A stretch of 64,000 nt of DNA from Candidatus Roizmanbacteria bacterium (GTDB lineage: Bacteria > Patescibacteriota > Microgenomatia > UBA1406 > GWC2-37-13), in contig JAAZNM010000007.1 of the NCBI GenBank assembly GCA_012798265.1, positions 62,001 to 126,000 of the forward strand. The letters run 5' to 3'. How positions within the stretch are numbered: the stretch's first letter is position 1; each line of letters begins with the position of its first letter. The notes beneath the pieces are model-generated. The model saw only the letters and a program-made list of their open reading frames with translations, ran no database searches and was not told the origin of the DNA. Shown piece after piece: positions 1 through 64,000 of the stretch. The position numbers and the translations under genes were made by a program.

Positions 1-1544
1 TCAATATCGTCATCAAAGACACCCAAACTTCCTCGGGTGTTGTTAATTTTTTAAGCAATCTTATCCCGACCATCCTGATGGTGGCTTTTTTTGTTTTTCT
101 TTTCCGCCAGGCAAAAGGAGCCCAGGACTCGGTTTTTTCCTTCGGTCAGGCCAAAGTCAAGCGCTTTTCCAAAGATATGCCGAAGATTAGCTTTAATGAC
201 GTTGCCGGAGTTGAGGAAGCTAAAAAAGAGTTGGAAGAGGTCGTTGATTTTTTGAAACATCCCGACAAATACAAAAAGTTGGGGGCACGCACCCCAAAAG
301 GAGTTTTACTTGTGGGGCCATCGGGATGCGGAAAAACCCTGCTTGCCAAAGCGGTGGCCGGAGAAGCCAATGTCCCCTTTTTCTCCATCGCCGGATCGGA
401 GTTTATGGAGATGCTTGTCGGTATCGGAGCAGCCAGGGTCCGCGACCTTTTTTCAACCGCCAAAAAAAGTGCTCCTTCAATTATCTTTATTGATGAGATT
501 GATGCTATCGGACGCGCCCGTTCCGTCGGAGTCATGCCCTCGCACGACGAAAGGGAGCAAACCTTAAATCAAATACTGGTCGAAATGGATGGCTTTACTC
601 CCACCGAACAGGTAGTGGTGGTCGCCGCTACTAATAGGGGCGATTTACTCGACGTCGCCCTTCTTAGACCGGGTCGCTTCGACCGCCGGATAATCGTTGA
701 TTATCCTGATGTCGAGGGCCGAAAAGAGATTACCAAAATCCATGCCCGTGGCAAACCCTTTGAAGAACTGGATTGGGACAAAGTCGCCAAAAGAACCGTT
801 GGTTTTTCCGGAGCCGACCTTGAAAATATGCTTAACGAAGCCGCTATTCATGCTGCCCGACAGAACAAAAACAAGATCTCCATGGAAGATATTGAAGAAG
901 CCGCCACCAAGGTGAAGCTCGGCCCGGAAAAGAAACGGCTCCAATCTGATCTTGATAAAAAATTGACCGCTTACCATGAGGCCGGACACGCCATAGTATC
1001 GCATTTTCTTCCCCATACCGATCCGGTCCACCGGATATCGATCGTATCGCGCGGTATGGCCCTGGGTTATACCTTGATCCCACCGGCCAAAGACAAACTT
1101 CATGAAACTAAAACCCATCTGCTTGAAAAAATAAGTGTCATGATGGGCGGCCGAGCCGCTGAAGAAGCCGTCTTCAACGAAGTGACCACTGGAGGCGCCA
1201 ATGACTTTGACCAAGCAACCCAGATAGCTAAAGCCATGGTGGCCGAGTTCGGCATGAGCAGTCTCGGTCCGATCAACTTCGGTCCGACCAACGATATTAC
1301 CGAATGGGGTAAATCATATATGGAACAAGGTCAAATATCCCAAGAAATGCTGGCAAAAATTGACGAAGAGGTCAAGAAAATCATTACCGACGGATACGGC
1401 CAAGCCGCCTCGACCATAAGGGAAAAAAAGGACCTGTTGGACAGGGTTGCCCAGGCTTTACTCGTTCATGAAAGTTTAGATCAGGAAGAGTTTGAAAAAA
1501 TCGTCGGGCCAAAAGAAAAAATACATGTTTTGGCGAAAAAATGA
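1..1544 (+). CDS. ftsH: FtsH membrane AAA+ zinc protease, 5' end outside window
   Basis: This is the 3' part of the membrane-bound ATP-dependent zinc metalloprotease that degrades misfolded and regulatory membrane proteins. The reading frame is open from base 3, so the ATG at 78 is internal. The residues before it (ending ...NLIPTILM) form the end of the second membrane helix, followed by a cytosolic linker. Visible motifs are a Walker A (GPSGCGKT, with Ser and Cys where GPPGTGKT is usual), Walker B ([11 protein letters not shown]), the pore loop ([14 protein letters not shown]), the second region of homology ending RPGRFDRR, the zinc site HEAGH and the third zinc ligand in the segment ANDFDQAT. 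The N-terminal periplasmic part is missing only because the window begins here. The stop overlaps the next start by 4 bp, so the two genes are co-transcribed. Confidence 0.97.
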
Positions 1545-2458
1545 AAACATTACTGCTTATCGACGGAAACGCAGTCATGCACCGGGCCTATCACGCCATT
1601 CCTCCCTTTAAAACCAAAACGGGACAGATAACCAATGTCCTGTACGGTTTCATTTCCATTCTCCATAAAGCCGTTGAGGATTTTAATCCGACTCATCTGA
1701 TTATCTGTTTTGACCTTCCCGCACCGACATTCAGAAAAAAAATGTTTAGCGACTATAAAGCAACAAGAAAAAAGATCGACGATGATTTCAAGATTCAGAT
1801 ACCGCTCGTTAAAGAAAGTCTTGTTGCTGCCAAGATCGCCTATAGGGAAATGGAAGGTTATGAGGCGGATGATCTCATCGGATCGGCCGCCCATGAATTT
1901 CGCCGCCTGGTAGACAAAATTCTTATCCTTTCAGGGGACAAGGACATTCTCCAGCTTGTCAACGATAAGGTGTTTGTGATTACCCCCCATATTGGTTTTG
2001 CCAAAACCAAGATCTATGATCGGCAGAAAATTTATGAACAGTTTAATCTTACCCCAAAACAAATGGTCGATTATAAGGCCCTGGCCGGCGATCAGTCGGA
2101 TAACTATGCCGGAGCCAAGGGTATAGGACCAAAGACTGCCAGTCAACTGATAAATCAATTCGGTAACGTTGAAAATCTTTTTAAGAAGATAAAACAAGTG
2201 AAATCGGAAAAAACAAAAGAGATGCTTATCAGATCTAAAGAGGATATTGTCCTCGCCAAAAAATTGGCTGAAATAGACGAAAACCTTAACCTGGATATCA
2301 AACTGGAACAGGCGGAATATCATGGTTTTAAAGAACCGTTAAGAGAGTTTCTGCTCCGATACGAAATGTTTGCCCTGACCAATCGGCTGTTTAAAAACAA
2401 AAAAAACGTCGTCCCTAAAAAAACATCCTCGTCGACACCACAACTTGGACTTTTCTAA
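1541..2458 (+). CDS. Stand-alone 5'-3' exonuclease (PolA N-terminal-domain type)
   Basis: This is a flap/5' nuclease of the family that forms the N-terminal domain of DNA polymerase I. It would act on RNA primers and 5' flaps during lagging-strand maturation and repair. At 305 residues it is nuclease only; no polymerase domain follows. Acidic metal-binding residues appear in order: D8 (LLIDGNA), D58 (ICFDLPAP), E108/D110/D111 (GYEADDLIG) and D133/D135 (LSGDKDILQLV), then the helix-three-turn-helix DNA-binding segment (KGIGPKTASQLI). The start overlaps the ftsH stop in an ATGA. Many bacteria carry such free-standing copies; whether a separate polymerase I exists elsewhere cannot be seen here. 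Confidence 0.93.
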   Translation: MKTLLLIDGNAVMHRAYHAIPPFKTKTGQITNVLYGFISILHKAVEDFNPTHLIICFDLPAPTFRKKMFSDYKATRKKIDDDFKIQIPLVKESLVAAKIAYREMEGYEADDLIGSAAHEFRRLVDKILILSGDKDILQLVNDKVFVITPHIGFAKTKIYDRQKIYEQFNLTPKQMVDYKALAGDQSDNYAGAKGIGPKTASQLINQFGNVENLFKKIKQVKSEKTKEMLIRSKEDIVLAKKLAEIDENLNLDIKLEQAEYHGFKEPLREFLLRYEMFALTNRLFKNKKNVVPKKTSSSTPQLGLF

Positions 2459-2460
2459 TT

Positions 2461-2469
2461 TGTTATAAT
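2461..2469 (+). promoter_or_regulatory. Extended -10 promoter for the glmS leader
   Basis: TGTTATAAT is a perfect extended -10 (TGn plus TATAAT), 3 bp after the exonuclease stop. It has no convincing -35, as expected for an extended -10. Transcription would begin near 2476 and carry the ribozyme-like leader ahead of glmS. Confidence 0.6.
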
Positions 2470-2504
2470 AATAACGGCTTTAAAAAGCGGTTTTATAAAC
2501 AAAC

Positions 2505-2690
2505 AGCGCGTGGTCCGCCGTTTTTGGCGGAAGACGAGGAAGAAGGGTCTGACCGAAATCAGACAATCGGACCCCTACCGATTTAAGGTGGGGAGTATCT
2601 GCGGAAACCTTCAGGTTAAGCGTTATTAACCTAAAGTGTTTGTTTTAAAGTCTTAAGGCAACTTAAGAACGGAAAAAAACAAACACGGTA
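2505..2690 (+). ncRNA. glmS ribozyme (glucosamine-6-phosphate-activated self-cleaving riboswitch), expanded variant
   Basis: The leader lies directly upstream of glmS and matches the glmS ribozyme fold when compared from memory with the Bacillus and Thermoanaerobacter examples. The elements are the cleavage-site context A2505|GCGC, a P2-like hairpin (CCGCC/GGCGG), the conserved GACGAGGA (2533-2540), a helix GAAGG (2542-2546)/CCTTC (2608-2612) closing a segment with GCGG (2601-2604) able to pair with the 5' CGC, then P3 (AGGTTAA 2613-2619/TTAACCT 2626-2632). After P3 come an 11-bp P4 (2636-2646/2676-2686) and a P4.1 hairpin capped by GCAA (2652-2667). The two-strand internal loop between P4 and P4.1 (AAAGT and AACGGAA) resembles known ribozymes. 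The core is enlarged by two extra hairpins (2548-2564 and 2572-2593). Predicted role: GlcN6P-triggered cleavage represses glmS. Confidence 0.78.
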
Positions 2691-2736
2691 ACGACTGCTT
2701 TTTCTAAGCTTCTTTAATAATTCTATTTGTACATCT

Positions 2737-4494
2737 ATGTGCGGTATATTTGCTTATACTGGAGAAAGCCGTGAAAGCGGCCGGTTAATTGTCAACGGTC
2801 TCCGTTCGCTTGAGTATCGAGGCTATGATTCCTGGGGAGTCGCTCTTAAAAAAAACAACGGGCAAATCTATCTGAAAAAGGCTGTCGGAAAAATCGGCCA
2901 GGCGATTCTCCCCGACACTAATTCATCAATCGGTTTTGGACACACCCGTTGGGCAACCCATGGCGGAGTAACGGAAAAAAACTCCCACCCCCATCACGAC
3001 TGTCAAAAAAAAATCTTCGTTGTTCATAACGGCATCGTTGAGAACTTTGCCCATATAAAAAATGTCTTGTCAAAATCCGGACACCATTTTATCTCAGACA
3101 CCGATACCGAAATCATCGCTCATCTGATTGAGCAAAAACTAAAAAAACAAAAAAGTAGAAGTCAGGCGGTACTCAAAACTTTTAATCAAATTACGGGCAT
3201 GAACGCTCTGATTGTGTTTTTTCCCGACTATGAAGAATTTTATGCAATAAAAAACGGCTCTCCAATCGTTTTTGGCAAAAATAAAAAGGAAAAAATTATC
3301 GCCTCCGATGCATCGGCAATTATCCCATACACGAAAAAAGTCTACTTTCTCGAAGATAATGAACTTTTAATCGTTACAGGCAAAGAAGAAAAACTTATAG
3401 ACAAACAAAACAAAAATGGAACTATTAGATATCTTAACTTGTCTTATGATAAGCAAGATGTTGAAGTTGGGTCATACCCCAACTTTATGTTCAAGGAGAT
3501 TAGTGAACAGCCAAAAGTCTTAAGAGATATTATTAATACTCAACGAGGCAATTTGGGAAAAACCAGCCAGATAATCAGAAAAGCCCGCGGCAGTTATTTA
3601 ATTGGTTGTGGCACCGCTTATTACGCGGCTATCTCCGGAAGCTATCTTTTTGCGAAAATCGCTAAACGCCATATTGACGCCACTATCGGCTCCGAGTTCG
3701 GTTACCTGACCGACTTTCTGACGGAAAAGTCCTTGGTGATTGCCCTTTCTCAATCCGGAGAAACTATCGATACCATATCGGGAATAAAAAAAGCCCGAGA
3801 AAAAAAAGCTAAAATTATGGCCATAACAAACGTTTTGGGATCGACTCTTTACCGGATAAGCGATTATAGAATCCTTCTGCAAGCGGGACCGGAAAAATGC
3901 GTCCTGGCAACCAAGTCGTTTACGGCCAAAATTGCCGTCCTCTACCTTTTATCGCACTGTCTAAACGGTAGCTACGATCAAGGAGTAAACCAAATAAAAA
4001 AAGCTATCGGGGAAACTGAGAGGTTAATAAAATCTACGCAGATTAAAGAATTAGCCAATCGTTTAAAAAATAGTCAGCACATCTACGTTCTAGGCCGAGG
4101 GGTTTCATATCCAACCGCTCTTGAATCGGCTCTAAAAATCAAAGAGGTTTCCTATATCCATGCCGAAGGTTTTGCCTCAGGCGAACTTAAACATGGCGTT
4201 ATCGCCTTAATCAAGAAAGGCACACCGGTCATCGTCTACAATCCCACTGACGAAACCTATAAAGACACTCTGTCATCTGCCTATGAGATGAAAGCACGAG
4301 GAGCTTATATCATCGGTATAGCCGAAAAAAACAGTCCGGTCTTTGACGAATTCATTCAGGTAAACGACTGTCAAGAGGCGGTTATTATTCCCAACGTAGT
4401 CGTCGCCCAGCTTTTGGGTTATTATCTGGCTGTCAGTAAAGGTTATGACCCTGACAAACCGAGAAATCTGGCAAAAAGCGTCACGGTCAAATAA
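2737..4494 (+). CDS. glmS: Glutamine--fructose-6-phosphate aminotransferase
   Basis: GlmS makes glucosamine-6-phosphate from fructose-6-phosphate and glutamine, the first committed step to UDP-GlcNAc and peptidoglycan. The protein begins MCGIFAYTG, so processing exposes the Cys nucleophile of the class II glutamine amidotransferase domain (about residues 2-215, with FGHTRWATHG). Two SIS sugar-isomerase domains follow (about 270-400 with CGTAYYA and SQSGETIDT; about 440-575 with GRGVSYPTALE), ending in the conserved tail LAKSVTVK. The length of 585 residues is slightly short of the usual 600-610. It stands alone behind the ribozyme-like leader, which suggests product-feedback control, and meets the convergent transporter gene 5 bp downstream with no terminator between. 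Confidence 0.98.
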   Translation: MCGIFAYTGESRESGRLIVNGLRSLEYRGYDSWGVALKKNNGQIYLKKAVGKIGQAILPDTNSSIGFGHTRWATHGGVTEKNSHPHHDCQKKIFVVHNGIVENFAHIKNVLSKSGHHFISDTDTEIIAHLIEQKLKKQKSRSQAVLKTFNQITGMNALIVFFPDYEEFYAIKNGSPIVFGKNKKEKIIASDASAIIPYTKKVYFLEDNELLIVTGKEEKLIDKQNKNGTIRYLNLSYDKQDVEVGSYPNFMFKEISEQPKVLRDIINTQRGNLGKTSQIIRKARGSYLIGCGTAYYAAISGSYLFAKIAKRHIDATIGSEFGYLTDFLTEKSLVIALSQSGETIDTISGIKKAREKKAKIMAITNVLGSTLYRISDYRILLQAGPEKCVLATKSFTAKIAVLYLLSHCLNGSYDQGVNQIKKAIGETERLIKSTQIKELANRLKNSQHIYVLGRGVSYPTALESALKIKEVSYIHAEGFASGELKHGVIALIKKGTPVIVYNPTDETYKDTLSSAYEMKARGAYIIGIAEKNSPVFDEFIQVNDCQEAVIIPNVVVAQLLGYYLAVSKGYDPDKPRNLAKSVTVK

Positions 4495-4499
4495 TTTTT

Positions 4500-5390
4500 T
4501 TATTTTGGTCTGGTAGTAATATAAGCTCCTAAAAGAGTCAAAGCGGCCGCTACCAAAAAACCCGGGGAGGTTTTTTCTCCTAAAAGGACTATTGCCCAAG
4601 CTATTGTGGCTACCGGCTGAAGGTACAAAACCATTGAGGCGATCAGGGCTGATCCGTGCTTAATGGCGTATTGATACAAAAGATAATAAACCGCCGTTCC
4701 GATTAATCCCACATAAAAAACGGCAAAAACCGTTTCCCGGTCAATTTTCAACCACCAGTTATGAGAGGAAACGGTCTCTCCCAAAGCCGGGAAAAAAACA
4801 ATTAAAGCGGTCAACAGCGAAAAAACCGCCGTCATCTGTATCGGGGTATATTTTTTTTGCAGTCTTTTTGAATAGATTCCGTAAAAAGAATAAGAAATCA
4901 TGCCGGCAAATATAAGCAAGTTACCCAAAAAACTCCCGGAAAAAGAGCTGGCTTTCCCTATTAGGGGCAACAAAACTATAAAGAGGGTACCCAAAAAACC
5001 CAAAAACACGCCCACGGTTTTTTTGACGGTTATTTTTTCCTTAAGGATAAAATACGAAAAAACCGCCGCCACTATCGGAACGCCGGCATAAATCATCTGG
5101 CCGATACTTGCGGCAGTCAGTCTTATCCCAAAGGAAAAAAGGATTATGTTAATCGTACTCAAAGCGGAAACAACGCTGATACTGACAAAGTCACCGAAAG
5201 AAATCTTCTGTTTCTTAATTGTCAAAATAGGTAAAAAAAATAAACTCGCCAGTATAAATCTCAAAAGGGTAAAACTGAAGGGCGGGATAACTTTCAAACC
5301 GATCTTGACGTATACCGGCAGCACTCCACCGACCAGCGACGCTCCCAAAACGGCCAACAAAGCCAGATTCGCCAACAGATGTTTTTTCAT
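4500..5390 (-). CDS. EamA/DMT-family transporter (RhaT-like)
   Basis: This integral membrane protein of 296 residues has about ten hydrophobic helices arranged as two EamA repeats. Repeat one starts near residue 5 (LANLALLAVLGASLVGG) and repeat two near residue 150 (GNLLIFAGMISYSFYGIYSK). The family of drug/metabolite transporters exports amino acids, nucleotides or other small metabolites; the substrate cannot be read from sequence. The signature LRFILASLFFLP after the second helix and PVATIAWAIVLLGE near the end are typical. It probably shares a transcript with the 36-codon frame just upstream (5403-5513), 12 bp away. Confidence 0.9.
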   Translation of the reverse strand: MKKHLLANLALLAVLGASLVGGVLPVYVKIGLKVIPPFSFTLLRFILASLFFLPILTIKKQKISFGDFVSISVVSALSTINIILFSFGIRLTAASIGQMIYAGVPIVAAVFSYFILKEKITVKKTVGVFLGFLGTLFIVLLPLIGKASSFSGSFLGNLLIFAGMISYSFYGIYSKRLQKKYTPIQMTAVFSLLTALIVFFPALGETVSSHNWWLKIDRETVFAVFYVGLIGTAVYYLLYQYAIKHGSALIASMVLYLQPVATIAWAIVLLGEKTSPGFLVAAALTLLGAYITTRPK

Positions 5391-5402
5391 ACAGCTGTAA
5401 AG

Positions 5403-5513
5403 CTATTGATCAAGCATGCTTAAAAACGGGGCGATCAAAAAGATGAATATGGCGGAGATTAACCCCGTCTCTATACCGACGATATCATCCAACAAACCAT
5501 GTTCTGTCTGCAT
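5403..5513 (-). CDS. Possible 36-residue single-helix membrane peptide
   Basis: This short frame starts MQTEHGLLDDIVGIETG and ends SMLDQ, with one hydrophobic helix (LISAIFIFLIAPFL). It lies between the secA stop and the transporter gene. It is preceded by an extended -10 (rc of 5538-5546) about 24 nt upstream of the ATG. There is no clear Shine-Dalgarno sequence and I recognise no family. It may be a small membrane protein or merely the leader of the transporter mRNA. Confidence 0.35.
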   Translation of the reverse strand: MQTEHGLLDDIVGIETGLISAIFIFLIAPFLSMLDQ

Positions 5514-5537
5514 AGTCTGCTAACGGTTAATACCCTT

Positions 5538-5546
5538 ATTATAGCA
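5538..5546 (-). promoter_or_regulatory. Extended -10 promoter for small ORF/transporter
   Basis: On the minus strand this reads TGCTATAAT, a perfect extended -10. It is flanked by a near-perfect inverted repeat (AACGGTTAA at 5522-5530 and TTAACCGTT at 5550-5558), which could be an operator or alternative pairing with the secA terminator arm. Confidence 0.55.
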
Positions 5547-5550
5547 TAAT

Positions 5551-5569
5551 TAACCGTTTTCTTCGGTTA
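5551..5569 (-). terminator. Weak hairpin overlapping the secA stop
   Basis: A 6-bp stem TAACCG/CGGTTA with a 7-nt loop includes the secA stop codon (5567-5569). No long T-run follows, so termination would be inefficient. Confidence 0.3.
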
Positions 5570-8293
5570 GGCCAACTGCGGATAGTGACATTTCTTCCAT
5601 TTTTTTCCGGAACCGCACCAACACGGATCGTTGCGACCCAGCTTATTTCTCGGGGAAGAAGTGTCTGATGACGTCGTAAATTGATTTGGAGAAGGGGATT
5701 GTTTTTTGTCATGAAAAGGATCGATTGAACTGGCTGATTTGTAGACGACTGGTGATTGGATTTTTTTTTCTTCAATCGTTCCGGGACTCTCCTCAACATT
5801 GATTTTCATGATTCTCCGAGTAATCTCGAAATCTATATCGGAAAGAAGGTTTTCAAACATGGAAAAAGCCTCATTTTTGTACTCGACCAAAGGATCGAGT
5901 TGAGCGTAACCCCTTAGATTTATTCCCTCCCGTAGATTTTCTATAGCCGTCAGATGATCGGTCCAGTATTTATCAAAAGTGGCAAGAAAAAGCATTTTGA
6001 CGACCTCTGACCAAAGATTCTTGCCCAGTTTTTTTTCCTTTTTAAGATACTGTTCCTCCAACTCTGACTGGAGAAAGTTATTGAGACCGATAAGGTCGCC
6101 TCTTTCCCAGTATTTTTTTGCAGAATTTTGGTCAACCGGCAAGATCAGATTGATCTCTTGGGCAAACTTTGACCAGTCCTCCTCTTTTTTCTCCTGATCA
6201 ACAAGCAGAAAAGAGTTGGACAGACTGGAAAACTCTTCCTTAAACATTTCAAAGATCATACCTCTGAATTCTTCTCCGTCACGACTGCCAAGAGCCAGTA
6301 TTTTTCGTCTCCGGCCATAGACAATCTCTCTTTGCCTGTTTAGAACATCGTCAAAATCCACCAAATGTTTGCGTATATCAAAGTTGAAACCTTCAACCTT
6401 AACCTGAGCCTGCTCTATCGCCCGAGATACCATTCCATGACTGATTGGCTGATCTTCGGGAAAGTTCAGGAAGTTCATCATCTTTGTGATCTGGTCACCC
6501 CCGAATATGCGCATCAAATCATCCTCTAGAGAAACGAAAAAACGCGTCTCACCCGGATCGCCCTGTCTGCCTGCCCGACCACGGAGCTGATTGTCTATCC
6601 GGCGGGATTCGTGCCTTTCCGTTCCGATTACGTATAACCCTCCAAGTTTAACCACTTCGTCATGCTCTTTTTGCCATTTTTCCTTTTCTTTTTTGTATTC
6701 AGTCTCTTTATTGCCAAGAAGATAACGATTGGGAGGAGCACCGCCTAAAATAATATCGACTCCCCGACCGGCCATATTGGTCGCCACTGTCACCGCTCCT
6801 TTTTTACCCGCCTGGGCCAGTATCATCGCTTCCCGCTCATGTTGTTTTGCATTAAGAAGTTCGTGGGGAATACCTTTTTTCCTTAGAATATCCGACAATA
6901 ATTCGTTTTTTTCTATCGAAGTGGTACCGACAAGAACCGGTCGACCGTGCCGATAATTTTCGGCCACCTCGGCGGCAACGGCGTTAAATTTTGCTGTTTC
7001 TGTTTTATAGATCATATCGGGTCTGTCAGCTCTTACCATCGGTCGATTGGTAGGAGCAACCAAAACTTCGGTTTTGTATATTTTATGGAGTTCTTCGGCT
7101 TCGGTAGCCGCTGTCCCCGTCATACCAGCCAATTTTTTGTATAACCTAAAATAGTTCTGCAAGGAAACCGTCGCCAGGGTTTTTGACTCTTTTTGGATAT
7201 TGACGTTTTCTTTGGCTTCAATAGCCTGATGAATACCCTCGGAAAAACGCCGGCCGTAAAGAAGACGACCGGTGAACTCGTCAACGATAATAATCTCTCC
7301 GTCTTTGACGATATAGTCCTTATCTTTTTTAAAGAGGGTAGCCGCTTTTAAAGCCGCTTCGATATGATATAAACTATCAAAATCCTTTTCATAAATATTT
7401 TCAACTCCGATCATCGACTCGATTTTCTTGATTCCGGATTCTGTCAGATTGGCCGTTCTTGATTTTTCGTCTATGAGATAATCGCTTTTCTGGTCTAGCC
7501 GTCTGACTACGCCGGCATATTTATAGTATTTGCTGACATCCTCATCGTAAGGAGCGGAAATTATATGGGGAGTACGCGCCTCATCGATAAGAACCGAGTC
7601 GGCCTCGTCTATAACCGCGTAATAGAATCCTCTCTGGACTATTTCTTCTTGGTTTTGGGCCATATTGTCACGAAGATAATCAAAACCAAACTCGCTGTTG
7701 ATTCCGTAAGTGATATCGGCCAGATACGCCTCTCTTCTTGAGACGGGTCGAAGGTGGATCAACCGCCAATCCTGGGCTTCATTATCTTTATGATCCTGAT
7801 CGTAGATGTAAGACTGGTCGCTTATGATCGCCGAGGTTTTCAGACCTAAAAAGTTAAATACGGCTCCCATCCAACCGCAGTCACGCCTGGCCAGATAATC
7901 GTTTACCGTCACCAGATGGACTCCTTTATCGGTTAGGGCGTTTAAATAAAGAGCGGTAGTCGCCGACAAGGTTTTACCTTCGCCGGTTTTCTGTTCGATT
8001 ACTTTACCTTCGTGCAAAGCTACTCCCGCCAAAAGCTGGACGTCAAAATGCCGTTCCCCCAATACCCGACGGGCCGCCTCCCTCACTAAGGCAAAAGACC
8101 AAGGCAGTATCTCATCTAAAGTTTTTTTTTCGGACTGGATATCTTTTCTCAAACTGGCTGTTTCTTTTTTAAAGTCCGAATCCTTCAATTTACGGGCCCT
8201 ATCTTCAAGAAGATTGATCTCGTCGACCTTTTTTTTCAACCGGTTGATATGACGTTCGTTATAATCAAAAAACCTCTTGAATAGATTAAACAT
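5567..8293 (-). CDS. secA: Preprotein translocase ATPase SecA
   Basis: SecA drives post-translational export through SecYEG. In the 908 residues the order is: an N-terminal helical segment, nucleotide-binding domain 1 with Walker A (QKTGEGKT), DYLARRD and the DEAD-type VIDEADSVLIDEART, the preprotein-crosslinking domain, NBD2 with NMAGRGVDI and RGRAGRQGDPGETRFF, the helical scaffold (SWTDHL-like YWTDHLTAIENLREG), and a C-terminal SEC-C zinc motif (NDPCWCGSGKKWKKCH) that binds SecB or ribosomes. The linker before SEC-C is Ser/Pro-rich. It is the last gene of a unit with two exported proteins and nnrD (8328-10386), 34 bp after the preceding gene. SecY is encoded at 58988-60274. Confidence 0.98.
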   Translation of the reverse strand: MFNLFKRFFDYNERHINRLKKKVDEINLLEDRARKLKDSDFKKETASLRKDIQSEKKTLDEILPWSFALVREAARRVLGERHFDVQLLAGVALHEGKVIEQKTGEGKTLSATTALYLNALTDKGVHLVTVNDYLARRDCGWMGAVFNFLGLKTSAIISDQSYIYDQDHKDNEAQDWRLIHLRPVSRREAYLADITYGINSEFGFDYLRDNMAQNQEEIVQRGFYYAVIDEADSVLIDEARTPHIISAPYDEDVSKYYKYAGVVRRLDQKSDYLIDEKSRTANLTESGIKKIESMIGVENIYEKDFDSLYHIEAALKAATLFKKDKDYIVKDGEIIIVDEFTGRLLYGRRFSEGIHQAIEAKENVNIQKESKTLATVSLQNYFRLYKKLAGMTGTAATEAEELHKIYKTEVLVAPTNRPMVRADRPDMIYKTETAKFNAVAAEVAENYRHGRPVLVGTTSIEKNELLSDILRKKGIPHELLNAKQHEREAMILAQAGKKGAVTVATNMAGRGVDIILGGAPPNRYLLGNKETEYKKEKEKWQKEHDEVVKLGGLYVIGTERHESRRIDNQLRGRAGRQGDPGETRFFVSLEDDLMRIFGGDQITKMMNFLNFPEDQPISHGMVSRAIEQAQVKVEGFNFDIRKHLVDFDDVLNRQREIVYGRRRKILALGSRDGEEFRGMIFEMFKEEFSSLSNSFLLVDQEKKEEDWSKFAQEINLILPVDQNSAKKYWERGDLIGLNNFLQSELEEQYLKKEKKLGKNLWSEVVKMLFLATFDKYWTDHLTAIENLREGINLRGYAQLDPLVEYKNEAFSMFENLLSDIDFEITRRIMKINVEESPGTIEEKKIQSPVVYKSASSIDPFHDKKQSPSPNQFTTSSDTSSPRNKLGRNDPCWCGSGKKWKKCHYPQLA

Positions 8294-8327
8294 AAACCGA
8301 ATTAAAAAATGACTAATACGACCCTTG

Positions 8328-9041
8328 TTACTTCAAAAAGTATTCCTGGGGGATAATGACTATCTTTTGGGCGGGAAAATGATTGGGCTCTTTTTCTTTA
8401 CCGGTTTTTATGGCTGTAAAATGAATCGTATCCCCCTCTTTTATCTTGGAAAAACCGACTTTTTCCAAAACCAGTGAATTAATATTAAGAATCTGTTGTT
8501 TCGTTGACGTTTCTATATCGATTGTAAAAACATCTTTTTCGACAGTAGACACCTTTAGCGAATATTCCTCTTTATTAACTTCAGTGATCTTACCTGTTTT
8601 GACCAAATATTTTTCATCCATATAAATAAAGTTGGCGGTAACGGTTTTATCGATCATCGGACCGGTGGCAATTATATAATCACCTTTTTCAATCTGAGAC
8701 ATCTTTATCTCTTTTTTTTGGCCGTTGCTGATTTGATAAATTTTCGTCAGTATCTCATCGTTTTTGACTTCAAGGTCTTCGTCGGTATCGGTTTTTATCG
8801 TCAAAAGGCTGTCGCTTGTTTTTGTGACGAACCCCGATACGGCCTTCCGGTCCTTTTTGTACTGCTCGGATACCGCGTTGACTATCTTTTCCTTGAATTT
8901 TTTGGTATCGCTGTCTATACCCGCTTCATCTGAAGCCGCCTTTGACGATCCGGTTGCCGTCTTAGTCTGCCCCGTAACCGTTCTTGGGACTGACCCGACC
9001 AAAAAGAAAGCGATGCTAAAAACAACAAGTACCTTTTTCAT
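8328..9041 (-). CDS. Exported beta-rich protein with DUF5666-like repeats
   Basis: The 237 residues open with a signal peptide (MKKVLVVFSIAFFLVGSVP) and a low-complexity Thr/Ser/Ala segment. Then come two or three short beta units built as value-then-limit phrases (SGFVTKTSDSLLTIKT; IEKGDYIIATG; TGKITEVNKEEYSLKVST; IKEGDTIHFTA). This pattern resembles DUF5666/OB-like repeats common in exported CPR proteins. No catalytic residues are evident. The start overlaps the stop of the upstream Ig-like protein by 4 bp, so translation is coupled. Function unknown; a cell-surface or metal/ion-binding structural role is only a guess. Confidence 0.72.
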   Translation of the reverse strand: MKKVLVVFSIAFFLVGSVPRTVTGQTKTATGSSKAASDEAGIDSDTKKFKEKIVNAVSEQYKKDRKAVSGFVTKTSDSLLTIKTDTDEDLEVKNDEILTKIYQISNGQKKEIKMSQIEKGDYIIATGPMIDKTVTANFIYMDEKYLVKTGKITEVNKEEYSLKVSTVEKDVFTIDIETSTKQQILNINSLVLEKVGFSKIKEGDTIHFTAIKTGKEKEPNHFPAQKIVIIPQEYFLK

Positions 9042-9472
9042 TGTTCGTCAAGTGAATAAATTTTTAATTCCTTTTGAAAAGAGCCAAGATTTTTGTCCTT
9101 TGAGTAAACCGTCAATTCAATGGCATTTTCTCCCATCGCCAGAGGATAGTCGACATCGAACGTATCGCTATCTGTCTTTAAGACCATGTCTTTTATAGGC
9201 GACTGGATAATAATCAAAGAATCCTTGTTGACCTTTCCTTTTATTTTTATTGATTTGCTGCTAACGATTATGCCGTCGGACGGTTCGGTTATTTGAAGCG
9301 GAACAATCGCCTCTTCGTTTTTCTTGGCGATGCTTGGAGTGACTTTGTTTACGCCGTTGATCGGTTTGTTTTTCGACAGTTGGTTTTCCTTGGCCCGAAA
9401 AACCACAAATACGGCAACAGCGATCCCCAACATAATACCTAATGTAACTGCGGTTATAGTTTCTTTTTTCAT
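9038..9472 (-). CDS. Membrane-anchored single Ig-like domain protein
   Basis: This is a 144-residue protein with an N-terminal membrane helix (TAVTLGIMLGIAVAVFVVF), a polar linker and one Ig-like beta-sandwich of about 80 residues. The segments ITEPSDGIIVSSKSIKIKG and GENAIELTVYSKD match the Big/glucodextranase-B-like fold, in which domains start with a proline-rich 'SPSDG' phrase and end with a TV-rich strand. It overlaps nnrD (ATGA) and the next gene by 4 bp each. It probably sits outside the membrane, partnering the exported protein encoded next. No enzyme motif is seen. Confidence 0.72.
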   Translation of the reverse strand: MKKETITAVTLGIMLGIAVAVFVVFRAKENQLSKNKPINGVNKVTPSIAKKNEEAIVPLQITEPSDGIIVSSKSIKIKGKVNKDSLIIIQSPIKDMVLKTDSDTFDVDYPLAMGENAIELTVYSKDKNLGSFQKELKIYSLDEQ

Positions 9473-10386
9473 AGAATCATTTTTTTAAATGTCTCGGGAA
9501 TCATTTCGATCAGATCATCTATATTATACCAGTATCCTTTCTCCGCAAAAAGCTCATCGGCGGTTTTTTTCAGGAGAAAAGAAGCGGTAACGGCAGCAGA
9601 CATTACCTGACCGTGGCTGTAAAACGAAGCAGCCAACCCGGCCAAGATATCGCCCGTCCCTCCTTTTGTTAAACCCTGGTTTCCACCTTCTACTATGTAA
9701 TCCTGAAAACCGTCTGAAACAAAATCAACAACGGCTTTGAGGATTATGACGCAGCTGTAAGCTTTGGCCGTTTCCTTAACTATCCGTTTTTTTTCCGATA
9801 TGGATTTTCCCAAAAGATTTATACCAAACAGTTTTTCAAACTCTTTTTGATGGGGAGTCAATATCGGAACCGTTTTCAGTCTTAGTAACCAATTTTTATC
9901 CATCATCTGCAAAGCACCAGCGTCAAAGACGAATTTTTTTTCCGGAAAGCTCTCGATAAAATATTTGGTTAAATGATAAGTAAACATACCTTCGTCTTCA
10001 ATCTTTAAAATCTCTTCAAATTTGTTATTTGCAATCTGTGATTTGTTATTCGCAATCTTCGTCCTAACCATTCCCGGTCCGATCAAAACGGTATCGTCTT
10101 CCTTTACATAGTCGATCAGGTGTTTTTGGTTGACCACCATGCCGTTTTGGAATTTTTTCTTCAAAGAAACGATTATCTCGTTATTTTCCTCGGTTGAGGA
10201 ATAATGAACCATATCGGAAAAATGAGAAGCGATTTCAGCCGCCCAGATCGAAGCCGAATGGAAAAGGGTCGAACCGCCGATAATCAGCAACCGACCGTTT
10301 TGACCTTTGTGACTTTCGTCTAAAGGCAGTTCAAGCCCCTTTAAAAAGGGTTTTATCGAACTGACGTTTTCGGTTTTTATCTGCAT
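9469..10386 (-). CDS. nnrD: ADP/ATP-dependent NAD(P)H-hydrate dehydratase (NnrD, YjeF C-domain family)
   Basis: The enzyme repairs hydrated NAD(P)H by nucleotide-dependent dehydration and has a ribokinase-like fold. The protein (305 residues) shows the family landmarks in order: GRLLIIGGS near residue 30, VLIGPGM, FDAGALQMM, LTPHQKEFEKLFG and the catalytic/nucleotide loop TKGGTGDILAGLAA near residue 245. The epimerase partner NnrE is not fused and not nearby. An unusual insertion after VLIGPGMVRT carries a tandem 7-residue repeat (IANNKSQIANNK), encoded by a 21-bp direct repeat. The start faces alaS divergently across 65 bp. Confidence 0.88.
   Translation of the reverse strand: MQIKTENVSSIKPFLKGLELPLDESHKGQNGRLLIIGGSTLFHSASIWAAEIASHFSDMVHYSSTEENNEIIVSLKKKFQNGMVVNQKHLIDYVKEDDTVLIGPGMVRTKIANNKSQIANNKFEEILKIEDEGMFTYHLTKYFIESFPEKKFVFDAGALQMMDKNWLLRLKTVPILTPHQKEFEKLFGINLLGKSISEKKRIVKETAKAYSCVIILKAVVDFVSDGFQDYIVEGGNQGLTKGGTGDILAGLAASFYSHGQVMSAAVTASFLLKKTADELFAEKGYWYNIDDLIEMIPETFKKMIL
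10020..10058. repeat. 21-bp tandem repeat inside nnrD
   Basis: Two 18-bp copies (ATTTGTTATTTGCAATCT and ATTTGTTATTCGCAATCT) lie with a 21-bp period and differ at one base. They insert an Asn/Lys-rich heptad repeat into NnrD without breaking the frame. Confidence 0.7.
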
Positions 10387-10434
10387 ATTTTTGTTCTGTT
10401 AATTTCGGTTACCCATCACTTGGAACGCGACGGA

Positions 10435-10443
10435 TGATATAAT
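10435..10443 (+). promoter_or_regulatory. Extended -10 promoter of alaS
   Basis: TGATATAAT, a perfect extended -10, ends 8 nt before the alaS ATG. The expected start site is at or within 2 nt of the start codon, predicting a leaderless mRNA. Confidence 0.65.
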
Positions 10444-10451
10444 TTTACATT

Positions 10452-12248
10452 ATGACAATAACCCATGTAAAGCTCCGTCAACTTTTTTCCGATTTCTGGT
10501 CGGGTAAAAACCATAAAGAAGTTCCACCGATTCCCCTTGTTCCCAAAGACGACCCGACGACCCTTTTTACCGGATCAGGCATGCAGCAGCTGGTTCCATA
10601 TCTGTCAGGAGAAACCCATCCGCTTGGACAAAGGCTTTACAACATCCAAAGATCGCTCCGTTCCCAAGATATCGATGAAGTGGGCGACAACCGCCACACA
10701 ACCATGTTCGAGATGATGGGAAACTGGTCGCTTGGCGATTATTTCAAAAAAGAACAACTGGCTTGGTTTTGGGAGTTTTTGACAAAGCTGCTGCAGCTAC
10801 CCAAAGAAAAACTTTATGTTTCCGTCTTTGCCGGGACTAAAGATGTTCCCGAAGACCGGGAGTCTTATGAGATTTGGAAATCTTTGGGACTTAGTGAAGA
10901 CCATATCCATAAATATGGGGCAGAAAAAAACTGGTGGTCAAGAGCCGGTGTTCCGGACAACATGCCAAAAGGTGAACCCGGTGGCCCCGACAGCGAGGTT
11001 TTTTATGATTTCGGAACCGAATACCGATTCCATGAAAATTCTCCCCACGCTGGAAAACCGTGTCACATAAACTGCGATTGCGGCCGTTTCTTGGAGATAG
11101 GCAACTCCGTTTTCATCCAGTACAGAAAAGCCGGAGATCGTCTTTTGGAAGAACTGCCCAAAAAAAACGTCGATTTTGGCGGCGGTTTGGAAAGAATCAT
11201 GGCCGCTATCGAAGACAATCCCGATATCTTTACGACCAGTCTGTATCAACCGATAATCAGGGCGGTCGAGACAACCACCGGTAAAAAATATACCGATCCC
11301 AAAAATACTCCGTCAATGCGGATTATAGCCGACCATCTTAAAGCGGCAATATTCCTTATCAAAGACGGCGTCCTTCCCAGCAATAAGGAACAGGGTTATG
11401 TACTGCGTCGTCTGATGCGCCGATCCGCCGTCAAAATGTATCAACTCAAAGAAGGTTTGCTTGACGCCACGGACTTTAATCTTATCGGCAACAAGGTGAT
11501 TGATATCTACACCGGTGTTTATTTCGACGAAAAAAACGACACTTCGGCAATAACTCCGATTGTATCCGAAGAACTTACGCGATTTAACAAAACCTTAAGC
11601 CGGGGACTGAAAGAGATAAAAAAAATTGCCGACATCGACGGTAAACAAGCGTTTGATTTTTATCAAAGTTATGGCTTTCCTCTTGAATTGACAGAGGAAC
11701 TTTTAAGGGAAAAAGGCCAAACGGTTGACAAAAACGCTTTTTACCAAGAGTTTCAAAAGCACAAGGAACTTTCCCGAAGCGCCTCTATCGGTAAATTTAA
11801 AGGAGGATTGGCCGACCAATCGCAACAAACACTTAAGTATCACACGGCTACCCATCTAATCCACCAGGCCCTTTTCGAGATTTTGGGAAACGAAGTCAGA
11901 CAGGAAGGATCCAATATCAACTCCGACCGTCTTAGGTTCGATTTTTATTCGTTACGGAAACCGACTGATGAGGAAATAAAAAAAATAACGGAGACCGTCA
12001 ATAAAAAAATTCAGGAACGCTTGCCTGTCGAAAGCAGGATCCTTCCCAAAAAAGACGCTTTTGAACTCGGCGCCAAATCATTCTTTAAGGAAAAATACCC
12101 CGACACTGTCAAAGTTTATCTTATCGGCAGCTTCTCAAAAGAATTATGTGGAGGACCCCACGTAAAAAATACCGGCGAGATCGGTAGAATCGATATTTAT
12201 AAGTTAGAAAAAATCGGCAGCAATCTCTTCCGCATCTATGCTAAATAA
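10452..12248 (+). CDS. alaS: Alanyl-tRNA synthetase, short form without C-Ala domain
   Basis: AlaRS charges tRNA-Ala. The 598 residues contain the class II aminoacylation core (FTGSGMQQ, FEMMGNWSLGDYF about residues 38-100), the tRNA-recognition helices (ADHLKAAIFLIKDGVLPSN, GYVLRRLMRRS) and the editing domain. The editing zinc ligands are HTATH at 464-468 and C566/H570 (ELCGGPHV). The chain then ends. Typical bacterial AlaRS is about 870 residues and carries a DHHA1/C-Ala domain that bridges the tRNA elbow; that part is absent here. The stop is genuine and a new gene starts 15 bp on. The neighbour is a free tRNA-binding OB protein, which could compensate in trans (inference). Confidence 0.95.
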   Translation: MTITHVKLRQLFSDFWSGKNHKEVPPIPLVPKDDPTTLFTGSGMQQLVPYLSGETHPLGQRLYNIQRSLRSQDIDEVGDNRHTTMFEMMGNWSLGDYFKKEQLAWFWEFLTKLLQLPKEKLYVSVFAGTKDVPEDRESYEIWKSLGLSEDHIHKYGAEKNWWSRAGVPDNMPKGEPGGPDSEVFYDFGTEYRFHENSPHAGKPCHINCDCGRFLEIGNSVFIQYRKAGDRLLEELPKKNVDFGGGLERIMAAIEDNPDIFTTSLYQPIIRAVETTTGKKYTDPKNTPSMRIIADHLKAAIFLIKDGVLPSNKEQGYVLRRLMRRSAVKMYQLKEGLLDATDFNLIGNKVIDIYTGVYFDEKNDTSAITPIVSEELTRFNKTLSRGLKEIKKIADIDGKQAFDFYQSYGFPLELTEELLREKGQTVDKNAFYQEFQKHKELSRSASIGKFKGGLADQSQQTLKYHTATHLIHQALFEILGNEVRQEGSNINSDRLRFDFYSLRKPTDEEIKKITETVNKKIQERLPVESRILPKKDAFELGAKSFFKEKYPDTVKVYLIGSFSKELCGGPHVKNTGEIGRIDIYKLEKIGSNLFRIYAK

Positions 12249-12263
12249 CCTGCCGGGCGAACT

Positions 12264-12602
12264 ATGAAAAAAACCAAGGTCGCTTATTCGGACTTCCAAA
12301 AGTTGGATATAAGGGTAGGGGAAATAAAGGAAGCATCGTTTCTTGAGGGATCAAGGAACATTATTGTCCTCAAGGTCGATCTGGGGGAAGATTATGGTCT
12401 GGTTGAAATACTCTCGGGGATCGCCAACGATTACAAAGCGGAAAAACTCATCGGCAAAAAATATGCTTTCCTGGCCAATTTGGAACCGAAAAAGATCCTT
12501 GGCCGTTATTCATGCGGTATGATACTGGCTTCCGACGTTTCCGGCAAAGCCGTCATCTCTCCGATAGGTAAAAAAGTGCCTAACGGCACCATAATACGCT
12601 AA
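12264..12602 (+). CDS. Trbp111/MetRS-C-type tRNA-binding OB-fold protein
   Basis: This 112-residue protein consists only of the tRNA-binding domain found at the C-terminus of MetRS and in Trbp111/CsaA. The signature phrases are FQKLDIRVGEIKEA, IVLKVDLGE, ILSGIANDY, AFLANLEPKKILGRYSCGMILAS and the tail GKKVPNGTII. In the family it acts as a dimeric, structure-specific tRNA chaperone gripping the outer corner of tRNA. It lies 15 bp after an AlaRS lacking its own elbow-binding C-Ala domain, so a joint function is plausible. It could equally serve MetRS, which is not in this window. Confidence 0.88.
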   Translation: MKKTKVAYSDFQKLDIRVGEIKEASFLEGSRNIIVLKVDLGEDYGLVEILSGIANDYKAEKLIGKKYAFLANLEPKKILGRYSCGMILASDVSGKAVISPIGKKVPNGTIIR

Positions 12603-12622
12603 TACGTTGAGAGACAAATCGT

Positions 12623-12651
12623 TTGACTTTGTCCGGCAAATTTAGTTTAAT
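12623..12651 (+). promoter_or_regulatory. Sigma70-type promoter of the DsbA-like gene
   Basis: TTGACT, a 17-bp spacer and TTTAAT. The -10 ends 8 nt before the ATG at 12660, again predicting a leaderless transcript. Confidence 0.6.
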
Positions 12652-12659
12652 GGGTGGAT

Positions 12660-13649
12660 ATGAAAAAACTATCTAAAAAAATTAAAAAAAATTACCTCTT
12701 TTTCATCATCGGAGTTTTTGCGGTTATTGTTGGTATCTTTTTTGTAAATAAAATAATCAAGGGCAACTCCGAGGATAAAATTAAAAAAACGGTTGTTCCC
12801 GAGGTCATCAAAAAACTTGCCGGAAGCGATAAGGTCGAAGTAACCAACTTTAAGGAAGTAAGCGGAGTCTATGCCTTTGATCTGTTGATAAACGGCCAAA
12901 AATATCAATCTTTTATCAGTAAGGATGGTCGGTGGCTCTTCCCCGGCGGACAAAAGGTTGACGAGATAATGGGCAATGCTTTAGGCAGCACCACCCAAGC
13001 AAAAAAATTGACCTGCAATGATTTGGACAAGGCGGAAAAGGCAGAGTTGACGGCTTATGTTGTGGCCGATTGTCCCTATGGTCTTCAGATGCAGCGCCTG
13101 TTCAAACAAATAATCAGCGAACAACCTGAACTTATACCATATCTGACCGTCCGTTATATCGGAGCGGTCGACGGCGGAAAAATCACCTCTATGCACGGCG
13201 ATAAAGAAGCACAAGAAAACCTAAAACAGATCTGCGTCCGGGAGGAACAAAAGGACAAATACTGGACCTACCTTGGTTGCTATATGCAGGAGGGCAAAAG
13301 CCAAGAATGCTCAACAACCGCCGGTCTTGACGTCAGCGCGTTGGATCAATGCGTATCCGACAGCAACCGGGGACTAAAATATGTCCAAACAGATTTCAAT
13401 TTAGCCGGTAAGTTCAACGTCAGCGGCTCACCTACCCTTGTGCTTAACCAAAAACAGACGGTTTCTGAGTTTGATTTTGGCGGACGAATCCCGAACTCTA
13501 TCAAAAACATTGTCTGTTGCGGTAGCAAAAACAAACCGGCTTTTTGCAGTCAAGATCTCTCCAGTAGCGAAGTGGCCGTATCATTCTCAAAAACCGATAG
13601 TCCTACGGAGACCGGAACCACCAATACTAACAGCGGCTGCGGTATATAA
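12660..13649 (+). CDS. Membrane-anchored thioredoxin-fold (DsbA/GILT-like) protein
   Basis: The 329 residues from ATG 12660 contain an N-terminal helix (YLFFIIGVFAVIVGIFFV), a small N-terminal domain and then a thioredoxin-like fold. A CPYG sequence (VADCPYGLQMQ) sits where CxxC would be, and a cis-Pro loop (VSGSPTLVLN) follows. About ten further Cys residues (CVREE, LGCYMQ, ECSTT, DQCVS, IVCCGS, FCSQ, SGCGI) suggest a disulfide-rich extracytoplasmic domain. The second active-site Cys is missing, so classical oxidase chemistry is doubtful; a GILT-like or isomerase-like function is possible. A GTG six bases upstream is an alternative start, but the promoter spacing favours the ATG. The C-tail is Thr/Ser-rich. 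Confidence 0.75.
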   Translation: MKKLSKKIKKNYLFFIIGVFAVIVGIFFVNKIIKGNSEDKIKKTVVPEVIKKLAGSDKVEVTNFKEVSGVYAFDLLINGQKYQSFISKDGRWLFPGGQKVDEIMGNALGSTTQAKKLTCNDLDKAEKAELTAYVVADCPYGLQMQRLFKQIISEQPELIPYLTVRYIGAVDGGKITSMHGDKEAQENLKQICVREEQKDKYWTYLGCYMQEGKSQECSTTAGLDVSALDQCVSDSNRGLKYVQTDFNLAGKFNVSGSPTLVLNQKQTVSEFDFGGRIPNSIKNIVCCGSKNKPAFCSQDLSSSEVAVSFSKTDSPTETGTTNTNSGCGI

Positions 13650-13655
13650 ACACAT

Positions 13656-13731
13656 TGGTGCCCTTAACGGGATTCGAACCCGTGTTTCTAGCCTGAGAAG
13701 CTAACGTCCTAGGCCGCTAGACGATAAGGGC
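13656..13731 (-). tRNA. tRNA-Glu (anticodon CUC)
   Basis: On the minus strand a complete cloverleaf folds: acceptor GCCCTTA/TAAGGGC, D-stem GTCT/GGAC, anticodon stem TTAGC/GCTAG with loop TTCTCAG (anticodon CTC at 13695-13697), variable AAAC and T-arm ACGGG-TTCGAAT-CCCGT. Discriminator A73 and CCA are genomically encoded. The gene converges on the DsbA-like gene with a 6-bp gap. A CUC isoacceptor reads GAG only, so a UUC tRNA should exist elsewhere. Confidence 0.95.
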
Positions 13732-13738
13732 TTTAAGC

Positions 13739-13767
13739 TTGACTTGAATCAAAAAATATAGTAATAT
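13739..13767 (+). promoter_or_regulatory. greA promoter
   Basis: TTGACT, a 17-bp spacer and TAATAT. The start site would be near 13774, giving a leader of about 50 nt that contains the hairpin at 13781-13820. Confidence 0.6.
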
Positions 13768-13774
13768 TGTAGCA
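13766..13774 (-). promoter_or_regulatory. Extended -10 for tRNA-Glu
   Basis: Minus-strand TGCTACAAT lies about 35 nt upstream of the tRNA 5' end. It overlaps the greA -10 box by 2 bp, so the divergent promoters share DNA. Confidence 0.5.
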
Positions 13775-13780
13775 TTAAAT

Positions 13781-13820
13781 CCCTCTTCCGTACAAGTAAA
13801 TTAAGGGGGGTCTTTTTTTT
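13781..13820 (+). terminator. Terminator-like hairpin in the greA leader
   Basis: CCCTCTT (13781-13787) pairs with AAGGGGG (from 13803) with one G-T pair and a loop of about 15 nt, followed by TCTTTTTTTT directly before the greA start. The 3' arm is also the only Shine-Dalgarno-like sequence (AAGGGGGG). The structure could therefore both terminate transcription and hide the ribosome site. Confidence 0.5.
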
Positions 13821-13823
13821 ATC

Positions 13824-14282
13824 ATGAAAAAAACACAGTTAACCAAAGAAGGTTTTCGCCAACTGCAACTGGAGTTGGAGGAGTTGAGAACAAAAAAACA
13901 ACCTATGGCCGTCAGCCGTCTTCAGAAAGCCAGAGCGATGGGAGACCTGTCGGAAAACAGCGAATATTCGGCCGCCAAGGAAGAAGTCTCGTTTATAGAT
14001 GGAAGGGTCAGAGAGATCGAAGAGATCTTGAAAAACGTCGAGGTGGTTGAAAATAAAACCAACGATGACAGTATCTGTATCGGAAGTAAAGTAACCGTTA
14101 CGGTCAACGGCAGCCAAGAAAAGTTTTTTTTGGTTGGAGAATTTGAAGCCGATCCCCTGAATAAAAAACTGTCCATTACCTCCCCGATCGGCTCGGCGCT
14201 TATGGGTAAAAAAGTCGGCGACTCGGTGCTTGTAAACATTCCCGCCGGCACGGTCAACTACAAAATCGTTGCCATTGATTGA
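13824..14282 (+). CDS. greA: Transcription elongation factor GreA
   Basis: GreA rescues backtracked RNA polymerase by stimulating transcript cleavage. The 152 residues comprise the N-terminal antiparallel coiled coil (about 1-75, with acidic tip GDLSENSEYSAAKEE containing the catalytic Asp/Glu pair) and the C-terminal FKBP-like domain (about 80-152, with ITSPIGSALMGKKVGDSV). Length and motifs are normal. It is monocistronic or joined to lysS, which has its own promoter 56 bp downstream. Its leader carries a terminator-like hairpin touching the start codon. Confidence 0.97.
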   Translation: MKKTQLTKEGFRQLQLELEELRTKKQPMAVSRLQKARAMGDLSENSEYSAAKEEVSFIDGRVREIEEILKNVEVVENKTNDDSICIGSKVTVTVNGSQEKFFLVGEFEADPLNKKLSITSPIGSALMGKKVGDSVLVNIPAGTVNYKIVAID

Positions 14283-14322
14283 TCAGAATCCCACAAAAGC
14301 CGATTACATTCGTGAAAAAAAC

Positions 14323-14331
14323 TGTTAAAAT
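14323..14331 (+). promoter_or_regulatory. Extended -10 promoter of lysS
   Basis: TGTTAAAAT ends 6 nt before the lysS ATG, predicting leaderless mRNA. Confidence 0.6.
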
Positions 14332-14337
14332 ATTTCC

Positions 14338-15795
14338 ATGAAAACCCTTGAACAGATCCGCTTGGAAAGAATCAAAAAAGCCTCGAGTCTGAAAAACCCT
14401 TATCCTCAGCTTTCTGAGGATATTGTTACCGTAAAAACCGCTATCGGCAAAACCGACCAGACTGTAAAAATATCGGGTCGGATAATTTCCCTTAGAGGAC
14501 ATGGGAAGCTCATCTTTGTCGACCTGAAAGACGAAAGCGGCAAAATCCAACTAATGTTCAAACAAGATCTTTTAAAAGAAAAGTTTAACCGGTTGAATCT
14601 GGTCGACCTAGGCGATTTTTTGTATGTTACCGGTAGAGTGGGAAAAAGTATACGTGGCGAACCCTCGCTTTTTGTCGAAGATTATGCAATAATCTCCAAA
14701 TCGATCAGACCTTTACCGGAAAAATGGCACGGCCTGAAAGATATTGAAGAAAGATACAGGCAACGATACGTCGACCTTTTGGTCAACCCCGGTGTCAAAA
14801 AAATTTTCCTCACCCGCGTCAAGATAGTTAAGCTGCTTAGGCAGTTCTTAGACGATCACGGTTTTATCGAGGTGGAAACCCCTGTTCTCCAACCCGTTTA
14901 CGGAGGAGCTTCGGCCAAACCTTTTATTACCCATCATAACAGTCTGAACGCTGATCTTTATCTAAGAATATCCGACGAACTCTATCTAAAAAGACTGATT
15001 GTCGGCGGTTTTGAAAAAGTATATGAGATGGGTAAAGACTTCCGCAACGAAGGGATGAGCCGGGCCCATAATCCCGAATTCACCCAGATGGAGTTCTATT
15101 GGGCTTATTCAAACTATGAAAAACTTATGGGTTTTACCGAAAAAATGCTTGTCTCAGTCATCGAAAACATAAAAAAAAGTCTGTCCGTCAAATATAAGGA
15201 TAAAGAATATGATTTCAAAATCCCCTGGGCCAGGGTAACTTATCGGGAGCTTATTTTGAAATACCTCGATTTTGACATTGATAAAATAAAAACCGAACCC
15301 GAACTCGTTAAGCTTGTCAAAGAAAGAAACTGGCTTTCGGGAGAAAAGCTTGTCGGTTACGGACAAGTCCTTGATGCCTTATACAAAAAACATGTTCGTC
15401 CCAATCTTGACGGACCGATGTTCATAACCGACCATCCCGTTGAAATGAAGCCGTTGGCCAAACGCAAGGAAAACGATTTGACCAAAGCGGCCAGCTTCCA
15501 ACTGTTGGTTGCCGGTGAAGAATGGATTAACGCATACAACGAACTCAACGATCCTCAAGACCAAAAAAATCGCTGGCTTAAAGAAATGGAGTTGGCGAAA
15601 AAAGGGGCCGAGGACTACCAGGTGATTGACGAAGACTATATCCGGGCGCTTGAATACGGCATGCCTCCGACAGCCGGTTGGGGTCTTGGCATAGACCGTT
15701 TAACTGCCTTCTTGACCGACCAGCCCAATATAAAGGACGTTATTCTTTTCCCAACACTAAGACCTGAATTAAAAAAAGTCACTCCCATTCCATAG
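14338..15795 (+). CDS. lysS: Lysyl-tRNA synthetase, class II
   Basis: LysRS attaches lysine to tRNA-Lys. Of the 485 residues, about 55-150 form the OB anticodon-binding domain (VKISGRIISLRGHGKLIFVDL). The catalytic core follows with motif 1 (FLDDHGFIEVETPVLQPVYGG), motif 2 (FRNEGMSRAHNPEFTQMEFYWAY, given here in part) and motif 3 (PPTAGWGLGIDRL). The length is normal. The last 17 bp overlap the convergent guaA 3' end, with no terminator. Confidence 0.98.
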   Translation: MKTLEQIRLERIKKASSLKNPYPQLSEDIVTVKTAIGKTDQTVKISGRIISLRGHGKLIFVDLKDESGKIQLMFKQDLLKEKFNRLNLVDLGDFLYVTGRVGKSIRGEPSLFVEDYAIISKSIRPLPEKWHGLKDIEERYRQRYVDLLVNPGVKKIFLTRVKIVKLLRQFLDDHGFIEVETPVLQPVYGGASAKPFITHHNSLNADLYLRISDELYLKRLIVGGFEKVYEMGKDFRNEGMSRAHNPEFTQMEFYWAYSNYEKLMGFTEKMLVSVIENIKKSLSVKYKDKEYDFKIPWARVTYRELILKYLDFDIDKIKTEPELVKLVKERNWLSGEKLVGYGQVLDALYKKHVRPNLDGPMFITDHPVEMKPLAKRKENDLTKAASFQLLVAGEEWINAYNELNDPQDQKNRWLKEMELAKKGAEDYQVIDEDYIRALEYGMPPTAGWGLGIDRLTAFLTDQPNIKDVILFPTLRPELKKVTPIP

Positions 15796-17305
15796 TCGCC
15801 GGCGGTTTTGTGGTTATATCATAGACTACCCGTGACACAAACGGCACCTCATTGACTATTCTTGAGGAAAGCTTTTGCATAAGATCATAAGGTAACCTTG
15901 ACCAAACGGTGGTCATCACGTCTTTTGATTCGATTATCCGTAAAGCAATAACTTCCATAAAAACCCGGCCATCGCCTTTGACGGCGGTACTCTTTGCCCC
16001 CGTCATTATGGGGAAACTCATATAGACATTGTTGTAAACACCGGCCTTCTTCAGTTCTTCGATCACGATGCTATCGGCTTTATAGATCTGTTGGAGACGT
16101 TCTTTAGTTACCTCACCGATAATTCTGATCGCGTAGCCGGGACCGGGAAAAACCTGTTCGTTTATTATGCCGTCCAATAATTTAAGCTGTCTACCTATCT
16201 TTCTGACTTCGTCTTTATAAAAATAACGGAGCGGTTCAAGAAGTTTCAAATCCATATTTTTTGGTAAACCACCGACATTATGATGGGATTTTATCTTTGA
16301 GGCGTTTTTACTACCCTTGCTTTCGATAACGTCGGAATAAATTGTCCCTTGAGCCAGATATTTTACCCCCTTAAGTTTTTTTGCCTCTTTTTCAAAAAGT
16401 TTTACATAAAGACCGCCGATCACTTTGCGTTTTTCCTCAGGATCGGTTTTTCCTTTCAAAGCTTTTAGAAAAATTTTTTTAGCTTCGACGATAATCGGTC
16501 TTACTTTAAGTTGTTTTTCAAACAGCCTAATCACTCTTTCTTTTGTCCCGGGACGCATCAATCCGCTTTCCACGTAAACCGGGTATAAATCGGAACCGAT
16601 GGCTTTGGCAATCAAGGTGGCGGCGACAGTCGAGTCAACTCCACCGGACACGGCACAGACAACCTTACTGCACCCTACTTCTTTCCTTATTTTCCTTATT
16701 AAGGAATAAGTGTTAATATTTTTTTTCTTTACCTTAAGATTGCAGATTCGTTCAACAAAGTTTTTCAACACCTCCAAACCAAATTTAGTATGTTCAACTT
16801 CCGGATGAAACTGAATACCGTAAATTTTTCTGTCATTGTTGGCGGCGGCCGCGTAACGGATGTTGTCAGTCCTTGCCAACTGAACAAAACCGGCGGGCAG
16901 CTCCATAACGCTATCGCCATGACTCATCCAGACTACCGAGTAAGAATCAACCCCGTGAAAAAGCGGTTCGCTTGACTCAATCTCCAAATTGGTCGGACCG
17001 TATTCGCGATAACCTTTCAAGACTTTTCCGTTCAATAAATAAGCCGTCAATTGCCAACCGTAACAGATGCCCAAAATCGGAATGTTAAGACTATATATCT
17101 TTTTATTGACGGTCGGAGCGCCTTTTTCATAGACAGACGCCGGTCCTCCGGACAAGATTATTCCTTTTGGTTTTCCTTTTCTGATCAGTTCCATCGCTTT
17201 TTCCGGATCGACGATATCCACCCTAATTCCCATATCGCGCAAACGTCGGCCGATAAGATGGGTTGTTTGGGAACCAAAATCAACGATACAAATGTTGTCA
17301 GCCAT
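15779..17305 (-). CDS. guaA: GMP synthase (glutamine-hydrolysing)
   Basis: GuaA converts XMP to GMP. The 508 residues carry the class I amidotransferase domain (about 1-190; catalytic Cys in ILGICYGWQ, His/Glu in GIQFHPEVEHT), the ATP-pyrophosphatase domain with P-loop AVSGGVDST (about 215-225) and the dimerisation domain ending in KPPATMEWE. It overlaps guaB by 8 bp as the last gene of the purine-salvage operon. Confidence 0.98.
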   Translation of the reverse strand: MADNICIVDFGSQTTHLIGRRLRDMGIRVDIVDPEKAMELIRKGKPKGIILSGGPASVYEKGAPTVNKKIYSLNIPILGICYGWQLTAYLLNGKVLKGYREYGPTNLEIESSEPLFHGVDSYSVVWMSHGDSVMELPAGFVQLARTDNIRYAAAANNDRKIYGIQFHPEVEHTKFGLEVLKNFVERICNLKVKKKNINTYSLIRKIRKEVGCSKVVCAVSGGVDSTVAATLIAKAIGSDLYPVYVESGLMRPGTKERVIRLFEKQLKVRPIIVEAKKIFLKALKGKTDPEEKRKVIGGLYVKLFEKEAKKLKGVKYLAQGTIYSDVIESKGSKNASKIKSHHNVGGLPKNMDLKLLEPLRYFYKDEVRKIGRQLKLLDGIINEQVFPGPGYAIRIIGEVTKERLQQIYKADSIVIEELKKAGVYNNVYMSFPIMTGAKSTAVKGDGRVFMEVIALRIIESKDVMTTVWSRLPYDLMQKLSSRIVNEVPFVSRVVYDITTKPPATMEWE

Positions 17306-18455
17306 AGTTTTCTCCTGGATTGGTAATTAATAAACTGTGAGGATGACTTTCCGACAATGACGCTTGGGTAATCTGGAGGAATCTCCCGTTTTTTTGCAGA
17401 TCGGCCACAGTTTTTGCGCCGACATAATACATTCCCGACTTTATTCCGCCGATCGCCTGATCGATCAAAGGTTTCAGCTTTCCCTTAACCGGAACCAAAC
17501 CTTCGACTCCTTCAGCTACCAACACTCTATCCTTATAATTTTTTCCGTGAAACTCGCCTTCTGACTTTATATCGGCTCCTTTTTTCATCGCCCCAACCGA
17601 CCCCATACCGCGATAACTCTTGAACAGGTAAGTTTTTATATCTTTTTTAAGGATGTTTTTGAACCGGGATGGTACATGGGCAGCTTCAAGCATGACTTTT
17701 TCTCCCGGTGCTTCTTCGCAGGAAGCAAAAAAGCTTCCCATCATAATGGTTGACGCACCGGCCACCAAAGCTTTAACCATATCGCCAGAGTACCTTATCC
17801 CGCCATCGGCAATTACCGGAACCTTATAACGACTGGCCACCTTGGCAGTTGCAAACAACGCCGTTATCTGAGGAACGCCCATTCCCGAAATTATCCGGGT
17901 AGTACAGATTGCTCCCGGTCCCATACCGACACGTAAAGCATCGGCTCCCGCCTTTATTAAGGCTTCGGCACCGGCGGCAGTCGAGATGTTGCCGGCAATT
18001 ATTTGAACTTTGGTAAATTTCTTCCTGATCGATTTTAATGCCGTTATAACCGGCAGGGCGTGCCCATGAGCCGAATCAATAACCAAAACGGTGATCCCGG
18101 CTTTTACGAGGGCTTCCGCCCTGTCTTCAAAACCTTTATTGGCGCCAACCGCCGCTCCCACCATCAAACCTTTTTTTAGGACTTTTTTTACTTCTTTAAC
18201 CTGATCGTCTATCGTCAAATTCCTATGGATAATTCCGATACCGCCCAACTCCGCCAGTTTTATCGCCAGCTCGCTTTCGGTCACCGTATCCATCGGTGAA
18301 GAAACAAAAGGAACCTTAAGATCTATTGATTTTGTCAGTTTGGTACTCAAATCTATATCTTTCCTGGAAAAGGCACTGTAGTTTGGAACAAGCAAAACAT
18401 CGTCAAAAGTAATACCCTGACCGATAATTTTTGATTCAGAGGTAAAGGTTGCCAT
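17298..18455 (-). CDS. guaB: IMP dehydrogenase lacking CBS domains
   Basis: GuaB oxidises IMP to XMP with NAD. The protein has 385 residues against the usual 480-490. After VKEVKKV the chain goes straight to [12 protein letters not shown], so the two regulatory CBS domains are cleanly missing. The catalytic barrel is intact: [23 protein letters not shown], the active-site loop [11 protein letters not shown] (Cys nucleophile), [10 protein letters not shown] and the flap segment [10 protein letters not shown]. Loss of CBS domains should remove nucleotide feedback. The frame overlaps the deaminase upstream by 20 bp and guaA downstream by 8 bp. Confidence 0.97.
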
Positions 18456-19503
18456 TTTTATTAGGTAAATTTATAAAAGTCGCCTCAAAAGCCCAAGTAA
18501 CGGTTTTTTCCAGCTGCGCCTCAGTCATGATTTTATTCTTAAGCAGATATTCGTACTGTTTGGAAAGATGAGCGTCTCTAATCATCTCCGGCCAGTCGGT
18601 ATTTATGCAGAACTTTATTCCGTTATGGTAAAAGGTCTGCAGTACGTGTTTCAACTCGCGATTGTCTTTCAAAGCCCTGGTCATCAGATTGCTTAGAGGA
18701 CAGATCTCAAGAACTATGCCCAGTTCGGCAATTTTTTTCATGAGTTTTTTATCATGGACGGCTTTTATTCCGTGTCCGATTCTGTCAGGTTTTAAAGAAT
18801 CTATACATTCCCACATGTCATTGGTGTCATCCGTTTCCCCGGAGTGGGAAGTTATTTTAAGACCGTTCTTACGCGCTTTTTCCACCAAAGAGACATAATC
18901 CCGGAAATGAAAGGTATGAGGATTGTAATTGGAAAAATCTATTCCGATTACTCCCCGTCGATGGTATTTGATAGCCTTGTCAACGATAATTCGGTTTTTT
19001 TCATGGGTAAACTGTCTGTCCAGGCAAAAGATTATTCCCGCCCGAAGACGCGGATATTCGAGCAAGGCTTTTTCCATACCTCGCAACATAGCCATAATGG
19101 CATGATCCAGGTCAACCTCACCGTCATGGTTATGTTTCATTGGATTACCCCTCAGTTCAAGCAGAGTGATGTTGTTTGACCGATAGGCACCACTTAAACT
19201 GTCATATATGCCTTTCTCCAAAGCCATCGCTCCGGAGGATAACCTATCCAAAATCGGGTGATAAATTTTGTCCAGATATTCCTTCAGGGTCATTTTCCGG
19301 CCGGGATCCAATATTAGATGGTCGACGAACTCATGGTACTCCCGTTTGGGAAGTTTATAACCTTCGGTATGAGCGATATGCCAATAGGTCTGGGGCGATA
19401 TCGATGAACCCAAATGGGCGTGAAGTTCTGGCAGACCCGCCGGTCTAAAAAAAAAGCCGCGCTTTGCGCGGGCTGATGAACCGTTTTTTCTGATCCCTTC
19501 CAT
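18436..19503 (-). CDS. Adenosine deaminase family protein
   Basis: This metal-dependent deaminase of the adenosine/AMP deaminase family would turn adenosine or a related purine into its inosine form. In 355 residues it has the first zinc motif HAHLG, TSHSGETDD (usual HAGE), RIGHG and NTDWPEM (usual NTDDP). The core zinc ligands are kept, but the last motif has Trp where the second Asp usually sits, so substrate or mechanism may differ. Co-transcription with a phosphoribosyltransferase, guaB and guaA supports purine salvage. A promoter ends 5 nt before the ATG. Confidence 0.87.
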   Translation of the reverse strand: MEGIRKNGSSARAKRGFFFRPAGLPELHAHLGSSISPQTYWHIAHTEGYKLPKREYHEFVDHLILDPGRKMTLKEYLDKIYHPILDRLSSGAMALEKGIYDSLSGAYRSNNITLLELRGNPMKHNHDGEVDLDHAIMAMLRGMEKALLEYPRLRAGIIFCLDRQFTHEKNRIIVDKAIKYHRRGVIGIDFSNYNPHTFHFRDYVSLVEKARKNGLKITSHSGETDDTNDMWECIDSLKPDRIGHGIKAVHDKKLMKKIAELGIVLEICPLSNLMTRALKDNRELKHVLQTFYHNGIKFCINTDWPEMIRDAHLSKQYEYLLKNKIMTEAQLEKTVTWAFEATFINLPNKNGNLYL

Positions 19504-19508
19504 AACTA

Positions 19509-19537
19509 ATCTTAAACCAGGAACAATAAAAAATCAA
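19509..19537 (-). promoter_or_regulatory. Internal promoter before the deaminase gene
   Basis: On the minus strand: TTGATT, a 17-bp spacer and TAAGAT, ending 5 nt before the ATG at 19503. A 9-bp inverted repeat (19528-19547) overlaps the -35 and could act as a weak terminator for the gene before or as an operator. Confidence 0.5.
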
Positions 19538-19551
19538 GTGATTTTTTAATT

Positions 19552-20289
19552 TTAAGTACCGCCGTTATTTGCCAACGAAAGCCAGTAGGGAATACCCTTT
19601 ACCATTATCTTTCCCGGTCTCATCGCTTCAATATCCAAAACCGAGTGGACCCTGTCCAACCCGACATCGATTAGTTTTTTCCTCCCGCCGTAAGCGGACT
19701 TCTCGATCGCATAGCCAAAACCCACCAGTTCTGCCCCGGCTTGACCGGCAATCGTCAACAGATCAGTTGATTTTTTTCCCGTATCGGAAAAATCATCGAC
19801 ACCTACTCCTCTTAAACCTTGAGGAATGCATGAAGCCGCTGCCGTCATCCTTTCTTTTGTTCCGGTAGTATAGGAAAAGGAGTCCGTTTCCAAAACCTGG
19901 CTATCGTTAAAAGTCACCGGCGGACTCTTTTGGGTATAGATAAGGGGAATGTCACCTAGATAATGGGCGACGGCAAAGGCCGGAGTAATTCCGGAGCTGG
20001 GAGCGGTTAAAACAAAGTCCGGGTGCAGATCCTCCATCTGGTGAGCCAGATCCTTGCCGATCATCATCATCAGCTTAGTATCAACCCGGTGGTTCAAAAA
20101 AGCTTTAACGTCAAGCACCATCACCGAAGGTTTGCCCTCAAGAGGAAAAACCCGGCCAAGATTGATGACGTTTTCGGCCAATAGCCGACCGGCCGGCGTT
20201 AAAACCTCTGTTTTTCCGATGATCTCGAGAGCCTGCCTTGTATCCAGTATCGACGCCTTTATCTTATCCCCCTCCGTCTGAACTACCAT
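19552..20289 (-). CDS. Purine phosphoribosyltransferase-like protein
   Basis: The 245 residues have a type I phosphoribosyltransferase core: a substrate-site phrase VLTAPSSGITPAFAVAHYLG and a PRPP-binding loop variant GVDDFSDTGKKSTDLL (usual VDDxxATGGT) near residue 165. The family transfers ribose-5-phosphate from PRPP to a purine base. First position in an operon with adenosine deaminase, guaB and guaA suggests adenine, hypoxanthine or xanthine as substrate; the sequence does not decide. Both ends are extended relative to apt/xpt. The start at 20289 has an AGGA at a 9-nt spacing. Upstream lie a terminator and a leader peptide. Confidence 0.78.
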   Translation of the reverse strand: MVVQTEGDKIKASILDTRQALEIIGKTEVLTPAGRLLAENVINLGRVFPLEGKPSVMVLDVKAFLNHRVDTKLMMMIGKDLAHQMEDLHPDFVLTAPSSGITPAFAVAHYLGDIPLIYTQKSPPVTFNDSQVLETDSFSYTTGTKERMTAAASCIPQGLRGVGVDDFSDTGKKSTDLLTIAGQAGAELVGFGYAIEKSAYGGRKKLIDVGLDRVHSVLDIEAMRPGKIMVKGIPYWLSLANNGGT

Positions 20290-20309
20290 ATAAAAATATC
20301 CTAACTAAT

Positions 20310-20334
20310 AAAAAATCGGCCGTTAAGGCCGATT
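20310..20334 (-). terminator. Intrinsic terminator ahead of the purine operon
   Basis: On the minus strand AATCGGCC, a 5-nt loop, GGCCGATT and a T-rich tail (TTTTATTAG). It stands between the promoter/leader peptide and the first structural gene, so it can act as an attenuator. Confidence 0.7.
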
Positions 20335-20342
20335 GGGAAAAA

Positions 20343-20363
20343 TTACCTTGTTTGCCAAATCAT
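20343..20363 (-). CDS. Possible leader peptide MIWQTR
   Basis: A 6-codon frame (ATG ATT TGG CAA ACA AGG TAA) starts 5 nt after the promoter -10 and ends 8 nt before the terminator stem. The position is that of an attenuator leader peptide. The short length makes chance possible. Confidence 0.4.
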   Translation of the reverse strand: MIWQTR

Positions 20364-20368
20364 GAGAT

Positions 20369-20397
20369 ATGGTAACAACAAAAAAAGCTCTTGTCAA
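20369..20397 (-). promoter_or_regulatory. Promoter of the purine-salvage operon
   Basis: On the minus strand a consensus -35 TTGACA, a 17-bp spacer and TACCAT. The TTGACA and exact spacing make this one of the better promoters in the window. Confidence 0.65.
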
Positions 20398-20419
20398 TGT
20401 TTTTTTGCGGCAGTTGTAT

Positions 20420-20425
20420 TAAAAT
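20420..20425 (+). promoter_or_regulatory. -10 box of the RdgB-like gene
   Basis: TAAAAT ends 6 nt before the ATG at 20432, consistent with a leaderless transcript. No good -35 was found at the right distance. Confidence 0.4.
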
Positions 20426-20431
20426 ACTAAA

Positions 20432-21037
20432 ATGATAAAAAAAATGCTTTTGGCTACTCACAATCAGGCCAAATTCAAGGAACTGAAGCTGGGGATCAAA
20501 CCGCTTGAGGAAAAAGGAGTCAAGATTATCAGTTTGAACGATTTGGCTATTAAAGACGAACCTGACGAAATAGGCAAGGATTTTTCCGAAAATGCCAGGC
20601 TCAAAGCCTACTATTACAGCCGGTTGACAAAACTACCGACCATAGCTGACGACGGCGGTCTGCTTATCGACATATTTAACGGAGAACCCGGCGTTAAGTC
20701 AAAACGCTGGCTGGGATATGAAGCCAGCGACCAGGAGTTGATAAAATACACCCTCAAACGTCTGGCCGATATCCCCAAAGATAAAAGAACCGCTTACTTG
20801 CAAACCAGCCTCTGTTATTACGACTCTTTGTCGGAAACCTGTCTGGAAGAACAGGAAAAAATCAAGGGTTATATCGCTTTCAAGCCAAGCGGTCGGCCGA
20901 CCGAAGGATATCCGTATCGGGCTCTTTTTATCGTCGAAAAATACAATAAATATTATGATGAACTTACCGACAAGGAACATAACCAGATCAACCACCGGAT
21001 AAAAGCCCTGAAAAGACTTATAAAAAAAATGTGCTAA
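20432..21037 (+). CDS. RdgB/HAM1-family non-canonical purine NTP pyrophosphatase
   Basis: This house-cleaning enzyme hydrolyses dITP/XTP. The 201 residues show the substrate-site start LLATHNQAKFKEL, ENARLKAYYYSRL, the catalytic ADDGGLLID, a proline/glycine loop PTEGYPYRALF and the terminal NHRIKAL segment (usual SHRGKAL). It is divergent from textbook RdgB in the loop regions. The stop codon lies inside the extended -10 of serS, which starts 8 bp later. Confidence 0.87.
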   Translation: MIKKMLLATHNQAKFKELKLGIKPLEEKGVKIISLNDLAIKDEPDEIGKDFSENARLKAYYYSRLTKLPTIADDGGLLIDIFNGEPGVKSKRWLGYEASDQELIKYTLKRLADIPKDKRTAYLQTSLCYYDSLSETCLEEQEKIKGYIAFKPSGRPTEGYPYRALFIVEKYNKYYDELTDKEHNQINHRIKALKRLIKKMC

Positions 21038-21040
21038 AAT
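21032..21040 (+). promoter_or_regulatory. Extended -10 promoter of serS
   Basis: TGCTAAAAT ends 5 nt before the serS ATG and contains the stop codon of the preceding gene. Confidence 0.55.
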
Positions 21041-21045
21041 GAAGT

Positions 21046-22296
21046 ATGCTATCTCTCGAGTTTATCCGAAAAAACAAGGAAAAAATCATTAGCGCTTCAA
21101 AAAACAAAAACAGACCGGTCGATGTAGATCGTTTAATTGTACTTGACGACCAAAGAAAAGAACTCATCAGGAAAATCCAGTCGCTCCGCGAAGAAAGGAA
21201 TACGATAGCCAAGCAGCCCTTTAATGAGGAGATCAGGGAAAAAGGCAAAAAAATAAAAGAGTCTCTTTCGAATTTGGAAGATGATTTAGATAAAAATCAA
21301 ACCGAACTGAACAGTCTTTTGATCCAAATCCCCAATGTCCCTCTGGATGAAGTTCCTGTGGGTAAAGACGCCTCTCAAAACAAAGTCATTAAGGAATGGG
21401 GCAACCTGCCCCGTTTTGATTTTCCCGCCAAAGACCATCTTCGGCTGGGGACAGATCTTGATATCATCGATTTTGAAAAAGGGGCCAAAATATCCGGATT
21501 CCGGGGATATTTTTTGAAGAATCAGGGGGCCGTTCTTCATTTTTCAATTCTTTTTTATGTTTTTAACAAGCTTATATCGAAAGGATATACACCCCTGATA
21601 GCCCCTGCCATCGTCAAAAACTTTACCATGTTCGGTTCCGGACAGTTTCCTTGGGGAGAAAAGGAAGTTTACAAGCTCAATGATGAAGATGCATATTTGG
21701 CGGGAACCGCCGAAGTACCGGTAACTTCCATTCACAGCGACGAAATTATTCCTGAAAAACTTTTGCCGAAGAAATACGTTGCTTTTTCTCCGTGCTTTCG
21801 TAAGGAAGCCGGTGCCTACGGAAAAGACACCAAAGGTTTGTATCGTCTGCACGAGTTCTGGAAAATAGAGCAAGTGGTTATCGCAAAAAATGATTTAGAA
21901 GAAGCAAAAAAAATCCATGAAGAACTGCAAAAAAACTCAGAAGAGATATTGCAGGATCTGGGACTACCCTACCGCGTACTGCTCATGTGTACCGGAGACA
22001 TGGGTGAACCGCAGATAAAAAAATATGATACCGAAACTTGGATGCCGTCAAGAAAAGCCTACGGAGAGACTATGTCCAACTCCATCATGGGGGATTTCCA
22101 AACCCGACGGCTGAACATTAGATATCGCAGATCAAACGGAGACAAGGAATATTGCTATTCTTTGAACAATACCGCCATCGCGTCACCACGGATATTGATC
22201 GCTATTTTGGAAAACTGCCAGCAAAAAGACGGGTCTATCCTTGTGCCCAAAGCTCTTCTTGGCTACACAGGATTCAAAGAAATAAGGAAAAAATAG
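21046..22296 (+). CDS. serS: Seryl-tRNA synthetase
   Basis: SerRS has 416 residues, with the N-terminal long-arm coiled coil (about 25-100) that grips the tRNA-Ser variable arm and a class II core. Motif 2 is seen as FRKEAGAYGKDTKGLYRLHEF and motif 3 as NNTAIASPRILIAILEN. The serine-site TAEVPV (GTAEVPVTS) is present. Length and order are normal. The stop is 1 bp from the convergent PBP1A stop. Confidence 0.98.
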   Translation: MLSLEFIRKNKEKIISASKNKNRPVDVDRLIVLDDQRKELIRKIQSLREERNTIAKQPFNEEIREKGKKIKESLSNLEDDLDKNQTELNSLLIQIPNVPLDEVPVGKDASQNKVIKEWGNLPRFDFPAKDHLRLGTDLDIIDFEKGAKISGFRGYFLKNQGAVLHFSILFYVFNKLISKGYTPLIAPAIVKNFTMFGSGQFPWGEKEVYKLNDEDAYLAGTAEVPVTSIHSDEIIPEKLLPKKYVAFSPCFRKEAGAYGKDTKGLYRLHEFWKIEQVVIAKNDLEEAKKIHEELQKNSEEILQDLGLPYRVLLMCTGDMGEPQIKKYDTETWMPSRKAYGETMSNSIMGDFQTRRLNIRYRRSNGDKEYCYSLNNTAIASPRILIAILENCQQKDGSILVPKALLGYTGFKEIRKK

Positions 22297-22297
22297 A

Positions 22298-24529
22298 TTA
22301 CGGAGTCGGTGTCGGAGACTGATTGAACAAAGACGACTGACAAGAAACTTTGTTTTCGGTACCTTTGATAAAATACTCCTTGCGGCCAAAATAGCAGTTT
22401 TTTTCAATAACGTTATCCGGCTGACTGTACCAACTATTACCGCTAATATTGTATTTTTTAAGAACATAAGTCATTACCCGATTCCAGATGGGAGCGGCAC
22501 CGGTTATACCTGAAGACAGATAAGGATTCATCGGCTGATTGTCGTTATTTCCCACCCAGGTGGCAACAAGAAAATCAGGGGTATAACCGATAGTCCAGTT
22601 ATCTTTTTTCTCATCAGTCGTACCGGTTTTAACGGCTACTTTATAACCCGAAATCTCCAGGGACGATCTTGTACCAAAAGCCCATTGTCTGGCGAAGTTA
22701 TCCGACAAGATATCCGACATAATATAAGCAACACCTTCGTCTAAAATTTTTGTTCCACCATTTCCGGTAATCGAGTAAATCGGTTCGTTGTTTTTTTTGA
22801 CACTGGTAAAACTCTCCAGGTTAACGCGATAACCTTTATTAGCCAAAACTCCAAAAGCAGTCGCCATATCGACCATTTTGACCTCTCCACCACCAAGAGT
22901 AAGCGACAAACCGAACCGGCTTGAATCGCCCCAGGTGGTGATCCCCATTTTTTTTGCATGATCGACAAAGTCACTGACGCCGACGGTACTTAAGACTTTA
23001 ACGGCAGGAATATTGAAAGAGTTGGCCAGAGCGATCCTTAGGGGTATTTTCCCGTGGAAACGACCATCGTAGTTAACCGGCCGATAAGACTCTGATCCGG
23101 GAACTGAAAAAACCGTTGGTGAATCATCAATCACCGTAGCCGCCGTGTAGTTTTTGCTTAAGGCCAAAGAATACATTATCGGTTTTATTGATGAACCAGG
23201 TTGCCTTAAAGCAATTGTGTCATTGAAAGCACCCGAAGGCGCGGCAAAATAGTCGGCCGAGCCAACCATGGCCAATATTTCGCCGGTACTGGGACGAGTA
23301 ACCAATATCGCCCCGTTATTGACGTTAAGGTTTTTGACCTTATCCAACTCCTCTTTCAAAATCTTCTCGGCCTCTTCCTGAAGTTCAATATCCAAAGTGG
23401 TGGTAACCTGCAAACCACCCTCTTCGACCTCTCTTATCCCGTATTTATTTTCAAGCTGCGATTTGACGTAAAAGACAAAATGGGGTGCGCGGATACTGGT
23501 ATTCAAAGGAACAATCTCCAATTTTGAGTTTTGACCTTTTATTTTTGAATTTTCATTTATATAACCTTGTTTGAACATTTTTTCCAAAACTTCATTTCTT
23601 CTTTTCAGTGCCAGATCAGGATTGACATAGGGAGAATAAATCGATGGCGCCTGCGGCAAACCGGCCAAAAAAGCTGCCTCCTCAAGCGTTAGATCCTGGG
23701 CCCGTTTACCGAAATAGGTTCGGGACGCTTCTTCTATCCCGTAAGAAGAACCGCCGTATGGAACTTGATTGAGGTACATCTCCAATATCTGTTTTTTGCT
23801 GTAAATCCGCTCGGCCCAAATCGCCAGAATAATTTCCTTTATTTTTCTCTCTATGGTTTTTTCCGGACTGAGAAGAGCCGTTTTTACCAACTGTTGGGTA
23901 ATCGTCGATCCGCCCTGAAAATCTTTTTTCAGGATATTTTCTTTCATTGCCCTCAGTATTCCGGAAAAAACAGAAACACCGTTATGACGGTAGAAATCCT
24001 TATCTTCGATTGCCACCGTCGCCTGAGTGACGTATTCGGGAAGATCCGTCAGTTTGATAGGCGTTCGGTTCTGCTCACGATAGACTTCGTAAAGTAACTT
24101 TCCGTTACGATCCAGGATGTGTGTCGTCAAAGGATAGTTGATCTTGCCGATATTATAAGGGGACGGAAGATTGTTGACGAAAACATAAGATTGGTATATG
24201 AAAAAAACAAACAAAGTGAATATCGAACCGAATAAAAAATATGTCAGTTGTTTTGGAATCAGTCTGGATAAAAATCTCAGTTTTTTTCTGATTTTAAAAC
24301 CCTTAAATTTCAATTTCGGAAGAGGCTTTTTTTTTGGGAGATTGATTTTTGGAGAATGGAATATCAGAGCACCTTTGGTCCACAAAAATATTTTTTTAAA
24401 AAAATTCGCAAAAAAGAAAAAAATCAACAGAGGAATCTTTTGAGTCCACTCTCCGATAACGATAAAAAAATTTATCAGATAGAAGATCAGTTTAAACGAC
24501 AGTTCGGCTAGAGCGGACCTTTTTTTCAT
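22298..24529 (-). CDS. Class A penicillin-binding protein (PBP1A type)
   Basis: This bifunctional peptidoglycan synthase has 743 residues. After a basic, aromatic cytosolic tail and a membrane helix (about 95-115) comes the GT51 transglycosylase (TVAIEDKDFYRHNG, GGSTITQQLVKT, ILEMYLNQVPYG), then the transpeptidase with SSIK (RQPGSSIKPI), SFN (LANSFNIPAV) and KTGT (AVKTGTTDEKKDNW). A short Asn/Ser/Lys insertion (INENSKIKGQNSKLEI) lies between the domains. The end is Cys- and Pro-containing (NQSPTPTP). An extended -10 ends 6 nt before the ATG. Together with sortase, VanW and LCP genes nearby it indicates a peptidoglycan wall. Confidence 0.97.
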   Translation of the reverse strand: MKKRSALAELSFKLIFYLINFFIVIGEWTQKIPLLIFFFFANFFKKIFLWTKGALIFHSPKINLPKKKPLPKLKFKGFKIRKKLRFLSRLIPKQLTYFLFGSIFTLFVFFIYQSYVFVNNLPSPYNIGKINYPLTTHILDRNGKLLYEVYREQNRTPIKLTDLPEYVTQATVAIEDKDFYRHNGVSVFSGILRAMKENILKKDFQGGSTITQQLVKTALLSPEKTIERKIKEIILAIWAERIYSKKQILEMYLNQVPYGGSSYGIEEASRTYFGKRAQDLTLEEAAFLAGLPQAPSIYSPYVNPDLALKRRNEVLEKMFKQGYINENSKIKGQNSKLEIVPLNTSIRAPHFVFYVKSQLENKYGIREVEEGGLQVTTTLDIELQEEAEKILKEELDKVKNLNVNNGAILVTRPSTGEILAMVGSADYFAAPSGAFNDTIALRQPGSSIKPIMYSLALSKNYTAATVIDDSPTVFSVPGSESYRPVNYDGRFHGKIPLRIALANSFNIPAVKVLSTVGVSDFVDHAKKMGITTWGDSSRFGLSLTLGGGEVKMVDMATAFGVLANKGYRVNLESFTSVKKNNEPIYSITGNGGTKILDEGVAYIMSDILSDNFARQWAFGTRSSLEISGYKVAVKTGTTDEKKDNWTIGYTPDFLVATWVGNNDNQPMNPYLSSGITGAAPIWNRVMTYVLKKYNISGNSWYSQPDNVIEKNCYFGRKEYFIKGTENKVSCQSSLFNQSPTPTP
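23521..23560. repeat. Low-complexity in-frame insertion in PBP1A gene
   Basis: An A-rich stretch on the coding strand repeats TCAAAA three times and encodes SKIKGQNSK. It sits in a linker between transglycosylase and transpeptidase domains and resembles the insertion in nnrD. Confidence 0.45.
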
Positions 24530-24535
24530 TCCGGT

Positions 24536-24544
24536 ATTTTACCA
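24536..24544 (-). promoter_or_regulatory. Extended -10 promoter of PBP1A gene
   Basis: Minus-strand TGGTAAAAT ends 6 nt before the ATG. A further TATAAT lies about 18 nt upstream of the start. Confidence 0.5.
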
Positions 24545-24564
24545 TATATTATAGGATTAATCAA

Positions 24565-25314
24565 TCATAAATCTCCGGGTAATTTTGTCAATTTAGCCCT
24601 TAAAACCAATCTTTTCCAATATGTTCCCGGAGGAACGCAGGTAATTAAAGTCACATAAGCGGCGTCGCTGCGTTGTTCAAGGACAGATACCTGATCAGGA
24701 TTCACGACAAACATATCGTATACTTCGTATTCGTAATTAAGACCGTTTAGCTTCAAGACTATCTTGTCCCCCTTTTCCAGGGAAGGCAGATAGGTGAATA
24801 TTGCCTTATAGTCTTTGGGATTATATAGCTGGGGTAGGGTCGAATGTCCAAAAATAACCACATTTCCATACTCTCCCGGTAAGGATTTGGGCAAAAAATG
24901 AACCAAGCTGGTAGACAGATCTTCGCCTCCGACAACCACCTTAGCCTCCTGGATGTTAAGTTTGGGAATTGAGAGATAATACTGTTTGACGCTGAAGTCT
25001 TTTTTTTCCGTTGAAGACGACTGGGTTGGGAACCAAAGACTGACGTTGGTAAAATCCCTGAGGTTATTCGAAAAAACACTGTAGCTTCCCAAAACCGAGT
25101 TGGCTCGTTCCAGGGAAGATACCGTGTTTGAGTTGGGTACCGGCGTCTGGACTTTGTTTTGGATGAATAACCGCGAATATATTTCAAACGACAGGATCGG
25201 ATAAAAACTCCAAAAAAGAAGGATCGATCCGATTACCAAAGAAAAATAAGACAGGTAATTGATCGCCTTTCTCCGGGAACTGGTGTTTTCTTTCAGATAA
25301 ACGTAAAGAGGCAT
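24565..25314 (-). CDS. Sortase
   Basis: Sortases are transpeptidases that cleave a C-terminal sorting motif and attach proteins to the cell wall or to each other. The 249 residues have an N-terminal membrane helix (YFSLVIGSILLFWSFYPIL) and the sortase barrel with catalytic His (IFGHSTL, about 155), Cys (TLITCVPPG, about 223) and Arg (KRLVLRAKL, about 236). The class is not clear; the TLITC...PG...R spacing fits D/E-like enzymes. It starts 2 bp after the PilM/baseplate-like gene, so the two are co-expressed. A candidate substrate with LPATG is encoded at 36539-37108. Confidence 0.93.
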   Translation of the reverse strand: MPLYVYLKENTSSRRKAINYLSYFSLVIGSILLFWSFYPILSFEIYSRLFIQNKVQTPVPNSNTVSSLERANSVLGSYSVFSNNLRDFTNVSLWFPTQSSSTEKKDFSVKQYYLSIPKLNIQEAKVVVGGEDLSTSLVHFLPKSLPGEYGNVVIFGHSTLPQLYNPKDYKAIFTYLPSLEKGDKIVLKLNGLNYEYEVYDMFVVNPDQVSVLEQRSDAAYVTLITCVPPGTYWKRLVLRAKLTKLPGDL

Positions 25315-25316
25315 AC

Positions 25317-27365
25317 TTAAAGAGTTTGGATATTGATCTTAACATTGTTCTTGAAAAAAGGCAACCGGTTGTTAAGAAAAGGAATCGGTAAAGGTTGCTT
25401 GAGATTGATGTCCAAACCGCTGACGGCAAAATTGTCCTTCATAATTTGAGTAAGCTTATCTTTATCCTTGCCTAGGGACAGTTCCAAGATTTTGCCTTTA
25501 TCAACATCCTTCAAAGCGATGCCTTTAACACCAATCTTCATATCAACCGCTCCCTTCTCCTCTTTTACCTTACCTATTTGATAGCTGATATTTTGTTTGG
25601 GTAGTATATAACCCGTCCGAACCTGTTTTGAAAGATATCCGTAAAGTATATTGACCAACTCCGGCTTATCATATGTGTAGTAAACCGTATCCGCCCTGGC
25701 GGACAAAGCCACGGATGAAGCTTCCTCTCCCACTTCTTTGGAGTATTTTTTCTCATCCAAACTGGTTTGGGTCAGATCGTTAATGATCTTTTCGTTCGCT
25801 GAAACGGGCAGATTTTTACCTTGGCCGTCTTCCTTAACTTTCCGCATGACAAGACTGTCCAAATCGGCTAGATCTTGTTTACTGACGGTCTGAACGGTTT
25901 TTTTGGTTCCACCGCTAAAATCTGACTCGTTTTTGGCATAATAAAAATATGAGTCCAACGACTCGATAGCAAAAGTCTGCCCTTTGTTTAGATTACTTTC
26001 CGTCCCTATTTGAAGTGCAGTCACCTTGACGTTTGTTTTTCCCGGGAAACGTCCACCTTCGTTACCTGTGGCAGAGGCGACCTTAACCTCATTATCTAGG
26101 GCAAACTTTATACCTTTTGACTCAATCACCGTTCCTTTAGCAAGCGTCTTTTCTTTGTTGAAATTGTATACGGTTACCTCTCCTTGGGCTTTTGTACCGA
26201 TATCTTTTTTGCCGGTAGTCGTTTTCGACTGCGAAAAATCCGCCGATACGGTCGATATCTTCAATGCCAGATCCACCCCTCCGTCGACACCGGCTGTCAA
26301 CTCCAACTCCTTCTCGACATTATCTGTCGGAACAAACACCGTCAAATCAACCTTATGGAAATATATTTCGTTAATCAATACAGATAAGACAATAAGAAAC
26401 AGGCCGATAAAAACGGCGATCTTCCTTGAAGACTTGAAGGCGGGAATAACCAGTTTTCCTTTGAAGAGAAACTCGGGATGAGGCAGTTTCGAAAAGTCAA
26501 AAGACAGGTGTTTTTTAGTTTGTTTTTTTTCGACGGGGGGCGGAAATCCCTCTTCTTTGATATCTTGATTAATGACAAAACCCAACACTTCTTTTTCTTC
26601 CTTTTTTTCCGGCAGGGGCGCGGAAGAGGTTTCGCTTAACGACTGGGCGGAAAAAACCTCTATCAAAGCATCTGTTATTGTTTCTTCCTTGATTATCTCC
26701 ACTTTGGGCAACTGGATGAATAGATCTCCTTGCCAATGATGAGTCAAAATTTTGGCGGCTTCGTCGTCTAGGCCTTTTGAGTTGTAGATTATAATCCTTG
26801 AAGGCAAAGTCGTCTTTTCTTTGGCTTGACCGAAAACCGTGGAAAGATCATTGGTCAAACTGTCCGTCCTGGGGGCGACCGACGAAAAAGACAGCTGGCC
26901 GACTTTATAAACAAATACGCCCAAACTACCCTCATCGAACTCTATCAGTATTGCGGTAAGGCGGACATCTTCTTTTTTTTCAAGATATTTGGCAACCGCC
27001 TCCTGACACTCGATAAAACCCAACGGTTTAAGTTCAAGATTTCTAACCAGGTCTTTAATCTTGCTTAAATATGTTTTTTTAATATCGTGGTTTTTTTCGT
27101 CAACCAGATGGGAATAAACAAAAAATATAGCTTCGTCGGCCGACTGTTTCGTCCGGTTCTCGATCTTAAAGATCGCTTCATCGGCATCTTCGACTATGTT
27201 ATCCCAACCGTTGGAAAAGCTTATTTTTTCCTGATCCAAGATCCTAAGTCGCTTATCTGAATCCGCATCCATCATTATTATCACAGCCGACCTTTCTTTT
27301 ATCAAAAAACCCAAAAACTTTTTTTGTCGGGAATTTTTTTTGCGGAAAAAATTAAAAAATTTCAT
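25317..27365 (-). CDS. PilM/FtsA-like domain fused by a membrane helix to a baseplate-J-like domain
   Basis: A 682-residue protein in three parts. Residues 1-250 look like an actin-fold PilM/FtsA-type domain (LIEFDEGSLGVFVYKVGQL, SRIIIYNSKG). Then come a charged Pro/Glu linker and a membrane helix near 315-335 (KIAVFIGLFLIVLSVLINEIYF). The remainder is an extracytoplasmic beta-rich domain with baseplate-J-like phrases (TKAQGEVTVYNF, GTVIESKGIKFALD, GTESNLNKGQTF). Such proteins occur in CPR genomes without any phage context. It may connect a cytosolic ATP-binding platform to an outer assembly. It precedes sortase in a two-gene unit. Function unknown. Confidence 0.68.
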   Translation of the reverse strand: MKFFNFFRKKNSRQKKFLGFLIKERSAVIIMMDADSDKRLRILDQEKISFSNGWDNIVEDADEAIFKIENRTKQSADEAIFFVYSHLVDEKNHDIKKTYLSKIKDLVRNLELKPLGFIECQEAVAKYLEKKEDVRLTAILIEFDEGSLGVFVYKVGQLSFSSVAPRTDSLTNDLSTVFGQAKEKTTLPSRIIIYNSKGLDDEAAKILTHHWQGDLFIQLPKVEIIKEETITDALIEVFSAQSLSETSSAPLPEKKEEKEVLGFVINQDIKEEGFPPPVEKKQTKKHLSFDFSKLPHPEFLFKGKLVIPAFKSSRKIAVFIGLFLIVLSVLINEIYFHKVDLTVFVPTDNVEKELELTAGVDGGVDLALKISTVSADFSQSKTTTGKKDIGTKAQGEVTVYNFNKEKTLAKGTVIESKGIKFALDNEVKVASATGNEGGRFPGKTNVKVTALQIGTESNLNKGQTFAIESLDSYFYYAKNESDFSGGTKKTVQTVSKQDLADLDSLVMRKVKEDGQGKNLPVSANEKIINDLTQTSLDEKKYSKEVGEEASSVALSARADTVYYTYDKPELVNILYGYLSKQVRTGYILPKQNISYQIGKVKEEKGAVDMKIGVKGIALKDVDKGKILELSLGKDKDKLTQIMKDNFAVSGLDINLKQPLPIPFLNNRLPFFKNNVKINIQTL

Positions 27366-27390
27366 GTGACGTTTGACTATATTTTATATT

Positions 27391-28884
27391 TTAATTGACT
27401 TTATAGTGGGAAAAAACCGTATCCAAATTTCCCTTAATGTTTTTTAAAGCTTCGCTATATGCCGTTCCTCTGATGGTATCGTTTATGGCATTTTCAAGAT
27501 ATTGAATTACCTGATCGTTCAGTCCGTTATCGTATGTTCTGGCAGCCGATGGCGAAGACACATAATAATCCGCTTGATTGATAACCGGTTTTAAATACTC
27601 GTTATTTTCCAATACGGATACCAGATCCTTTCGGGAGTAAGCTTCGCCAAAAGGACGTGTCTGACTCTCCAACTGAAAAAGTTTCGTCATATTTTCTTTT
27701 TCCGAAAGAAATTTCAAGAACTTCCATGCTTCCAGTTGATTTTTACTGTACTTGGATACGCCCTCGGCCCAATAACTGGCCATCGAGATGGGTCGGCCAC
27801 TCAACAGGCGGGGAATTGGAGCCACTTTGACGTTTATGTCGGGATTTTCGGTTTTGATATTGATCACCCACCAGGATGGGGCGATTATCATCCCAACCTT
27901 TTCCTGAATAAAAGCGACGATGGAATTGGGCATGCTTTCGCTCCAGACGTCGTGAGGCGGTTCGGCAAACTGCCGATAAGCCTGCAGGGCACCGGCAGCT
28001 TCGGGCTTGTCAAGCTCTTTGAGACTGCCACCGTTCTGAAGCAGCATTAAGGTAAAAATGTCGGAAAAATGTTCTATGTTGGACGCGGTACCTATGGCGA
28101 TGCCGGCGGTGATCAGTTGTCCATCCTTATCTTTGACGGCCAGCTTAGTTGCCACGTCAATCATCTCATTCCAATCGGCCGGAGCCGTATCAAAACCAAC
28201 TTTTTTAAGCATATTCTCGTTATAAATTAAAACCAGTCCATCAAGATAAAGAGGTATTCCGTAATAACGGCCATTTAACTTTAGATCCTGTTGGTGAATC
28301 TTGTGGAAGGTACTTTCGAATTGGGAGTTATTTATTATATTGGTCGGCAAAGGTGCCACTACCTCCTCAAGTTGGGGTAACCAGGTATTGTGAAACCTGA
28401 AAATGTCAGGACCTTGTCCGTTTTTACTCCTTACCACCAATCGATCCTTATAATCTTGAGGTGACATCTTTTGGTAGTTGATGATGACATTCGGATTCTT
28501 ATTCTGATAATCCTGTATTAAAGGTTTCATTATCTCTTCGCTTTCCCAAAGACCCCAGTAACTGAGCTTTATTTCTTTTGGTTTACCGCCCCCCATGACA
28601 AGTCTCAAAATAACAAACAGGATAATTACGAAGACTAATACGCCGCCACCGACAATAAAAATATACCTGTTTTTGTTTTCTTCGTAAACGGGAGGAGGCA
28701 TTTCGGGAGGAATTTCCGGAGGGCCAGAACTGACTTCTTCGGTAGACGGAGCGCTGACATCGGCCGAAACTTCTTCAGGTTGTATATTTTCTTCAACCGG
28801 GACACTTTCGTAGACGGTCTTTGGCTGATCAATAGGAAGAGGGGTAGATTGATTTTCCGGCGGATTTTTTATATCATCATCCAT
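27391..28884 (-). CDS. Membrane-anchored extracellular solute-binding protein (family 1)
   Basis: I chose the ATG at 28884 (497 residues), which follows an extended -10 by 7 nt; an in-frame ATG at 28929 exists. Residues 1-72 are a Pro/Glu-rich cytosolic tail, 74-97 a membrane helix (YIFIVGGGVLVFVIILFVI), and from about 105 a periplasmic-binding-protein fold of the sugar/oligosaccharide type (LSYWGLWESEEIMKPLI, GPDIFRFHNTWLPQL, LYLDGLVLIYNENML, AWKFLKFLSEKENM). It is anchored by a helix rather than a lipobox. No ABC permease or ATPase gene is adjacent, so its transporter partner is elsewhere or absent. Confidence 0.86.
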   Translation of the reverse strand: MDDDIKNPPENQSTPLPIDQPKTVYESVPVEENIQPEEVSADVSAPSTEEVSSGPPEIPPEMPPPVYEENKNRYIFIVGGGVLVFVIILFVILRLVMGGGKPKEIKLSYWGLWESEEIMKPLIQDYQNKNPNVIINYQKMSPQDYKDRLVVRSKNGQGPDIFRFHNTWLPQLEEVVAPLPTNIINNSQFESTFHKIHQQDLKLNGRYYGIPLYLDGLVLIYNENMLKKVGFDTAPADWNEMIDVATKLAVKDKDGQLITAGIAIGTASNIEHFSDIFTLMLLQNGGSLKELDKPEAAGALQAYRQFAEPPHDVWSESMPNSIVAFIQEKVGMIIAPSWWVINIKTENPDINVKVAPIPRLLSGRPISMASYWAEGVSKYSKNQLEAWKFLKFLSEKENMTKLFQLESQTRPFGEAYSRKDLVSVLENNEYLKPVINQADYYVSSPSAARTYDNGLNDQVIQYLENAINDTIRGTAYSEALKNIKGNLDTVFSHYKVN

Positions 28885-28891
28885 AGTATTT

Positions 28892-28900
28892 ATGATAGCA
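28892..28900 (-). promoter_or_regulatory. Extended -10 of the solute-binding-protein gene
   Basis: Minus-strand TGCTATCAT ends 7 nt before the ATG at 28884. It lies inside the first codons of the divergent VanW gene. Confidence 0.5.
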
Positions 28901-30280
28901 AATAAAAGAAAGGTGTGGGCCAGCATCATAATTTTAGTTGCGTTCTTTTCTTTTATTGCCTATTATTTTTTCTCTCTTGACAAATCTTTTGAAAATAAGA
29001 TCTATCCGCATGTTTTTGTTAACAAGATCGATTTCGGCGGCAAAGATAGGCAAAAAGTCTCCAAGTATTTCACAGAAAAAAACTCCCAGCTGGCCAAATT
29101 GGTTATATCGGTATCTTACGAACAACAACCGATCGCCACTTTTTCCGGAGAACAGCTCAATATCCATTATGACGGCAAAGGCATGGAAGAAAGGGCTTTT
29201 ATGATAGGCAGATCATCAAATCTGTCTTCGCGGATATATCAGAAAATTTCCACCTTAATATTGAAGCAGAAGTTTGTCTTGGAAACCAAAATCGAGTATG
29301 ACAGATCAATCGTCAATGATTTCGTAAGCGACTGCGAGGACACATATAACAAACCGGCCAAAAACGCCCTGTTCAAGTTTGAGAACGGCCGGGTAATCAG
29401 CTTTTCTCCCGAAGAAAACGGTCTGGGATTGGAAAGTGTTTCCTTCAAAAACGCTCTCGAAAAAAAAATCAGCGGGTTGGAAAAAAAACCCGGGAACTTT
29501 AATGTCGAAATCGCTTCAAAAACGATCGTTCCAGAGATTACCTTGGCCAAAGCCAACAACTACGGGATTGAGGAACTGATTGCCGTCGGAAAATCCGACT
29601 ACACTCACTCTATTCCCGAGCGGACCCATAATATTATTTTGGCTGCTTCAAAATTTGACGGCGTCCTCATACCAAAAAACGAGGTTTTTTCTTTTAATGA
29701 AACCGTCGGAGACATCTCTTCTCTTACCGGATACAAGCCGGCATACATAATAAAAAACGGCCGAACGGTCCTTGGAGACGGCGGTGGCGTCTGTCAAGTG
29801 TCAACCACTCTTTTCCGGGCCGCCTTGAACGCCGGTCTACCGATTGTCGAAAGACATGCCCACGCTTACCGCGTCGGTTATTATGAGAACGATTCCCAAC
29901 CGGGTTTTGACGCAACCGTCTTTGCCCCGACCAACGATCTCAAGATCAAAAACGATACGCCGGCTTACATATTGGTTCAAACGGAAATCGACAAGGAAAA
30001 CAATCTATTGTATTTTAAACTTTACGGGAAAAAGGATAATCGCAGATCAGAGATATCGAAGATTGCCTTATATGACCTCACTCCGCCACCACCTTCTCTA
30101 TATCAGGATGATCCGACTTTGAAGAAAGGAGTAATAAAGCAGGTCGACTATGCCGCCTCAGGCGGAAAAGCCAGTTTTCACTATCAAGTCACCAAAGACA
30201 ACCAGACGATTATTGATCAAGATTTCCTCTCTCTATTTAAACCTTGGCAGGCCGTTTATCTTGTAGGAACCGCTGACTAA
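28892..30280 (+). CDS. VanW family surface protein
   Basis: The protein has 462 residues: an N-terminal helix (ASIIILVAFFSFIAYYFF), a peptidoglycan-binding-4-like domain (about 35-190) and the VanW domain (about 240-370; FSFNETVGDISSLTGY, GGGVCQVSTTLFRAAL, RHAHAYRVGYYE). The C-terminal region is G5-like beta (about 400-462). VanW proteins accompany vancomycin-resistance and cell-wall genes but their biochemical role is unsettled. The ATG is 7 bp from the divergent ATG of the solute-binding-protein gene. A GTG at 28913 is an alternative start that would shorten the tail. Confidence 0.9.
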   Translation: MIANKRKVWASIIILVAFFSFIAYYFFSLDKSFENKIYPHVFVNKIDFGGKDRQKVSKYFTEKNSQLAKLVISVSYEQQPIATFSGEQLNIHYDGKGMEERAFMIGRSSNLSSRIYQKISTLILKQKFVLETKIEYDRSIVNDFVSDCEDTYNKPAKNALFKFENGRVISFSPEENGLGLESVSFKNALEKKISGLEKKPGNFNVEIASKTIVPEITLAKANNYGIEELIAVGKSDYTHSIPERTHNIILAASKFDGVLIPKNEVFSFNETVGDISSLTGYKPAYIIKNGRTVLGDGGGVCQVSTTLFRAALNAGLPIVERHAHAYRVGYYENDSQPGFDATVFAPTNDLKIKNDTPAYILVQTEIDKENNLLYFKLYGKKDNRRSEISKIALYDLTPPPPSLYQDDPTLKKGVIKQVDYAASGGKASFHYQVTKDNQTIIDQDFLSLFKPWQAVYLVGTAD

Positions 30281-30285
30281 GAAGT

Positions 30286-30858
30286 TTAACGGAACAGTCT
30301 CGCCCGGCCCAGTTTATATTGAAGGTTTTTGTTCTTTCGCTCGCCGATTATTTTGGCCGGCACTCCGCCGACTATCGCATAGGGAGGAACATCCTTGGTG
30401 ACTACGGCTCCGGCTCCAACCACCGCACCTTTACCTATTTGCACCCCTGGAAGAATGATCGCCCTCGGTCCGATAAAAACATAGTCGTCGATCTTGACCG
30501 GAGCTATAACCGCCTTGAAGTTTGGATCGTTCAGATCGTGATCCGAATTGTATATCATCACCCCGGTAGCCAGAGCAACATGATTGCCGATAGCCAATTT
30601 ATCGCGGCCGTCAAGGACTGCCTGTTCGCCGACAATCGTATCATCGCCGATTACGATGTTTTTCGGATCATAAAAAACCGCACCCATATGAACGGTTGAC
30701 CCTTTGCCGATCTTTATGCCAAACAGGCGATAGACGGTTTTTCTTAACGTATGAGAAGGAATCTGGGCAAGCAGCTGGACAAAAAAAACCTCCAGTTCCA
30801 AGGCAATGTTATTTAATCGATTGACAACCTTCTTTCTTGTTATCTCGGTAAATTTCAT
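30286..30858 (-). CDS. Hexapeptide-repeat acyltransferase (LbH fold)
   Basis: This O- or N-acyltransferase of the WbbJ/maltose-acetyltransferase type would use acyl-CoA on a sugar. In 190 residues, a short helical N-terminus precedes left-handed beta-helix repeats: [56 protein letters not shown] and the closing ITKD-like [21 protein letters not shown]. The active-site His of the family is probably the one in NSDHDLND. The substrate is unknown; a glycan precursor is likely. It converges with VanW across 5 bp. Confidence 0.9.
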
Positions 30859-30870
30859 AACTATATAAGT

Positions 30871-30883
30871 ATTATAATATAAT
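30871..30883. promoter_or_regulatory. Shared symmetric -10 region between acyltransferase and patatin genes
   Basis: In a 34-bp divergent gap, ATTATAATATAAT offers TATAAT on the plus strand (30873-30878 and 30878-30883, the latter 9 nt from the patatin ATG). It also offers TATAAT on the minus strand (30876 to 30871, 12 nt from the acyltransferase ATG). Confidence 0.55.
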
Positions 30884-30892
30884 TAAATTCAT

Positions 30893-31732
30893 ATGTCTTT
30901 GTTTGGACAAATAAAAGTCGGCTTGGCTCTTGGAGGTGGCGGACCCCGCGGCTTGACCCATATAGGAGTAATCAAAGTTTTGGAGAGGAATAATATACCC
31001 ATCGATTACATAACCGGATCAAGTATAGGGGCGATGATCGGTGGTTTGTATGCCGCCACCAAAAACATTAACCTGATCGAACAGATCGCCACAAACAACA
31101 GTTGGAAGAACATCAGCTCCCTTTTTTTTGATCCTTCATTAAAAAATGGTCTTTTGCAGGGCAAAAAAATTGAGAATTTTATGAAAGATATCATCGGGAA
31201 TACCGAATTTAAGGATCTGAAAATTCCTTTTGCCGCCGTTACCACCGATCTTGGTACCGGTCAGATGCAGGTCATTTCCCAAGGCAGGGTAACCGACGCC
31301 ATCAGGGCCAGTATATCTATTCCTATGCTCTTTAAACCTATTCAAAGAGACGGTCGGCTTCTGGCAGATGGAGGTCTGTCATCTCCCCTTCCGGTCAAAG
31401 CAGTCAAAGACATGGGGGCTGATTTTGCCGTTGGGGTTAACCTGTACCATTACTTTCCAAAGGAAAAAATTGATTTTTTCCGACTGCCCCAAGACAGTCT
31501 GACTATTATCCTGAATAATCTCGCCAAATTCGAAGAAAAACAGGCCGATGTCGTTATCTGTCCAAAAACCGAATCTTTAAGTTGGGGAAGATTTATATTG
31601 GGTAAGGATTTCGAAAGCGGAATACTTCTTGGTGAACAAGCAGCCGAAGAACAGATCGATAAAATCAAATTGCTGCTGACCAAAAAAAAAGCCGGAAATT
31701 TTTTAAAAAAAATCTTTCATTTAAAAAATTAG
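30893..31732 (+). CDS. Patatin-like phospholipase (RssA/YchK type)
   Basis: This lipid acyl hydrolase with a Ser-Asp dyad has 279 residues. It shows the oxyanion loop GGGGPRGL (about 14-21), nucleophile elbow GSSIG (about 44-48; Ser) and catalytic DGG in ADGGLSSPLPV (about 160). There is no signal peptide, so it is cytosolic or peripheral. It probably hydrolyses membrane phospholipids or acyl esters. Cyclophilin follows 21 bp later with its own -10 box. Confidence 0.93.
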   Translation: MSLFGQIKVGLALGGGGPRGLTHIGVIKVLERNNIPIDYITGSSIGAMIGGLYAATKNINLIEQIATNNSWKNISSLFFDPSLKNGLLQGKKIENFMKDIIGNTEFKDLKIPFAAVTTDLGTGQMQVISQGRVTDAIRASISIPMLFKPIQRDGRLLADGGLSSPLPVKAVKDMGADFAVGVNLYHYFPKEKIDFFRLPQDSLTIILNNLAKFEEKQADVVICPKTESLSWGRFILGKDFESGILLGEQAAEEQIDKIKLLLTKKKAGNFLKKIFHLKN

Positions 31733-31738
31733 GCAATT

Positions 31739-31747
31739 TGTTACAAT
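31739..31747 (+). promoter_or_regulatory. Extended -10 promoter of the cyclophilin gene
   Basis: TGTTACAAT ends 6 nt before the ATG at 31754. Confidence 0.55.
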
Positions 31748-31753
31748 GGATAG

Positions 31754-32329
31754 ATGAAAAATCACCTTTTGTTCATAGGAGGATTTTTATTAATAGGTTG
31801 TAGCATTATGATCTTTTTTGCCGATAACAAACAAGTAAGAAACCAATCTTCAAAAAAAAACAGTCAGGCGACGATCAAAACTTCGGTTGGCGAAATAACC
31901 GTTGAGCTATTTTCCAAAGACACGCCGGTTACCGTTAACAACTTTATTTCCCTTTCTAAAAAAGGATTCTATAATAACACGATTTTCCATCGAGTCATTA
32001 AGGGCTTTATGGTTCAAGGAGGCGATCCTAAAGGCGACGGTACGGGTGGCCCCGGATACCGCTTCGACGACGAACCGTTTACAGGGGAATACTTGAGGGG
32101 AACAATCGCCATGGCCAACTCCGGACCAAACACCAACGGTAGCCAGTTTTTCATTATGCAAAAAGACTATCCCCTTCCTAAAAAATACGTTATCTTCGGA
32201 AAAGTTATCAAGGGCATTGAAGTGATCGACAAAATCGTCGATGGCGAAACCAAAGATAACGGTTACGGAGAAAAATCCCGGCCAGTTGATCCGGTCGTCG
32301 TCAACTCAATCGAGATTGTCGAGAAGTAA
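31754..32329 (+). CDS. Cyclophilin-type peptidyl-prolyl isomerase, exported
   Basis: This proline isomerase assists folding of exported proteins. The N-terminus (LLFIGGFLLIGCSIMIFFA) is a signal or anchor with a possible lipobox (LIGC). The cyclophilin domain spans about 38-190 with FHRVIKGFMVQGGDP (catalytic Arg), YRFDDE, GTIAMANSGPNTNGSQFFI and FGKVIKGIEVID. The 191-residue length is normal. Its last 29 bp overlap the convergent nuclease gene. Confidence 0.95.
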   Translation: MKNHLLFIGGFLLIGCSIMIFFADNKQVRNQSSKKNSQATIKTSVGEITVELFSKDTPVTVNNFISLSKKGFYNNTIFHRVIKGFMVQGGDPKGDGTGGPGYRFDDEPFTGEYLRGTIAMANSGPNTNGSQFFIMQKDYPLPKKYVIFGKVIKGIEVIDKIVDGETKDNGYGEKSRPVDPVVVNSIEIVEK

Positions 32330-33059
32330 AAAGACAGTGTTCGCAGTCTTTTCCCGCCTGGGGGACTTTGTCACCTTCAAGAGTTTTTTTGATTCTGTCC
32401 AAACAATCCTCTACCCAACGGTCATCGCCTACGTAAGGAACTATTGACAATTTAAAGCTTAAGATACCGTCGAATCTGGGATTATTTCTTATGGCATTGG
32501 CAAAAACAAAATAGGCTTTTTTGGAAACGGCAAAATTCATCTGCCTAAAAATCCATTGGTATACCTCCACCTGCCTTTTGTAACCTTGTTTGTATTTGTC
32601 TTCCAAAGAGATTTCCTTTTCCGTCGATGTCGATTTATAATCGACAATGACTATCTCTCCTTTTTTATCAATCCAAAGGTCGTCAATCAAACCGTCAACT
32701 ATCAGGTTGGTTCTTTTGTGCAGGACCGCCGCTCCGGAAAAACGGTTAACATCACCCCGCCATTTAGGTAGATCAGGATGGCTAAACGGAATCGCTTCAA
32801 TTCCGTATTTTTTCATGAGGGCATGGGGTTTTTTTTCCTTTCTCAAAATATCAAACTCGTTTTTAAGAAGGGTATCGACTGCCGAATTAAGGGAAAAACC
32901 GGGCATTGACGGTCTTGGTATTCCCAATCTCCTGTCAAGATAAAAACAGCGTTCGCATTCGACAAAAAGATCTATTTTCGACCGGCTTATTTTAAAAGGC
33001 TTATCACTCCCCGGTTGATAATATCTTGATTTAAACAGCATTCGTTTATTATATATCAT
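32301..33059 (-). CDS. RecB-like PD-(D/E)XK nuclease with paired CxxC motifs
   Basis: The protein has 252 residues. The nuclease core is seen in GLIDDLWIDKKGEIVIVDYKSTST (Asp, then D-x-K). A CxxC near the N-terminus (VECERCFYLDRR) and another near the C-terminus (DCEHCLF) together make a four-Cys set, as in AddB/Cas4-like iron-sulfur nucleases. The gene overlaps the end of the UvrD-like helicase gene by 11 bp, so helicase and nuclease are probably partners, like a minimal AddAB or helicase-nuclease repair pair. There is no cas1/cas2 nearby, so Cas4 is not supported. Confidence 0.85.
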   Translation of the reverse strand: MIYNKRMLFKSRYYQPGSDKPFKISRSKIDLFVECERCFYLDRRLGIPRPSMPGFSLNSAVDTLLKNEFDILRKEKKPHALMKKYGIEAIPFSHPDLPKWRGDVNRFSGAAVLHKRTNLIVDGLIDDLWIDKKGEIVIVDYKSTSTEKEISLEDKYKQGYKRQVEVYQWIFRQMNFAVSKKAYFVFANAIRNNPRFDGILSFKLSIVPYVGDDRWVEDCLDRIKKTLEGDKVPQAGKDCEHCLFTSRQSRLS

Positions 33060-34830
33060 TCACCCCTTCAAGAAAACGGGAAGGCATCGATTCATATCTC
33101 CGTCCGAAGATGAAACGACGTCTGGTAAAGGTTATATGCAAAGATTTTTTTGCTCTTGTTATGCCGACATAAAAAAGCCGGCGCTCTTCCTCAAGCTGGA
33201 AATAATCGTCAATCGATCGGGAGTGGGGTAGAATTCCCTCCTCAACGCCGCTTATAAAAACATGGTCGAACTCGAGTCCCTTTGCCTGGTGAAGGGTCAT
33301 CAAGGTTACCCCTTGCTGCCTTTTGTTTTTTTTCTCGCCCTCAGAATATTCTGATTCGACTAAAGCTATCTGTTCGAGAAAATCGTTAAGGTCGGGATAG
33401 GTCACTGCCACCGACTTAAGCTCTTTTATGTTTTCCAATCTTGAATAGTCTTCTTCGCTATCAATCGAATAAAGGGCCAGATAGCCAGTCGCTCCGAATA
33501 TCTCCTCCATTAGGTCAACCGTCGTCTTTTTGGCAAGCGATTTGTGAACCGACTGGTAATATTTTTTAAAAAGATCGAAACGTTTTTTGCCGATTTTTTT
33601 GACTCTGTCAAGCGATACAACCTCAACAGGATTGAGTAATAAACGCAAGTAAGCCAAAACATCCTTTATCTCTTTTCTCTCGTAAAAACGGGTTCCGCCT
33701 ATAAGAACATAGGCAAGACCGTAATGGAGAAAAACCTCCTCCAAAGCTCGAGACTGGGCATTGGTCCGATAAAGAACGGCTATGGTTCCCGGTTTGATTA
33801 AGGCGGTCTGATCGTTATTAGCTATCCTGATTATCTCTTCGGTTATGTAACGCCCTTCATCTTCTTCATTCTGTGTCTGATGATAAACTACATCCGACCC
33901 CTGTTTATTCTTAGTGTAAAGATTGAGTATCGGATGACCTTGGTTTTTTGATATTACCTGGTAAGCCAGATCCAGTATCTTTTGCGTCGATCGATAGTTT
34001 TCCTCAAGATAAAAAATCTTGTTATTCTTGAAGTCTTTTTTAAAGTTTTCAAGGTTACCGATATCGGCTCCCCGCCAGGAATAGATGCTTTGGGAAAAAT
34101 CGCCGACAACCGATACCTGACCGTACTTCTCCCCCAACAGTTTGATTAATTTGTATTGGGCATAGTTAGTATCTTGAAACTCGTCGACCAGAAAATAGCG
34201 AAACAGTTTATGGTATTTGTCCAATACCTCTTCATGTTTCAAAAACAGTTTTATAGTTTTGACTATCAGATCGTCGAAATCAACGGCCTGGTTATCCGAG
34301 AGTTCCTTTTCGTATTTTTTGTAAACGTCGGCCGTCAGGGAAGCATTAAAATCCGAGAATAAACTAAGATATCGCTCATTACCTATCAACTGGTTTTTTG
34401 CGGCTGAGATACGATTGAGAAAATAAGTGGGAGTAAACCTGCCGGCATCGGTTTTTTTTAATATTTTCTTGATTAAACTTATCTGGTCATCTTCGTCATA
34501 GATGATGAAGTTGGGGGACAAACCGATAAGATCGCCATGACGGCGTAAAACTCTGACACAAAATGAGTGAAAAGTCCCGATAAAACCAAGATTCTTTTTC
34601 ATCAGGCCATAGATTCTTTTTTTCATCTCAGATGCCGCTTTATTGGTGAAAGTAATCATGACGATCGAGTCCGGGTTGACTTTCAGTTCCTTGACCAAAT
34701 AGATCACTTTGTACACCAATACCCTGGTTTTTCCGGAACCGGCGCCGGCCAAGATGATCGATGCCCCTTTGTTATAGAATACTGCCTGTCTCTGGTTATT
34801 ATTAAGACAATTGAATATCTCCGTATCCAT
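33049..34830 (-). CDS. UvrD/PcrA-type superfamily 1 DNA helicase
   Basis: This 3'-5' helicase is for repair and replication restart. In 593 residues (UvrD is about 720) the motifs are complete: I (AGAGSGKTRVLV), Ia (FTNKAASEMKKR), II (VDEFQDTNYAQ), III (VVGDFSQSIYSWRGAD), IV (EENYRSTQ), V (TLMTLHQAKGLEF) and VI (FYVGITRAKKSLH). The chain ends about 40 residues after motif VI, so the UvrD C-terminal extension that binds RNA polymerase is missing. The downstream overlapping gene encodes a nuclease. The start shares an 18-bp promoter region with tpiA. Confidence 0.96.
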   Translation of the reverse strand: MDTEIFNCLNNNQRQAVFYNKGASIILAGAGSGKTRVLVYKVIYLVKELKVNPDSIVMITFTNKAASEMKKRIYGLMKKNLGFIGTFHSFCVRVLRRHGDLIGLSPNFIIYDEDDQISLIKKILKKTDAGRFTPTYFLNRISAAKNQLIGNERYLSLFSDFNASLTADVYKKYEKELSDNQAVDFDDLIVKTIKLFLKHEEVLDKYHKLFRYFLVDEFQDTNYAQYKLIKLLGEKYGQVSVVGDFSQSIYSWRGADIGNLENFKKDFKNNKIFYLEENYRSTQKILDLAYQVISKNQGHPILNLYTKNKQGSDVVYHQTQNEEDEGRYITEEIIRIANNDQTALIKPGTIAVLYRTNAQSRALEEVFLHYGLAYVLIGGTRFYERKEIKDVLAYLRLLLNPVEVVSLDRVKKIGKKRFDLFKKYYQSVHKSLAKKTTVDLMEEIFGATGYLALYSIDSEEDYSRLENIKELKSVAVTYPDLNDFLEQIALVESEYSEGEKKNKRQQGVTLMTLHQAKGLEFDHVFISGVEEGILPHSRSIDDYFQLEEERRLFYVGITRAKKSLHITFTRRRFIFGRRYESMPSRFLEGVNDI

Positions 34831-34832
34831 AA

Positions 34833-34841
34833 ATTATAATA
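34833..34841. promoter_or_regulatory. Bidirectional -10 element between uvrD-like and tpiA
   Basis: The 18-bp gap contains ATTATAATA. The plus strand reads TATAAT (34835-34840, 8 nt before the tpiA ATG). The minus strand reads TATTAT (34841 to 34836, 5 nt before the helicase ATG). Both mRNAs would be leaderless. Confidence 0.6.
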
Positions 34842-34848
34842 GTAACAT

Positions 34849-35529
34849 ATGAAGTATTTCATCGCTAACTGGAAGGCAAATAAAAATGCGGACGATGCCC
34901 TTGCCTGGTCGGACGATTTTCTTAAGCTCACGGAGAAATCTGAAAAGGTAAAAAACTTGCTGGAACGGAAGTTGATAAAGGTCATTATCTGCCCGCCATT
35001 GACCTTAATCTACCCCTTAAAAGAAAGGATAAAAAGAATTACCAATATTTGCTTAGGTTGTCAAAATTTTTCTTTATATGAAAAAGGGGCTTATACCGGG
35101 GAAAACCCAGTCCAGTCCCTAGTTGGGATCGCCGAATACGCCATTATAGGACACAGCGAAAGAAGGCTCAAGTTCGGAGAAGATCAGGAAACCGTCAACA
35201 AAAAAATCGATCTTGCCCAGAAATACGGAATAGAACCGATTGTCTGCATAAGCTGTAAAAAAGAATGGGACAGCCTCAAAAAGCCGGTCAAATTAGTCGC
35301 CTTTGAACCTTTGGAAGCCATAGGATCAGGTAATAATATGCCGGTTAAAAAAGTAATCGATTTCAGACAAAATCTTAAAATAAACGATGGGACGGAGTTT
35401 ATTTATGGCGGCAGCGTCAACGAAAAAAATATTCCCCAATATGCCCTATCTGATAGGATAAATGGTTTCCTTGTCGGAGGAGCTTCTTTAGATCCATTAA
35501 GCTTTTTTAACATAATAAAAGAGAGTTAA
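34849..35529 (+). CDS. tpiA: Triosephosphate isomerase
   Basis: TpiA interconverts DHAP and glyceraldehyde-3-phosphate in glycolysis. At 226 residues it is shorter than the bacterial norm of about 250, closer to archaeal length. Catalytic residues are present: Lys in IANWKANK (about 8), His in IGHSERR (about 97) and Glu in AFEPLEAIGSG (about 148), with phosphate-binding GGSVNEKN and GFLVGGASL near the end. It probably forms an operon with the LCP gene 1 bp downstream, linking a metabolic and a wall gene. Confidence 0.95.
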   Translation: MKYFIANWKANKNADDALAWSDDFLKLTEKSEKVKNLLERKLIKVIICPPLTLIYPLKERIKRITNICLGCQNFSLYEKGAYTGENPVQSLVGIAEYAIIGHSERRLKFGEDQETVNKKIDLAQKYGIEPIVCISCKKEWDSLKKPVKLVAFEPLEAIGSGNNMPVKKVIDFRQNLKINDGTEFIYGGSVNEKNIPQYALSDRINGFLVGGASLDPLSFFNIIKES

Positions 35530-35530
35530 A

Positions 35531-36565
35531 ATGACCAAAAAAATCATCATAATCATTCTGGTTGCATCCTTTGGCTTGTTTCTGTCAATCCGACCCTATT
35601 ACTTGTTCCTCACGCAAACTCTAAAGATATCCCCGGTCAAAACCCTGTTTTCTTCAGATTCGCTAAAAACCTATAAAGACCAGGTTAATGTTCTGATCCT
35701 CGGAATAGCCGGCGAAAACCATGACGGTCCTAATTTGTCGGACTCCATCATCGTTGCCAACTACGACATAAAAAACAATCAGATGACTACCGTTTCGATC
35801 CCCCGCGATATCTGGAGCGATACCTTAAAAGACAAGATTAACAGCGCTTATGCCTACGGAGAAGCCAAACAAAAAGGCGGGGGATTGAAACTCGCCAAAG
35901 CCGAAGTATCGGCGATCATCGGACAACCTATCCAATATGCGGCCGTAATAGATTTTGACAAGTTCAAGACGCTTATCGATTATTTAGGAGGACTGGATGT
36001 TGAAGTCTCCCGATCTTTCACCGACAAGGAGTTTCCGATAGCCGGCAAAGAGAACAATCTGTGCAACGGAGATCCGGAATATCGCTGTCGTTATGAAACC
36101 ATCAGTTTCAGTAAGGGTTTGACCCATATGGACGGAGAAACCGCTTTAAAATATGTCCGTTCCCGGCATGCCCAAGACTCGGAAGGAAGCGATTTCGCCC
36201 GGGGACAAAGACAACAGGAAGTCATCAAAGCCTTAAAAAACAAGGTTGTCGACATAGTGAAAACCGGTAGGCTTAACGAAATAAGCGGTCTTTACCAAGA
36301 ATTAAACAAGCTAATCGGCCGGGATATCACCAATCAGCAAGTAGCTATCGTCGCCAAAAATATTTTTTTGAAAAAAGACTTTCAACAAAAACAGATTTCT
36401 TTGACTGACGACTTTTTTATAGTTCCTCAGTATTATCTATATGACGGAAAATACGTCCTTATTCCCGAAAGCGGCGACTTCGAAACAATCCACGAGTATA
36501 TAAACTGTCATATAGAAAACAAAAAAAACTGCGAGCCGCTAAAAAAGGAAAGCAAAGAAAATTAA
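35531..36565 (+). CDS. LytR-CpsA-Psr (LCP) family cell-wall glycopolymer transferase
   Basis: LCP enzymes transfer lipid-linked glycopolymers to peptidoglycan. The protein has 344 residues: an N-terminal helix (IIIIILVASFGLFLSI), then the LCP domain (NVLILGIAGENHDGPNLSDSI, TTVSIPRDIW, VDFDKFKTLIDYLGGLDV, LKYVRSRHAQDSEGSDFARG with the conserved Arg/Asp residues). It follows tpiA by 1 bp. Its 3' end overlaps the convergent LPATG-protein gene by 27 bp. It fits with the polysaccharide cluster at 46-53 kb. Confidence 0.95.
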   Translation: MTKKIIIIILVASFGLFLSIRPYYLFLTQTLKISPVKTLFSSDSLKTYKDQVNVLILGIAGENHDGPNLSDSIIVANYDIKNNQMTTVSIPRDIWSDTLKDKINSAYAYGEAKQKGGGLKLAKAEVSAIIGQPIQYAAVIDFDKFKTLIDYLGGLDVEVSRSFTDKEFPIAGKENNLCNGDPEYRCRYETISFSKGLTHMDGETALKYVRSRHAQDSEGSDFARGQRQQEVIKALKNKVVDIVKTGRLNEISGLYQELNKLIGRDITNQQVAIVAKNIFLKKDFQQKQISLTDDFFIVPQYYLYDGKYVLIPESGDFETIHEYINCHIENKKNCEPLKKESKEN

Positions 36566-37108
36566 TAGCGAAGCCATCGTAAACATAATTATTGCGTTGT
36601 TGATAAACCCTGTTGCCGGCAAATTGGATACGCTTGTCGGGCTGGCTGATGAAACGACCGAGGTGACTTTTGGAGAGGCGGATGCGTTGTTATAAGCTAA
36701 AATTATCTCTGTCGGCGTCGGCGTGATCGTCGTGGCGCTTCCGCTGGCTGATGAAGCAAGCAGTACCGGCGTTGCCGTTATTGCCATAGGCTCGGTAATA
36801 ACCGGAGGAGTTGCCATGGTCGGAATAGCAGATTCGGTCGGAGACACGCTGATTGAAACAACGGCCGTCGGACTGACGGTCTCGTCCGGCAACGGCACCC
36901 CGGAAGGATTGTTATTTAAAGCAATTAACTTTGAATAGGTTACATTCGATGCTTTGATTTTTCTCGGAGCTATGGCGGTACTCGTCTGACTGTTTTCCTC
37001 AACTCCGCCGGAAAGAAGCATCTGGCTTATGTAAAAGGTTGTCCCCATCAATATAACTACCATGGCTATCAAAAGGCCGGTAAGGTATTTTGGTTTATCC
37101 TTTAACAT
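36539..37108 (-). CDS. Stalk-like surface protein with C-terminal LPATG motif
   Basis: Starting at ATG 37108 (a GGGGGA lies just upstream; the earlier in-frame start overlaps the preceding gene), this gives 189 residues. The first helix (LTGLLIAMVVILMGTTFYI) anchors the N-terminus. About 120 residues rich in Ser, Thr, Pro, Ala and Val follow, then LPATG at 163-167 and a final hydrophobic helix (IIMFTMASLLIFFAFLF). The layout matches a sortase substrate, though the usual positive tail is missing and there is an N-terminal anchor. Nearest sortase: 24565-25314. Function unknown. Confidence 0.62.
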   Translation of the reverse strand: MLKDKPKYLTGLLIAMVVILMGTTFYISQMLLSGGVEENSQTSTAIAPRKIKASNVTYSKLIALNNNPSGVPLPDETVSPTAVVSISVSPTESAIPTMATPPVITEPMAITATPVLLASSASGSATTITPTPTEIILAYNNASASPKVTSVVSSASPTSVSNLPATGFINNAIIMFTMASLLIFFAFLF

Positions 37109-37110
37109 AG

Positions 37111-37761
37111 TTATTCCCCCAACCACCCGTCAACCTTCGAATGAAGCTGAGCGTCAATTTTTAACTGGGATTCTCCTGTGGCCACAGTATATTTAATATA
37201 AAAAATATTGTTTTTTTTGTCAAAGGCGGTTGTAATATCGGCCGGTTCCCATTTTTGTCTGTTGACTTTTATCCTGGCCATATCTATATCCGTCTCTCCG
37301 ATCGTTTCGATACCGATGTTGATCATGTTTCCGGATTTTAGACGATTAAGGTCCAGGTCGGCAAGCGGAACCATTTTTTCATCAAGAATTTTGATGCCTT
37401 TTGAGTTGATAAAATTCACTATCGGGGTCGGACTGACTTGAAGAGGTTCGTTTTCCGCCCGATTAATTTTTTTGAAACCGATAACCGTAGCCAGACCGAA
37501 GACCAAAAGCAATACCGACAAAACGACAATAACGACATTGTTAGACTTTTTTACGGCTTTCTCTTCCTGGGTCAATAATACTTTTGACTGACTGGCGTTT
37601 ATCACCGTATTTTCGTTGAAGTTTGGTATTCTAGGCTTTGTTTTTTCTTTCCTTTCTTTTTGGAAAAGATATATTTCGTATCCTAAAAAACCAAAAGTCA
37701 CCATAAAAGCCAACAGGCTTATTTTGTTTATTGAGGTCAAAAAAAAACCCAAGTCTTCCAT
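37111..37761 (-). CDS. Two-helix membrane protein of unknown function
   Basis: The preferred start at 37761 (216 residues; a -10-like TATCAT ends 6 nt upstream) gives an N-terminal helix (ISLLAFMVTFGFLGYEIYLF), a basic linker, a second helix (NVVIVVLSVLLLVFGLATVI) and a C-terminal extracytoplasmic beta-rich domain of about 95 residues (INIGIETIGETDIDMARIKV, KYTVATGESQLKID). No known family is recognised. It lies in the pil/surface-protein block just after the FnIII-like protein gene. Confidence 0.6.
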   Translation of the reverse strand: MEDLGFFLTSINKISLLAFMVTFGFLGYEIYLFQKERKEKTKPRIPNFNENTVINASQSKVLLTQEEKAVKKSNNVVIVVLSVLLLVFGLATVIGFKKINRAENEPLQVSPTPIVNFINSKGIKILDEKMVPLADLDLNRLKSGNMINIGIETIGETDIDMARIKVNRQKWEPADITTAFDKKNNIFYIKYTVATGESQLKIDAQLHSKVDGWLGE

Positions 37762-37786
37762 ATCTAAATGATACCTGCAAAAGGTC

Positions 37787-39073
37787 CTAAAAAGCAAGCA
37801 TAATTCCCAAGCCCAAGATGATCAGACTGCCGCTTGTTATAGCCAGAGGAAGCATATTGCTACCAGAAGTCGGTGCCTGCGTTAATGCGGGAGAAGCGGT
37901 AACGGTAGTAGGGACTGTCGGCAGCGAAGTCGGTGTAGCTTCGCCGGTGGCCACCCCGAGTACTTGTTCTCCTGACTTGGTAATGGCAAACTTTCGGCTT
38001 ACGGTTACTTCTTTACCGTTTCTGTCTTTAGTCGTCAAGATAATGGTATGTTCTCCCGGGCTCAACTTTTCCGACAAATTAAGCCGCCAGATACCTTGAT
38101 CGTCAGCCTGCACCCTAAACGAGTAGGCGACCGGCGAATGAATGGTTATAAATACTTCGCTGTTTGGTAAAGCCGACCCTTTAATAAGGGGATTGGCATC
38201 CGGGATAACGGCGTTCTCCTTTGGATAGATTATCTCAACCCCTCCTTTATCCGTAGGATTTAACGTCACTGAAGGTGCCTGACTGACGATCGACTCACCA
38301 AGGACATCCTTATTTCCGACGAACTGATAATCCTTACCTATAATTAAAGTTGAAGGCAAAGGGGCAAGATTTTCAAAACTGAACTCGACATTGGTTTTTT
38401 CTCCATCTTCGCTAAAAATCTCGATCAGGCCTGTTTCGTTTTTCTCAAGACTTTTTATCTTTCCCGTATCTTTTTCTATGACGTTGTTTAAGGGAATTAA
38501 CCACTCACCCGTCAATTTGGTCAAAGTGAATAAAGGATGACTGTTCTTAAAGGTTAAGAGTACAGCCGCATCGCTTAACGGCAGGTTGTTGCTTTTGACT
38601 ATCTTACCGTAAGCCGGTTTTAGGTTACTGGATGAATACAACCCGTTCACTGTCTTTAAGCTGAACGGTTTTTTGCTCTGGTCGTTAACCAGTTTGTTAT
38701 CGGCAATAATCGAGTAATAATAGGTTTTGCCCGGCAACAGGTTTTTTAAGGTAACGTAATGATTTAGATAACTTCCTTTTTTGTTGCTGGCGTCCCTTTC
38801 GTCATAGGCTATCTTAGTCATGCCCATATTTGTTTCCCCATAAAGAACCCAACCCGTTTCTCTTCTGTCAGTTTGCCAATAAATACCCGCCTGATTGGCG
38901 GAAAGATTGACTACGGTCAATCTTTTAAGTGAGTTTACGGACGCTTTTGAAGGCATAGTGGAGTCACCAAGCATTTTGGAAAATAAGCCTATGACAAAAA
39001 CAACCGCCAGCAAAGTCACGACGGTCGGAATCCTTCTTTTTTGCCTGTTTAGATATAAGTCGGAGTAACTCAT
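37787..39073 (-). CDS. Surface protein with FnIII-like and Ig-like domains between two membrane helices
   Basis: The 428 residues comprise an N-terminal helix (VVTLLAVVFVIGLFSKML), a fibronectin-III/phosphatase-N-like domain (about 48-140; NQAGIYWQTDRRETGWVLYG, LLPGKTYYYSI) and a carboxypeptidase-regulatory-like beta domain (about 150-235). An Ig-like domain (about 275-365; YPKENAVIPDANPLIKGSA, SPGEHTIILTTKD), a Pro/Thr-rich stalk and a C-terminal helix (LAITSGSLIILGLGIMLAF) follow. No enzymatic motif is seen. The position directly after pilN, pilO and a small membrane protein suggests a structural part of a pilus or surface machine (inference). Confidence 0.68.
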   Translation of the reverse strand: MSYSDLYLNRQKRRIPTVVTLLAVVFVIGLFSKMLGDSTMPSKASVNSLKRLTVVNLSANQAGIYWQTDRRETGWVLYGETNMGMTKIAYDERDASNKKGSYLNHYVTLKNLLPGKTYYYSIIADNKLVNDQSKKPFSLKTVNGLYSSSNLKPAYGKIVKSNNLPLSDAAVLLTFKNSHPLFTLTKLTGEWLIPLNNVIEKDTGKIKSLEKNETGLIEIFSEDGEKTNVEFSFENLAPLPSTLIIGKDYQFVGNKDVLGESIVSQAPSVTLNPTDKGGVEIIYPKENAVIPDANPLIKGSALPNSEVFITIHSPVAYSFRVQADDQGIWRLNLSEKLSPGEHTIILTTKDRNGKEVTVSRKFAITKSGEQVLGVATGEATPTSLPTVPTTVTASPALTQAPTSGSNMLPLAITSGSLIILGLGIMLAF

Positions 39074-39255
39074 TACGGTGACTTTTCTTTGAGAACTTCT
39101 AACACCTTCCCGTCAAGTTTTATGTTTTTTATGTTGGTGAAGGTAGGATTTGCGGTGCTTTCGGTCATTTTTATCCGATAGACATCAAGCAGCATCCAGG
39201 CTAGAATCGTCATAAAGATCATCACGGACAACAGAAATAGTTCTTTTTGGTTCAT
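39073..39255 (-). CDS. Small single-helix membrane protein in pil block
   Basis: This 60-residue protein has an N-terminal helix (LFLLSVMIFMTILAWMLLDVY) and a polar tail. It overlaps pilO by 4 bp and the following gene by 1 bp. The size and position are reminiscent of small bitopic inner-membrane pilus components, but there is no recognisable family. Confidence 0.6.
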   Translation of the reverse strand: MNQKELFLLSVMIFMTILAWMLLDVYRIKMTESTANPTFTNIKNIKLDGKVLEVLKEKSP

Positions 39256-39830
39256 AGATAATAACTGGCTACCTGTAACTTGAAATTTAAAGTAGCACTG
39301 CCCGATCCTTCCTGATTTTCTTTGGTTATCAAAAGGCTTTTAACCAATTTGAGACGTCGTTGACTACTAATCTCTTTGACCAAACCGACAAAATCAGGGA
39401 AACTGCCGCGCAAAAAAATATCCAGATTTACCGACTTTGGTTGGTTTTCCTTACTGATATCCTTCAGGTTGATGTCGGTGATATTCATTGTTTCTATCGT
39501 TAGGTTGTTGTTTTTTACGGCCGTATTCAAATCGGAAAGTATTTTATTAACTTGGGGAGTCTTGGCAATTGATTCTTCAAGAAGTGAAAGATTGTCGCGA
39601 TTCGTCTCCAAAGAAGACTGGATCTTGACTATGTTTTGGACTTGGTTTTCGAGAAAGTTGTCGTTTTTGGACAATTCGTCTATCTTTTGGCTTGAACTGG
39701 CGACCGATATGATATTCGGCCTTATCACGAATAACAGGAAAAAAGAACAGACCAGAAAAAAAATAATCGCGTAACTATAATCGACGGTTTTTTTGTTGAA
39801 TATTTTTTGGATCAGTTTATTTCTTTCCAC
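39252..39830 (-). CDS. pilO: PilO-like type IV pilus assembly protein
   Basis: PilO forms inner-membrane heterodimers with PilN in type IV pilus alignment complexes. The 192 residues have a membrane helix (AIIFFLVCSFFLLFVIRP), a coiled coil (about 45-105) and a ferredoxin-like alpha/beta domain (VNLDIFLRGSFPDFVGLVKEI, LVKSLLITKEN). It follows pilN by 5 bp. The identification rests on topology, the 'GSFPDFVGLVKE' phrase and gene order. Confidence 0.8.
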   Translation of the reverse strand: MERNKLIQKIFNKKTVDYSYAIIFFLVCSFFLLFVIRPNIISVASSSQKIDELSKNDNFLENQVQNIVKIQSSLETNRDNLSLLEESIAKTPQVNKILSDLNTAVKNNNLTIETMNITDINLKDISKENQPKSVNLDIFLRGSFPDFVGLVKEISSQRRLKLVKSLLITKENQEGSGSATLNFKLQVASYYL

Positions 39831-39835
39831 GGTTT

Positions 39836-40360
39836 TTAAGAGCTGAACTGGGATAACTCCAAAGTAAACTCAAAACCCAAATCGCTTTTCTTGATCGTTT
39901 TAAGATTGATGTTTTTGAACTTGCTTTCTTTTTTCAGATTCAAATAGTATTTTTTTATAATATCGGCGTTTTCCCCCCGGCCATCCATGATTATAGAACT
40001 GTCTTTCAACTCAAGTTTCGACAGGTAAATTTTATCGGGAAAGGTACTTAAAAAATAACTGAAAGCATTCTGCCACTGGTTTTGCTGCTTTATGATCGAT
40101 GATGATTCGTTTATCTTCAGGTCAACGGCTCTGGCTTCTTTGAATAAAGGTTCCATCGCTTGAATGATCTCGTTTTTTTCGGTGACTTTCTCCTGCAGAT
40201 CGATTATTTCCTGGTCGGTCTTAAGTCTGTAAAAAAATACCCAAATAACCAGAATCTGAGTAAAAACCAATACATACCGCAGATAGTTCAAGGCAAAATA
40301 AATAATCCTCTCAACAGCCGATTCCTTTTTTTTGTTAAGAAGATTTATTTTGTATCTCAT
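39836..40360 (-). CDS. pilN: PilN-like type IV pilus assembly protein
   Basis: The 174 residues begin with the PilN signature: a short cytosolic KINLLN tail (RYKINLLNKKKES) that in other bacteria docks into PilM. A membrane helix (YVLVFTQILVIWVFFYRL), a coiled coil and a small ferredoxin-like domain (IYLSKLELKDSSIIMDG) follow. The start overlaps the rpsT stop by 4 bp. No pilM lies next to it; the only PilM-like domain in the window is fused in the protein at 25317-27365. Confidence 0.82.
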   Translation of the reverse strand: MRYKINLLNKKKESAVERIIYFALNYLRYVLVFTQILVIWVFFYRLKTDQEIIDLQEKVTEKNEIIQAMEPLFKEARAVDLKINESSSIIKQQNQWQNAFSYFLSTFPDKIYLSKLELKDSSIIMDGRGENADIIKKYYLNLKKESKFKNINLKTIKKSDLGFEFTLELSQFSS

Positions 40361-40605
40361 TTTTTTGGCAAAAGTTTGGCTGCCTGAGCTTTAAGCCTGG
40401 CTGCCTTATTTTTATGGATTACCTTTTTCTTCTTGGCCTTATCGATCAATGAATAAACTTTTTTTATCATATCTAAAACACTGCTCTTTTTGGCGTTTTT
40501 CATCTCTTTCATCGCTTTTTTATAGGCGGTTTCGTAACGACGGTTTACTTTTGTTCGTTTGACATCCTGCCTTAATTTTTTTTTAGCTGATTTGATTATT
40601 GGCAT
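40357..40605 (-). CDS. rpsT: Ribosomal protein bS20
   Basis: This 82-residue basic helical 30S protein binds 16S rRNA. Start MPIIKSAKKKLRQD, then the three-helix pattern (RRYETAYKKAMKEM, VYSLIDKAKKKKVIHKNKAARLKAQ) typical of S20. It is preceded by a perfect Shine-Dalgarno sequence, rare in this window. It is translationally coupled to pilN. Confidence 0.95.
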   Translation of the reverse strand: MPIIKSAKKKLRQDVKRTKVNRRYETAYKKAMKEMKNAKKSSVLDMIKKVYSLIDKAKKKKVIHKNKAARLKAQAAKLLPKK

Positions 40606-40616
40606 ATATTTGGTAA

Positions 40617-40625
40617 CACCTCCTT
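40617..40625 (-). promoter_or_regulatory. Perfect Shine-Dalgarno of rpsT
   Basis: Minus-strand AAGGAGGTG lies 11 nt before the rpsT ATG. It shows that the 16S rRNA of this organism carries a standard anti-SD, even though most genes here do without one. Confidence 0.8.
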
Positions 40626-40640
40626 CCTTACTTTATTAAA

Positions 40641-41090
40641 TTAGAATTCTTTTTCAAAAATCTTTTCACCGTAGTCGCCATTAAACTTCAGGGTAAGTTT
40701 GATCTTGCCTACGACCTGATGATATACACAGCTACCAGAAGAACAGGTCCCTAAGGTTAATTTTTTTTCATACTCGCTGTTGCCCTCTTCGACCGTAACG
40801 GTACCGATCACCCCCTGAAGTCCCTGTTGGGCGGTTTGGTAAGACAGCTCATAATCAACCGAAGAAGTTCCTTTCGGTAGCCCGCTCATCTTTAGCATTA
40901 CTTCCTTATTGCCTGATAGAGACTCCAAAGACGCTTTGACCGAACTATCCACGGTCGGAATCAACATCTCGGTCGGGGTAGCTTCTACCGTAGTATTGTT
41001 ACCGTTTTTTTTGTTTCTGGTTATCAAAAAAACGACTAATGACAACACTACAACTCCTATCACAATAAAAACAACAGGATTTTTTTTCAT
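40641..41090 (-). CDS. Small exported/anchored protein, unknown
   Basis: The start at 41090 (149 residues) follows a TAGAAT -10 by 6 nt. N-terminal helix (VVFIVIGVVVLSLVVFLI), a Thr/Asn/Pro linker, then one beta-rich domain of about 100 residues with two Cys (LGTCSSGSCVYHQVV) that could form a disulfide. No family is recognised. It lies between glyQS and rpsT. Confidence 0.6.
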   Translation of the reverse strand: MKKNPVVFIVIGVVVLSLVVFLITRNKKNGNNTTVEATPTEMLIPTVDSSVKASLESLSGNKEVMLKMSGLPKGTSSVDYELSYQTAQQGLQGVIGTVTVEEGNSEYEKKLTLGTCSSGSCVYHQVVGKIKLTLKFNGDYGEKIFEKEF

Positions 41091-41105
41091 AAGCATATTC
41101 TAAAT

Positions 41106-42461
41106 TTATAAATGACTTTTCAGATAGGAATCCAGTTTGTCTACGGAAACCCTTATCTGTTTCATACTATCCCTTTCCCTGACAGTCACCGTTTTCTCAT
41201 CCAGGGTTTCATAATCTATTGTAACACAAAAAGGGGTACCGATCTCATCCTGGCGTCTGTACATTTTTCCTATATTGCCGGCATCATCAAACTCAGCCGT
41301 CATCTCTTTTTTTAAGCAATGATAGATTTCGGAAGCGATTTTTTTTAGCTTCTCGTCTTTTTGCAGCGGAAAAACAGCTACCTTTACCGGAGCGAGTTTT
41401 GGATCAAGTTTAAGATATATTCGTGTTTTATCAGATACTGTCTCCTCACGATAGGCATCAAAAATTATTATTCCGGTTAAACGGGAAAGGCCGAATGTCG
41501 GCTCAATCACATGCGGAATGTATTTTTTGCGAGTCTGCGGATCGGTATAACTTAGATCAACGCCTGAATGCCGGCTGTGATTGGCTAAATCAAAGTCCGT
41601 CCGATAGGCAAGACCGAACATTTCTTTCCATCCAAAAGGGTAGTGATACTCTATGTCGACGGTTTTTTGGGAATAATGAGAACGCTCGTATTCTTCATGT
41701 TCGCGAAAGTGGAGTTTGTGACGATCCAAACCCAACGACAAGGCAAAACTCCACATGTCTTCCTGCCAGTACGAAAAAATTTCCTGCCATTTTTCCGGAA
41801 CGATAAAATATTCAAACTCCATCAGGTCAAACTCAAGAGTCCTATGGGTAAACTGCCCCATGGTAATCTCGTTTCTGAATGCTTTCCCCTGTTGGGCTAT
41901 GCCGAACGGAATTCTCACCCGCATTGTATCGATAATGTTTTTGAAGTTAACGAAAATTCCTTGAGCGATCTCTCCCCTAAGATAAACCTGTGATTTGAGT
42001 TTTTCGACAGCGCCGATATGGGTCTCAAAAAGAAGGTTGAATTTACGGACTTCGGTCAGATCGGAAGAACCGCATTTAGGACATTTAAGGTTGTTTTTTT
42101 TGATTATTTCTGTCAGTTTTTCCACGGGCAGACCCTCCACCTTCATATTTTTGAGGTTATCTTCTATCAGATGATCGGCTCTAATTCGATAACGGCAGTT
42201 TTTGCAATCGACTAAGGCATCGTTAAAAGAAGTCACATGACCAGAAGCCTGCCAAACTTTTGGGTTAAGGAATATAGAAGCGTCGATACCGACCATATCG
42301 TCCCTATCCAGAACAAAATGTTTCCACCACCGATCGCGAATATTGTTTTTCAGCAAAGTCCCGTAATGACCGAAATCCCAAGTATTGGCAAGGCCGCCGT
42401 AAATATCTGACGAAGGATAAACAAATCCTCGTCTTTTACACAGGGCGATGACTTTTTCCAT
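41106..42461 (-). CDS. glyQS: Glycyl-tRNA synthetase, single-chain (alpha2) type
   Basis: This is the class II GlyRS of the eukaryote/archaeal/Gram-positive kind, not the alpha2beta2 GlyQ/GlyS enzyme. The 451 residues contain the N-terminal signature CKRRGFVYPSSDIYGG, a zinc-type module (CPKCGSSD), motif 2 (GKAFRNEITM), the Gly-site segment (FELMEFEYF-like DLMEFEYFIVP), motif 3 (EPTFGLSRL) and the C-terminal anticodon-binding domain. A TATAAT ends 8 nt before the ATG and overlaps the recO stop, so it can be transcribed separately from the operon. Confidence 0.97.
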   Translation of the reverse strand: MEKVIALCKRRGFVYPSSDIYGGLANTWDFGHYGTLLKNNIRDRWWKHFVLDRDDMVGIDASIFLNPKVWQASGHVTSFNDALVDCKNCRYRIRADHLIEDNLKNMKVEGLPVEKLTEIIKKNNLKCPKCGSSDLTEVRKFNLLFETHIGAVEKLKSQVYLRGEIAQGIFVNFKNIIDTMRVRIPFGIAQQGKAFRNEITMGQFTHRTLEFDLMEFEYFIVPEKWQEIFSYWQEDMWSFALSLGLDRHKLHFREHEEYERSHYSQKTVDIEYHYPFGWKEMFGLAYRTDFDLANHSRHSGVDLSYTDPQTRKKYIPHVIEPTFGLSRLTGIIIFDAYREETVSDKTRIYLKLDPKLAPVKVAVFPLQKDEKLKKIASEIYHCLKKEMTAEFDDAGNIGKMYRRQDEIGTPFCVTIDYETLDEKTVTVRERDSMKQIRVSVDKLDSYLKSHL

Positions 42462-42469
42462 ATTTTTTC

Positions 42470-42475
42470 ATTATA
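42470..42475 (-). promoter_or_regulatory. -10 box of glyQS
   Basis: Minus-strand TATAAT ends 8 nt before the glyQS start, within the end of recO. Confidence 0.45.
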
Positions 42476-42998
42476 TAACAAAGGCGGGGATTTTTTCACG
42501 GATTATCTCCTCAATAAAAGGAAGCAACTCGTTACTATGAAGGTCTTCTTTCGTATATCCTAAAAGGCGCAGAACTCTGTTTATGTATGAATTTAGTTTT
42601 TCCTGATTGAAGTCCGGATCGTTCGACAGTTCCACCAAAAATCTTTTTGACGCAGAAAAAATAACCATTTCTTTTTCTTCTTCGGGAAGGAGTCGGTCAA
42701 GTATAAAAAAAAACCGATAGACGAGATCTATCTTGACGCTATTTTGTTTTATCAAAGTAAATCCCGATATCAACTTACTCTGGTCAAGGTGATAAATGTC
42801 TTTTTTTCTATGTAACCATACTTCGATCAAATTACCGCTCTGTATATGGGGGGATCTGCGACTGGTGATTTTTTTTACCCCTTTTGCCAAAACTTTGACC
42901 TTGCCAGCCTCTTTGGTAAAAAGAACCAACAATAAATCCCTGCCCAAAAGGTTTTTTTTCGTTAGTACGATCGCCTCTGTTTTTATGCTCTTTCTCAT
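42471..42998 (-). CDS. recO: DNA repair protein RecO, short form
   Basis: RecO anneals SSB-coated DNA and loads RecA with RecR. The 175 residues keep the N-terminal OB domain (KTEAIVLTKKNLLGRDLLLVLFT, KGVKKITSRRS) and part of the helical domain. The protein is well below the usual 240 or so, and the C-terminal zinc-binding Cys cluster is absent. Short RecO proteins are found in CPR genomes. It stands between an M20 peptidase and glyQS. Confidence 0.82.
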   Translation of the reverse strand: MRKSIKTEAIVLTKKNLLGRDLLLVLFTKEAGKVKVLAKGVKKITSRRSPHIQSGNLIEVWLHRKKDIYHLDQSKLISGFTLIKQNSVKIDLVYRFFFILDRLLPEEEKEMVIFSASKRFLVELSNDPDFNQEKLNSYINRVLRLLGYTKEDLHSNELLPFIEEIIREKIPAFVI

Positions 42999-43001
42999 AT
43001 G

Positions 43002-44072
43002 TCAGATACCCAAAAGAAACTGCTTCAGTATCTGATAATAGTCGCTTAACGATTGAATATCAACCCACTCGTCGTCTCCGTGCAGGTTGTCGCCCTTCGG
43101 ACCAAACTCAACTCCGGGACAACCAATCCGACCGTAGTGCCTAAGATCGGAGGCGCCGTTTTTTTTAACTACGTCAATCGACTTGCCTGTAATTTTTTTC
43201 GCCGCCTGCTGCAATTTGACCAAATATTGGTTTTTTTCGTCGGTAAAATGAACCGGCTCATCAAAATTTATGATTAAAAGACCTTCATTGCCGGCTATTT
43301 GCTTAAGTTTTTTTCTGATAACGTTTTTGTCCTCGGGGATATAACGAACGTCACAGCTGATCAAACATTCCTCCGGCACTTGATTGGAAGCTTTGTTGTT
43401 GGTTTTTATATCGGCAATATTGACAGTGGTTTTCCAAACTTCTTTGTCGGGAAGAGGGAAGAGTTTTTCAATCCGGTTCAATATTTTTTTCGACTTGACG
43501 ATGGCGTTTTCTCCACGCCAAAGATAAGCGCTATGGGCAGTCCTGCCTTTAACTACATAATCAACCCTCAGTATCCCTTTTGCCTGGTTGCCGATACTCA
43601 ATCCTGTTTGTTCTCCAACGATGACAAACTCACCCCTTACCCCTTTGTTTATTTGAAATCGGGTACCGTTAAATCCACCTATCTCTTCATCCATCACAAT
43701 TTGGAGAGCTACCGGATAAGGCAATTTTTTTGCCAGCTCTTTAAAAACCAGTATTTCGGCGGCGGCGGCGGCCTTCATATCAAGCGCTCCCCGGCCGTAA
43801 AGACGATTTCCTTTCTGAAAAGGTTTAAATTGACGTCTTTTTCCCGGAACTACGTCCAGATGAGCGTTCAGAATAACCTTAAATTTATTAGACCGGTTTT
43901 TATGATTATGGACTAGAAAACTTTTTACGCCGTTTTTTTCATAGTCTTCAACATAATATTCCGAAGTCTGTTTTTTCGCCAAAGTTAATATTTCGTCCAA
44001 CGCCAAATGGTTGTTGTAAACCGACTCTATCTTTAACATTTGTTCGGCCAAAGAAATAATCGCGTCTTTCAT
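43002..44072 (-). CDS. M20-family metallopeptidase (ArgE/DapE/carboxypeptidase type)
   Basis: This is a di-zinc amidohydrolase or peptidase with 356 residues. Metal ligands in order: His/Asp in LNAHLDVVPG (about 70), Asp in GRGALDMKAA (about 97), Glu-Glu in VMDEEIGGFNGT (about 130) and a final His in DNLHGDDEWVD. The lid dimerisation domain (about 170-280) is present. The substrate is unclear: acetylated amino acids, succinyl-DAP or dipeptides. It overlaps the GCS2-like gene by 4 bp, which hints that the pair makes and trims a gamma-linked or other peptide (inference). Confidence 0.92.
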   Translation of the reverse strand: MKDAIISLAEQMLKIESVYNNHLALDEILTLAKKQTSEYYVEDYEKNGVKSFLVHNHKNRSNKFKVILNAHLDVVPGKRRQFKPFQKGNRLYGRGALDMKAAAAAEILVFKELAKKLPYPVALQIVMDEEIGGFNGTRFQINKGVRGEFVIVGEQTGLSIGNQAKGILRVDYVVKGRTAHSAYLWRGENAIVKSKKILNRIEKLFPLPDKEVWKTTVNIADIKTNNKASNQVPEECLISCDVRYIPEDKNVIRKKLKQIAGNEGLLIINFDEPVHFTDEKNQYLVKLQQAAKKITGKSIDVVKKNGASDLRHYGRIGCPGVEFGPKGDNLHGDDEWVDIQSLSDYYQILKQFLLGI

Positions 44073-45859
44073 AAACTGGATAGTGTTAAATTTTTAACCT
44101 TTAATCTCAAAAAAGCCGCCGCCATATTTAGCTGATATGACTCGATTTTTGCCAATAATTCAAAGGGGGAGACCCCACAAGATAGCTCTTTTTGTATGAC
44201 CTCGCTTATCGGTCCCTGGGGATTAGCCTGGTACTCCTCCAAAGAGGCCGCCGAAGGTAGAAGCAGATTTTTAAGCCTTGAGATGGCTATTTCGCAAGGT
44301 TCTTTCAGGGCCAGATATTTTCCAGACATATAATTAAGGAACCGGATTCCCTCGAAAATCAAACCTTTGACAGGTTCGTATTGGAAACCGAATAAAGAGG
44401 CTTCCACGAGCAATTTCTTTTGGTTTTCCCAACGACTGAGGCTGGGAAATTTATTTTCAAAATAATCAACCGGGTGCTGTCCCTGCGACAAGGCCTCATA
44501 GGCGGCAATTGCCAAAACCTGGACAAAACAGTTCCTGGCCAGTTCATCGTAGAGTGATGGAGACGAGGAACAACCGGTGTACTCGACCCGGCCGGTTTGG
44601 TTTTTGGGTTCGGACGATGCCATTCTGTTTCTAACCCGACCGTGCATCACCGGAACAGTTCGTCCGTTTATTTCCGTTACGTAAGAAGCCCTATCAATCG
44701 TGTGCGTATCTCCGCCGACTACCAGACCGATAATCCTCTGATGCATTTTGTCCGGAGACATTATAAATCCTCCCGGATTGGTCGTATCCATAAGATAACG
44801 AAGAACGGAACGGTAATCACGGGGCCAATAGCTGTTTCCGTTTACCTCAACGGTCGGCGTCATCCCGAAAATAACCGGAGTCGACAGCATCAAATATTCG
44901 GCTAAAGTGGCAAGATCGCTATTTAGTATGTCGGAAACGGCAATCGCTTCCTGTTCCGGTATCCACATGGCTTCGTTACCGGTTCTCCGGTGATATAATC
45001 CCAAACTGGCGTGGGAAGCGGCCATCACCCAATAACCCATATGCCCTAGAGATTGGCGCAGTTCCCTATGGTTCCCATAACCAAAATTGGCGGCTATTTT
45101 GTCCATCAGTTGCTCGGCCAAAGGATCACTAAAACTGAAATAATCATTATATAATCTTGTTTGAATCGCTTTAACATAGGGACCAAGATCTCCCTGGTCG
45201 TTTATAAAAACCTTGTCCGGAGAACTGGTCGGCAGTACCGAAGAGTCAAAAACAAAACCGTCGGAAAATCTTTTTTTCCTTGACACGATCTGTTTTGATC
45301 TCTCTCTCAAAAACACTCTCGGATCGGCAATCGCCTCAAGCGTCTCTTCTATCATACCCAGCTGCAACTCTCCTCCCGGAATCTTCACCAAATCACCCTC
45401 AGCGTCTACATAAAAACCTTCCGGTTCACTACCGATGGCGGTCAAACCGGTAAAATTTTCGGCCAAATGTTGTAGGTCTTCTACCTGGTTTAAGGCATAT
45501 GTAACCATCTGGGCATCTTTCATGACTCTGTCGTGGTCGCAGGGTTTTTCCAGTGAAGTTTCTATATGGATATCGCATTGACAACCGCCGAAGTCAACTA
45601 CGCCGTCCACCTCTGTCTTTGGTATATGTCGAGGATGTTTGACGGCGGCGACGATCGCCCCATGACCATTACTTAACACCACTCCGCTCTCCCCAAGGTG
45701 TCCATGGATCGTCAGTTCTCCGCCGTTCATATGGGGAAATTTTTTTTCCTTAGCTTTTAGAGCATATAACAACTCGTTATCGTCAACCAAAGGATTCCCT
45801 TTGGTGGCGTATACATATTTCATTCCTTCGGATTGTCTTATGCTTATTTTTTCTCCCAT
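44069..45859 (-). CDS. Divergent GCS2-like carboxylate-amine ligase
   Basis: A 596-residue protein with no close textbook match. Reading it against YbdK/GCS2 (glutamate-cysteine ligase 2 family) gives the same motif order: IGSEPEGFYVD (usual GIELE-type metal Glu), ELQLGMIEETLEA, a middle AASHASLGLYH (usual HVHVG), a YWPRDYRSVLRYL segment and TGRVEYTGCSSSPSL (usual TVEVRVMDTP). An extra N-terminal domain of about 150 residues carries GGCQCDIHIET. It probably joins an amino acid to a carboxylate using ATP. The ATG abuts the T-run of a terminator. First structural gene of the unit with M20 peptidase, recO and glyQS. Confidence 0.58.
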   Translation of the reverse strand: MGEKISIRQSEGMKYVYATKGNPLVDDNELLYALKAKEKKFPHMNGGELTIHGHLGESGVVLSNGHGAIVAAVKHPRHIPKTEVDGVVDFGGCQCDIHIETSLEKPCDHDRVMKDAQMVTYALNQVEDLQHLAENFTGLTAIGSEPEGFYVDAEGDLVKIPGGELQLGMIEETLEAIADPRVFLRERSKQIVSRKKRFSDGFVFDSSVLPTSSPDKVFINDQGDLGPYVKAIQTRLYNDYFSFSDPLAEQLMDKIAANFGYGNHRELRQSLGHMGYWVMAASHASLGLYHRRTGNEAMWIPEQEAIAVSDILNSDLATLAEYLMLSTPVIFGMTPTVEVNGNSYWPRDYRSVLRYLMDTTNPGGFIMSPDKMHQRIIGLVVGGDTHTIDRASYVTEINGRTVPVMHGRVRNRMASSEPKNQTGRVEYTGCSSSPSLYDELARNCFVQVLAIAAYEALSQGQHPVDYFENKFPSLSRWENQKKLLVEASLFGFQYEPVKGLIFEGIRFLNYMSGKYLALKEPCEIAISRLKNLLLPSAASLEEYQANPQGPISEVIQKELSCGVSPFELLAKIESYQLNMAAAFLRLKVKNLTLSSL

Positions 45860-45883
45860 AAAAAAAACCCGCCTTTCGGCGGG
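45860..45883 (-). terminator. Strong intrinsic terminator touching the GCS2-like start codon
   Basis: On the minus strand CCCGCC, GAAA tetraloop, GGCGGG and then eight T, followed at once by the ATG. The 5' arm can instead pair with GGCGGG at 45922-45927 (an upstream copy identical to the 3' arm), so termination and antitermination structures exclude each other. Confidence 0.8.
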
Positions 45884-45911
45884 AAAGTCTGATAAAAGTT
45901 TTATACAGTCA

Positions 45912-45980
45912 TCATCTCCTCCCGCCCTTTAGGGGGTTAATAAGGAGAATACCAATGACTGATAAAACCAAGTTTTTCAT
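45912..45980 (-). CDS. Putative attenuator leader peptide (22 residues)
   Basis: The frame encodes MKNLVLSVIGILLINPLK followed by GGRR. Ten of 22 codons are Leu, Val or Ile. Its last codons (GGC GGG AGG AGA) lie on the antiterminator strand, so a ribosome finishing the peptide would block antitermination, while one stalled at the Leu/Ile/Val run would leave it free. CCCCCT in codons 15-17 can pair with the same G-run when no ribosome is present. This is the geometry of ilv/leu-type attenuators. A second mini-frame (MMTV) starts with GGGAGGAG in front of its ATG. Confidence 0.6.
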   Translation of the reverse strand: MKNLVLSVIGILLINPLKGGRR

Positions 45981-45992
45981 TATTGAGATAAT

Positions 45993-46021
45993 AATATACA
46001 ACAACTTTTTTCCTTTTTCAA
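45993..46021 (-). promoter_or_regulatory. Promoter of the attenuator leader
   Basis: On the minus strand TTGAAA, a 17-bp spacer and TATATT, located between the DUF4012 gene stop and the leader peptide. The predicted start lies about 6 nt before the leader ATG. Confidence 0.6.
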
Positions 46022-46035
46022 TATCATTTTGTTAT

Positions 46036-47850
46036 TTATAGCTCTTTGTCAACATCAAAAACGCCATCATAGACTTTTTTGCCATTAATCTCCACTTTTA
46101 ATTTTTGATCATCTGCCCCAGCCTGTTTTTGGATAAGCAACCGATCGTTTTTGCCAGACAAAGACGCCGGCAAACTATATCTGACGACTACCGTCGCCTT
46201 TCCCAGAGGATTTACCGTTAGGAAACCTTCAAAAACAGTTTTACCCAGCTCATCATAGGTCTGTACCTTTTTTTCCGACCCCTTGAACTCAAGCAGGGTC
46301 GACCCTTTGGGAACATATACCCTTAACCAGTTACGCAAGGTAGCGTTAAGGCAAAGACCGCCCCGTTCAAGATTACAGTCGGAGTGAGGATAGGGATTAC
46401 GGTAGTCTATTGTCACTTCCCTAACAACCCTGCCTCCTTCGTTCTTTGTTTGAGAAGTAATGATTTCCGAGACAAAAAGATTTGATTTGGCTCCAGCGAA
46501 ATTGACGTTATTCACATGGAGGTAGTCGCCGTCAAAGTCCCTAATTCTTCCAGCGAAGTTAAGCTTTTCCACCGATGTCTGAAGTTCTTTATCGGTAAAA
46601 TACAAAAGGATGTGTTTTTCCTGCATATTTTTGAACATCTGTTGAGCCAATGTCCCCCAATACTTGGAAGGGGAAAAACCCAGGGCCTTATAAAACAAAG
46701 CATACATAAGCTCTCCCAAAATACCTTTTCTGTTTTCCCGCAAATAAGGAGTAGGTCGGTCCACCATATCAAACAGTTTATAAAGCACCTGAGGACAATC
46801 ACAGCGCTTATCGATGGAGGCGGAAAAAACAACTCCGCCAGCCTCAGTATCGCCAAAAATCGTCAGCATATCTACCAACACCTTTGAGTCCAGCATGATT
46901 ATCCCGTCGTAATCGACTCTTGATCCGCTCTTTTTGTAAAGAGAGTTAAAAAGATCAACCGAGGTCGGCAGATCGGGAGAAAGGTTACTGTCACGGATAT
47001 TGAACTTATAAACATCCTTATGGTAGGTTAATATTTCACGGGGAGCTTCTGGATGGCTAGAGATACTATTATCAAGCGAGTATATATCTTCTGATTTTTC
47101 GATCTTCAGCTTGCCGTTTTTGACTTTAAAAACTGCGTAGGCGGTCAAAAAACCACCGGTAGCTCTTCTTTCCTTATCGTTCTGAAAGAGAAGCAAGTAG
47201 GTTTTTTCCTTATCGGTTCCGAATATCTCAGGAAGCTTTTTAACCAAAGGTTTGGCATCGACGAACAAAGAAGCCATTCCGACGAACTGTTCTTTTACGT
47301 TGATGATTTTTGATCTGACTAAGGTCGAACCGATTTTTTCCGGATAACGCTTCGGGTCTATTTTGTTTATTCTTTTTTCCGCCTCAGAGATATCCGAGGA
47401 AATTTTGTCCAAATTGCCCAGTACTTTATCAAGGGTTAAAATAGCCGTTTGCAACCTGTCTTCGGATGATCTCTCTACAAATGAAGTCTGACCTTTTTTA
47501 AAACCGATAAGGTCAGCGTAGGGGGTGATTGTCTTAACCGTTTCCTGACCGGCCGTCAACACATAACGTCCTGCCTCAACACCGTTTTTAAAATCGGCAA
47601 CGTAGGGAATGAAAGACGCCCAGTAAACAGAACCGGCTTCTTTTTCAAAGATAGCGTATTTATCGCCGAACTCCGACAGTTTATTGTTCAAAAGATCAAT
47701 ATCGTTTTTGGTAAAGGTAGTCTTTAATTCTTTGGCAGCGGCAATTAACGGATCAGCGGTTTTTTTAATCTTTTGGTAAGGAGTGTAGATAAAAAAATAG
47801 GAAAAAATTGCAAGAACAACTACAAAAAAAAATAGGATTCTTTTTTTCAT
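46036..47850 (-). CDS. DUF4012 family membrane protein
   Basis: A 604-residue protein with one N-terminal helix (ILFFFVVVLAIFSYFFIY) and a large extracytoplasmic part typical of DUF4012: YLLLFQNDKERRATGGFLTAY, DIYSLDNSISSHPEAP and a C-terminal beta domain with VTIDYRNPYPHSD and two Cys. The family is common in CPR and Actinobacteria near exopolysaccharide genes and its function is unknown. Its place at the end of the GT/manC/sugar-transferase block supports a role in surface glycan assembly. A TTTAAT ends 5 nt before its ATG. Confidence 0.85.
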   Translation of the reverse strand: MKKRILFFFVVVLAIFSYFFIYTPYQKIKKTADPLIAAAKELKTTFTKNDIDLLNNKLSEFGDKYAIFEKEAGSVYWASFIPYVADFKNGVEAGRYVLTAGQETVKTITPYADLIGFKKGQTSFVERSSEDRLQTAILTLDKVLGNLDKISSDISEAEKRINKIDPKRYPEKIGSTLVRSKIINVKEQFVGMASLFVDAKPLVKKLPEIFGTDKEKTYLLLFQNDKERRATGGFLTAYAVFKVKNGKLKIEKSEDIYSLDNSISSHPEAPREILTYHKDVYKFNIRDSNLSPDLPTSVDLFNSLYKKSGSRVDYDGIIMLDSKVLVDMLTIFGDTEAGGVVFSASIDKRCDCPQVLYKLFDMVDRPTPYLRENRKGILGELMYALFYKALGFSPSKYWGTLAQQMFKNMQEKHILLYFTDKELQTSVEKLNFAGRIRDFDGDYLHVNNVNFAGAKSNLFVSEIITSQTKNEGGRVVREVTIDYRNPYPHSDCNLERGGLCLNATLRNWLRVYVPKGSTLLEFKGSEKKVQTYDELGKTVFEGFLTVNPLGKATVVVRYSLPASLSGKNDRLLIQKQAGADDQKLKVEINGKKVYDGVFDVDKEL

Positions 47851-47856
47851 AATTAA

Positions 47857-48537
47857 TTAAACCGCCCCGTTTCCCGTCAGCATCACAAGCGGGGTCTTAA
47901 ATATAATTTTTAAATCTAAGATTAATGATACATCATCGACATAGGTAGCATCAATAGCAATTCTTTTGTCAAAGTTTATCTCCGACCGACCGGTCACCTG
48001 CCATAAACCGGTGATTCCCGGTTTAACGGCCAACACCTTGGTGACGAGTTTTTTGGTCTGAGGAAACTTGTTTTGCTGATTTTCAAGTTCATCGGGATAA
48101 TAAGCTCTCGGTCCAACCAAACTCATATCGCCTTTCAACACATTTATAAGCTGGGGTATCTCATCGATAGAATGTTTGCGTATAAACTTGCCTACTTGGG
48201 TAACCCTCGGATCATTATGTAGTTTGTAACTGCTTTGTTTATATTCCTGAAAAAGTTTTTTGAAACGGGGATCGTTACGCAAAAGATAATGAGCGTTGAC
48301 GATCATTGACCGGAATTTGAACATCTTGAACTTTCTACCGTGTTCGCCGACTCTCTCAGGTACGTCGGCCAGTATCGGACCGGTTGAACTAAGTTTGATA
48401 GCCAAAGCTGTTACGAGATTAATAGGGAGAAAAATTATCAACAAAAAGATCGAACCGATAATATCTATGAATCTTTTGGTATAGCGTCGATAACCGTATC
48501 CAAAAAAAAGGTAGCAAAAAAAATCTTTTTTGACCAT
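47857..48537 (-). CDS. Initiating sugar transferase (undecaprenyl-phosphate phosphosugar transferase)
   Basis: This bacterial sugar transferase (WbaP/PglC catalytic-domain type) transfers a sugar-1-phosphate from a UDP-sugar to the lipid carrier. In 226 residues it has one N-terminal membrane segment (IDIIGSIFLLIIFLPINLVT), then FKMFKFRSM, HSIDEIPQLINVLKGDMSLVGP and KPGITGLWQVTGRSEINF. It lacks the long multi-helix N-terminus of WbaP. It has its own extended -10 promoter 7 nt upstream. It is expected to start the repeat unit completed by the three glycosyltransferases upstream. Confidence 0.95.
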   Translation of the reverse strand: MVKKDFFCYLFFGYGYRRYTKRFIDIIGSIFLLIIFLPINLVTALAIKLSSTGPILADVPERVGEHGRKFKMFKFRSMIVNAHYLLRNDPRFKKLFQEYKQSSYKLHNDPRVTQVGKFIRKHSIDEIPQLINVLKGDMSLVGPRAYYPDELENQQNKFPQTKKLVTKVLAVKPGITGLWQVTGRSEINFDKRIAIDATYVDDVSLILDLKIIFKTPLVMLTGNGAV

Positions 48538-48544
48538 TATATAT

Positions 48545-48553
48545 ATTTTAACA
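48545..48553 (-). promoter_or_regulatory. Extended -10 of the sugar transferase gene
   Basis: Minus-strand TGTTAAAAT ends 7 nt before the ATG, inside the glycan cluster. Confidence 0.5.
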
Positions 48554-48558
48554 ATAAG

Positions 48559-49644
48559 TTACATTAATTTTTCGTTTTCAGTGCCCTCAAAGCTTTTGAC
48601 CAAACGTTGGAGTTTCGAGATAGAGTTCTTTTTGGCAATCAGTATAACGTCGTTCGTATTGACGATTATATTTTCATCAAGATCTATCCCGACAACCAGT
48701 TTACTGTCTTCATAGTTATAGATCAAAGAGTCACGAACATGTTCTATATGTACCCGGCCGCGTATTATGTTCTCGTACTGGTGAGTTTCCAGAGCCTCTT
48801 TCAAAGCTTCCCAGGCTCCGACATCGCTCCAACCGATATCTTCCATAACGACCATAGCCTCTTTTTTGTCAAGGTTTTCCAAAATGGCGTGGTCGAAGTT
48901 GATGCTTTCCACCTTGCCGTAGTTTTTTTTCAGTATTTCTTGATAGTCTTTTTGGCCATAATGATCCAAAATTTTTTTTGTGTTTTCGGATATGTTCGGG
49001 GCAAATCTTGAAAAAGCCTCACATATAAAATCAGGGGTGGTCACAAAATAACCCAGATTCCACGCATAACGCCCGGATTTGAAAAACGTCTTGGCCGTTT
49101 CTTCGTCCGGCTTATACTTCAGGCCCTCAAAACTGTACAACACTGTTCCGTTTACGGTTTTAGCCTTGCCGCCGATGTGGATATAACCCAAATTGGAGCT
49201 CGGATAACGGGGTTTATTGGAAATAAAGATAATGTTCTTAGGATTTTTGGCAATATAATCACCGGCGTTTTTTAATATCTTCTTGAAAAGATCCACTTTT
49301 TTTACCAGATGGTCGCTCCACAAGATAACCATCGGTTCTTTGGGATTTTTTTTTCGGAATATGCCGGATACCAAAGCAATGGCCGGGGCTACATCTTTTT
49401 TTTCGGGTTCAAAAATAAAGTTTTCCTTGGGAATCTTCGGCAGCTGCTCCTGAACGATTTTTTTGTAAGCTATATTGGTGGCGATAAAAATGTCTTTCGG
49501 GGAAAAAAGCGGATGAAGTCTTTCAACCGCGAGCTGAAGAGTGGAATTGTTATTTATAAGTTTTTCGAACTGTTTAGGGGATTTTTTTCGCGAAAGCGGC
49601 CATAACCTTGTTCCCGTACCACCGGCAAAGATGATTGCTTTCAT
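48559..49644 (-). CDS. manC: Mannose-1-phosphate guanylyltransferase
   Basis: The enzyme forms GDP-mannose from Man-1-P and GTP. The protein has 361 residues, so it is the nucleotidyltransferase domain only, without the fused isomerase of long ManC. Motifs: FAGGTGTRLWPLSRKKSPKQF at the N-terminus, FEPEKKDVAPAIAL, the metal Asp in LWSDHLV, and YAWNLGYF. The C-terminal beta-helix-like end includes VVGIDLDENIIVNT. A TATAAT ends 7 nt upstream. It supplies the mannosyl donor for the adjacent GT4 enzymes. Confidence 0.94.
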   Translation of the reverse strand: MKAIIFAGGTGTRLWPLSRKKSPKQFEKLINNNSTLQLAVERLHPLFSPKDIFIATNIAYKKIVQEQLPKIPKENFIFEPEKKDVAPAIALVSGIFRKKNPKEPMVILWSDHLVKKVDLFKKILKNAGDYIAKNPKNIIFISNKPRYPSSNLGYIHIGGKAKTVNGTVLYSFEGLKYKPDEETAKTFFKSGRYAWNLGYFVTTPDFICEAFSRFAPNISENTKKILDHYGQKDYQEILKKNYGKVESINFDHAILENLDKKEAMVVMEDIGWSDVGAWEALKEALETHQYENIIRGRVHIEHVRDSLIYNYEDSKLVVGIDLDENIIVNTNDVILIAKKNSISKLQRLVKSFEGTENEKLM

Positions 49645-49651
49645 ATTCTAT

Positions 49652-49657
49652 ATTATA
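49652..49657 (-). promoter_or_regulatory. -10 box of manC
   Basis: Minus-strand TATAAT ends 7 nt before the manC ATG and overlaps the stop of the preceding GT4 gene. Confidence 0.45.
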
Positions 49658-50765
49658 TAAATGATAAAAATTGTTGTTTGAACTTCTTTTGGGAAAATCT
49701 TTCTACTTGCTTTCGGGCCATCGCCCTTGACTGGTGTTTTAAATTGTAGGACATTAATTTATATCTTTCAAGTGTTTTGGCCAGACAAACCTCTTTTTGA
49801 TCATCAAACAAAATACCGGTTTTGTTTTCGGAGATTATTTCCTTAACCGCTCCTTTTCGGCAGGCAATTACCGGACAACCAAAATACTGGGCTTCAACAG
49901 CCGTATAACCGAAATCTTCCTCCTGGGGCATAATCAAAGCTTCTGCCTGTTCATAATATCCGGACAACTGGACGTCGGTAAGGTCCGATAAAAAACGGAT
50001 ATTTGGCAAAGCCATTTTTTTCAATTTTTCTTGCAGGCTCCCCTGACCTATGACGATTAAATTCAAATCCGGCCGTTGGTTAAAAACCTTAACGACCAGT
50101 TCAATTTTTTTATATGCCTCGAGTCTGGAAACAACCAAATAATATTTTTTGTTAAAAACAGGGGCGGTTTTTCCCATTTTTTTAATGTTCTGCCAATAAT
50201 CAATATCAAAAGGAGGATAGATTACCTCAGACGACCTTCCGTAATATTTCCGGCATCGGTCTACCACGGTTTTTGATATCGACAAAATTTTATCAGGCCT
50301 TTGGCTTGCGATAAGATCCCATTTTCTGAAATTGTTTAAAACTGGAGAAACCAATAATCTCGTCAAATGTCCGGGCAGATAATCGGTTACCTGTCCCCAA
50401 AAATACCGAGTCGGGGTCAACAAATAACAAAGATGCTTCGTGCCCGGTTTGGTGATTACCGATTTGGCGAAAGAAGAAGTCACCGAGATCACCAAATCGT
50501 ATCCGGACAGATCGAAAGATTCAAACGCGTACGGATAAAAAAAAAGCGACAAAAGGCGGTTTGATTTAATTATTTTCGGAAAACGGTTTATCAAAGAAGT
50601 TCTTACGGTCAGACCCTTAGCCCAGGATGCTTGTCTACGATCGTAATATGACGTATAAAAAACCGCTTCAGGCATTATTTTGTGAAAAGACAGAAGAACT
50701 CTTTCCACCCCTCCCCATTTATCCAACCAATCATAAACGATCGCGATTTTTTTATGATTAAGCAT
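49653..50765 (-). CDS. Glycosyltransferase family 4 (mannosyltransferase-like)
   Basis: The start at 50765 (MLNHKKIAIVYDWLDKWGG, 370 residues) restores the usual GT-B N-terminus and overlaps the previous gene by 8 bp; a longer frame upstream adds an unlikely tail. The N-domain has GGVERVLLSFHKIMPEA, the C-domain YYLVVSRLEAYKKIELVV, and the EX7E-type site is EDFGYTAVEAQYFGCPVIA. With manC next door, a GDP-mannose donor is likely but not proven. Confidence 0.9.
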   Translation of the reverse strand: MLNHKKIAIVYDWLDKWGGVERVLLSFHKIMPEAVFYTSYYDRRQASWAKGLTVRTSLINRFPKIIKSNRLLSLFFYPYAFESFDLSGYDLVISVTSSFAKSVITKPGTKHLCYLLTPTRYFWGQVTDYLPGHLTRLLVSPVLNNFRKWDLIASQRPDKILSISKTVVDRCRKYYGRSSEVIYPPFDIDYWQNIKKMGKTAPVFNKKYYLVVSRLEAYKKIELVVKVFNQRPDLNLIVIGQGSLQEKLKKMALPNIRFLSDLTDVQLSGYYEQAEALIMPQEEDFGYTAVEAQYFGCPVIACRKGAVKEIISENKTGILFDDQKEVCLAKTLERYKLMSYNLKHQSRAMARKQVERFSQKKFKQQFLSFI

Positions 50766-51852
50766 ACTGTTTATAAAGACCCATTGTCCGGCGCGACATC
50801 TCGGCAAAAGAAAAACGAGCTGCAATGTCGTTTATACCTTTTTTTTGTCTTTTGACGAAACCGTCGATTTTATCCCTAATGTCCGCTATATCCGTCGGAT
50901 CAAAAGACGTGTAATCTTTACCCATCAGTTCCCTAAAAACACTGATATCGGAAGCGATTACCGGCAAATTAAAGTAAGCCGCCTCAATAATCGGCAGCCC
51001 GAAACCTTCGGACAACGAAGGATGGATCAAAGCCAATGCATTTTTATAAAAATAGATTAATTCTGTCTGGTTGGCTCGAAAAATAAACTTGATCCTATCG
51101 TCAAGACCTAACGAAGTAATCTGCCGACGCAACCGTCCGGAAAAATAATCTTGCGGACCAATCAATAACAAATCGGCTTTGGTTTTACTCAAGGAAAAGG
51201 CCTTGACAAGGCTTTCCACGTTCTTATGCGGATAAAAATTGCCGACATAGATAAAAAAACCTTTTGGCGTATCTTTTTTTATGACGTTTTTGTCCTTGTT
51301 ATCCAAAATCTCGTAGTTAACGCCTTCGTGGATAAAGACTATTTTGTCATTGTATTTGGCGCCGAATTTTGAAATTATTTGTCGTTTGACCGCTTCGGTC
51401 GGCGTCACGATAACCGATGACTTCTCTATCTGTTGCCTAATAACCAAACGGTAAAAAAAGTGCTTGATTTGATACATTATAAAACCTTTTGTCGAAGAAA
51501 CGCCTGTTTTTAGAAAATAAGGTGTCAGATCATGGACAGTTATGATAAATTTCCTGTTGTAAAAAATCGGATAGCTGAAGTAGGTAAAATGCATCAAATC
51601 AAGATTGTCATTTTTGATAAGCGATAAAAAACCTATCTGTTCGGAGATGCTATGCCAACGAAAATTGGCCCGGCGTTTGACAAAGTTTTTGTTGGAAAAA
51701 ACAATTTTGTCGAAATCTTCGTCCAACAGATAAATATAAAATAAATACTCATTCCCTAATCGCGTATCTTGAAGATAATGGAGTAAATTTCGTACATAAA
51801 CACCAACGCCAGTTTGAAAATAAAGCCGGGCGTCGATGCCTATTTTTTTCAT
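50758..51852 (-). CDS. Glycosyltransferase family 4
   Basis: This is a GT-B retaining glycosyltransferase of 364 residues. N-terminal IGIDARLYFQTGVGVYVRNLL is the common WbaZ-like opening. The donor-binding domain has FIYVGNFYPHKNVESLVKAF and the EX7E motif EGFGLPIIEAAYFNLPVIASD. It overlaps both neighbours (8 bp and 4 bp). It builds part of the surface polysaccharide; the sugar is unknown. Confidence 0.92.
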   Translation of the reverse strand: MKKIGIDARLYFQTGVGVYVRNLLHYLQDTRLGNEYLFYIYLLDEDFDKIVFSNKNFVKRRANFRWHSISEQIGFLSLIKNDNLDLMHFTYFSYPIFYNRKFIITVHDLTPYFLKTGVSSTKGFIMYQIKHFFYRLVIRQQIEKSSVIVTPTEAVKRQIISKFGAKYNDKIVFIHEGVNYEILDNKDKNVIKKDTPKGFFIYVGNFYPHKNVESLVKAFSLSKTKADLLLIGPQDYFSGRLRRQITSLGLDDRIKFIFRANQTELIYFYKNALALIHPSLSEGFGLPIIEAAYFNLPVIASDISVFRELMGKDYTSFDPTDIADIRDKIDGFVKRQKKGINDIAARFSFAEMSRRTMGLYKQYA

Positions 51853-52736
51853 TTGGATATCTTGCTTTTAATATCGATAAAAAAATAGATTAATCTGTTG
51901 AAAAACTCCGGATATTTTGAGGAATAATGCTTTCTATAAAATATCTTCATAGCCTCGTAGAAATGAGATCTTGTCTTGCTCCTGACCTTTACGTTACGGT
52001 TTTTTAAGCCGCTGACATATTTGAGATGTAGAACTTCGGCTAAAGGATAGTAGATTATTTTATAACCGAGCGACTTTATTTTAAAAGAAAGATCCAAATC
52101 TTCGCCATACATAAAATAATCTCTATCAAAAGCTCCGGTTTTTTTTAGGATTGATGACCGGGTAAGATAAAACGCGCCGGTCGGGGAATCAATCTCATGA
52201 ATCGTATCCAGACTGCGGGTCGTCAGATGATATCCTCCAAAGATCCGGCCAAGCCCGGGAACTTTACCGAACAACCTCTCCAACTGAAAAAAATAACAGA
52301 ACGATCTCCAGACGGTAGGAAAACCCCGATGTGAGGCCGGATCAACTTGACCGCTTGGAAGAACCACTTTTATGGTCAGAGCTCCGATCTGTTGATGACT
52401 GTCCATAAGACTGAGAATATCTTCAAAATTAAGACCGTCAACGATAACGTCGGAGTTTAGGTAAAGAATATACTCACCTTGACTGATATCGAGAGCCTGA
52501 TTGTTTGCCCGACCATAGCCGACATTGGCTTCGTTTTTTATAAGTTTAAGCTCCGGCCATTTTTCCATCTCCTTTTTTATTGACAAAACCGTCTGGTCGG
52601 AAGAAGCGTTGTCTACAACAATGATTTCATAATCCGAAGGGAAACGTTCGAAGTTCTTTTTTAGATGACGAAGACAGTCGAGGGTAACATCTTCAGTATT
52701 ATACGAAACTATAACGATCGAGATTTTTTTCATCAA
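51849..52736 (-). CDS. Glycosyltransferase family 2 (rhamnosyltransferase-like)
   Basis: This inverting GT-A enzyme has 295 residues: SIVIVSYNTEDVTLDCLRHL at the start, IIVVDNASSDQT, a DxD-equivalent LYLNSDVIVDG and SPTGAFYLTRSSI, then the acceptor helix region FDRDYFMYGEDLDLSFKIKSLGY. The tail has an amphipathic/hydrophobic end (FFNRLIYFFID). It is the first gene of the glycan block, 11 bp after rpsI, so glycan genes can be read from the ribosomal operon. Confidence 0.92.
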   Translation of the reverse strand: MMKKISIVIVSYNTEDVTLDCLRHLKKNFERFPSDYEIIVVDNASSDQTVLSIKKEMEKWPELKLIKNEANVGYGRANNQALDISQGEYILYLNSDVIVDGLNFEDILSLMDSHQQIGALTIKVVLPSGQVDPASHRGFPTVWRSFCYFFQLERLFGKVPGLGRIFGGYHLTTRSLDTIHEIDSPTGAFYLTRSSILKKTGAFDRDYFMYGEDLDLSFKIKSLGYKIIYYPLAEVLHLKYVSGLKNRNVKVRSKTRSHFYEAMKIFYRKHYSSKYPEFFNRLIYFFIDIKSKISK

Positions 52737-52747
52737 AGGTCAAAATA

Positions 52748-53224
52748 TTAACGCTTCGGCGATTGTTTTTGCCGACGCGCCTTACCTCCGGTACCGACCT
52801 TTCTTCGTTCTCGAGTCCGAGCGTCTCTGGTAAGAAAACCTTCTTTTTTCAATATTGGTCGATAACTGTCTTTATCGGCTTTTTCAATCGCCCTCGACAG
52901 ACCTAATACCAATGCTTCCAGCTGACCCACCAAACCGCCTCCCCTTATCAAAACAGAAACTGCGAAACGGTCTTCATTATTGGTGACCTTTAAGGGTTTA
53001 AGATACTGGGATTTTTCCGCGTTGGAAGAAAAATAGCTGGCAATCGGTTTATGATTGACAAATATCTCCCCCTGTTTAATCTTAATCAGTTCTTTTGCTT
53101 CTTTTGACTTAACCGTAACCGTTTTTTCTTTGCCGGAAACCAAATAAAGCCTAACGCGAGCGAGCGATTCTTTGCGTCGGCCGATAGCTTCGTAATACTG
53201 CAAATTTTTTATCTTTTTAGCCAT
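52748..53224 (-). CDS. rpsI: Ribosomal protein uS9
   Basis: uS9 reaches the P-site tRNA with its C-terminal tail. The 158 residues include an N-terminal extension relative to the usual 130. The core YYEAIGRRKESLARVRLY, VLIRGGGLVGQLEALVLGLSRA and tail RRKVGTGGKARRQKQSPKR (ending in the conserved Lys-Arg) are clear. It follows rplM by 6 bp, the standard pairing. Confidence 0.97.
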   Translation of the reverse strand: MAKKIKNLQYYEAIGRRKESLARVRLYLVSGKEKTVTVKSKEAKELIKIKQGEIFVNHKPIASYFSSNAEKSQYLKPLKVTNNEDRFAVSVLIRGGGLVGQLEALVLGLSRAIEKADKDSYRPILKKEGFLTRDARTRERRKVGTGGKARRQKQSPKR

Positions 53225-53230
53225 AAAACT

Positions 53231-53665
53231 TTACTTTACTTTTAATTTTTCCTTATAAGGATGATTGTCATCGACAAAGATAAACAACCTTGTAAGCCTC
53301 CTGTCCCTTAATTTATTTTTTGGAAGCATACCCGAGACAGCTCTTTTGATAATCTCGGCGGGATTATCTGCCATTAATCGCTTATAAGCGACTGTTTTTT
53401 GACCGCTGGGATATCCTGAATAACTGGTATATTCCTTGGTATCGGCTTTTTTTCCGGTAACGATCACCTTCCGGGCATTAATGACTACCACATTATCTCC
53501 CATATCTAAATAGGAACAGTAGTTTGATTTATGTTTGCCCTGTAAAATTTTTACTATAGCGGAAGACAGTCTGCCCAAGACTTTACCGTTTGCGTCAATA
53601 ACGTGCCATTCTCTGACGATCTCACTGATTTTGACCGGTTTGGTTATTTTTGTTAAGTTGACCAT
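53231..53665 (-). CDS. rplM: Ribosomal protein uL13
   Basis: This 144-residue 50S protein is recognised by REWHVIDANGKVLGRLSS, GDNVVVINARKVIVTGKK, YKRLMADNPAEIIKRAVSGMLPKN and the closing DDNHPYKEKLKV. It is paired with rpsI; 2 bp follow the rplQ stop. Confidence 0.97.
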   Translation of the reverse strand: MVNLTKITKPVKISEIVREWHVIDANGKVLGRLSSAIVKILQGKHKSNYCSYLDMGDNVVVINARKVIVTGKKADTKEYTSYSGYPSGQKTVAYKRLMADNPAEIIKRAVSGMLPKNKLRDRRLTRLFIFVDDNHPYKEKLKVK

Positions 53666-53667
53666 AT

Positions 53668-54099
53668 TTATTTTTTCTTTTTTGTTTCAACAACTTTTTC
53701 TTGAGAAACTTCTCTTTTGACCTCGGCTTTTTTTTCTAAGACTACCGGATATGCCCATTCGACCTTAGCCGTTTCTACCCCATCCTCTAACCGTCTTCCT
53801 AATTTTATAATACGGGTGTATCCGCCGCTTTTGTCTTTTATAACCGGCCCTATCTGTTCAAAAAATATCTTGACCATTCTGGCGTCGCCGATCTTGGCCA
53901 TCAGATAGTTCCTGTTCGCTTCATTTTTCGTCTTTGATTTGTTGGCCAGTTTATCAAGATAAGACTTAAGGGCTTTAGCCTTGGTAATGGTCGTCACGAT
54001 TTTCCCCTCCCTGACAAAATTAGTCACCAGATGGCGTATAACGATACGCCCGGCATCAACACCTTTTTTGAACTTGTTTTTTTTAACTCCGTGTCTCAT
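53668..54099 (-). CDS. rplQ: Ribosomal protein bL17
   Basis: This 143-residue protein lines the exit-tunnel surroundings. Signature: RHGVKKNKFKKGVDAGRIVIRH-type opening (GRIVIRHLVTNFVREGKI), TTITKAKALKSYLDKL and GDARMVKIFFEQ. The C-terminal tail is Lys/Glu-rich and longer than usual. It follows rpoA as in most bacteria. Confidence 0.96.
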   Translation of the reverse strand: MRHGVKKNKFKKGVDAGRIVIRHLVTNFVREGKIVTTITKAKALKSYLDKLANKSKTKNEANRNYLMAKIGDARMVKIFFEQIGPVIKDKSGGYTRIIKLGRRLEDGVETAKVEWAYPVVLEKKAEVKREVSQEKVVETKKKK

Positions 54100-54124
54100 T
54101 TGATAAAATTGGAAACTGAAATTC

Positions 54125-55051
54125 TTAACTTAGACTTAAGTCCATTTTTTTCAACTCTTCCTCGATTAATTCTATCGATTTTTTACCGACACCCTTCATA
54201 GTCGTCAGCTTATCCTTGCCGACTTTGATGAGATCGGCCACCGTTTCAATATTCTCTCTCAGTAGAGCGTTAATAACTCTTGAAGGTAGATTGAGTTCGT
54301 CAATGATTATTTCCGACAATTTTTTGTCAACAACCGTTTGTTTATCGTCGACTGTCGATTCTTCCGACTTAACTTGGGGTTGATCTTTACCCGATAGAAT
54401 ATGATTGAAATAACCCGACAACAGCTCACAGGCTTCCCTAACCACCTCCGACGGCTTGACACTGCCATCGGTCGAAACCTCAAGAATCAAGCGGTCCAGA
54501 TTGCTTTTTCGACCTACTCTCGCTTCTTCGACTTTAAAATTGACTTTTTTTACCGGAGAAAAAAAAGCGTCCACGGGAACAAAACCAAACTCTTTTTTTT
54601 CTTGTTCTTCGGCCGACACGTAACCGACACCGACCTCAACTATCGCCTCTACTTCCAACTTAGTCTTATCGTCGGTAATCTCAGCGATATACAGGTCTTT
54701 GTCAACGACTTCAACCTCACCTTCAACGTCTTTACCCGTTACCACTCCTTTTCCTTTAGCTTCCAGCTTAATTTTGAAAGGGCCTTCCCCTTGATATTTG
54801 AATCTCAGCTGACGCAGATTAAGGACCATTTCTAATACCGATTCCTTTATGCCTTTGACACCGGTAAACAGGTGAGGGGCTCCGCCAATCTTAACCTGGG
54901 TGATGGCCACTCCCTTAAGGGAAGAAAGCAATGTTCTCCGCAAAGCATGGCCGATGCTCTGACCGAAACTCAAAGGCAAAGGTTCGATAATATACTTGCC
55001 GTAAATAGGAGTTTCTTCTATTTTTTGAGTATAAAAATTTGGAATAACCAT
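54125..55051 (-). CDS. rpoA: RNA polymerase alpha subunit
   Basis: The start at 55051 (MVIPNFYTQKIEETPIYG, 308 residues) matches the family N-terminus; an earlier in-frame ATG adds 15 unlikely residues and would overlap rpsD. Alpha-NTD: LSFGQSIGHALRRTLLSSLKG and the insert domain. A 25-residue acidic/Lys linker leads to the alpha-CTD with its helix-hairpin-helix (LPSRVINALLRENIETVADL, LTTMKGVGKKSIELI), which contacts UP elements and regulators. Confidence 0.98.
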   Translation of the reverse strand: MVIPNFYTQKIEETPIYGKYIIEPLPLSFGQSIGHALRRTLLSSLKGVAITQVKIGGAPHLFTGVKGIKESVLEMVLNLRQLRFKYQGEGPFKIKLEAKGKGVVTGKDVEGEVEVVDKDLYIAEITDDKTKLEVEAIVEVGVGYVSAEEQEKKEFGFVPVDAFFSPVKKVNFKVEEARVGRKSNLDRLILEVSTDGSVKPSEVVREACELLSGYFNHILSGKDQPQVKSEESTVDDKQTVVDKKLSEIIIDELNLPSRVINALLRENIETVADLIKVGKDKLTTMKGVGKKSIELIEEELKKMDLSLS

Positions 55052-55076
55052 AAAAAAATATAATTTATAAAAATTG

Positions 55077-55697
55077 TTACCGAGAATAAAATTCAATAAC
55101 CGACCTCAAATTGACCTGTTTATCTATGTCTTCGGTCGTCGGCTCGCCGATTATTTTACCAACGGCAGCTTTTTTTTCCAACCAGTTAGGAATAATGAGA
55201 TCCTTATTTTCCAGTTGTTTTTCCACATAGGGAATCTTCGTGGTCTTATCATTCTCAAAAGAAATGACATCGCCCAGCTTAGTTTGATAAGACGGATAGC
55301 TGACAACCTTACCGTTTACTTTTATATGGTGATGGCTGACTAATTGACGGGAGGAAGCTCTTGTGGGAGCAAATCCCAGACGGTAAACGACATTGTCCAA
55401 CCTTTTCTCCAAAAACAGGCTCAGGAAAAAAGCCGTATTACCGGTTTTCTTAATACCCATAAGGAAATATCTTTTTAACTGGTTTTCTGTTACGCCGAAG
55501 ATGAACCGCAGTTTTTGTTTTTCCTTCAATTGAAAACCATGTTCGGAAATTTTTTTCCTCAACCGGTTACCGTGCTGTCCCGGCGGTACATTCAGCTTTC
55601 TCAGAAGTCTGGCGTGCGACTTGGTCCCGACTGTTTTCAATCCAAGGTCGGCACCTTGCCTCCTGGCTATTCTGTTTCTCGAACCTGTATATCTCAT
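55077..55697 (-). CDS. rpsD: Ribosomal protein uS4
   Basis: This 206-residue 16S-binding assembly initiator is recognised by RYTGSRNRIARRQGADLGLK at the start, the PPGQHG motif, RLDNVVYRLGFAPTRASSRQLV and an S4 RNA-binding domain (HHHIKVNGKVVSYPSY). Cys residues are absent from the N-terminus, so it is the zinc-free form. Confidence 0.98.
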   Translation of the reverse strand: MRYTGSRNRIARRQGADLGLKTVGTKSHARLLRKLNVPPGQHGNRLRKKISEHGFQLKEKQKLRFIFGVTENQLKRYFLMGIKKTGNTAFFLSLFLEKRLDNVVYRLGFAPTRASSRQLVSHHHIKVNGKVVSYPSYQTKLGDVISFENDKTTKIPYVEKQLENKDLIIPNWLEKKAAVGKIIGEPTTEDIDKQVNLRSVIEFYSR

Positions 55698-55718
55698 AGA
55701 TTTGATGCTTTAATAAAA

Positions 55719-56093
55719 TTAAACCCTCCTTAACTTCGGCGGCCTGACTCCGTTATGGGGTATCGGAGTAATATCTATAATTCGGTTGACTTCAATCATT
55801 GATTCTTTGATAGCTCTTAAAGAAGCTTCTCTCCCCGGACCTATACCTTTGACAAAAACATCGGCCGTATTAAAGTTGTGGTCGACCATGGCTTTCTTCA
55901 AAACAGACTCGGTCGTTGTCGTGGCTGCGTAGGGAGTCGATTTTCTCGTTCCCGTAAATCCGTGCATTCCGGTTGAACCGACGCAGATAGGCTTACCGCT
56001 TTCGTCCGTTATGGTAACGATCGTGTTGTTAAAAGTAGCGGTTATATATATTTTACCGCTACTGACCACTCTTTTTGATTTTTTCTTAATCAT
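55719..56093 (-). CDS. rpsK: Ribosomal protein uS11
   Basis: This 124-residue platform protein shows GKIYITATFNNTIVTITD, AATTTTESVLKKAMVDHN, VFVKGIGPGREASLRAIK and ITPIPHNGVRPPKLRRV. It lies between rpsM and rpsD in the standard alpha-operon order. Confidence 0.98.
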   Translation of the reverse strand: MIKKKSKRVVSSGKIYITATFNNTIVTITDESGKPICVGSTGMHGFTGTRKSTPYAATTTTESVLKKAMVDHNFNTADVFVKGIGPGREASLRAIKESMIEVNRIIDITPIPHNGVRPPKLRRV

Positions 56094-56098
56094 AGGAA

Positions 56099-56536
56099 TT
56101 ATTTTTTAGCCGTTTCTTTCGCGGCGACTGTTTCCTGGGTTTTGTTCTGCTCTAGTTTTGCCCAAGCCTCTTTTTTAAGAGCACCGACCGTCTTTCTCTT
56201 ACCTCTTTTTGTCCTGGCGTTGGAACGAGTCCTTTGCCCCCGAACCGGCAAACTTCTAATGTGACGAATCCCCCTGTAACTGCCTATGTCTTTAAGACGC
56301 TTAATGTTTTCGGTCAACTCTTCACGCAGATCTCCCTCTATCTTCAAATCCTTCTCTATCAAGGAAGTAATTTTTTTCCATTCGTCTTCGTTCAGGTCTT
56401 TCACTCTTTTGTTTTTGTCTATCTTTACCTGATTGAGAACCTTGCCCGAATTACTCCAACCTATTCCGTAAAAGAGGGTCAGAGCGTACTCTATTCTTTT
56501 ATCGTCCGGTAATATTACTCCGTGCAATCTTACCAT
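56099..56536 (-). CDS. rpsM: Ribosomal protein uS13
   Basis: This 145-residue head protein contacts the P-site tRNA and 50S bridge. RLHGVILPDDKRIEYALT, FYGIGWSNSGKVL, RLKDIGSYRGIRHIRSLPVR and GQRTRSNARTKRGKRK are typical. The C-terminal tail (about 25 residues, Lys/Ala/Glu-rich) is longer than the E. coli form. Confidence 0.98.
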   Translation of the reverse strand: MVRLHGVILPDDKRIEYALTLFYGIGWSNSGKVLNQVKIDKNKRVKDLNEDEWKKITSLIEKDLKIEGDLREELTENIKRLKDIGSYRGIRHIRSLPVRGQRTRSNARTKRGKRKTVGALKKEAWAKLEQNKTQETVAAKETAKK

Positions 56537-56549
56537 AATTCAAGAAAAA

Positions 56550-56663
56550 TTATCCCTGTTTTTGTTTGTGTTTGGGATTGGAACAAATAATATAAAGACT
56601 ACCTTTTCTTTTCACCAACTTACACTTGGCACATATTTTCTTAACTGATGACCTTATTTGCAT
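56550..56663 (-). CDS. rpmJ: Ribosomal protein bL36
   Basis: A 37-residue protein, [15 protein letters not shown] followed by [12 protein letters not shown] and ending NPKHKQKQG. It has the zinc ribbon CxxC...C...H of the C+ type. It lies between infA and rpsM as usual, with 4 bp to infA. Confidence 0.96.
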
Positions 56664-56667
56664 AAGC

Positions 56668-56883
56668 TTATTTTCTGTATATAATTCGACCCCGATCCAA
56701 ATCGTACTGAGTCATCTCTATTTTAACCTTATCTCCGGGCAAAATCTTAATATAGTTTTTTCTCATTTTGCCCGACAGATAACAGAGAATCGTCTTTTCC
56801 GAATCAAACAACTTGACTCGAAAAAGAGTGTTGGGAAGATTTTCCACTACCTCTCCCTCAACTATGATTACTCCGTCTTTCAT
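56668..56883 (-). CDS. infA: Translation initiation factor IF-1
   Basis: This 71-residue OB-fold factor occupies the A site during initiation. Recognised by [48 protein letters not shown] (in part) and the terminal YRK. It follows map. Confidence 0.97.
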
Positions 56884-56906
56884 AAAAAGTATATTTTACC
56901 ACAAAA

Positions 56907-57659
56907 TTACGTTAATATTAAAGTCTTTTTATCAGTAACGGCAACCGTATGTTCAAAACAGGCTGACAGGCTTCTATCCTCGGTAACGATAGACCAATCG
57001 TCGCCTTCTTCATAAGCTATGTTTTCTGTTCCCATGGCATAGATTACCTCAATGGCTATGGTCAAACCCGGCCGGATAAGCGGCGTCTTCCCTATTCTTT
57101 TTGACAGATATCCGTAGACATACGGATCTTCGTGAAGGTTCCTACCAATCCCGTGACCTGTCAATGGTTTTACCACGTGGTAACCTTTATCCGACACTCC
57201 TTTCTGTATCGCCAAAGATATGTCGCCGATATGCGATCCGTTTACCGCTTTATCAATAGCTTCAAAAAGCGTCTTCTGACCGGTGCTTAAGAAATCGGCA
57301 ACCCGCCGGTCTTTGCTCTGTCCGACTATAACCGTCGTCGCATAGTCCGTATGAAAACCCCGGTAGTACATGCCTATATCCAAGGTTAGTACGTCGCCGT
57401 TTTTCAAAACTCTTGACGAAGGCGGCGTATGGACTATCTGTTCATTGACCGGCAGACAAGTCGACCAATAATAATCCTTAACTTTTTTAAAAGAAGACTG
57501 ACCGCCTTCCTTAACAATCATCTGTTCGGCCGTTCTGTCTATCGTCTCGGTATCTACGCCGGGTCTTATCAGGGGTAATAGCTGTTTAACCACTTTCCTT
57601 AATCTCCGTCCTCCATCAATCATAGCCTCAATCTCTTTTTCTGTCTTTAAGCTGTACAT
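56907..57659 (-). CDS. map: Methionine aminopeptidase type I
   Basis: Map removes the initiator methionine. The start at 57659 (MYSLKTEKEIEAM, 250 residues) lies 1 bp after the adk-fusion stop; a longer frame upstream would overlap it. Metal ligands: Asp in LTLDIGMYY and HTDYATTV, His in GHGIGRNLHEDP, Glu in IAIEVIYAMG and FEHTVAV. Catalytic His near HTPPSS. The SecY-adk-map-infA order is the classical arrangement. Confidence 0.97.
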   Translation of the reverse strand: MYSLKTEKEIEAMIDGGRRLRKVVKQLLPLIRPGVDTETIDRTAEQMIVKEGGQSSFKKVKDYYWSTCLPVNEQIVHTPPSSRVLKNGDVLTLDIGMYYRGFHTDYATTVIVGQSKDRRVADFLSTGQKTLFEAIDKAVNGSHIGDISLAIQKGVSDKGYHVVKPLTGHGIGRNLHEDPYVYGYLSKRIGKTPLIRPGLTIAIEVIYAMGTENIAYEEGDDWSIVTEDRSLSACFEHTVAVTDKKTLILT

Positions 57660-57660
57660 A

Positions 57661-58788
57661 TCAAGAAAAATACACGGTTCTATATACCTCCTCCAACTTA
57701 TCCTCAAACTCTTCTATAGAAAAATTATTCTTTACCATAAAATCTGCAAAAGCGATTGTCGGCCCCATATTGGTACCCATAATTTCGTTCATATCTCTCT
57801 CTTCACCGTACAGTTCGCTCCTGTGCCTTCGACTGGAGGCCCTTTTATATCTTAAGTGCTTGTCGGCGAATATCGCCACCAGATAGATTTTTACCTTCGG
57901 TAGTTTGTTTTTTAAATATGTGTACTCTTCCCAAGAGCGCATTCCGTCGATGGCTATAACCAGGTTCTTGTCCAGGGCTTGAGAAATTTTTTTTTCATTC
58001 ATAATGGCAAAGGCGGCATCTCCGTATTTTTTTCTCCATTCCAATCTAAGCTTTTTATGGGTCGTTTCCGTATGAGGCAACTTGTGTCCGTCGACATAAT
58101 CATTAAGGATTTTCCCGAAATGGATAACGGGCAACCCTTTTTTGGCGTAGTAATCCGAGGCGGCTGTTTTACCCGCTCCCGGAAGACCGACAATAGCGAT
58201 TATCGCCTTTTGTTTTTTCTTCCAAATTCTGACGTGATTTTTGATCAGCTGCTTACCAAGGCTTTTAAGGATTTCCTGATTGACGTTCTCGATGGACTGG
58301 GTTCCGTCGATCTCAACTACCTTCCCATACTGCCGGTAATATTCAACCACCGGAATCGTCAGTTTTTTGTAAAGTTCGATCCTTTTCTTTAAAGCCGGCA
58401 GAGTTTCGTCGCCGCGGCTATTATCATTACGGTAAAGCAAACGCCAAAGAGCTTCCTTATCGGAAATCTCAAAATATATGATCTTATCGACGTTATTGCT
58501 GAACTTTTCCGCTTGTTTAACCGTTCTCGGAAAACCGTCCAAAATATAACCCCGTTTGTATTCTTCACGAGACAGGTAGCTGTTGACAATCTCGATTGTT
58601 TTTTCGTCGGGTATCAACATTCCTGAATTAAGCGTTTCTTTGATATAACGTCCCAACTGAGTCTTTTCCTTGGCAATTTGGCGGAATATATGTCCGGTTG
58701 AAAGATACGGAATATTCAACTGTTTTGACAGTAAATTCCCCTGGGTCGATTTACCTGCTCCTTGTATACCTATTAAAACTATTTTCAT
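57661..58788 (-). CDS. adk: Adenylate kinase fused to a second P-loop kinase (CoaE/UPF0200-like)
   Basis: The 375 residues contain two nucleotide kinases. Residues 1-185 are adenylate kinase (P-loop GIQGAGKST, YLSTGHIFRQIA, GYILDGFPRTVKQAE, RGDETLPALKKRIELY), with a very short LID and no zinc Cys. Residues about 195-375 start with another P-loop (AIVGLPGAGKT) and continue with VIHFGKILNDYV, VIAIDGMRSWEEY, VAIFADKHLRYKRASSR and FADFMVKNNFSIEEF. That order matches the archaeal UPF0200/dephospho-CoA-kinase-like family. No internal stop or frameshift separates them. The position between secY/rpmG and map is that of ordinary adk. The substrate of the second half is unknown. Confidence 0.88.
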   Translation of the reverse strand: MKIVLIGIQGAGKSTQGNLLSKQLNIPYLSTGHIFRQIAKEKTQLGRYIKETLNSGMLIPDEKTIEIVNSYLSREEYKRGYILDGFPRTVKQAEKFSNNVDKIIYFEISDKEALWRLLYRNDNSRGDETLPALKKRIELYKKLTIPVVEYYRQYGKVVEIDGTQSIENVNQEILKSLGKQLIKNHVRIWKKKQKAIIAIVGLPGAGKTAASDYYAKKGLPVIHFGKILNDYVDGHKLPHTETTHKKLRLEWRKKYGDAAFAIMNEKKISQALDKNLVIAIDGMRSWEEYTYLKNKLPKVKIYLVAIFADKHLRYKRASSRRHRSELYGEERDMNEIMGTNMGPTIAFADFMVKNNFSIEEFEDKLEEVYRTVYFS

Positions 58789-58792
58789 GGCA

Positions 58793-58966
58793 TTAACTTA
58801 ACTTCTTTTTTTCCTTGTGATCGGTATGTTTGCGACATTTGCGACAGTATTTTTTTATCTTTATCGCCCCGGTCGTGTTGATCTTGTTTTTTTCAGTGGT
58901 ATAGTTTTGATTGCCGCAAACGCTGCAGGTCAAACCGATCAAAACTCTAGAACCTTTTTTTGCCAT
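58793..58966 (-). CDS. rpmG: Ribosomal protein bL33
   Basis: A 57-residue protein beginning MAKKGSRVLIGLTC, with the zinc ribbon CSVCG and CRKC, the NYTTEKNK segment and a Lys-rich tail. It lies between secY and the adk fusion, where rpmG is not usually found (it normally sits near secE/nusG). Gaps are 4 bp to adk and 21 bp to secY. Confidence 0.95.
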   Translation of the reverse strand: MAKKGSRVLIGLTCSVCGNQNYTTEKNKINTTGAIKIKKYCRKCRKHTDHKEKKKLS

Positions 58967-58987
58967 AGAATTAATTCGAGATAACTT

Positions 58988-60274
58988 TTAACGATTAAAT
59001 TTATCGTAACTTTTCATGACCAGTTGTGACTCGATCATCTTAAAGGTTTCCAGGATAACCGAAACCACTATCAAAATACCGGTTCCGCCGATCACCAAAT
59101 TAGACATCCCGGTAATCTTTGATATTAAAGCCGGCAGTATAGCGACCATTCCCAAAAAAATCGCTCCGACTGAAGTTATTTTATACAGTATCTTTTGTAA
59201 ATAATCTCTAGTGGCCGTTCCCGGTCTGATACCCGGGATAAAACCACCGTATTTTTGTATTTCTTCAGCGATCTTTTGAGGATTAAAAACTATTATAGTA
59301 TAAAAATAGGTAAAACCGATTACCAAAATGAAATAGAAAAAATTATAAAAAAATCCCGAGGGGGCAAAAAGTTTGACCAAAAAACGGGCAACGTTGGCTA
59401 TCCCTGGATTTTTTACATAGGAAAAGTAATTACCGATAAGCTGGGGAAAAAGAACAAAAGAAACGGCAAAGATTATCGGGATCACCCCCGCCTGATTCAA
59501 TTTCAAGGGCAGATAGTTGGTCGCTCCTTGATAAACACGGTTGCCCTTTATCCTTTTCGCGTAGTATACCGGTATTCGCCGAACCGCCTCATTGATAAAG
59601 ACTATCGAAGCGACTACCAATAAGGCCAGCACAATGAAAATAATGATATTGAATATTAATTGACTGTTTACGACCGCCATCGTCCGTCCGATCGTGATCG
59701 GAATCCTACCGACTATACCGGCAAAGATAAGAAGAGATATGCCGTTACCCAAACCGAACTCGGAGATAAGCTCACCAAACCAAACCAGGATAAAGGTACC
59801 GGCCACCATGGTCAAGACAAACGAAAAAAACTCGATCGGATTCAAAAAACCGATTATCTTTTGATTCCTCAAAAGCGCGTAGATCCCTATTGTCTGGACT
59901 ATGGTCAAAGGCACGGTCAAAAAACGGGTGTATTGGTTGATCTTATAGCGACCATACTCTCCCTCTTTGGTAAGTTGTTCAAGTTTTGGAAAGATTACGG
60001 TCAAAAGCTGTAATATGATGGAGGCGTTTATATACGGATTAAGACCCAAGGCCATAACCGAAAAATTAATCAGCGTCCCACCGGAAAAAATATCGAGTAA
60101 TGATAAAAACTGGTTTTGGGAAAATAAGACCTTCAACCTATTGAGATCTATTGCCGGAACAGGCAAAAAAGCGAATACCCTGAAGGCAAAAAATATAAGT
60201 AGGGTAAAAAGCAGCTTCCTTTTTAGTTGTTCGTCCCTCAACAAAAGTTGCAGCTTCTCCTCAATGTCCTTCAT
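58988..60274 (-). CDS. secY: Protein translocase subunit SecY
   Basis: The 428-residue channel has ten predicted membrane helices. TM1 is [20 protein letters not shown], the plug region [20 protein letters not shown], and [17 protein letters not shown] follows. The cytosolic loop has [17 protein letters not shown] and the late loop [21 protein letters not shown]. It overlaps rplO by 4 bp and works with SecA at 5567-8293. Confidence 0.98.
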
Positions 60275-60717
60275 AATTCAACCCGACCGCCCAGCTTTTC
60301 CACTTGCTTTTTAGCTGATTTTGAAGCGGGGATCTTAATAATTAATTTTTTTTCCAATTTGCCCCTATTTAATATTTTAACTCCGATAGTCTTTGATTTC
60401 TCATCGATCAAGCCTTTTACGATCAACAGATCGGTCGTAACCGTATCACCATCTTTAAGCTGATTAAGTATCCCAAAGTCTATTACTATAGACTTGGCTT
60501 TGATAGATTTATTGATGCCCTTGCCCCTAAGAAGCGGGTATTTTTTTACCAAGCGTCCCTGGCCGCCTTCAAAATATAAAGGAATATCTTCACGCCCTTT
60601 CTGGTGTCTGGTAGTACCCCGTCCCGACTTTGCGCCTTTCCCGCTTCCCAAACCCCGACCCAGTCTTTTGGCTTTTCCAAAGACGGTTTTTTCCAAATTT
60701 GATAATAGGTTGGCCAT
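60271..60717 (-). CDS. rplO: Ribosomal protein uL15
   Basis: This 148-residue protein has the Gly/Arg-rich N-terminal extension ([18 protein letters not shown]), the phrase [19 protein letters not shown] and a C-terminal globular part ([16 protein letters not shown]). It follows rpsE by 1 bp, with no rpmD between. Confidence 0.97.
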
Positions 60718-60718
60718 A

Positions 60719-61183
60719 TTATTTGTTTAAATTCTTAAACTTCTTTAAAGCTTCTATAACCGCATAAGCATTCACTATCTGATTTCTTGAACCGAAGATC
60801 TTGCCTGAGGCATTGTTTACGCCGCCGAGGTTGAGTATGGTCCTCGTCACGCTTCCGACCTTCAAACCGGTACCTTCCGGAGCCGGTTTAAGGAGAATTC
60901 TCGACGACTTGTATTTCAGCTTGACTTCGTGAAGAAGGGTATTGTTGCGGATTGGGATTTTAACCATATGTTTTTTGGCGGTGCTTAAAGCTTTTTGAAT
61001 GGCTGGAGGCACTTCCAAGGCCTTACCCAATCCTATACCTACCTGGCCTTTTTTGTCACCGACAACCACTAAAGCTGAAAAAGTAACATAGTTGCCTCCG
61101 GGAATTTTTTTGGAAATTCTTCTAATCAAAACTACTTTTTCTTCGTATTTTTTTTCTTCAGTGAAAATTTTTCCGTCTTTCAT
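60719..61183 (-). CDS. rpsE: Ribosomal protein uS5
   Basis: This 154-residue protein has the dsRNA-binding-like N-domain (VVLIRRISKKIPGGNYVTFSALVVVGD, read in part) and the C-domain (LLKPAPEGTGLKVGSVTRTI, GGVNNASGKIFGSRNQIN-like end). Fidelity-related loops look normal. Confidence 0.97.
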   Translation of the reverse strand: MKDGKIFTEEKKYEEKVVLIRRISKKIPGGNYVTFSALVVVGDKKGQVGIGLGKALEVPPAIQKALSTAKKHMVKIPIRNNTLLHEVKLKYKSSRILLKPAPEGTGLKVGSVTRTILNLGGVNNASGKIFGSRNQIVNAYAVIEALKKFKNLNK

Positions 61184-61193
61184 AAATATTCTT

Positions 61194-61559
61194 TTAAATT
61201 ATTAATCCTCCCTCTCTTAATCCTTCGGCCAGAAATCTGACCCGACCATGATAGATATAATAATTTCTGTCAAAAACTGCTTTTTTAACTCCTTTGCTCT
61301 TTAATATCTCGGCCAGCTTGAGACCGACTCGTTTTGCCTCTTCGGTTTTTTTCGTTTCCGCGTCTTTTTTCGTTTTTTTAAAATCCAAACTGTTGGCCGA
61401 TGCCAGGGTAACCTTTTGTTCATCGTCTATGGCCTGGGCATATATATAACGATTGGAACGAAAAACACTGATCCTTGGTTTTGTTAAAGTTCCAGATATC
61501 TTAGCTCTGATACTCTTTTTTTTTCTTATTTTTTTGTCAATGCTATTGATTTTTTTCAT
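61194..61559 (-). CDS. rplR: Ribosomal protein uL18
   Basis: This 121-residue 5S rRNA-binding protein has RAKISGTLTKPRISVFRSNRYI, AQAIDDEQKVTLASANS and FDRNYYIYHGRVRFLAEGLREGGL, which are diagnostic. Confidence 0.97.
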   Translation of the reverse strand: MKKINSIDKKIRKKKSIRAKISGTLTKPRISVFRSNRYIYAQAIDDEQKVTLASANSLDFKKTKKDAETKKTEEAKRVGLKLAEILKSKGVKKAVFDRNYYIYHGRVRFLAEGLREGGLII

Positions 61560-61564
61560 AATTA

Positions 61565-62122
61565 TCAGGCTACACCTGTCCCCGCACCTTTAGCTTTTTT
61601 ACCGGGTTTAATTCTTAATTTTTCACCTTCATATTTGATTCCTTTTCCTTTGTATACGTCCGGTTTCCTTATTATTTTTATCTGATAAGCCACTTCGCCT
61701 ACCAGTTGTTTATCGGCACCAGCAACTATTACTTTATTGTTGCCCTCCGTCTTAAACTTTATTCCGGGAATTTTTTTATAGAGAACCGGGTGGGAATAGC
61801 CTATTTTAAAAACCAGATCTTCCCCTTGCATCTTAACGTTGAAACCCGTCCCGACAACTTCAAGCCTTTTTGTCCATGGCGTTTCGACTCCGGTGACAGC
61901 GTTAAAGATCAGTTGTCGATAAAGACCGTGCCAACTTTTGGTTTTTTTATCGTCATTTGACCGAACGATCTTAAGCTTATTCTCTTCTCGAACTATCTTC
62001 AGCTTTTCAGGTAGTGTCAACTTGATCTCTCCCTCCTTGCCTTTTATATTGATGTTTTGTCCGCTGATCTCAATCGTGACCGTGTTGGGAACGCTGACTA
62101 TTTTTTCTCCTATCTTGGACAT
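61565..62122 (-). CDS. rplF: Ribosomal protein uL6
   Basis: The start at 62122 (MSKIGEKIVSVPN, 185 residues) is the family start; the longer frame adds 14 residues overlapping rpsH. Two L6 repeats, with VEVVGTGFNVKMQGEDLVFKIGYSHPV (in part), the RKPDVYKGKGIKYEGE C-terminal signature and a basic end. Confidence 0.96.
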   Translation of the reverse strand: MSKIGEKIVSVPNTVTIEISGQNINIKGKEGEIKLTLPEKLKIVREENKLKIVRSNDDKKTKSWHGLYRQLIFNAVTGVETPWTKRLEVVGTGFNVKMQGEDLVFKIGYSHPVLYKKIPGIKFKTEGNNKVIVAGADKQLVGEVAYQIKIIRKPDVYKGKGIKYEGEKLRIKPGKKAKGAGTGVA

Positions 62123-62135
62123 AATGTAAATTAGC

Positions 62136-62522
62136 TTACCAAATATTAAATAACAACTCGCCACCCGTCTTTTCTTTTTTAGCTTCTTTATTTGTTTTTA
62201 TTCCTTTTGGGGTAGAAAGGATAGCATATCCAAAGCCGCCTAAAACCGGCTTAAGATTCTTGTATTGGACATAATGCCTTTGGCCGGGTTTTGAAAAAAT
62301 CTTGACGTCAGTTACGGCCGGCAGATTTTTTTCATAGAGCAGGTCGACTGAAATCTTTTTTACTTTATCCCCCTCAACTTTATACTCTTTGATGAAACCG
62401 AGTTTTTTTAGCTTTGCCAAAATTTCCTCTTTAAAACGGGAGTAAGAAGAAACTATTGTTTCTTTCCTGGCCATGTAACCGTTTTTTATTCTGATAATTA
62501 AATCTATATAAGAATTTCCCAT
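62136..62522 (-). CDS. rpsH: Ribosomal protein uS8
   Basis: The start at 62522 (MGNSYIDLIIRIKNGYMARK, 128 residues) is chosen because the earlier Met lies in rpsS. VDLLYEKNLPAVTDVKIFSKPGQRHY and the C-terminal STPKGIKTNKEAKKEKTGGELL are typical of S8, a 16S binder and autogenous repressor of spc operons in other bacteria. Confidence 0.97.
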   Translation of the reverse strand: MGNSYIDLIIRIKNGYMARKETIVSSYSRFKEEILAKLKKLGFIKEYKVEGDKVKKISVDLLYEKNLPAVTDVKIFSKPGQRHYVQYKNLKPVLGGFGYAILSTPKGIKTNKEAKKEKTGGELLFNIW

Positions 62523-62526
62523 ATTA

Positions 62527-62811
62527 TTAAGTGGCTTCAACTACCTTTTTGGTAACCTTACCGTGACTTCTAAAAGTTCTTGTCGGGGCAAACTCTCCCA
62601 AACGATGACTTATCATAGCCTCAGAAACGAATATTTCTATAAACTTCCTCCCGTTATGGACGGCGATTCTGTGTCCGACAAACTCCGGAGCCACCTGACT
62701 ATCCCTGGCCCATGTTTTAATCGCCGATCTGTCAGAACCTGATTTTTGTCTGATTATCTTTTTTAACAAATTTTGGTCTACGTAAGGACCTTTTTTTAAT
62801 GATCTACTCAT
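62527..62811 (-). CDS. rpsS: Ribosomal protein uS19, relocated into the spc block
   Basis: The start at 62811 gives 94 residues: MSRSLKKGPYVDQNLLKKI, TWARDSQVAPEFVGHRIAVHNGRKF and FAPTRTFRSHG are unmistakable uS19. In nearly all bacteria rpsS lies in the S10 cluster between rplB and rplV; here it is between rpsN and rpsH. The earlier in-frame ATG at 62892 would run inside rpsN and is rejected. Confidence 0.96.
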   Translation of the reverse strand: MSRSLKKGPYVDQNLLKKIIRQKSGSDRSAIKTWARDSQVAPEFVGHRIAVHNGRKFIEIFVSEAMISHRLGEFAPTRTFRSHGKVTKKVVEAT

Positions 62812-62815
62812 ATTG

Positions 62816-63001
62816 TCACCAGGAAACTTTTCTAACTCCGGGTATCTCACCCTGTAAGGCTTTTTCTCTGAAACAAATCCTGCACATGCCAAACCTTCTC
62901 ATATATCCCCTTGCCCGACCGCAAAAAGGACAACGATTATGATGGCGGACAGCGTATTTCTGCTTTTTCAAAAATTTAACCTGAGATGATTTTTTTGCCA
63001 T
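62816..63001 (-). CDS. rpsN: Ribosomal protein uS14, zinc-binding type Z
   Basis: A 61-residue protein with the CxxC...CxxC zinc ribbon ([21 protein letters not shown]) and the C-terminal end [11 protein letters not shown], the form found in Gram-positives and many CPR. It is 8 bp after rplE. Confidence 0.97.
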
Positions 63002-63009
63002 ATATAATT

Positions 63010-63549
63010 TTATGATTTAAAAGGAATGCCCAAAATCTCAAATAACTTTTTTCCTTTCTGCTTATCTTTGGCATTGGTAACTAAAGTAACTTCCAAACCG
63101 CGTATTTTGTCAATTTTGTCAAACTCAATTTCTGGAAAAATCGTCTGCTCGTAAAATCCCAAGTTAAGATTGCCGTTTTGATCAATGCTTCTTTCAGGAA
63201 CGCCACGGAAATCCTTTAATCTGGGAATAACTATTTTAATTAATTTTTCCAGAAAAGCAAACATCTTCTTACCTCTCAAAGTAACCTTTACCCCGATAGC
63301 CAGACCTTTTCTTATCTTAAAGGCGGAAATCGATTTTTTGGCTTTGGTGACAATAGCTTTTTGTCCAGCTATAAGCCCCAATTGTTCCTGAATCTTATCT
63401 AGAGCGTTTTTATTGATTAAAGCTTCTCCCGCGCCTGTATTAATGACTATTTTAACTATTTTGGGGACAGCCATGGCGTTTGATATCTTAAGCTCTTCCA
63501 TTAGCCTTTTCCTGATTTCCTGATTGTATATTGGTGTAAAGTCTGACAT
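63010..63549 (-). CDS. rplE: Ribosomal protein uL5
   Basis: This 179-residue 5S-binding protein is recognised by [75 protein letters not shown] and [20 protein letters not shown]. Confidence 0.98.
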
Positions 63550-63558
63550 ATCCGTATT

Positions 63559-63864
63559 TTAAATTTTGCTTTGACATTTTTTGCAAACTCTAAATTTTTT
63601 GTTTTTTTCTACTTTATAACCTATCTTAACCGCCGCTCCGCACTTAGGACAGACAAGCATAACCTTAGATATGTCCAAAGCCCGGGGTAACTCGACCACT
63701 CCTCCTTGGGGCATTTTTTCGTTTTTTTTGATATGTCTTTTGTAAAGGTTGATGCCAGGAACAATCACTTTTCCTGTTTTTTTGTATACCTTCTCGACTA
63801 CTCCTTCACGACCTTTGTCTTTTCCGGATATGATTTTTACTTTATCCTTTTTTTTGATTTTCAT
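63559..63864 (-). CDS. rplX: Ribosomal protein uL24
   Basis: This 101-residue protein has the KOW motif (KDKVKIISGKDKGREGVVEKV) and NLYKRHIKKNEKMPQGGVVE. A C-terminal CPKCG...CKKC zinc pair is present in some families. Confidence 0.96.
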   Translation of the reverse strand: MKIKKKDKVKIISGKDKGREGVVEKVYKKTGKVIVPGINLYKRHIKKNEKMPQGGVVELPRALDISKVMLVCPKCGAAVKIGYKVEKNKKFRVCKKCQSKI

Positions 63865-63876
63865 ACGATTATTTTT

Positions 63877-64000
63877 TTAATAAATCTCTTCTGCCAAACT
63901 GGCGATTTTATTATAGCCGGCATCTTTGGTTTCTTTGGCTATCGGCCCGAAAACCCGTGTCCCTTTGGGATCTTTAACGTCTTTACTAGCCAGTATCACG
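63877..64000 (-). CDS. rplN: Ribosomal protein uL14, C-terminal fragment
   Basis: The last 40 codons of rplN are visible; the gene runs off the window edge. The text [20 protein letters not shown], then [20 protein letters not shown], matches the uL14 C-terminus. It places the window edge inside the spc operon. Confidence 0.94.

Follow-up and report, generated by a model that had tools for sequence, protein, structure and literature searches.

The glmS ribozyme employs GlcN6P as a cofactor and reduces glmS expression when it cleaves (PMC2258182 and PMC6154101). In the structural literature (PMC7125110, PMC11602151), P2.1 is a pseudoknot formed by the CGA of ACGAGG with UCG. P2.2 comprises positions 2-5 of the cleavage strand paired with positions 53-56, positions 7 and 52 form a pair, and the core helices are connected by single-stranded segments. 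The cofactor pocket includes the P2.1 3' strand (PMC7125110). A literature search, which covered few subscription papers, yielded no glmS ribozyme paper for CPR, Patescibacteria or Saccharibacteria. The riboswitch literature found for Patescibacteria does not, in the parts accessible, have glmS as its subject.

The window, a stretch of 64,000 nucleotides of a Candidatus Roizmanbacteria contig (JAAZNM010000007.1, positions 62,001 to 126,000), was analysed for such a ribozyme. The sequence makes it very probable that the glmS leader of this tiny CPR bacterium is a self-cleaving glmS ribozyme, and one with an enlarged core that recurs widely in the phylum. Positions 2494-2691 on the plus strand gave a full-length match to RF00234 in cmscan (59.5 bits, E 3.4e-11, cut-off 37), the only one in the 954-kb genome. 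The match ends 46 nt before the ATG of glmS (2737..4494, plus strand), which encodes glutamine-fructose-6-phosphate transaminase (TIGR01135, 616 bits, cut-off 418), i.e. it lies in the 5' leader of this gene. The RNA of 2500-2700 folds with a z of -5.28, and none of 200 shuffles was as good. A sequence-only reading of this DNA had recognised an enlarged-core glmS ribozyme in a CPR-like genome and had suggested an RF00234 search. The significant match 5' of a confirmed glmS, with the cleavage site at 2505/2506 in the alignment, bears this out. Upstream, a candidate extended -10 promoter element, TGTTATAAT (2461..2469, plus strand), was noted from its letters; a transcript starting from it would begin roughly 30 nt ahead of the cleavage site. 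It is a weak candidate, because a consensus scan for promoters gave no sigma-70 site.

P1, P2, P2.1, P2.2, P3, P3.1, P4, P4.1 and the cleavage site are all present in the window. The published core numbering was placed on the window by our own reading of the letters, and all features below lie on the plus strand unless stated otherwise. Cleavage is predicted from the RF00234 alignment between A(-1) and G(+1) (2505..2506). The P2.2 5' strand CGCG (2507..2510) has its partner in TGCG (2600-2603), and G2512 pairs with C2599. The P1 hairpin TCCGCC/GGCGGA (2514..2531) is predicted by RNA folding and covaries. It is followed by the catalytic core motif ACGAGG (2534..2539), which is invariant in 20 aligned sequences and whose CGA (2535-2537) is the P2.1 5' strand. 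The P2 5' strand GAAGG (2542..2546) pairs with CCTTC (2608-2612), as seen from pairing and covariation. AATCGG (2565..2570) contains the P2.1 3' strand TCG (2567-2569) and ends in G2570, where the standard core has an A. Finally, 2599..2607 comprises C52, the P2.2 3' strand and the AAA typical of enlarged cores. The P2.1 pairs are formed in 20/20 aligned sequences; P2.1 never varies and therefore cannot covary. In 72 relatives, P2.2 pair 5-53 is formed in 48 (38.5 expected; 0/5000 shuffles as high), and pair 4-54 is at chance level with 62 versus 61.3 in shuffles.

The periphery follows the known order. The P3 hairpin (2613..2632) carries the loop CGTTA (2621-2625), which is complementary to TAACG (2689-2693). 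Their pairing forms P3.1, in which the loop of P3 is joined to the 3' tail. A loop/tail complement of at least 5 nt was found in 38 of 70 sequences, compared to a mean of 7.6 and a maximum of 17 in 500 tail-swap trials, which supports the predicted P3.1 pseudoknot. P4 (11 bp, 2636..2686) surrounds P4.1 (2651-2668) with its GCAA tetraloop, both predicted by RNA folding. Thus, the cleavage context A2505|G2506, ACGAGG, GAAGG/CCTTC, P3, the 11-bp P4 and the GNRA-capped P4.1 are all found where the earlier reading had placed them.

What sets this ribozyme apart is its core. Where RF00234 has three model positions, the window has 40 bases, hence the term 'enlarged core'. The Rfam consensus shows the enlarged stretch as a hairpin, which is not the pseudoknot P2.1 seen in published structures. 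Two additional hairpins were defined by covariation and folding. Hairpin X (2547..2564), with P2 on one side and the 3' strand of P2.1 on the other, has a 6-bp stem and the loop CCGAAA and is flush with P2. Hairpin Y (2571..2596) occupies the linker between P2.1 and P2.2, and its stem is interrupted by the bulged A2594. Both had been proposed before, at 2548-2564 and 2572-2593; they are real and conserved, with actual extents one to three bases longer. They do not, as had been assumed, replace one short hairpin of the Firmicute ribozymes, but occupy two single-stranded linkers that flank the P2.1 3' strand. Among 41 parsed cores with both hairpins, the X segments have a mean fold z of -3.25 (z below -1 in 38) and the Y segments a mean fold z of -3.68 (below -1 in 40). 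For covariation, alignment A1 was used, which holds 20 of the 42 both-hairpin sequences, picked for moderate length. Double-sided pair changes were found at 6/6 pairs of X and 5/7 pairs of Y. Across the whole structure, 88.9% of the A1 cells pair with a covariation score of 0.572, compared to 69.7% and 0.204 in shuffles (0/500 reached this score); with the partners shifted by one base, the score fell to at most 0.27. These pairing and covariation counts are biased toward the structure, because it was derived from the same A1 sequences. Next to Y, GA/AGUA was also considered as a loop-E-like motif; this was set aside, since an extension of Y by an A-U and a C-G pair with a bulged A fits more rows (18/20 and 17/20 paired).

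Two side observations concern these hairpins. Three ribozymes upstream of glmS (L138, L150, L155) have hairpin X only and retain UCGA. On the minus strand of the window (2547-2583), X and part of Y resemble terminator stems with T-rich tails (2 found versus 0.6 in shuffles), probably a by-product of the hairpins.

The ribozyme is widespread in the phylum. RF00234-positive genomes were found in 23/379 of the phylum, 51/372 of the class, 25/83 of the order and 22/72 of the family. These draws overlap and jointly yield 77 loci. In 75 of them, the match is followed by GlmS coding sequence on the same strand; of the exceptions, L033 stops at the contig end and L023 (G135) has no glmS. The match in L023 seemingly lies within a coding sequence, and this locus was dropped before typing. 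Among the remaining 76 loci (73 parsed by script, L046, L050 and L059 by eye), 42 cores carry X and Y, 5 only Y and 29 neither. Of the 22 family groups represented among these ribozymes, 17 include cores with both hairpins.

A covariance model of the enlarged form, R1, was built from A1. It detected 21/379 genomes of the phylum, 62/372 of the class and 32/83 of the order. Together with RF00234, excluding L023, 26/379, 63/372 and 33/83 genomes are positive. R1 alone detected the ribozyme in 21 genomes, and GlmS lies downstream at each of these 21 loci. A relaxed Rfam rescan of 20 of these loci recovered RF00234 in 6 (3 over the cut-off) and nothing at E 1 in 14. Rfam under-calls enlarged glmS ribozymes in CPR, and the public model misses many of them: a contig of Candidatus Woesebacteria RIFCSPLOWO2_01_FULL_39_10 (G677:C2, MGHC01000002.1; L044 = L126), a bacterium of the same class as that of the window, scores 85 bits with R1, but RF00234 detects nothing there up to E 0.1. 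For comparison, six glmS loci were taken from the plasmid collection, one of which (L084, Priestia) has no ribozyme match. On the standard ribozymes, R1 gave 23-38 bits (L083, L079, L080, L081), and L082 had no listed match. In viral contigs, 49 pattern matches of the enlarged motif were obtained, none of them with R1, and taken as chance. A plasmid search for the ribozyme DNA returned a single record, a short chance match. Among 18 ribozyme-negative glmS loci of the order, none matched R1, and an Rfam scan of 16 of them gave no glmS-ribozyme match. Since 63/83 genomes of the order have a glmS over the TIGR01135 cut-off and 33/83 a ribozyme, glmS leaders with and without a ribozyme are about equally common in this order. 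Directly in front of one ribozyme-free glmS, a region (L226:1369-1489) weakly resembles Wolbachia sRNA 46 (35 bits, E 0.0022, below the cut-off of 65), probably by chance.

Homology, structure, location and covariation of this RNA, together with the concerted core changes and the RNase J gene described below, point with high confidence to a GlcN6P-responsive, self-cleaving glmS ribozyme of an enlarged form in which X and Y probably brace the core. From these observations, we infer ligand, cleavage, decay route and bracing as follows. Accumulating GlcN6P, which GlmS produces, would enter the preformed pocket, whereupon the RNA would cleave itself at A2505|G2506. The downstream piece with a 5'-OH and the glmS message would then be degraded, probably by RNase J, and glmS turned down. 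Collins et al. reportedly found in 2007 that RNase J removes the 5'-OH cleavage product. The genome has an RNase J gene (506 bits, cut-off 400); this is weak support, because the gene is nearly universal in the family (over the cut-off in 64/72 genomes). GlmM- and GlmU-like genes score 151 and 152 bits, below the curated cut-offs, so that the use of GlcN6P is only partly traced in this genome.

The most likely role of the hairpins X and Y is to brace the double-pseudoknot core, with the chemistry left unchanged; X perhaps stacks on P2 and Y on P2.1. Their presence goes along with changed core letters. UCG is followed by G in 37/41 both-hairpin cores versus 2/31 others, and CGG by AAA or AGA, again in 37/41 versus 2/31. 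In 10 independent pairs on the GlmS tree that differ in X and Y, each letter change went the same way in 8.5/10 on average and never in reverse (sign test p 0.004). In the enlarged form, the pair closing the P2.1-P2.2 linker would shift from A-U to G-U; judged from the letters, the G after UCG can still close the linker as a wobble with U. The joint between P2.2 and P2 becomes AAA. A sub-form was seen upstream of glmS in L135, L145 and L149, where GAGUAGCGG replaces GAGUAUCUGCGG, the cleavage strand reads GCGCAAU and the P2.2 side is shortened. The altered core letters, and the position of both hairpins on either side of a strand that belongs to the cofactor pocket (PMC7125110), could also mean that X and Y do more than brace and alter the switch itself, either in its ligand affinity or by adding a second input, for example from a protein or a different metabolite. 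This is rather improbable, as neither loop nor stem sequences of X and Y are conserved, which argues against sequence-specific recognition.

Less likely still, the RNA could be a relic glmS ribozyme or a non-cleaving GlcN6P aptamer, with the inserts as signs of core decay. Its RF00234 score is well under that of a Firmicute ribozyme (142 bits in Anoxybacillus), and in the P4 internal loop the 3' strand reads ACGGAA instead of the RF00234 consensus ACAaAG, with the P4 and P4.1 helices present. However, neither the catalytic ACGAGG nor P2.1 nor the cleavage strand is disrupted, and in X and Y strong compensatory change is seen across distant genera, which decay would not maintain.

The sequence-only reading had left the choice between transfer and a wider distribution of a structural variant. 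The latter part holds, with X and Y in 42/76 cores, and the former, if taken as a recent event, is not supported. A quick tree of 81 GlmS proteins, with SH-aLRT values as its only support, separates 75 rows of the phylum from five Firmicute and Fusobacterial proteins (support 100), and the GlmS of the window pairs with that of L013 (support 99) within the phylum's own group. The single exception is L022 (G039), which has an enlarged-core ribozyme (L022:1501-1699) and a GlmS that groups with Firmicutes and Fusobacteria; in this case, leader and gene may have different histories. L022 is the one locus that favours a recent transfer of the ribozyme from Firmicutes, for which there is otherwise very little room: the enlarged core occurs in 17 of the 22 ribozyme-bearing family groups sampled, and none of the five Firmicute/Fusobacterial comparison ribozymes has X/Y inserts. 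A recent one-off transfer is judged unlikely from the sequences, because the order has the ribozyme in 33 and glmS in 63 of 83 genomes and the GlmS proteins of the phylum group together. Enlarged and standard forms are intermixed on the tree (18 changes of X+Y versus 27.4 when shuffled), so that both hairpins were repeatedly lost or gained, or moved between lineages.

Hardly credible is a regulatory pseudoknot competing with P2.1, for which the X loop CCGA (2553-2556) would pair, as proposed earlier, with the complementary TCGG (2567-2570): this pairing is not conserved in relatives and was rejected, because CCGA is found in the X loop of only 1/41 enlarged cores, that of the window itself (2/41 counting G-U pairs), and TCG is the invariant 3' strand required by P2.1. 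A longer complementarity, AATCGG with CCGATT (2565-2570 with 2578-2583), was also set aside; CCGA is present in the Y segment of only 7/41 cores, and the pairing would break P2.1.

The interpretation as an enlarged, self-cleaving ribozyme places GlcN6P feedback by a self-cleaving RNA in CPR. It also supplies dozens of naturally occurring glmS ribozymes whose core has been rebuilt; these amount to a natural experiment on which letters and joints of the core can change together in one of the best-studied ribozymes. With considerable reservation, cores with both X and Y may be regarded as an old and distinct glmS subclass, the commonest and perhaps the ancestral one in Patescibacteria, in which the pocket strand lies between two hairpins, the core letters were reset in step and the requirements for ligand or magnesium might differ. 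It would then be unlike the Deinococcus-Thermus variants, the closest precedent. McCown, Roth and Breaker reportedly described in 2011 glmS variants of Deinococcus-Thermus with additional stems in the catalytic core. Going by this description, the likeness consists in additional stems inside the core, and the X+Y architecture may be the same and may already have been described.

Within the phylum, the compact ribozymes of family group f31 (12 loci: L002-L007, L010, L012, L014-L017) precede the same gene. In contrast to that of the window, they comprise only 130-140 nt and have neither X nor Y; several of them, inspected by eye, seemingly lack P4.1, which leaves P4 with a large A-rich loop and the ribozyme with a compact periphery. 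With the standard RF00234 ribozymes of Anoxybacillus (L083), Acetoanaerobium (L079) and Fusobacterium (L081), the ribozyme of the window shares the location 5' of glmS, the cleavage context, the order from P1 to P4.1, ACGAGG, the double-pseudoknot core and P3.1. It differs from them by the added hairpins X and Y, by UCGG instead of UCGA, by the AAA joint and by its cleavage strand, which reads GCGCG in the window and mostly GCGUG in the phylum, whereas the standard ribozymes have GCGCC.

Follow-up and report, generated by a model that had tools for sequence, protein, structure and literature searches.

Ribosome-mediated attenuation of transcription is classically represented by the trp, his, leu, ilv, thr and phe leaders of Proteobacteria (Rfam RF00513 Trp_leader, RF01859 Phe_leader), and T-box riboswitches likewise sense tRNA charging and control amino-acid genes by antitermination. 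Patescibacteria are tiny, mostly uncultured bacteria, many of them described as lacking amino-acid synthesis, and to our knowledge their gene regulation is almost unexplored. Candidate attenuators of Actinobacteria comprise trp, ilvB, leuS and cys leaders (PMC1262725). In a 2024 perspective on Patescibacteria, riboswitches appear as tools only and attenuation is unmentioned (PMC11665869). An earlier note on the DNA studied here had remarked that attenuation was not known to be described for CPR bacteria; in agreement with it, the open-access literature searched contained no paper that relevantly connects Patescibacteria, the candidate phyla radiation, Microgenomates or Roizmanbacteria with attenuation or leader peptides.

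The leader described here is located on the minus strand of the window (i.e. the whole stretch of 64,000 nucleotides of 'Candidatus Roizmanbacteria' DNA that was analysed), between a DUF4012 gene (stop at 46036) and an ORF of 596 aa (ATG at 45859). With a probability of about 90%, we read it as a ribosome-mediated transcription attenuator that would sense charged leucine, valine and/or isoleucine tRNA, based on sequence comparison and modelled folds. The promoter, the ORF, the three pairings, the terminator and their conservation can be read in the sequence, and the regulatory steps are what we infer from them. The features of the leader and of the genes that follow it are:

45993-46021, minus strand: promoter with -35 box TTGAAA (46021-46016), 17-nt spacer and -10 box TATATT (45998-45993); from sequence and relatives
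45912-45980, minus strand: leader peptide ORF of 22 codons, MKNLVLSVIGILLINPLKGGRR followed by a stop codon; from sequence and relatives
45942-45969, minus strand: region 1, 5' arm of the pause/anti-antiterminator hairpin, within the Leu/Val/Ile codon block; from folds and covariation
45897-45927, minus strand: region 2, G-rich 3' arm GGGCGGGAGGAGATGATGACTGTATAAAAC, partner of region 1 or region 3; from folds
45878-45895, minus strand: region 3, terminator 5' arm CCCGCC (45883-45878) with its upstream flank, pairing with region 2 or region 4; from folds
45860-45883, minus strand: intrinsic terminator CCCGCC-GAAA-GGCGGG-TTTTTTTT, formed by regions 3:4, with T8; from sequence and folds
44069-45859, minus strand: first gene predicted to be controlled, encoding a 596-aa orphan protein; from profile searches and relatives
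43002-44072, minus strand: M20 peptidase (DapE/ArgE family), overlapping the first gene by 4 nt; from PF01546 and PF07687
42471-42998, minus strand: recO, likely in the same transcription unit as the orphan gene and the M20 peptidase; from profile searches
41106-42461, minus strand: glyS, dimeric glycyl-tRNA synthetase, likely in that same transcription unit; from NCBIfam PRK04173

The promoter is sigma-70-like, and its counterpart in relatives, at the equal position, is TTGCAAAA..TATAAT. The leader ORF, for which translation is predicted, starts about 4 nt past the predicted transcription start and is devoid of a Shine-Dalgarno sequence. Leucine, valine and isoleucine make up 10 of its 22 codons, with the main block in codons 4-6, 8, 9 and 11-14, while codons 19-20 are GGC GGG and the stop codon occupies 45914-45912. 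On re-reading, the letters and coordinates of the promoter, spacer, 22-codon frame, ten Leu/Val/Ile codons, GGCGGG and terminator given in the earlier note proved correct, as did its T-run placed directly before the next gene: T8 ends at 45860 and the terminator abuts the ATG at 45859. The main structure is a hairpin of 17 bp plus 7 bp, in which ORF positions 45969-45942 pair with the stop-codon region and the letters that follow it, to ~45897. A CCC:GGG pairing proposed in the same note exists, but it is a small inner part of this hairpin, which had been missed.

Folding of the window leader indicates that pairings 1:2, 2:3 and 3:4 are mutually exclusive. The z score of the fold is -4.15, with none of 200 shuffled sequences equally stable, and the energies are about -28 kcal/mol for 1:2, about -20.6 for 2:3 and -12.4 for the terminator hairpin. 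A translating ribosome was simulated by masking its footprint, without kinetics. When a ribosome-sized stretch is masked with the P site at codons 4-13, the minimum-energy fold contains the antiterminator; the terminator forms without a ribosome, and also with the P site at codon 14 through the stop. Terminator probability is 0.99 in the free leader, 0.11 on average over Leu/Val/Ile stalls and 0.98 at the stop codon. In these models, the order of folds is what classical attenuation needs. Switching between terminator and antiterminator by ribosome position agrees with the two alternative partners that had been assigned earlier to the terminator 5' arm.

According to the proposed mechanism, when branched-chain amino acids are plentiful, a ribosome would reach the stop codon and cover region 2, upon which regions 3 and 4 would pair and transcription would end in the T-run ahead of the ATG. 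Under scarcity, a ribosome stalled at codons 4-14 would mask region 1; region 2 would be freed to pair with region 3, no terminator would form, and transcription would proceed into the orphan gene and the M20 peptidase gene, probably also into recO and glyS. If the leader is not translated, 1:2 would form, and the terminator too. The same chassis equipped with other codon runs would control genes of amino-acid synthesis and tRNA charging across the window's family of Patescibacteria.

A DNA search through 185 related genomes disclosed leaders 68-77% identical, positioned ahead of non-homologous genes. A covariance model constructed from seven related leaders, all of the Ile/Leu/Val/Phe type, gives matches at E ≤ 0.1 in 69 of 72 genomes belonging to the window's family; pairings 1:2 and 3:4 are included in the model, and their presence in the matches is therefore partly selected. 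Among 144 elements inspected, 139 have a leader ORF at the corresponding place together with a terminator (129 without near copies). Both the fold stability of the window leader and the recurrence of the whole arrangement in related genomes speak against a chance origin. Relatives retain the leader frame together with G-rich region 2 and the terminator, also ahead of a gene whose product is 45% identical to the 596-aa protein. Loss of the leader frame or GGCGGG with the terminator kept, which the earlier note had named as evidence against attenuation, is not the pattern in these relatives. With the window leader, the candidate switches of this kind number well over a hundred, apparently tuned to different amino acids, a large family that the earlier note had not recognised.

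At least two further attenuators are present in the window's own genome. In one of them (L162), a FYFYFY leader is followed by the operon PfkB-aroF (DAHP synthase)-aroB-aroA-aroK-aroE-aroD, with PfkB named by Pfam and the remainder by sequence inspection. The other (L161) carries HHHRR ahead of a DapF-like gene. Its HHH run (L161:2723-3174, G000:C8 about 190222-190673) forms the C-terminal end of a TrpR/YerC-like coding sequence, and this entire regulator gene may also serve as leader of the DapF-like gene that follows.

Outside the family, a search of low sensitivity throughout the phylum gave at least 6 of 380, a lower bound because nine candidates were scored per genome, and a figure not comparable with that of the family search. 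Clear examples are MNFVWFFSYFFFPSF ahead of a gene that by sequence resembles DAHP synthase (L145), MNKQIFVKIFNYYYSH ahead of a GCS2-family gene (L150) and MYNNNSFIIILFTNR ahead of a class III aminotransferase gene (L144). Another match of the phylum search, L148, lacks a leader ORF and was discarded as a false positive.

Two serial attenuators per gene, usually of the same amino-acid class, were observed in L026, L027, L034, L043, L061, L077, L089, L091, L107, L118 and L134. Leaders of L015 and L044 (both G066:C1) are 87% identical, promoters included, and stand ahead of non-homologous genes; judging by this similarity, the attenuator seems to have been copied as a module. A link to cognate tRNA genes was considered and rejected, as the tRNA genes close upstream of L111, L128, L135, L100 and L105 are non-cognate (Val, Val, Pro, Ala and Ala, respectively).

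Leader codons were compared with the functions of downstream genes, determined by NCBIfam and Pfam on representatives and grouped by BLAST. Histidine runs are located ahead of hisS and hisG (e.g. MKITNSKDIVHHHLPNGG ahead of hisS), WWW ahead of a TrpB-like gene, TTTT ahead of thrC and TTT ahead of thrS, CC or CTCTT ahead of cysteine synthase-type genes (cysK), SSSS ahead of serB and serB-serA, and MMM ahead of SAM hydroxide adenosyltransferase. FYFYF precedes DAHP synthases, tyrS, transaldolase and PfkB kinases, and also a DeoC/FbaB-type aldolase which is by sequence 2-amino-3,7-dideoxy-heptulosonate-synthase-like. Leucine runs (LLL) precede leuA, and Ile/Val/Leu runs precede ilvE (14 cases) and ilvB. 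Conventional amino-acid sets served to score 14 gene families, and at this family level 3.85 cognate residues were observed per 8-residue window vs 1.46 (sd 0.25) by permutation, none of 20,000 permutations reaching the observed match; the same was true of 20,000 permutations of the sets among families. Since the covariance model derives from Ile/Leu/Val/Phe-type leaders, other codon classes were not selected for. Codon fit is poor in L080 ahead of leuA and in L113 ahead of argG.

Paralogous genes in one genome (L063:1494-1607 and 6933-7044) have leaders of Ile/Val/Leu and FFFF type, respectively, suggesting a changed substrate. In the same locus (L063:16586-18001), an HHH leader is followed by a DapF-like gene and then by a hisS-like gene, and the DapF-like protein may act on histidine, as a racemase or as another enzyme.

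The codon runs bear directly on the possibility that the leader is a ligand-binding riboswitch or is bound by a protein, as suggested for the actinobacterial LEU element, with the ORF being incidental. The leader is indeed structured and ends in a terminator, and codon changes in the leader upstream of Streptomyces ilvB had no effect (PMC1262725). We nevertheless regard this explanation as improbable: elements sharing the chassis differ in their gene-matching codon runs (HHH, WWW, TTTT, SSSS, CC), a conserved core of ligand type is missing, and there is no Rfam match at the gathering score. In the Rfam scan of the window, Phe_leader scored 18.1 against a cut-off of 55 bits and Trp_leader 14 against 41 bits, none reaching the cut-off, and in a scan of 13 loci (12 related and that of the window) the only matches above cut-off were to tRNA. 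Neither scan returned a T-box match.

The antiterminator pairing 2:3 is outside the search model and provides an independent test of ribosome-mediated attenuation. Pairing of region 2 with region 3 of its own element averages -14.3 kcal/mol, vs -11.1 kcal/mol across elements (p = 5e-18, 0 of 2000 permutations). In an alignment of 61 distinct elements, both sides are changed in 26 of the 27 modelled pairs (239 cells, 0 of 500 shuffles), and the signal collapses when the partner is slid by one to three columns; this covariation is given less weight because the alignment was fitted to the structure. In the 62 elements with an assigned amino acid, masking simulations gave a terminator probability of 0.93 at the stop vs a mean of 0.49 at cognate stalls (p = 1.4e-11), a model of relief of termination at low cognate charged tRNA. 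Several elements depart from this behaviour; for example, L102 and L131 hold the terminator at cognate stalls, and some others form the antiterminator even without a ribosome. Exclusive pairings, conservation in relatives and the codon-function match over 14 gene families together back the attenuation geometry recognised in the earlier note.

Element-specific antiterminator pairing also weighs against the view that hairpin and T-run are a mere terminator of the upstream DUF4012 gene, next to a short ORF and promoter-like sequence that arose by chance. This gene ends 15 nt ahead of the -35 box, and its readthrough would meet the same terminator, but the same leader recurs ahead of unrelated genes in other contexts and its codons track downstream gene function, making this account very unlikely. 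Least credible is a functional small membrane peptide with regulation as a secondary matter, for although the window peptide is hydrophobic and signal-like (MKNLVLSVIGILLINP), leaders for other amino acids are not (HHH, TTTT, SSSS), and hydrophobicity follows from Leu/Val/Ile codons ahead of ilvE, ilvB and leuA.

Leader ORFs mostly begin 6-14 nt past the -10 box, and a Shine-Dalgarno core is present in 5 of 138. Its absence was considered as a leader-specific trait and dismissed as normal for the genome, long ORFs of the window having a Shine-Dalgarno sequence in 2 of 54 cases vs 6.5% at random positions.

Among the downstream genes, profile searches confirmed M20 (PF01546, E 3e-27; PF07687, E 6e-14) and recO, both named in the earlier note. 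The gene it had labelled glyQS is single-chain dimeric glyS (NCBIfam PRK04173, E 1e-190). Its 'GCS2-like ligase' label for the 596-aa protein is unsupported, because Pfam searches up to E 10, PF04107 included, returned no family for the protein, nor did NCBIfam, and PDB gave no meaningful relative; profile comparison with GCS2-matching attenuated proteins gave a probability of 0.3%, and a GxExE-like motif was seen by eye alone. Pfam GCS2 does occur among other attenuated genes (L107, L150, L178). An AF2 model of the 596-aa protein from three sequences was too poor for a fold search (pLDDT 40). A single-protein query against contigs of related genomes gave no relative, and an alignment search found three, all in 'Candidatus Roizmanbacteria' records. 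The homologue in another genus (L055, 45% identical) is preceded by the Ile/Val-rich leader MNKSGFSIIVIIICRVGG, which argues that gene and sensed class have been conserved together.

The M20 peptidase has homologues near attenuated genes at over ten other loci, many of which have leaders of the phenylalanine type. Homologues of 46-51% identity (window 43002-44072, L049, L060, L070, L078, L090, L166, L173) adjoin attenuated genes with differing first enzymes. We infer that M20-linked loci are modules freeing or conjugating a given amino acid, induced at its shortage.

From the attenuator logic, the window operon would be expected to provide or consume branched-chain amino acids, for example by release via the M20 peptidase, and a role in such supply or use is predicted for this peptidase and the 596-aa protein. 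Orphan genes can be annotated directly in this way because leader codons name the amino acid, and other orphan genes are predicted to have roles concerning phenylalanine, tyrosine or histidine. The attenuator set indicates that the family can sense amino acids individually and has several synthesis pathways still under control, and points to attenuation operating in genomes with hardly any Shine-Dalgarno starts. More broadly, it is rather probable that the family runs much of its amino-acid economy via one modular RNA chassis, in which a swapped codon run sets the sensed amino acid, and which has been copied to new genes, orphan ligase-like enzymes with an M20 peptidase partner among them; the substrate class of unannotated genes could then be read from the codons, and these reduced cells would respond to starvation for a single amino acid.

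Attenuation as a mechanism class is long known; one swappable chassis serving many amino acids in Patescibacteria appears to be undescribed in the open literature. Like classical attenuators, the present elements possess a leader ORF carrying regulatory codons, exclusive pairings among regions 1-4 and an intrinsic terminator ahead of the first gene, and they also precede aminoacyl-tRNA synthetase genes (pheST type). They differ from them in the host group, in the lack of Shine-Dalgarno sequences with the ORF beginning about at the transcription start, in one recognisable form of chassis serving many amino acids, sets for Ser, Cys, Met and Tyr among them, and in frequent occurrence twice in series. 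Unlike T-box riboswitches, which bind tRNA directly, they need a translated ORF. With the actinobacterial candidates they share runs of cognate codons ahead of biosynthesis and aminoacyl-tRNA synthetase genes, as well as complementary triples in antiterminator and terminator (PMC1262725). In Actinobacteria, cys leaders lack terminators and ilvB codons had no effect when tested (PMC1262725), whereas the present elements have all four regions and accompany a wider gene set, comprising hisS, hisG, thrC, serB, DAHP synthase, leuA, ilvE and orphan genes.
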